This document shows, piece by piece, positions 1 through 12,746 of a stretch of 12,746 nucleotides of DNA (position 1 is its first letter; every line of letters begins with the position of its first letter). The stretch comes from Prevotellaceae bacterium (lineage in GTDB: Bacteria > Bacteroidota > Bacteroidia > Bacteroidales > UBA932). The notes beneath the pieces were generated by a model. The model was not told the origin of the DNA and did no database searches. It saw only the letters and a program-made list of their open reading frames with translations. Location: assembly GCA_031278135.1 (NCBI GenBank), contig JAITKY010000124.1, forward strand, positions 1 through 12,746. Reading direction: 5' to 3'. Position numbers and translations under genes: made by a program.

Positions 1-7
1 ATTATAA

Positions 8-28
8 TCACATCGTCGATTGATGTGA
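8..28 (-). terminator. Possible terminator after trpA
   Basis: A perfect 7-bp inverted repeat (TCACATC / GATGTGA, loop of 7) begins 2 nt beyond the trpA stop codon. Read on the minus strand the hairpin is followed by TTATAAT, which is only a weak T-tract. It could end the trpF-trpA transcript, but the stem is short and the sequence beyond it is cut by the window edge. Confidence 0.4.
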
Positions 29-30
29 CC

Positions 31-822
31 TTATTTATCTGAATCAGAACTTTTACCGATTTTTTGCATGAGTTTCGAAACAGCAGCCTCAATCGACAGT
101 TCGCTACCCAAAAGACGTATAAATTCACTGCCGATAATTGCACCGCCGGCATTTTCGAATGCTGCGTTGAGCGTTGTCTTGTTCGATATTCCGAAACCTA
201 TTAGACGCGGATTTTTCAAATTCATGGCGTTAATTCTTCTGAAATAATCCAATGTTTTCTCGTCGAAACAGTCTTTGGCTCCGGTAGTTGAAGCAGTCGA
301 AACCATGTAGATAAAGCCCGAAGTATTTTTGTCTATCAAACGTATCCGTTCTTCCGACGTTTCGGGAGTTATGAGCATGATAAATTCAATTCCGTACTGT
401 TTACCTAACAATTTGAACATCTGCATATAATCGTCGAAAGGCAGGTCGGGAATGATAACTCCGTCGATACCTGTTCTTTTACATTCGCTACAAAATTTTT
501 CGACGCCAAACTGCATGATCGGATTGAGATATCCCATCATTATCAAAGGAATATTCACTTCGTCACGTATTTTTTCGACTTGGGAAAATAGTTTTTTCAA
601 TGTCATTCCGTTATTGAGCGCCGCAGTTCCGCTCTGTTGAATTACGGGACCGTCAGCCATAGGATCGGAGAATGGAATTCCTGCCTCGACCATGTCGGCG
701 CCCTGTTTTTCAAGTTCTTTGACGATTTTTGCCGTATCGTCGAATTGCGGATATCCTGCCGTGAAATAAACCGACAAAATGTTTTTCTGTTTCTCTTTGA
801 ATAGTTTATATATCCTGTTCAT
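31..822 (-). CDS. trpA: Tryptophan synthase alpha subunit
   Basis: TrpA cleaves indole-3-glycerol phosphate to indole and glyceraldehyde-3-phosphate, and channels indole to TrpB in the cytoplasmic alpha2-beta2 complex. The 263-residue TIM-barrel protein has normal family length. The catalytic Glu is in EAGIPFSDP (Glu46) and the catalytic Asp in MADGPVIQ (Asp57). The flexible loop STASTTGA and the phosphate-binding stretches GFGISN and GGAIIGSEF are present, so it looks complete and active. Its ATG lies 17 nt inside the end of trpF in another frame, which suggests translational coupling. trpB is not next to it, and the other trp genes are either beyond the left edge or elsewhere. The C-terminus is short and polar (KSSDSDK). 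The identification is secure. Confidence 0.97.
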   Translation of the reverse strand: MNRIYKLFKEKQKNILSVYFTAGYPQFDDTAKIVKELEKQGADMVEAGIPFSDPMADGPVIQQSGTAALNNGMTLKKLFSQVEKIRDEVNIPLIMMGYLNPIMQFGVEKFCSECKRTGIDGVIIPDLPFDDYMQMFKLLGKQYGIEFIMLITPETSEERIRLIDKNTSGFIYMVSTASTTGAKDCFDEKTLDYFRRINAMNLKNPRLIGFGISNKTTLNAAFENAGGAIIGSEFIRLLGSELSIEAAVSKLMQKIGKSSDSDK

Positions 823-1456
823 CCGTTTGTCTGAAGAGATTCAATAATTTTTTTACCTGTTCGACATTTTTCAGCCCTGGAGAATCCTCAAATGCGCTAT
901 TGACGTCAATACCAATACATAACTTGTGACGGTTATCCCTGATATGTTCGGTGTCTGCGAGTGTAATTCCCCCGCTCATGAAGAACGGTTTGTTCATCGT
1001 GTAGTTTGTTAATAAGTTATGGTCGAACTTTTTCCCCGATCCGCCATACAGTTCTGTCTTTGCATCGAAAAGGAAATAATCGCAAACCTGTTCATAATCA
1101 TACATATCGTCAAAATCTTCTTTGGATGTTATACCGAAAGCCTTGATTATTTCGCATTTGTATTTTGTCTTCAATTCCGCACAATATTCGGGAGTCTCAT
1201 TTCCATGAAGTTGTAAGACATTAAACCTGTAATATTCTGCTGTTTCGACAACATGCTCGATTTTAGCGTTCACAAATACTCCTACCGATAATGTATTGGA
1301 GAATAAAGATTTGAGAACTGCATGATTTAATTCTGCGGCATAACGCGGCGACCGTTCATAGCATACAAAGCCCATATAATCAGGATGTAACATTGCTATT
1401 TCCGCAATGTTAATGACATTCCGCATTCCACATATTTTTACTCTAATTCTATCCAT
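806..1456 (-). CDS. trpF: Phosphoribosylanthranilate isomerase
   Basis: TrpF carries out the Amadori rearrangement of phosphoribosylanthranilate to CdRP, the third step of tryptophan synthesis. From the ATG at 1456 the product is 216 residues, a normal length for a stand-alone enzyme. The N-terminus MDRIRVKICGMR carries the catalytic Cys (Cys9). The second catalytic residue is the Asp in LFDAKTELYGGSGKKFDH, and GIDVNSAFEDSPGLKN matches the C-terminal phosphate-binding signature. The reading frame stays open upstream into the T9SS cargo gene, but this ATG gives the family-typical start. A TATCTTTG promoter element lies 30 nt before it. Two in-frame ATGs at 1477 and 1474 are possible alternatives. 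The gene overlaps trpA by 17 nt. Confidence 0.93.
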   Translation of the reverse strand: MDRIRVKICGMRNVINIAEIAMLHPDYMGFVCYERSPRYAAELNHAVLKSLFSNTLSVGVFVNAKIEHVVETAEYYRFNVLQLHGNETPEYCAELKTKYKCEIIKAFGITSKEDFDDMYDYEQVCDYFLFDAKTELYGGSGKKFDHNLLTNYTMNKPFFMSGGITLADTEHIRDNRHKLCIGIDVNSAFEDSPGLKNVEQVKKLLNLFRQTDEQDI

Positions 1457-3511
1457 ATATAATATATCAAACATCATTATTTCGCACAAAGATATAAAAC
1501 TGTTATTAATATTCTGCGATAATAATTTTTTTATTTTCCGCACTTTTTTGTCGGTGTCCCACGCTCTCAGAAGGTAGATTCCCGCCGCGACGCTTGTAAC
1601 ATCAATATTTCCCGATACATTTTCGAAAACTTTCACAAGTACTCCCGAAAGCGAATACAGTTCTACTTTTAAAGATGTTAACGGACGATTGTCGTCGTCG
1701 TCCAAATAGACGATTTCTTTCGCCGGATTTGGATATGCTTTGAAATTTCGCCCGTTACTGTTTTCTCTTACAACCTCATTGAGTTCAACGTAATTGGTGG
1801 GAAATTGCGAATCAGCACGGCAAAACACCGGACGTATCATCAGCGAGCCGTCGAAAACCGAAGGCTCCCACATTTGTCCAAGACTGTAGAATACATTACT
1901 TTTGGAGTTGCGGTTTCTGTCAAACCCGATGTTCAAAAAACCTTCGTCGGTCTGAAGCCATCCGACGTAAAATATCTCGCCTTCAGAAAGATATACAGGT
2001 TTTGCGAATTTGTATGCGACATATCTGTTCAGATTGTTCAGACTGTCGAACACAGGTTTGCCACCTGTTTCGCTGTGTATCAGTTCACCCGGAACGCCTC
2101 CGGCATCATTCCAGACGGCAACGATGAAATTGTGATTCGTATTGGCGTCGTTCACAGTCCGGTTGAAATACATGTACACGCCGCGGAGACTGTCAGCCAT
2201 GTATGTATGGAATTTTACCGCTACTTTTCCCAGCGACGAGCCACTCCCGAAAAGTCCGTATCCGTTTTCAGCCGTCCCGTCGTCGTAAGCGTAGCAGTCT
2301 TTAAACTCGTAAACGATTCTGTTTGTGTCGTTATAGCGTAATGCAGTTCTGAATTTCGACGGGTCATTATCGGTATCAATCCAACTCTGCAACTCGAACG
2401 CCGCCGAATCGCCGCTGATAGAAAATTCGTATCGCGGTATTGCATACGAAAGATTTATCGTGCTTCCGTCAGGAATGTTTTCAGCGCCTGCGGAATACGA
2501 CAATGTCCTGCCTAAAGTTCCATATATGGAGCGCAATCGAAAATTACGTGTAACGCTTCTGATACCCCATCCGAGATTTGTGTAATTCAACTCCAGATTC
2601 ATCGGATCTTCGAACAAATCGGCTTTTGCTGCCTCGAAATGTGTAGCCGGAACGGTTTCGTAATCTGTTGTCAGCCTTTTAGGTTCTCCGATTAACGCAA
2701 TGTCTGGAATATTCGGATTGTTCGCTGTTCTGTTTTTATCTAAATAAACAAAATCGATATGCCAATGGTCTGATGCAGTGCTACGTCCGGGAAAACTCGG
2801 ATGAACATTGATACTTGCGTAATTAATAAACCGGAAACGGAACCCGTTCCTTAAATATTTAACATCTTCGATTTTGATATTCGCCCTGAAAAATTTGAAT
2901 CCTATACTGTCGTCTTCGATAACAGTTTTAGTATTAGCCAAATGGTTATACATTTCAATCCTGCTGTCGGAAATAGCCGAAGCGCCCCACACTTTATCCC
3001 AAACTGTATCCGCAGACGAAGAAAATTCCACAATCAGAGAATCAACGCTTTCGGGCATGTCGCCGTAACCTTTCGGCTGAAAATAAAAACTCAGACTGAC
3101 CGAATCGGCAGGCAAATAAGCCAATTGGATAAGTCCGGATGTCAAAGTGTCTGCCGCAAAAACGGAACTTGCAGCGATGTCGTAGATTTTTCCCTTGCTG
3201 TCGAACGGATCGAAAGTTGCAACTCCCACAGTAGGAGGATTTATCGCAAAAGTCCTGTTTACGTATATCGACTGACTGTTAGTCCACAAGTCCAAATTCG
3301 GAACCACTTGTCCGGGTTTCGAAAAATCATCAACAAAAGGCAATTCTATAACGGAAATTGACTTCGTTTGTAAAAATTTAACTGTCCGAACCGTATGAAT
3401 ATTTTCGTTGAGACCGGTCAATACCTCCTGCGCCCTCGCTTCCATAGCCGGAATCGCAAAGGCTAAAAACAACATACTTAATGGTATATACCTTTTAAAC
3501 ACTTTCGCCAT
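806..3511 (-). CDS. T9SS type A sorting-domain protein, open frame continuing into trpF
   Basis: From the ATG at 3511 the protein starts with a signal peptide (MAKVFKRY, hydrophobic stretch, AxA-type site near EARAQE). About 560 residues of beta-rich, Asn/Asp/Ser-rich sequence follow, including a jelly-roll-like part (SFYFQPKGYGDMPESVDSL). Residues about 593-666 form a type A T9SS sorting domain: YPNPA, LYSLSGVLVKVF, AAGIYLLRAW, and a basic tail ending KKLLSQ. The native protein should therefore end near base 1514, secreted through T9SS and attached to the cell surface. No stop codon occurs there. The frame runs through 19 codons into TrpF, giving 901 residues. An in-frame TTG at 3532 lies inside the promoter's -7 element, so 3511 is preferred. 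The cargo's activity is not recognised. Confidence 0.8.
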   Translation of the reverse strand: MAKVFKRYIPLSMLFLAFAIPAMEARAQEVLTGLNENIHTVRTVKFLQTKSISVIELPFVDDFSKPGQVVPNLDLWTNSQSIYVNRTFAINPPTVGVATFDPFDSKGKIYDIAASSVFAADTLTSGLIQLAYLPADSVSLSFYFQPKGYGDMPESVDSLIVEFSSSADTVWDKVWGASAISDSRIEMYNHLANTKTVIEDDSIGFKFFRANIKIEDVKYLRNGFRFRFINYASINVHPSFPGRSTASDHWHIDFVYLDKNRTANNPNIPDIALIGEPKRLTTDYETVPATHFEAAKADLFEDPMNLELNYTNLGWGIRSVTRNFRLRSIYGTLGRTLSYSAGAENIPDGSTINLSYAIPRYEFSISGDSAAFELQSWIDTDNDPSKFRTALRYNDTNRIVYEFKDCYAYDDGTAENGYGLFGSGSSLGKVAVKFHTYMADSLRGVYMYFNRTVNDANTNHNFIVAVWNDAGGVPGELIHSETGGKPVFDSLNNLNRYVAYKFAKPVYLSEGEIFYVGWLQTDEGFLNIGFDRNRNSKSNVFYSLGQMWEPSVFDGSLMIRPVFCRADSQFPTNYVELNEVVRENSNGRNFKAYPNPAKEIVYLDDDDNRPLTSLKVELYSLSGVLVKVFENVSGNIDVTSVAAGIYLLRAWDTDKKVRKIKKLLSQNINNSFISLCEIMMFDILYMDRIRVKICGMRNVINIAEIAMLHPDYMGFVCYERSPRYAAELNHAVLKSLFSNTLSVGVFVNAKIEHVVETAEYYRFNVLQLHGNETPEYCAELKTKYKCEIIKAFGITSKEDFDDMYDYEQVCDYFLFDAKTELYGGSGKKFDHNLLTNYTMNKPFFMSGGITLADTEHIRDNRHKLCIGIDVNSAFEDSPGLKNVEQVKKLLNLFRQTDEQDI
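1487..1494 (-). promoter_or_regulatory. Putative trpF -7 promoter element (TATCTTTG)
   Basis: On the minus strand TATCTTTG fits the Bacteroidota -7 consensus TAnnTTTG exactly and ends 30 nt before the trpF ATG. No TTTG is found 19-21 bp upstream, so the -33 element is missing or degenerate. Its place just after the end of the T9SS sorting domain suggests an old intergenic region that kept the trpF promoter. Confidence 0.5.
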
Positions 3512-3529
3512 AACAAAATAAACAAGGCG

Positions 3530-3560
3530 CAAAGTTATAACATATTTTTATAATCACAAA
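3530..3560 (-). promoter_or_regulatory. Bacteroidota promoter of the T9SS cargo gene
   Basis: On the minus strand TTTG (3557-3560) is followed after exactly 19 bp by TAACTTTG (3530-3537), a full match to the -33/-7 consensus. The -7 element ends 18 nt before the ATG at 3511, leaving a leader of about 12 nt. The whole promoter fits in the gap after the upstream gene's stop at 3567, so the cargo gene can be transcribed on its own. It also rules out the in-frame TTG at 3532 as the start. Confidence 0.72.
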
Positions 3561-3566
3561 TTTTAT

Positions 3567-5720
3567 TTATTCGCTTTTATAATACACCTTATTATCTGCT
3601 GAAATTATAAGATAGTAGGAACTGCCTTTTTCATCGCTCACTTCTATTTTATTTTTTGCACTTATCACATCGACATACTCGTTGCTGATTTTCGTAACCA
3701 GCAGAGGATAATACGGGAATGGAGCATCGAATGTTTTCAGCGACAACTCATTGCCTGAGGCGTCGACAGTATAGACAAATAAATTGATTTGTTTATTATC
3801 TGTTGTATAAACTTTACCTGCAGCGTCCTTCACTTCGCTGTAAGCGCCATAGATATACAGTTGATTATTAGTCCTTATGACGTTGGACAAATATCCTGTA
3901 AACTGTAAAGAACTGTTCCACACCGTCGCCAGACTCGAATCCAATAAATACAAATGCAATACATCGTCGGAAATATCATAAGACGAATACGTATTTCCTT
4001 TAAGCGCAACTAAAAATGTTTCACTGATATCGTCGTAAATCAACTTGCGTGGAACGGCTGTCGAAGCAAGTTTGACATTCTTTTTCTCATTTCCGTTTGC
4101 ATCCAGAAGATACAGATAATTAGTGATTTCGTTATTGCCATCTACCGAAACGACAACCGCAAAATTGTAATCCGAATGGTCGATCAGGATTCCGCGCGCT
4201 TTTCCCTCTTTTCTGTCGAAAGTTTTGAGCCACTCAACATCTCCAAAATCAGACACTAAAGCAACAAACGCCTTTGTTTCCGAATTATTGACATACGTGC
4301 CAGCGACAAACACTTTTTTATCCGAAGTGACTGATTTTGCGTGAATAAAATAACCTGCTTCGCCCGTCTTATCTGCCGGTACAATTGTCGTATATAAATT
4401 ACCGCTTTCATACGGTATTATGCTGGCATTTACCGGTTTAAGAACATTATTTTTATACGCGTCCAAAACCGACTGTAAAGCCAAATTGTTTGCCGTCGAT
4501 TCGTTTTCCAGATATGCTTGAAATCCTGCATAATCCCTGTAATTTTTTTTAAAGAAAGCACTGTATTTCTTTATGGCTTCGGGATTGGTTTTACTTGACG
4601 TCAAACTTAATGCGGAATCGACAACCTGTTTTTTCGCAATCAAATCGTAATAAAATGTATTCGATTTCGCATAGTTATTGGGAGAATTGAGCCTTTTATC
4701 AGCCACATTATCAGCGTTGTAATACAGACATTTTATTTTTTCTTCCTGATAAGTCAATAGCGACGCAACAACCGAGTTATAGTCATATTTGTATATTTTA
4801 TTAATAATAAGCGGATTAATCGTATAATCAGGAGCAATATCCGTTTTATCCAAACGTGACAGTTTTTCGATATAATCAAGATTTTTCGTGTGCACTTCCT
4901 CTGCCTGTTGATACAAAAAAGCCACGTCGGTATTCAGTACCGCATTGAAAGAATCGACCCATGACTTGAAATCCCAGAGCGTTATATTTTTAGCAATAAA
5001 ATTTGAAGAAGTCAGCCCGTGCAGACGATACACAGGCACAGGCAACAGCGAATAACTGATTTTATAGTCGCCCATAGGATATTCTTCAAGCGAAAGTTTC
5101 AGTTTTTCAAGATAATAGAGAGTCGAATCGAAGTTAGTTTGCAAATCTTTCAGATTTTTATTCAATTCGCTGTCCACCAGAAAATATAAATCGTTCAGAC
5201 GGCTGTTCTGCGCATTAATTTTGCCGAAGGTCTCGATGCAGTCGTTATATTTATAGATTCCTTTTATTAAATATTCCTGATTTTGGTCGAAATATTTTTT
5301 GTATTCCAACACATTTGCTATCCGGGTATCGATATCTTTTTTGATATTTTCGAAAGTCCGCGGTTCCGGAACATCCTGATAATAAGTTCCGTTTTTCTTG
5401 GCTTCTTTTGCGTCAAGATAATGTTTGGCAAGCGACAGATAAGTCTTAGCATTTGATATACACTGCATTACATTCTCCGATTGCAAAAACGGGTCGTATT
5501 GACGTATCATTTTCTGGGAAATCAGACCTAACTGATAGTATCCGTTTGCGTTAGCGTAATCTTTCGAAGTCGTTGCTGCCTGATAATTAAACAGGGTTTG
5601 AAACGCTTCATAATCTTTCATGTTCTTAATTGCTTCGTAGAGAACTTTGTAGTCCTGCTGTCCGTAAGCGGTTAAAATAATCAATTGTAAGAAAGAACAA
5701 ATCAACAATTTCCGTATCAT
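3567..5720 (-). CDS. Exported protein of unknown function, helical N-terminus and propeller-like C-terminus
   Basis: I do not recognise a family for this 717-residue protein. A signal peptide is visible (MIRKLL, hydrophobic core, cleavage near TAYGQQ). The Cys at position 8 lies within the hydrophobic core and is not a lipobox, so it is probably a soluble periplasmic or surface protein. Residues about 25-440 are helical and rich in Tyr, Lys and Asn, with TPR-like spacing in places (YYQLGLISQKM, YLSLAKHYLDAK). Residues about 443-717 are repeating beta segments such as KVFVAGTYV, FVALVSDFGDVEW, LYLLDANGN and LYIYGAY, which look like beta-propeller blades. There is no T9SS sorting domain. It starts 13 nt after the OmpA-family gene and is probably co-transcribed with it, so a joint envelope role is likely but inferred. 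Confidence 0.85.
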   Translation of the reverse strand: MIRKLLICSFLQLIILTAYGQQDYKVLYEAIKNMKDYEAFQTLFNYQAATTSKDYANANGYYQLGLISQKMIRQYDPFLQSENVMQCISNAKTYLSLAKHYLDAKEAKKNGTYYQDVPEPRTFENIKKDIDTRIANVLEYKKYFDQNQEYLIKGIYKYNDCIETFGKINAQNSRLNDLYFLVDSELNKNLKDLQTNFDSTLYYLEKLKLSLEEYPMGDYKISYSLLPVPVYRLHGLTSSNFIAKNITLWDFKSWVDSFNAVLNTDVAFLYQQAEEVHTKNLDYIEKLSRLDKTDIAPDYTINPLIINKIYKYDYNSVVASLLTYQEEKIKCLYYNADNVADKRLNSPNNYAKSNTFYYDLIAKKQVVDSALSLTSSKTNPEAIKKYSAFFKKNYRDYAGFQAYLENESTANNLALQSVLDAYKNNVLKPVNASIIPYESGNLYTTIVPADKTGEAGYFIHAKSVTSDKKVFVAGTYVNNSETKAFVALVSDFGDVEWLKTFDRKEGKARGILIDHSDYNFAVVVSVDGNNEITNYLYLLDANGNEKKNVKLASTAVPRKLIYDDISETFLVALKGNTYSSYDISDDVLHLYLLDSSLATVWNSSLQFTGYLSNVIRTNNQLYIYGAYSEVKDAAGKVYTTDNKQINLFVYTVDASGNELSLKTFDAPFPYYPLLVTKISNEYVDVISAKNKIEVSDEKGSSYYLIISADNKVYYKSE

Positions 5721-5733
5721 AAATTATGCTTTT

Positions 5734-7803
5734 TTAATTTGTTGTATTTTCAATAATTTTAATTTCTACACGACGATTTTTTGCTCTGTTTTCGTCGGAA
5801 TCGTTTGCTACCAAAGGTTGCAATTCGCCGTATCCTTTCGATTGTACACGACTTTTGTTTATATTGTTGTTGATTAAGAATTTAACGACCGATTCGGCTC
5901 GTTTGTCCGACAGACGGAAGTTGTATTCGTTTGAACCGACATCATCGGTATGAGCAGATATTTCGATTTTCAATTCAGGATTTCGTTCCATGAAACTCAG
6001 GAGGCGGTTCAATTCCGCGTATGATTCCGTATTTAGTTCGGCGGAATTTGTTTCGAATGTTATGTTGTTGAAAACCATCTTCGTTTCGGTGGTCAATAGA
6101 TCCAGCACGATATCTTTAGTTTCTCTGTTGGTTGTCGTAACATCCAGAGTTGTATTGAAATAGGTGTATCCTTTTTTGGTGACGTCCAATTCGTAAGTAT
6201 TATTGGTACGCAATGCGAGTACAGGATTTCCATTATCGTCGTAACTCAATAGAGATGAAGCGTTTTCGTCACGATAGAGGTTTTTGATTTCGACATTTAC
6301 CGGAACAATATTTTTGCCATCGTTATCTTTAACGTTTAAAGTCAGCAATTTACGTGAGGCTTTAAGTTCCAGACTTTTTTCGAAATCGCTGTATACCACG
6401 TCGGTTCGTAAATCGAAATATGTTTCGTAAGGTTCGAAACTTTCGCTTTCGATTGTGATTTTGTAGTTGTTCCCGATATTTAGTTTGCAGTTATATTTCC
6501 CTTTCGATACATTCGCTATACTTTGCTGTGCAAGAGGACGTTTTGTAAGCGAATCGGAAATTATTACTTTAGGCGACAATGGGTAAAACAACTCATTATC
6601 ATATATATTCAGTTCCAGATTTACGTTGTCGTAAAGCGTGACATCAAATTTTCCTTCCGTTTCGTTCCCGATGAATCCCAAATCCTTGTAATAAAATGTG
6701 TGTGAATAGTTTTCTTTCGAGAAATCGATTTTATAGAATGTTCCCTGCGTGAATATAATCGAATATTTACCTTCGTCATTTGTCAGAAACTCACCGTTAG
6801 TAACTGAGGTAATAGCGTCCTGCACATAGATTTTGGCTTCGATTGGCTGCTTCGAATATAAATCTGTGATTGTACCTGTCAAAACGAAAGTTTTTGCAGG
6901 TGACTGGTCGGAAGGCAAAGACACTTTATACACCTTATTTGGCTGTTTTTTAGATTTTTTCGCAGTCATAATGAAATAATCGCCTTTACTGTTTACCATT
7001 GGCGACAAATCATCGTATCCGGTATTCACTGCTTCGACGTAAACAGGATAGTACCAGTTATTTTCATCAATGCGACGGGCATAATAGATGTTGTAGTCGT
7101 CGTCGGATATCTTTTTACCGGCTTTATTGACATCCTGACGTTTCGATGCAAAAAACAGCGAGTTATTGTCTGCGCAGATAAATGGCGTTTCCTGTGACCC
7201 GATATTAAATTCTTTGGGAAGATATTTTGGTCCAACCCATTTGTTCTCTTTGTCTTTTTCGAAGAGTAACAGTTCTTTAACCACCTCTTTTTCCTTTTTA
7301 GTGTCCGGTTGAGGTTTTGTTTTCAAGACAAAAAGCGTCTTGTTGTTCGATGAGATTGCCGGCGAAAATAAATCGGCACTTGTCGAAACAGGGCTTCCAA
7401 GGCGTTGAGGTTCACCCCATCCTGCTTTCGTCTTTCGCGAAAAAAATATATCAAAATAGTTTGTTTCTATTTTGGCATGAAAAAACAGCATGGTTCCGTC
7501 ATGATTAAACGAAAACCCGCCAACTTCGTTTTTTGTCTGGTTAATCAACTTGTTGATATACTCAAATGGAGCGGGCGGCATCCATTTGCCATTTTGCAGA
7601 TGCGATTCGTAAGCCGTTGTCGAATTTTCATCTACAGTCAAAAAAACGAGATACTTACCATCCGGCGTCAAAGCCGGATACTTCATTGTTTTCTGAAAAT
7701 CAGGAAATATATCCACCCCACTAAACTCCTGAGCATGACCATGTATCAGAATACTTTGAATAAAAATAAAACTTAAAACAGTTTTTAACAAAATTTTCAT
7801 CAT
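5734..7803 (-). CDS. OmpA-family envelope protein with beta-propeller and carboxypeptidase-regulatory-like domains
   Basis: From the ATG at 7803 (or the adjacent one at 7800) the protein is 689 residues. A signal peptide (MMKILLKTVLSFIFIQS...HGHAQE) lacks a lipobox Cys. Residues about 35-300 hold PD40/WD40-like blades (YPALTPDGKYLVF, GGFSFNHDGTMLFF, SPAISSNNKTLFV, LSPMVNSKGDYFIM). About 310-565 hold three carboxypeptidase-regulatory or Ig-like beta units, the first starting at VLTGTITDLYSKQPI. Residues 576-689 are an OmpA C-terminal domain with the peptidoglycan-binding Asp (HTDDVGSN, Asp620) and Arg (NRRVE, Arg677). It should bind peptidoglycan under the outer membrane. The propeller-CRD-OmpA order recalls PorE of the T9SS, which additionally has TPRs and is a lipoprotein, so PorE identity is not claimed. 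The frame is open to 7872, but that lies upstream of the promoter. Confidence 0.88.
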   Translation of the reverse strand: MMKILLKTVLSFIFIQSILIHGHAQEFSGVDIFPDFQKTMKYPALTPDGKYLVFLTVDENSTTAYESHLQNGKWMPPAPFEYINKLINQTKNEVGGFSFNHDGTMLFFHAKIETNYFDIFFSRKTKAGWGEPQRLGSPVSTSADLFSPAISSNNKTLFVLKTKPQPDTKKEKEVVKELLLFEKDKENKWVGPKYLPKEFNIGSQETPFICADNNSLFFASKRQDVNKAGKKISDDDYNIYYARRIDENNWYYPVYVEAVNTGYDDLSPMVNSKGDYFIMTAKKSKKQPNKVYKVSLPSDQSPAKTFVLTGTITDLYSKQPIEAKIYVQDAITSVTNGEFLTNDEGKYSIIFTQGTFYKIDFSKENYSHTFYYKDLGFIGNETEGKFDVTLYDNVNLELNIYDNELFYPLSPKVIISDSLTKRPLAQQSIANVSKGKYNCKLNIGNNYKITIESESFEPYETYFDLRTDVVYSDFEKSLELKASRKLLTLNVKDNDGKNIVPVNVEIKNLYRDENASSLLSYDDNGNPVLALRTNNTYELDVTKKGYTYFNTTLDVTTTNRETKDIVLDLLTTETKMVFNNITFETNSAELNTESYAELNRLLSFMERNPELKIEISAHTDDVGSNEYNFRLSDKRAESVVKFLINNNINKSRVQSKGYGELQPLVANDSDENRAKNRRVEIKIIENTTN

Positions 7804-7840
7804 ATTTAAACCTTTTGAAAAAAAATGAACATTTTTTTTG

Positions 7841-7848
7841 CAAAGGTA
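7841..7848 (-). promoter_or_regulatory. Putative -7 element of the OmpA-family gene (TACCTTTG)
   Basis: TACCTTTG on the minus strand matches TAnnTTTG and ends 37-40 nt before the start codons at 7803 and 7800. The expected -33 TTTG is not seen at 19-21 bp, and the flanks are T/A homopolymer runs. It favours the start at 7803 or 7800 over the longer frame from 7872, and would drive the two-gene unit 7803-3567. Confidence 0.5.
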
Positions 7849-7904
7849 AATATTTTTTTCATAAAAAAACATTTTTCATAAAAAAAGTTTTTCGTTTATT
7901 TTTT

Positions 7905-7923
7905 TCACTGTGAGTAACAGTAA
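7905..7923. repeat. Short inverted repeat between sufD and the OmpA-family gene
   Basis: TCACTGT and ACAGTAA pair over 7 positions (one G-T wobble when transcribed from the minus strand) around a 5-base loop. On the minus strand the hairpin is followed by A residues, so it is not a standard rho-independent terminator for sufD. It may still act as an mRNA end or pause structure. The rest of the 7873-7956 gap shows no gene. Confidence 0.3.
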
Positions 7924-7956
7924 GATAAACAGGCTATAATACTCTAAAAATCCATG

Positions 7957-9231
7957 TCATCCATGTGCTAAAATTTTTTCGATACGTGACAGTAAAAACT
8001 CCCGAAACGCAAAGTTTTTAATCTTATTCAAGATTTCGTTGGCGAAACCGGACATCAATAACGATTGTGCTGTGGACTTGCTTATTCCACGTGATTGCAT
8101 GTAAAAAATAGCATCTTCGTTCAACTGTCCGACAGTGGCTCCGTGCGAACATTTTACGTTGTCGGCGTAGATTTCGAGTTGTGGTTTTGTGTATATTTTT
8201 GCGCCGGTATTGAGCAACACGTTCCTGTTTGATTGGTATGCTACGGTTTTTTGAGCGTCGGGACGAACAAGTATACGTCCGTTGAAAACGTTTACTGCTT
8301 TATCGTCCAAAATACTCTTGTACAACTCATTGCTTTGACATTCCAGAACAGCGTGGTCGATAAAAGTGTAATTATCGACATGTTGTTTGTTGCCGGCGAC
8401 AACTAATCCATACAGGTTACTATAACAGTGTTTTTCAGCCAAATGTATCTCCGTATTTTGCCGGACAAGTCCTCCACCGAGAATAATATTCGAACAGTTG
8501 AAAACACTGCCGCTATATTGACGGCTGTAATCGGAGGAAACATGCCTGGATAACAAACCCTTATCGTGAATACGGACAAAATTGACCTGCGCATCCGGCT
8601 TGATTACCGTCTCGGACAGATTGTTCGTCAGCGTCGAAGCATCGGAAACCCCGATGTTACATTCGATTATTTCGGCGACGCTGTTCTCTCCGAAAACAAA
8701 CAGATTATGCTGCTGACTGAAAATATTGGAATCCGAATCGATGATGTTGATAATCATCAAAGGTCGAGTAGTTTTCACTCCCGGATCAACAGACACATAC
8801 ACTCCCGAAAGAGCAGTGGCAATATTCAGCGCCGTCGGTAAATCGGTGATGTCAGCCAAACGGTTACAGTATTTTTCGACAATTTCCTCATACTCTCTCG
8901 CCGCCAAAAGCAGACTGCCATATACAAATCCGCCTTCCGACCTGATTTCATTGTTGATACACACACCATTAACCGTATATATCTTAATTGCATCGTCGAT
9001 TACGGAAAAGTTCGATTCCGCAGGCTTTTTCCAGTCGAAAGGATTGACGGGAACATATTCGCCATCGAAAATATCCGCCAAAGGAGTGTACTTATATTTT
9101 TCCTGTTTTATGTTCGGAAACTCGCTGTTTTTTATTTCATCTAATGCCCTGTTCCTGAAACTGTTAATATAACACGGGAATAAACTTTCGGACAGATTGG
9201 CGGCTATGTTGTATATATTCTTATAATTCAT
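7957..9231 (-). CDS. sufD: Fe-S cluster assembly scaffold component SufD
   Basis: SufD partners SufB and SufC in the cytoplasmic SufBC2D complex that builds and transfers Fe-S clusters. The 424-residue product has normal SufD length. The family signature is at the C-terminal end of the beta-helix core: ADNVKCSHGATVGQLNED, with the conserved Cys-Ser-His, followed by AIFYMQSRGIS. The C-terminal helical part (AQSLLMSGFANEIL, FREFLLSRIEKIL) also fits. SufD rather than SufB is favoured by the length, the weakly conserved N-terminal part (EKYKYTPLADIF) and its place right after sufC. The ATG overlaps the sufC stop by 4 nt, so the two are translationally coupled. sufS does not follow, as it does in many Bacteroidota suf operons. 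Confidence 0.95.
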   Translation of the reverse strand: MNYKNIYNIAANLSESLFPCYINSFRNRALDEIKNSEFPNIKQEKYKYTPLADIFDGEYVPVNPFDWKKPAESNFSVIDDAIKIYTVNGVCINNEIRSEGGFVYGSLLLAAREYEEIVEKYCNRLADITDLPTALNIATALSGVYVSVDPGVKTTRPLMIINIIDSDSNIFSQQHNLFVFGENSVAEIIECNIGVSDASTLTNNLSETVIKPDAQVNFVRIHDKGLLSRHVSSDYSRQYSGSVFNCSNIILGGGLVRQNTEIHLAEKHCYSNLYGLVVAGNKQHVDNYTFIDHAVLECQSNELYKSILDDKAVNVFNGRILVRPDAQKTVAYQSNRNVLLNTGAKIYTKPQLEIYADNVKCSHGATVGQLNEDAIFYMQSRGISKSTAQSLLMSGFANEILNKIKNFAFREFLLSRIEKILAHG

Positions 9232-9977
9232 ATTTCCAAGTCTTTCAACCAGTCGTACCCCTTTTTTTCGAGTTCCAAAGCCAACTCTTTACCGGCAGAT
9301 TTCACTATTTTACCTTTATATAATACATGTACAAAATCGGGCTTAATATAATCCAAAAGACGTTGATAGTGAGTTACTAAAATCAGAGCGTTGTCGGACG
9401 ATTTCAGTTTATTGACGCCTTCGGAAACGATTTTCAATGCGTCGATATCCAATCCGCTGTCGGTTTCATCCAAAATCGCAAGTTTCGGCTCTAAAATCGC
9501 CATTTGAAATATCTCGTTTCGTTTTTTCTCTCCGCCCGAAAAACCTTCGTTGACAGGTCTGCTAATGAGCGCAGAATCCATGCTCGTCAATGCGGCTTTT
9601 TCCTTCATCATTTTCAGAAATTCCGCAGGTTTAACCGGCTCAAGTCCTTTATATTTACGCTGTTCGTTGATTGCTGCTTTCATAAAATTAGTCATGCTGA
9701 CGCCCGGAATTTCGACCGGATACTGAAAACTCAAGAATATTCCGGCGTTAGCCCTGTCTTCCGGCGACATTTCGAGCAGATTTTTCCCTTCGAACTCTAT
9801 TTCGCCCTGCGTAACTTCAAAGTTATCCCGACCGGCAATCACCGAGGCTAACGTGCTCTTACCCGAACCGTTAGGTCCCATTATCGCATGAACTTCGCCG
9901 GCGTGAACTTCAAGATTAATCCCTCTAAGTATCTCTTTTCCTTCGACATTCGCATGTAAATCCGTAATCTTTATCAT
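9228..9977 (-). CDS. sufC: Fe-S cluster assembly ATPase SufC
   Basis: SufC is the ABC-type ATPase whose nucleotide-driven dimerisation reshapes the SufB-SufD core during cluster assembly. All ABC motifs are visible in the 249-residue protein: Walker A GPNGSGKST (about residues 34-42), Q-loop SFQYP, the Suf-type signature FSGGEKKRNE, Walker B LAILDETDSGLD, and the switch His in LVTHYQ. The ETDSGLD variant is diagnostic for SufC among ABC ATPases. There is no transmembrane segment. It is the first gene of a two-gene unit with sufD and has its own promoter 31 nt upstream. sufB, usually just upstream in Bacteroidota, is not in the window. Confidence 0.97.
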   Translation of the reverse strand: MIKITDLHANVEGKEILRGINLEVHAGEVHAIMGPNGSGKSTLASVIAGRDNFEVTQGEIEFEGKNLLEMSPEDRANAGIFLSFQYPVEIPGVSMTNFMKAAINEQRKYKGLEPVKPAEFLKMMKEKAALTSMDSALISRPVNEGFSGGEKKRNEIFQMAILEPKLAILDETDSGLDIDALKIVSEGVNKLKSSDNALILVTHYQRLLDYIKPDFVHVLYKGKIVKSAGKELALELEKKGYDWLKDLEI

Positions 9978-10007
9978 ATCTACTGCATTCTATTCATTTT
10001 TGCGCCG

Positions 10008-10039
10008 CAAAAGTAGTAAAAAAACCGGAAATCGGCAAT
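10008..10039 (-). promoter_or_regulatory. Putative sufCD promoter
   Basis: On the minus strand TACTTTTG (10008-10015) fits the -7 consensus TAnnTTTG and ends 30 nt before the sufC ATG. ATTG (10036-10039), 20 bp upstream, matches the -33 TTTG at three of four bases. This implies that sufCD is transcribed from here and not from a distant sufB promoter. No operator for an iron or redox regulator was recognised. Confidence 0.55.
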
Positions 10040-10125
10040 TTTCTTCATGCAAGTTACGCCAAAAACACAAAATTTGAAAAAAAATGTTATTTCCGGACAT
10101 CTTAATTATCAAGATATTATAGCAC

Positions 10126-10143
10126 TGAAAAAAATTTTTTTCA
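10126..10143. repeat. Perfect 18-bp A7T7 palindrome
   Basis: TGAAAAAAATTTTTTTCA is a perfect palindrome ending 6 bp before the -33 element of the rightward promoter. A-tract/T-tract blocks like this bend DNA and can serve as UP elements, while a palindrome can be an operator for a dimeric regulator. The sequence alone does not separate these roles. Confidence 0.5.
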
Positions 10144-10149
10144 AAAATA

Positions 10150-10181
10150 TTTGCCGGAATGAAACTTAATGTGTAATTTTA
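10150..10181 (+). promoter_or_regulatory. Promoter of the HTH-thioredoxin block
   Basis: TTTG (10150-10153) is followed after 20 bp by TAATTTTA (10174-10181), which matches the Bacteroidota -7 element TAnnTTTG at all but the last base. Transcription would start near 10188, giving a leader of roughly 28 nt before the ATG at 10216. The same transcript could continue into trxA and perhaps xerC and raiA. Confidence 0.5.
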
Positions 10182-10215
10182 CGGACGATTTTATCTAAGA
10201 AATTAAATAGCGATT

Positions 10216-10479
10216 ATGGAGACAGAGACTATAACATTCAATGAATTAAGGAGGATTAAAGACGCTCTTCCGAATGGTAGTATTCATAAAATTGCTGACT
10301 TGTTGGAAGTCAGCGAAGAGACTGTAAGGAATTATTTTGGCGGCGAAAACTTCGACCGTGGCAGGGCTATTGGGATACATTATGAAAAGGGTCCGGAAGG
10401 CGGAATTGTGACATTCGACGATGCTACCATCCTGAACCTGGCAAAAAAGATTCTTAATGAGCACAAGTTGGAGTATTAA
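10216..10479 (+). CDS. Small helix-turn-helix DNA-binding protein
   Basis: An 87-residue protein with a predicted helix-turn-helix at about residues 21-42: SIHKIADLLEVSEETVRNYF has the usual pattern of helix, turn (LEVS) and recognition helix (EETVRNYF). After it come a Gly-rich turn (GGENF), a short beta part (AIGIHYEKGPEGGIVTF) and a C-terminal helix (ATILNLAKKILNEH). Similar small proteins of unassigned function are, as I recall, common in Bacteroidales. The fold suggests a transcriptional regulator or a small nucleoid-type protein, but the target is unknown. It lies 74 nt before trxA on the same strand. The A7T7 palindrome just upstream of its promoter is a candidate site for self-control, which is inference only. 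Confidence 0.8.
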   Translation: METETITFNELRRIKDALPNGSIHKIADLLEVSEETVRNYFGGENFDRGRAIGIHYEKGPEGGIVTFDDATILNLAKKILNEHKLEY

Positions 10480-10553
10480 TTGTAAAAACGGAAAAATGAA
10501 CAATGTCTTTTGTGTATTTGTTCCAATTCCGTGATTAGAAACAAAAAGATTAA

Positions 10554-10871
10554 ATGGCATTAGAAGTAAATAGAACTAATTATGAGGAGGTTATCAATTC
10601 TGATAAACTCGTAGTTCTTGATTTTTGGGCAACATGGTGCGGACCATGCAGGGCTATCGCTCCCTATATCGACGAAATTGCCGAAGAATACGAAGGCAAA
10701 GTCATTGTAGGCAAGGTCAATATAGACGACGACAACGACGAATTGGCAATCAAGTATGGAGTGAGAAATATCCCTGCCGTCTTGTATATAAAAAGTGGAA
10801 AAGTAGTCGATAAACAGGTAGGCGCAGCAGGCAAAGATGTCTTCGTTCAGAAGTTGAAGGCGATATTATAA
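10554..10871 (+). CDS. trxA: Thioredoxin
   Basis: A 105-residue cytoplasmic thioredoxin that reduces protein disulfides and is recycled by thioredoxin reductase (not in the window). The active site WCGPC is at residues 28-32, after the core strand VVLDFWATW. The cis-Pro loop is RNIPAVLYI (Pro74), and [18 protein letters not shown] is the standard middle of the fold. There is no signal peptide, so it is the cytosolic TrxA type rather than an exported TlpA/ResA type. Length and motif order are normal. It probably shares a transcript with the HTH gene 74 nt upstream, since no convincing TAnnTTTG element stands in that gap. Confidence 0.97.
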
Positions 10872-10891
10872 GCCTGCAAATTATCGTTTAA

Positions 10892-10909
10892 AACAGGTAA
10901 GCGCCTGTT
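10892..10909 (+). terminator. Hairpin between trxA and the xer gene
   Basis: AACAGG and CCTGTT form a perfect 6-bp stem around a 6-base loop, 21 nt after the trxA stop. Downstream bases (GTAAATAGTTTTACG) contain only a TTTT, so termination would be weak. It may be a partial terminator, a pause site or an mRNA-processing hairpin between trxA and the recombinase gene. Confidence 0.3.
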
Positions 10910-10925
10910 GTAAATAGTTTTACGT

Positions 10926-11837
10926 ATGGATGATATCAAGATATTGACAGAACAGTTTATACGTTACATGCAGACGGAAAAAAGGTCGTCGGGACATACG
11001 TTGCGTGCATACGAAAATGACGTTTCCGATTTTTTCGTATGTGTTTTCGACAATAAGACTGTTATTGACATCTCCGAAGTAAATACGTTGATTGTCAGAC
11101 GTTGGATTTCGGAAATGATGAAAAGCGGACTGACTCCGCGCACTGTAAACCGTAAAACGGCGGCGCTAAGTTCGTTCTTCAAGTATTTGATGCGGAAAAA
11201 GAAGGTCGCAAGCAATCCTGTCGTCGGAATTACAAAACCGAAAGTTTCGAAAAAACTTCCGGCGTTTATCTCCGAAGAAAAAATGGCTGATGTTCTAGAG
11301 TTTGCAGAACTCGATTCCGATGATTATCCGGCATATAGGGATTATGTAATTCTGGAAACGTTCTACGCTACGGGAATGAGAATCTCCGAATTGGCAAATC
11401 TGAAACATAACGACTTGGATTTCAGTCTGCAACAAATCAAAACTCTGGGTAAACGAAACAAGGAACGTATCATCCCCATGACGGATAATATCAGGCAAAT
11501 ACTGGAAGAATATGTTTTCAGAAAAAAGACGTTTTTCCCGAATCCGATAAGTAATTATCTCTTTTTTAACTCCAATGGCGATAAAATATCGGTGAAATCG
11601 GTATATCTGGGAGTGAAAAAACGGTTACAATTTGGAGGTGTGACGGGAAAGTCAAACCCTCATGTTCTAAGACACACGTTTGCAACGCATATCTTGAACA
11701 ATGGAGCGGATTTGAACTCTGTTAAAGAGGTATTAGGACATGCAAGTCTGGCGGCAACGCAGATATATACGCATAATACTTTCGAAAAGTTAAAATTAAT
11801 TCATAATAATGCGCATCCACGCGCTAAGGTTAAATAA
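10926..11837 (+). CDS. xerC: Tyrosine recombinase of the XerC/XerD type
   Basis: This 303-residue site-specific recombinase has the size and layout of the Xer proteins that resolve chromosome dimers at dif. Residues about 5-92 are the core-binding SAM-like domain (FIRYMQTEKRSSGHTLRAYENDV). Residues about 110-297 are the catalytic domain with all the active-site residues: Arg152 (ATGMRISEL), Lys176 (LGKRNKERIIP), His246 and Arg249 (NPHVLRHTFATH), His272 (LGHASLAATQ) and the nucleophile Tyr281 (IYTHNTF). XerC and XerD cannot be told apart reliably from sequence alone, so the symbol is tentative. Its position directly upstream of raiA, 16 nt apart, is a known Bacteroidales arrangement and argues for a core Xer rather than a mobile-element integrase. 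No dif-like site was recognised. Confidence 0.93.
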   Translation: MDDIKILTEQFIRYMQTEKRSSGHTLRAYENDVSDFFVCVFDNKTVIDISEVNTLIVRRWISEMMKSGLTPRTVNRKTAALSSFFKYLMRKKKVASNPVVGITKPKVSKKLPAFISEEKMADVLEFAELDSDDYPAYRDYVILETFYATGMRISELANLKHNDLDFSLQQIKTLGKRNKERIIPMTDNIRQILEEYVFRKKTFFPNPISNYLFFNSNGDKISVKSVYLGVKKRLQFGGVTGKSNPHVLRHTFATHILNNGADLNSVKEVLGHASLAATQIYTHNTFEKLKLIHNNAHPRAKVK

Positions 11838-11853
11838 TTAAAAAATTGAAGCC

Positions 11854-12147
11854 ATGAACTTAAATGTACAATCCATCAAATTTGATGCAGACAAAAAACT
11901 CATTGAGTTTATTGAAAAAAAGGTTTCGAAGTTAGAAAAATTCTTCGAAGGAATCGTCGGAGCCGATGTTTATCTCAGGTTGGACAGTCAACCTGTTGAA
12001 AACAAAAAAGTAGAAATCCGCCTCAAAATCCCCGGCTATGACATCTTCGCCGAACGGGAATCAAAAAGTTTTGAGGAATCTACAGACTTATGTATTGATG
12101 CGCTTAAAACGCAACTTACTAAGGCAAAAGAAAAAATGCGATCATAA
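11854..12147 (+). CDS. raiA: Ribosome hibernation-promoting factor, short HPF/RaiA type
   Basis: A 97-residue protein of the RaiA/HPF/YfiA family, which binds the 30S decoding region and silences idle ribosomes in stationary phase or stress. The beta-alpha-beta-beta-beta-alpha fold can be followed: strand MNLNVQSIKFDA, helix KKLIEFIEKKVSKLEKFF, strands ADVYLRL, KKVEIRLKIPG and DIFAERES, helix FEESTDLCIDALKTQLTKAKEKM. It ends after the second helix, so it is the short form without the dimerising C-terminal domain of long HPF. It lies 16 nt after the recombinase gene and is probably co-transcribed with it. A strong terminator follows 30 nt after the stop. The symbol hpf would be equally valid. 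Confidence 0.93.
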   Translation: MNLNVQSIKFDADKKLIEFIEKKVSKLEKFFEGIVGADVYLRLDSQPVENKKVEIRLKIPGYDIFAERESKSFEESTDLCIDALKTQLTKAKEKMRS

Positions 12148-12177
12148 TTCAAAAAGTTTTTTATTTGGTTTAACGTG

Positions 12178-12217
12178 AAATCCTCCAAAGACAAAATTCT
12201 TCTGGGGGATTTTTTTT
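12178..12217 (+). terminator. Rho-independent terminator after raiA
   Basis: AAATCCTCC pairs with GGGGGATTT (one G-T pair) to make a 9-bp stem, with a possible inner AAGA/TCTT extension in the loop. It is followed directly by a run of T residues to 12217. It starts 30 nt after the raiA stop and should end the 10216-12147 transcription unit. Confidence 0.85.
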
Positions 12218-12236
12218 ATGAGTGTTGCGTGAAATC

Positions 12237-12264
12237 TTAAAGTGTCGTCGCTGCGCGACTTTAA
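12237..12264. repeat. Inverted repeat beside the insertion sequence
   Basis: TTAAAGT and ACTTTAA are exact 7-bp inverted arms around a GC-rich 14-base centre (GTCGTCGCTGCGCG). The pattern stops 3 bases before the likely insertion-sequence end at 12268. It could be an old hairpin disrupted by the insertion, a target site, or part of a small repeat family. There is no T-run to make it a terminator. Confidence 0.4.
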
Positions 12265-12327
12265 TAAGGCGCTGTCAATAAATAAACTACTTAAATAATT
12301 TTGTAGATAGAATTGTTGAAAAAGCAT

Positions 12328-12335
12328 TACCTTTG
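12328..12335 (+). promoter_or_regulatory. Putative transposase -7 element (TACCTTTG)
   Basis: TACCTTTG matches the Bacteroidota -7 consensus TAnnTTTG exactly and ends 13 nt before the transposase ATG. The nearest TTTG upstream (12300-12303) is 24 bp away, longer than the usual 19-21 bp, so the promoter may be weak. It lies inside the proposed element, as expected for an insertion sequence that carries its own promoter. Confidence 0.45.
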
Positions 12336-12348
12336 TCGCAATAAAACA

Positions 12349-12746
12349 ATGGAAGAGCAAGAATCTATAAAAAAGCGTATTGAGATAAATATGCATCAGT
12401 TAACTGAAATACAGACAAGAATATACCTTGCATCTGAAGCAGTTAGTTATGGTTTGGGAGGGATTACGCTCATATCCACACTGTCAGGAGTTAGCCCCAA
12501 AACCATCCAATTTGGTATAAAAGAGTCAAATAAAGAGGTCGAAACGGCTTCGCCAGGTAAAATACGCCGGTCAGGAGCGGGCAGAAAAAAGGAAAAAGAC
12601 AGGCAACCGGGTTTAGAAAAAGCGATCATGGATATTGTAGAGGCTCATACTGTTGGCGACCCAATGCGTGTAATAATATGGACAAGCAAAAGTTCAAGAA
12701 ACATTCAAACAGAATTACAACATCGAGGATATAAAGCATCCCACGA
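12349..12746 (+). CDS. ISAzo13-family transposase, N-terminal part (cut by window edge)
   Basis: The frame opens at an ATG at 12349 (MEEQESIKKRIEINMHQL) and stays open for 132 codons to the window edge. The N-terminal region matches the layout of ISAzo13 transposases (DDE_Tnp_ISAZ013 type). A helix-turn-helix part, RIYLASEAVSYGLGGITLIS then LSGVSPKTIQFGIKE, is followed by the linker KIRRSGAGRKK. Next comes the segment LEKAIMDIVEAHTVGDPMR, then WTSKSSRNIQTELQHRGYKASH, which leads into the catalytic domain. The DDE residues lie beyond the edge, so activity cannot be judged. No stop or frameshift is seen in the visible part. Confidence 0.85.
   Translation, partial: MEEQESIKKRIEINMHQLTEIQTRIYLASEAVSYGLGGITLISTLSGVSPKTIQFGIKESNKEVETASPGKIRRSGAGRKKEKDRQPGLEKAIMDIVEAHTVGDPMRVIIWTSKSSRNIQTELQHRGYKASH

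What the first reader, a model, noticed from the sequence alone, without database searches (positions are those of the whole stretch)
1457..1516. T9SS cargo protein runs in frame into TrpF with no stop codon
The sequence shows one open frame from 3511 to 806 joining a signal peptide, a complete type A T9SS sorting domain ending near KKLLSQ (codon 1516-1514), a 19-codon linker and a complete TrpF. Known biology makes a real fusion hard to use: the T9SS sorting domain must be C-terminal, and a signal peptide would remove TrpF from the cytosol. The simplest reading is loss of the cargo stop codon. CAG at 1516-1514 is one transition from TAG, and the preceding TCG and TTA codons are also one step from a stop. 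If real, the cargo may be mis-sorted while trpF is rescued by its own start. If it is a base error, the gene model should be split.
Basis: partly seen in the sequence, partly recalled or inferred. Interest (0 to 1): 0.72.

Follow-up and report, generated by a model that had tools for sequence, protein, structure and literature searches.

The report
Frameshift joins cargo gene to trpF
A secreted-protein gene appears to run into a tryptophan-synthesis gene only because one base is missing at a run of A's just before its end, so its intact stop codons are read out of frame; this is an ordinary frameshift or assembly error, not a new fusion protein.

Summary
The open frame is real in the sequence: 806-3532 on the minus strand (ATG at 3511), carrying a T9SS type A sorting domain and a complete PRAI (TrpF) domain. 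The proposed cause, substitution of the cargo stop codon, does not fit. Aligned with eight same-genus relatives, the window alone lacks one base, at the A run 1532-1526; this is the only gapped column among columns 7-197. Read one base back from that run, with no base changed, the window gives IIIAEY and then tandem TAA at 1508-1503. The nearest listed homologue (88% identical) ends KKIIIAGY. Of 120 listed homologues, 119 end 2-8 residues after the KK position; the longest is 707 aa and none carries PRAI. TrpF has an open frame of its own in the 10 of 12 same-genus relatives where it was found. So the cargo stop is intact but bypassed, and the spacer happens to be open and in register with trpF, which has its own start at 1456. 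Whether the missing base is a real mutation or an assembly error cannot be settled without reads. Either way the gene model should be split. Interest is low.

The parts
806..3511 (-). apparent fused open frame, T9SS cargo plus TrpF, 901 aa from ATG 3511
   Evidence: frame open; Por_Secre_tail residues 593-660, PRAI residues 691-890
1526..3511 (-). cargo gene up to the A run, with an N-terminal signal-peptide-like stretch
   Evidence: the 120 listed homologues are 36-88% identical and cover 60-74% of the query, its cargo part; signal peptide judged by eye only
1532..1735 (-). T9SS type A sorting domain (PF18962)
   Evidence: residues 593-660
1526..1532 (-). run of 7 A; place of the one-base deficit relative to eight kin (kin runs: 8, 8, 7, 7, 7, 5, 4, 4)
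1503..1526 (-). natural cargo end in the other frame: IIIAEY then tandem TAA (1508-1503)
   Evidence: bases read as they stand; kin ends KKIIIAGY, KKIIITE, KKIIIAG
1457..1525 (-). spacer after the KK codons, open in the trpF frame; it contains the 19-codon linker 1513-1457
   Evidence: 485 of 5000 shuffles also stop-free; the corresponding spacers of four kin hold the cargo stop
1487..1494 (-). TATCTTTG, matching the Bacteroidota -7 promoter consensus TAnnTTTG (recalled); weak
   Evidence: 16 matches in the window against 13.6 expected; absent from the 4 of 4 syntenic kin spacers checked
806..1456 (-). trpF, 216 aa, own ATG at 1456
   Evidence: the four syntenic kin align from this ATG; 10 of 10 kin TrpF have open frames of 215-238 aa
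31..822 (-). trpA, overlapping the end of trpF
   Evidence: the same order cargo-trpF-trpA in four kin

Best explanation
Two ordinary adjacent genes, a T9SS cargo gene and trpF (then trpA), look like one because the cargo gene lacks one base at a run of A's near its end, compared with relatives. The shift makes the frame miss the intact tandem TAA, whose first stop begins 17 bases past the run, and by chance run through a short AT-rich spacer into trpF. The cargo normally ends KKIII or the like plus a few residues and leaves through T9SS. TrpF is made separately from ATG 1456. Shown here: the one-base deficit, the intact out-of-frame stops, separate genes in kin. Inferred: that the deficit is recent, that the cargo is exported, and what products the cell makes. 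Not settled: real mutation or assembly error, which I hold about equally likely.
For: Alignment of nine loci: the only gapped column among columns 7-197 is column 175, gapped in the window alone, with the eight kin ungapped. The other frame of the unmodified window gives IIIAEY**, against IIIAGY in the 88% homologue P0001 and IIITE* in G004. 119 of 120 listed homologues end 2-8 residues after KK; the remaining one, P0092, 537 aa, stops before the sorting domain. 10 of 10 same-genus kin with trpF have it in a frame of its own, 215-238 aa, against 913 in the window (2 of 12 kin gave no trpF match, and the G009 match has a TAA inside near a contig end). Across the run and the following bases the window and G004 share 22 of 25 alignment columns, so the DNA is homologous and the register differs.
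Against: No reads are held, so the deficit cannot be seen in raw data. No second assembly of this species was found: the best listed cargo homologue is 88% identical, so it is not known whether other strains share the shift. A frame-break scan of 95 kb from 16 other contigs of the same genome gave no confirmed break among the 10 of 11 candidate pairs tested, so the assembly is not generally riddled with breaks; that scan cannot see short tails such as this one. Run length by itself is not diagnostic: three kin (G003, G005, G009) also have seven A's but keep the frame, because the base before the run differs.
Confidence: 0.93

Rival explanations
1. Sub-case of the best explanation: the missing base is a sequencing or assembly error and no cell carries the fused frame.
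For: The deficit sits at an A run, where length errors are commonest (general knowledge). The genome is a fragmented bin (304 contigs, 74% complete, 4.5% contamination) with two trpC genes and a second, partial cargo-like copy on contig C208, which suggests mixed kin. Apart from its end the cargo gene shows no stop or frame break.
Against: Six other runs of 7 or 8 A or T within the window's reading frames (848, 4543, 7440, 7640, 9262, 11915) leave their frames open. No confirmed break among the 10 of 11 candidate pairs tested in 95 kb. Short-read consensus at runs of 7-8 is usually right (general knowledge; the sequencing method of this bin is not known from any call).
Confidence: 0.45
2. Loss of the cargo stop codon by substitution at or near CAG 1516-1514.
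For: CAG is one transition from TAG; the frame is open there.
Against: The DNA alignment with eight kin needs a one-base gap upstream and then matches, and the tandem TAA is intact in the shifted frame at the place where kin stop.
Confidence: 0.02
3. The frameshift is real and partly corrected: polymerase or ribosome slippage on A AAA AAA restores the normal cargo end in some products, while the rest read into TrpF.
For: In the window's frame ATA AAA AAA contains A AAA AAA, a slippery heptamer (recalled); slipping back one base reaches IIIAEY**. A run of 11 A's rescues Citrobacter rodentium tssM1 at about 20-25% (passages of PMC4256274).
Against: Only seven A's. No significant RNA structure at the junction (z = -0.12). 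The run is not conserved in length: 8, 8, 7, 7, 7, 5, 4, 4 in eight kin, and AAA is the commoner Lys codon anyway (1335 AAA to 314 AAG), so there is no sign of a selected site.
Confidence: 0.08
4. A selected bifunctional fusion that exports TrpF or tethers it to the cell surface.
For: The frame is open and both domains are present and near complete.
Against: No fused relative among the 120 listed homologues or the 10 same-genus kin with trpF; where one match spans both parts, in G004 and G006, there are stops between. Linker residues have no counterpart in the four syntenic kin. TrpF substrate is cytosolic (general knowledge).
Confidence: 0.01

Closest known systems
T9SS type A cargo proteins (PF18962 / TIGR04183 Por_Secre_tail)
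   Same: N-terminal signal-peptide-like stretch (by eye), sorting domain above cut-off, 119 of 120 listed homologues with PF18962, SprA in the same genome
   Different: in this window the frame does not stop after the domain, owing to a one-base deficit
Phosphoribosylanthranilate isomerase TrpF (PF00697)
   Same: PRAI positions 1-191 of 193, own ATG aligned with kin, followed by trpA
   Different: lies behind a cargo gene, whereas in G002, G008 and G009 it lies within 80 bases of trpC; the NCBIfam TrpF models match below their cut-offs (best 155.7 against 215)
Genes rescued by slippage at poly-A runs, such as Citrobacter rodentium tssM1 (PMC4256274, abstract and passages read)
   Same: frame change at an A run shortly before a stop
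   Different: 7 A's against 11, run length not conserved in kin; no evidence of rescue here
TrpC-TrpF and TrpF-TrpB fusions (NCBIfam NF006945, NF010376)
   Same: TrpF within a longer frame
   Different: the matches come from the TrpF part alone and lie far below those models' cut-offs (113 against 380, 125 against 819)

Membership tests
T9SS type A cargo | sorting domain PF18962 / TIGR04183 | tested here: met
   38.7 bits against cut-off 27; TIGR04183 32.2 against 23
T9SS type A cargo | domain at the protein's C-terminus | tested here: inconclusive
   not in the frame as assembled; yes in the other frame (IIIAEY**) and in 119 of 120 listed homologues
T9SS type A cargo | secretion machinery in the genome | tested here: met
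   SprA_N (PF14349) in G000, open frame 2428 aa; found in 8 of 13 genus genomes (bins are incomplete) and in 0 of 14 control genomes; other components not searched
T9SS type A cargo | Sec signal peptide | not tested
   the N-terminus looks like one by eye; no predictor was run
TrpF (PRAI) | complete PRAI domain | tested here: met
   profile positions 1-191 of 193, 107.5 bits against 22.7; but NCBIfam equivalog models are below cut-off (best 155.7 against 215)
TrpF (PRAI) | isomerase activity | not testable with these tools
   needs an assay
Selected cargo-TrpF fusion protein | the same fusion in relatives | tested here: not met
   0 of 120 listed homologues, of 398 at the threshold; 0 of 10 same-genus kin with trpF
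Programmed or slippage-based recoding site | conserved slippery run with a stimulating structure | tested here: not met
   A run 8, 8, 7, 7, 7, 5, 4, 4 in eight kin; fold z = -0.12

The most novel reading that the evidence does not exclude
The A run is a real, variable slippage point, and cells carrying the shorter form make a mixture of normally ended cargo and a cargo-TrpF chimera, so that the end of a T9SS sorting signal is switched by run length.
Probability: 0.03. Interest if true: 0.5.

Novelty: not a real feature. Interest (0 to 1): 0.1.

Why it matters
Mainly for annotation: the 901-aa model should be split into a cargo gene with a frameshifted end and trpF. If the missing base is real, the locus would be a natural test of whether T9SS tolerates a large folded domain behind its sorting signal, which the short tag extensions described in the passages I read of PMC11285876 do not answer.

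Tried and rejected
A genuine fusion: rejected; no listed match other than the window's own spans both parts without stops. Longer open frames flagged (G059 958, G123 797, G131 511) were fetched and their ORFs listed: a 663-aa cargo, a cargo read with a longer N-terminus (775 aa), and separate ORFs of 269 aa (not scanned, looks like TrpC) and 219 aa (TrpF); none is a cargo-TrpF fusion. Stop-codon substitution: rejected by alignment. A stimulating RNA structure: none. A conserved promoter for trpF: TAnnTTTG matches are no commoner than chance (16 against 13.6) and the motif is absent from the four syntenic kin spacers. General frame damage in this genome: a codon-usage scan of 95,100 bases in 16 other contigs plus the window gave 13 candidate pairs, 11 outside the window; 10 of the 11 were tested by Pfam, and in each the two members hit different families, so they are neighbouring genes. 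The first L059 pair was not tested. The scan needs long pieces on both sides and would not find an 8-codon tail. An earlier count said 12 instead of 11; 11 is right.

Not done: TrpF was not searched on its own in the protein database; no structure was predicted; metagenome contigs were not scanned (none allowed), so the DNA around P0001, the closest homologue, was not seen. Only 120 of the 398 homologues are listed and were examined. The alignment used 8 of the 12 same-genus kin; the tails of the other four (G002, G008, G010, G012) were only read, where each has a stop 2-5 codons after the KRII or KRVV motif.

Full report
Observation. The minus strand is open from 3532 (ATG at 3511) to the stop at 806. 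The 901-aa reading from ATG 3511 holds Por_Secre_tail at residues 593-660 and PRAI at 691-890, both above Pfam's cut-off. The coordinates in the finding, the CAG at 1516-1514 and the 19-codon linker are right. The window is the whole of contig C144 of a fragmented bin of 2.05 Mb, 304 contigs, 74% complete. Named relatives are titled 'Prevotellaceae bacterium' metagenome bins.

Relatives. Searching 5.8 billion proteins with the whole reading gave 398 matches at E <= 0.001 among the 7994 candidates scored, of which the best 120 are listed. The longest of the 120 is 707 aa, 119 of 120 carry PF18962, and none carries PRAI. Measured from the KK position of the window, 119 of 120 end within 2-8 residues; the other, P0092 (537 aa, no PF18962), stops before the sorting domain. 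In the genus, 13 genomes are held; trpF is found in 11 including the window's own. In the 10 kin its open frame is 215-238 aa; in the window it is 913. The match in G009 has a TAA inside, near a contig end. In four kin (G004, G001, G007 and, with the cargo cut by the contig end, G006) the order cargo-trpF-trpA is the same as in the window, and each has a stop between cargo and trpF.

Cause. The kin read, after the conserved K-K or K-R, ATT ATT ATC GCA GGA TAA or variants of it. The window holds largely the same bases (22 of 25 columns shared with G004) but in another register. A nine-sequence alignment puts one gap, in the window alone, at the A run; no other column of columns 7-197 is gapped in any row (columns 1-6 are present in G003 only, and the spacer beyond is ragged). 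The window's run is seven A's (1532-1526). The kin have 8 (G004, G001), 7 (G003, G005, G009), 5 (G011) and 4 (G006, G007), so run length alone is not the difference; the window is one base short over the stretch, and the two syntenic kin G004 and G001, which have the base, have eight. Read one base back, the window gives IIIAEY and then TAA TAA at 1508-1503; the 88% homologue P0001 ends in IIIAGY. So the stop is not lost: it is out of frame.

Why the frame runs on into TrpF. The spacer from the KK codons to the trpF ATG is 69 nt at 20% GC. A dinucleotide shuffle is stop-free in this frame in 485 of 5000 cases; with about 1/3 for register (estimate) an accidental in-frame join has a chance of roughly 3%. 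In G004 the register one base on is also stop-free, though not in frame with trpF.

TrpF expression. The TrpF of the four syntenic kin aligns from the window's ATG at 1456, and that ATG follows the cargo stop directly or closely in those kin. A TAnnTTTG match lies at 1494-1487, but such matches are no commoner than chance in the window (16 against 13.6 expected) and the four kin spacers lack it, so a separate promoter is not shown. Joint transcription with the cargo gene is plausible from the short spacers (inference).

Real or error. Neither can be shown. For an error: an A run, a fragmented bin, and signs of mixed kin in it (two trpC genes; a second, 70% identical partial cargo copy at a contig end). 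For a real indel: six other runs of seven or eight A or T in the window's reading frames leave those frames open, and of 11 candidate frame changes in 95 kb of other contigs the 10 tested are neighbouring genes of different families. That scan cannot detect a short shifted tail. I put the two at about even odds.

Consequence if real. Passages of PMC11285876 say that loss of two residues at the end of RgpB, or replacement of the last six of PorU, disturbs export, whereas His-tag extensions of PorU, PorZ and PPAD do not (PPAD also tolerated loss of two residues but not of four); passages of PMC4804311 agree on the weight of the last residues. The shifted frame keeps KKLL in place of KKII, so the last strand may be little disturbed (inference), but a TrpF-sized extension was not among the cases in those passages. 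Slippage on the A run could restore the normal end in part; PMC4256274 (abstract and passages) shows this for a run of 11, but here the run is shorter, its length is not conserved and no RNA structure stands out.

Verdict. The open frame is as described, but it is best read as a one-base frameshift at an A run with an intact, bypassed stop. The model should be split. No novelty is claimed.

Noticed in passing
31-1456 and kin L003, L004, L006, L012: trpF-trpA sits behind the T9SS cargo gene in the window and four same-genus kin, while in G002, G008 and G009 trpF follows trpC within 80 bases: perhaps a relocated piece of the trp operon.
   Followed up: partly
own genome, contigs C208, C289 and C295: A second, 70% identical partial cargo-like copy at a contig end and two near full-length trpC genes suggest that the bin mixes related species.
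   Followed up: partly
12313-12744: Open frame running off the contig end with the start of a DDE transposase domain (PF07592), possibly why the contig ends there.
   Followed up: no
3567-7872: Upstream of the cargo gene on the same strand: a 717-aa protein with no Pfam or NCBIfam match and a 712-aa OmpA-domain protein whose best NCBIfam match is the T9SS protein PorE, far below its cut-off (133 against 600).
   Followed up: no
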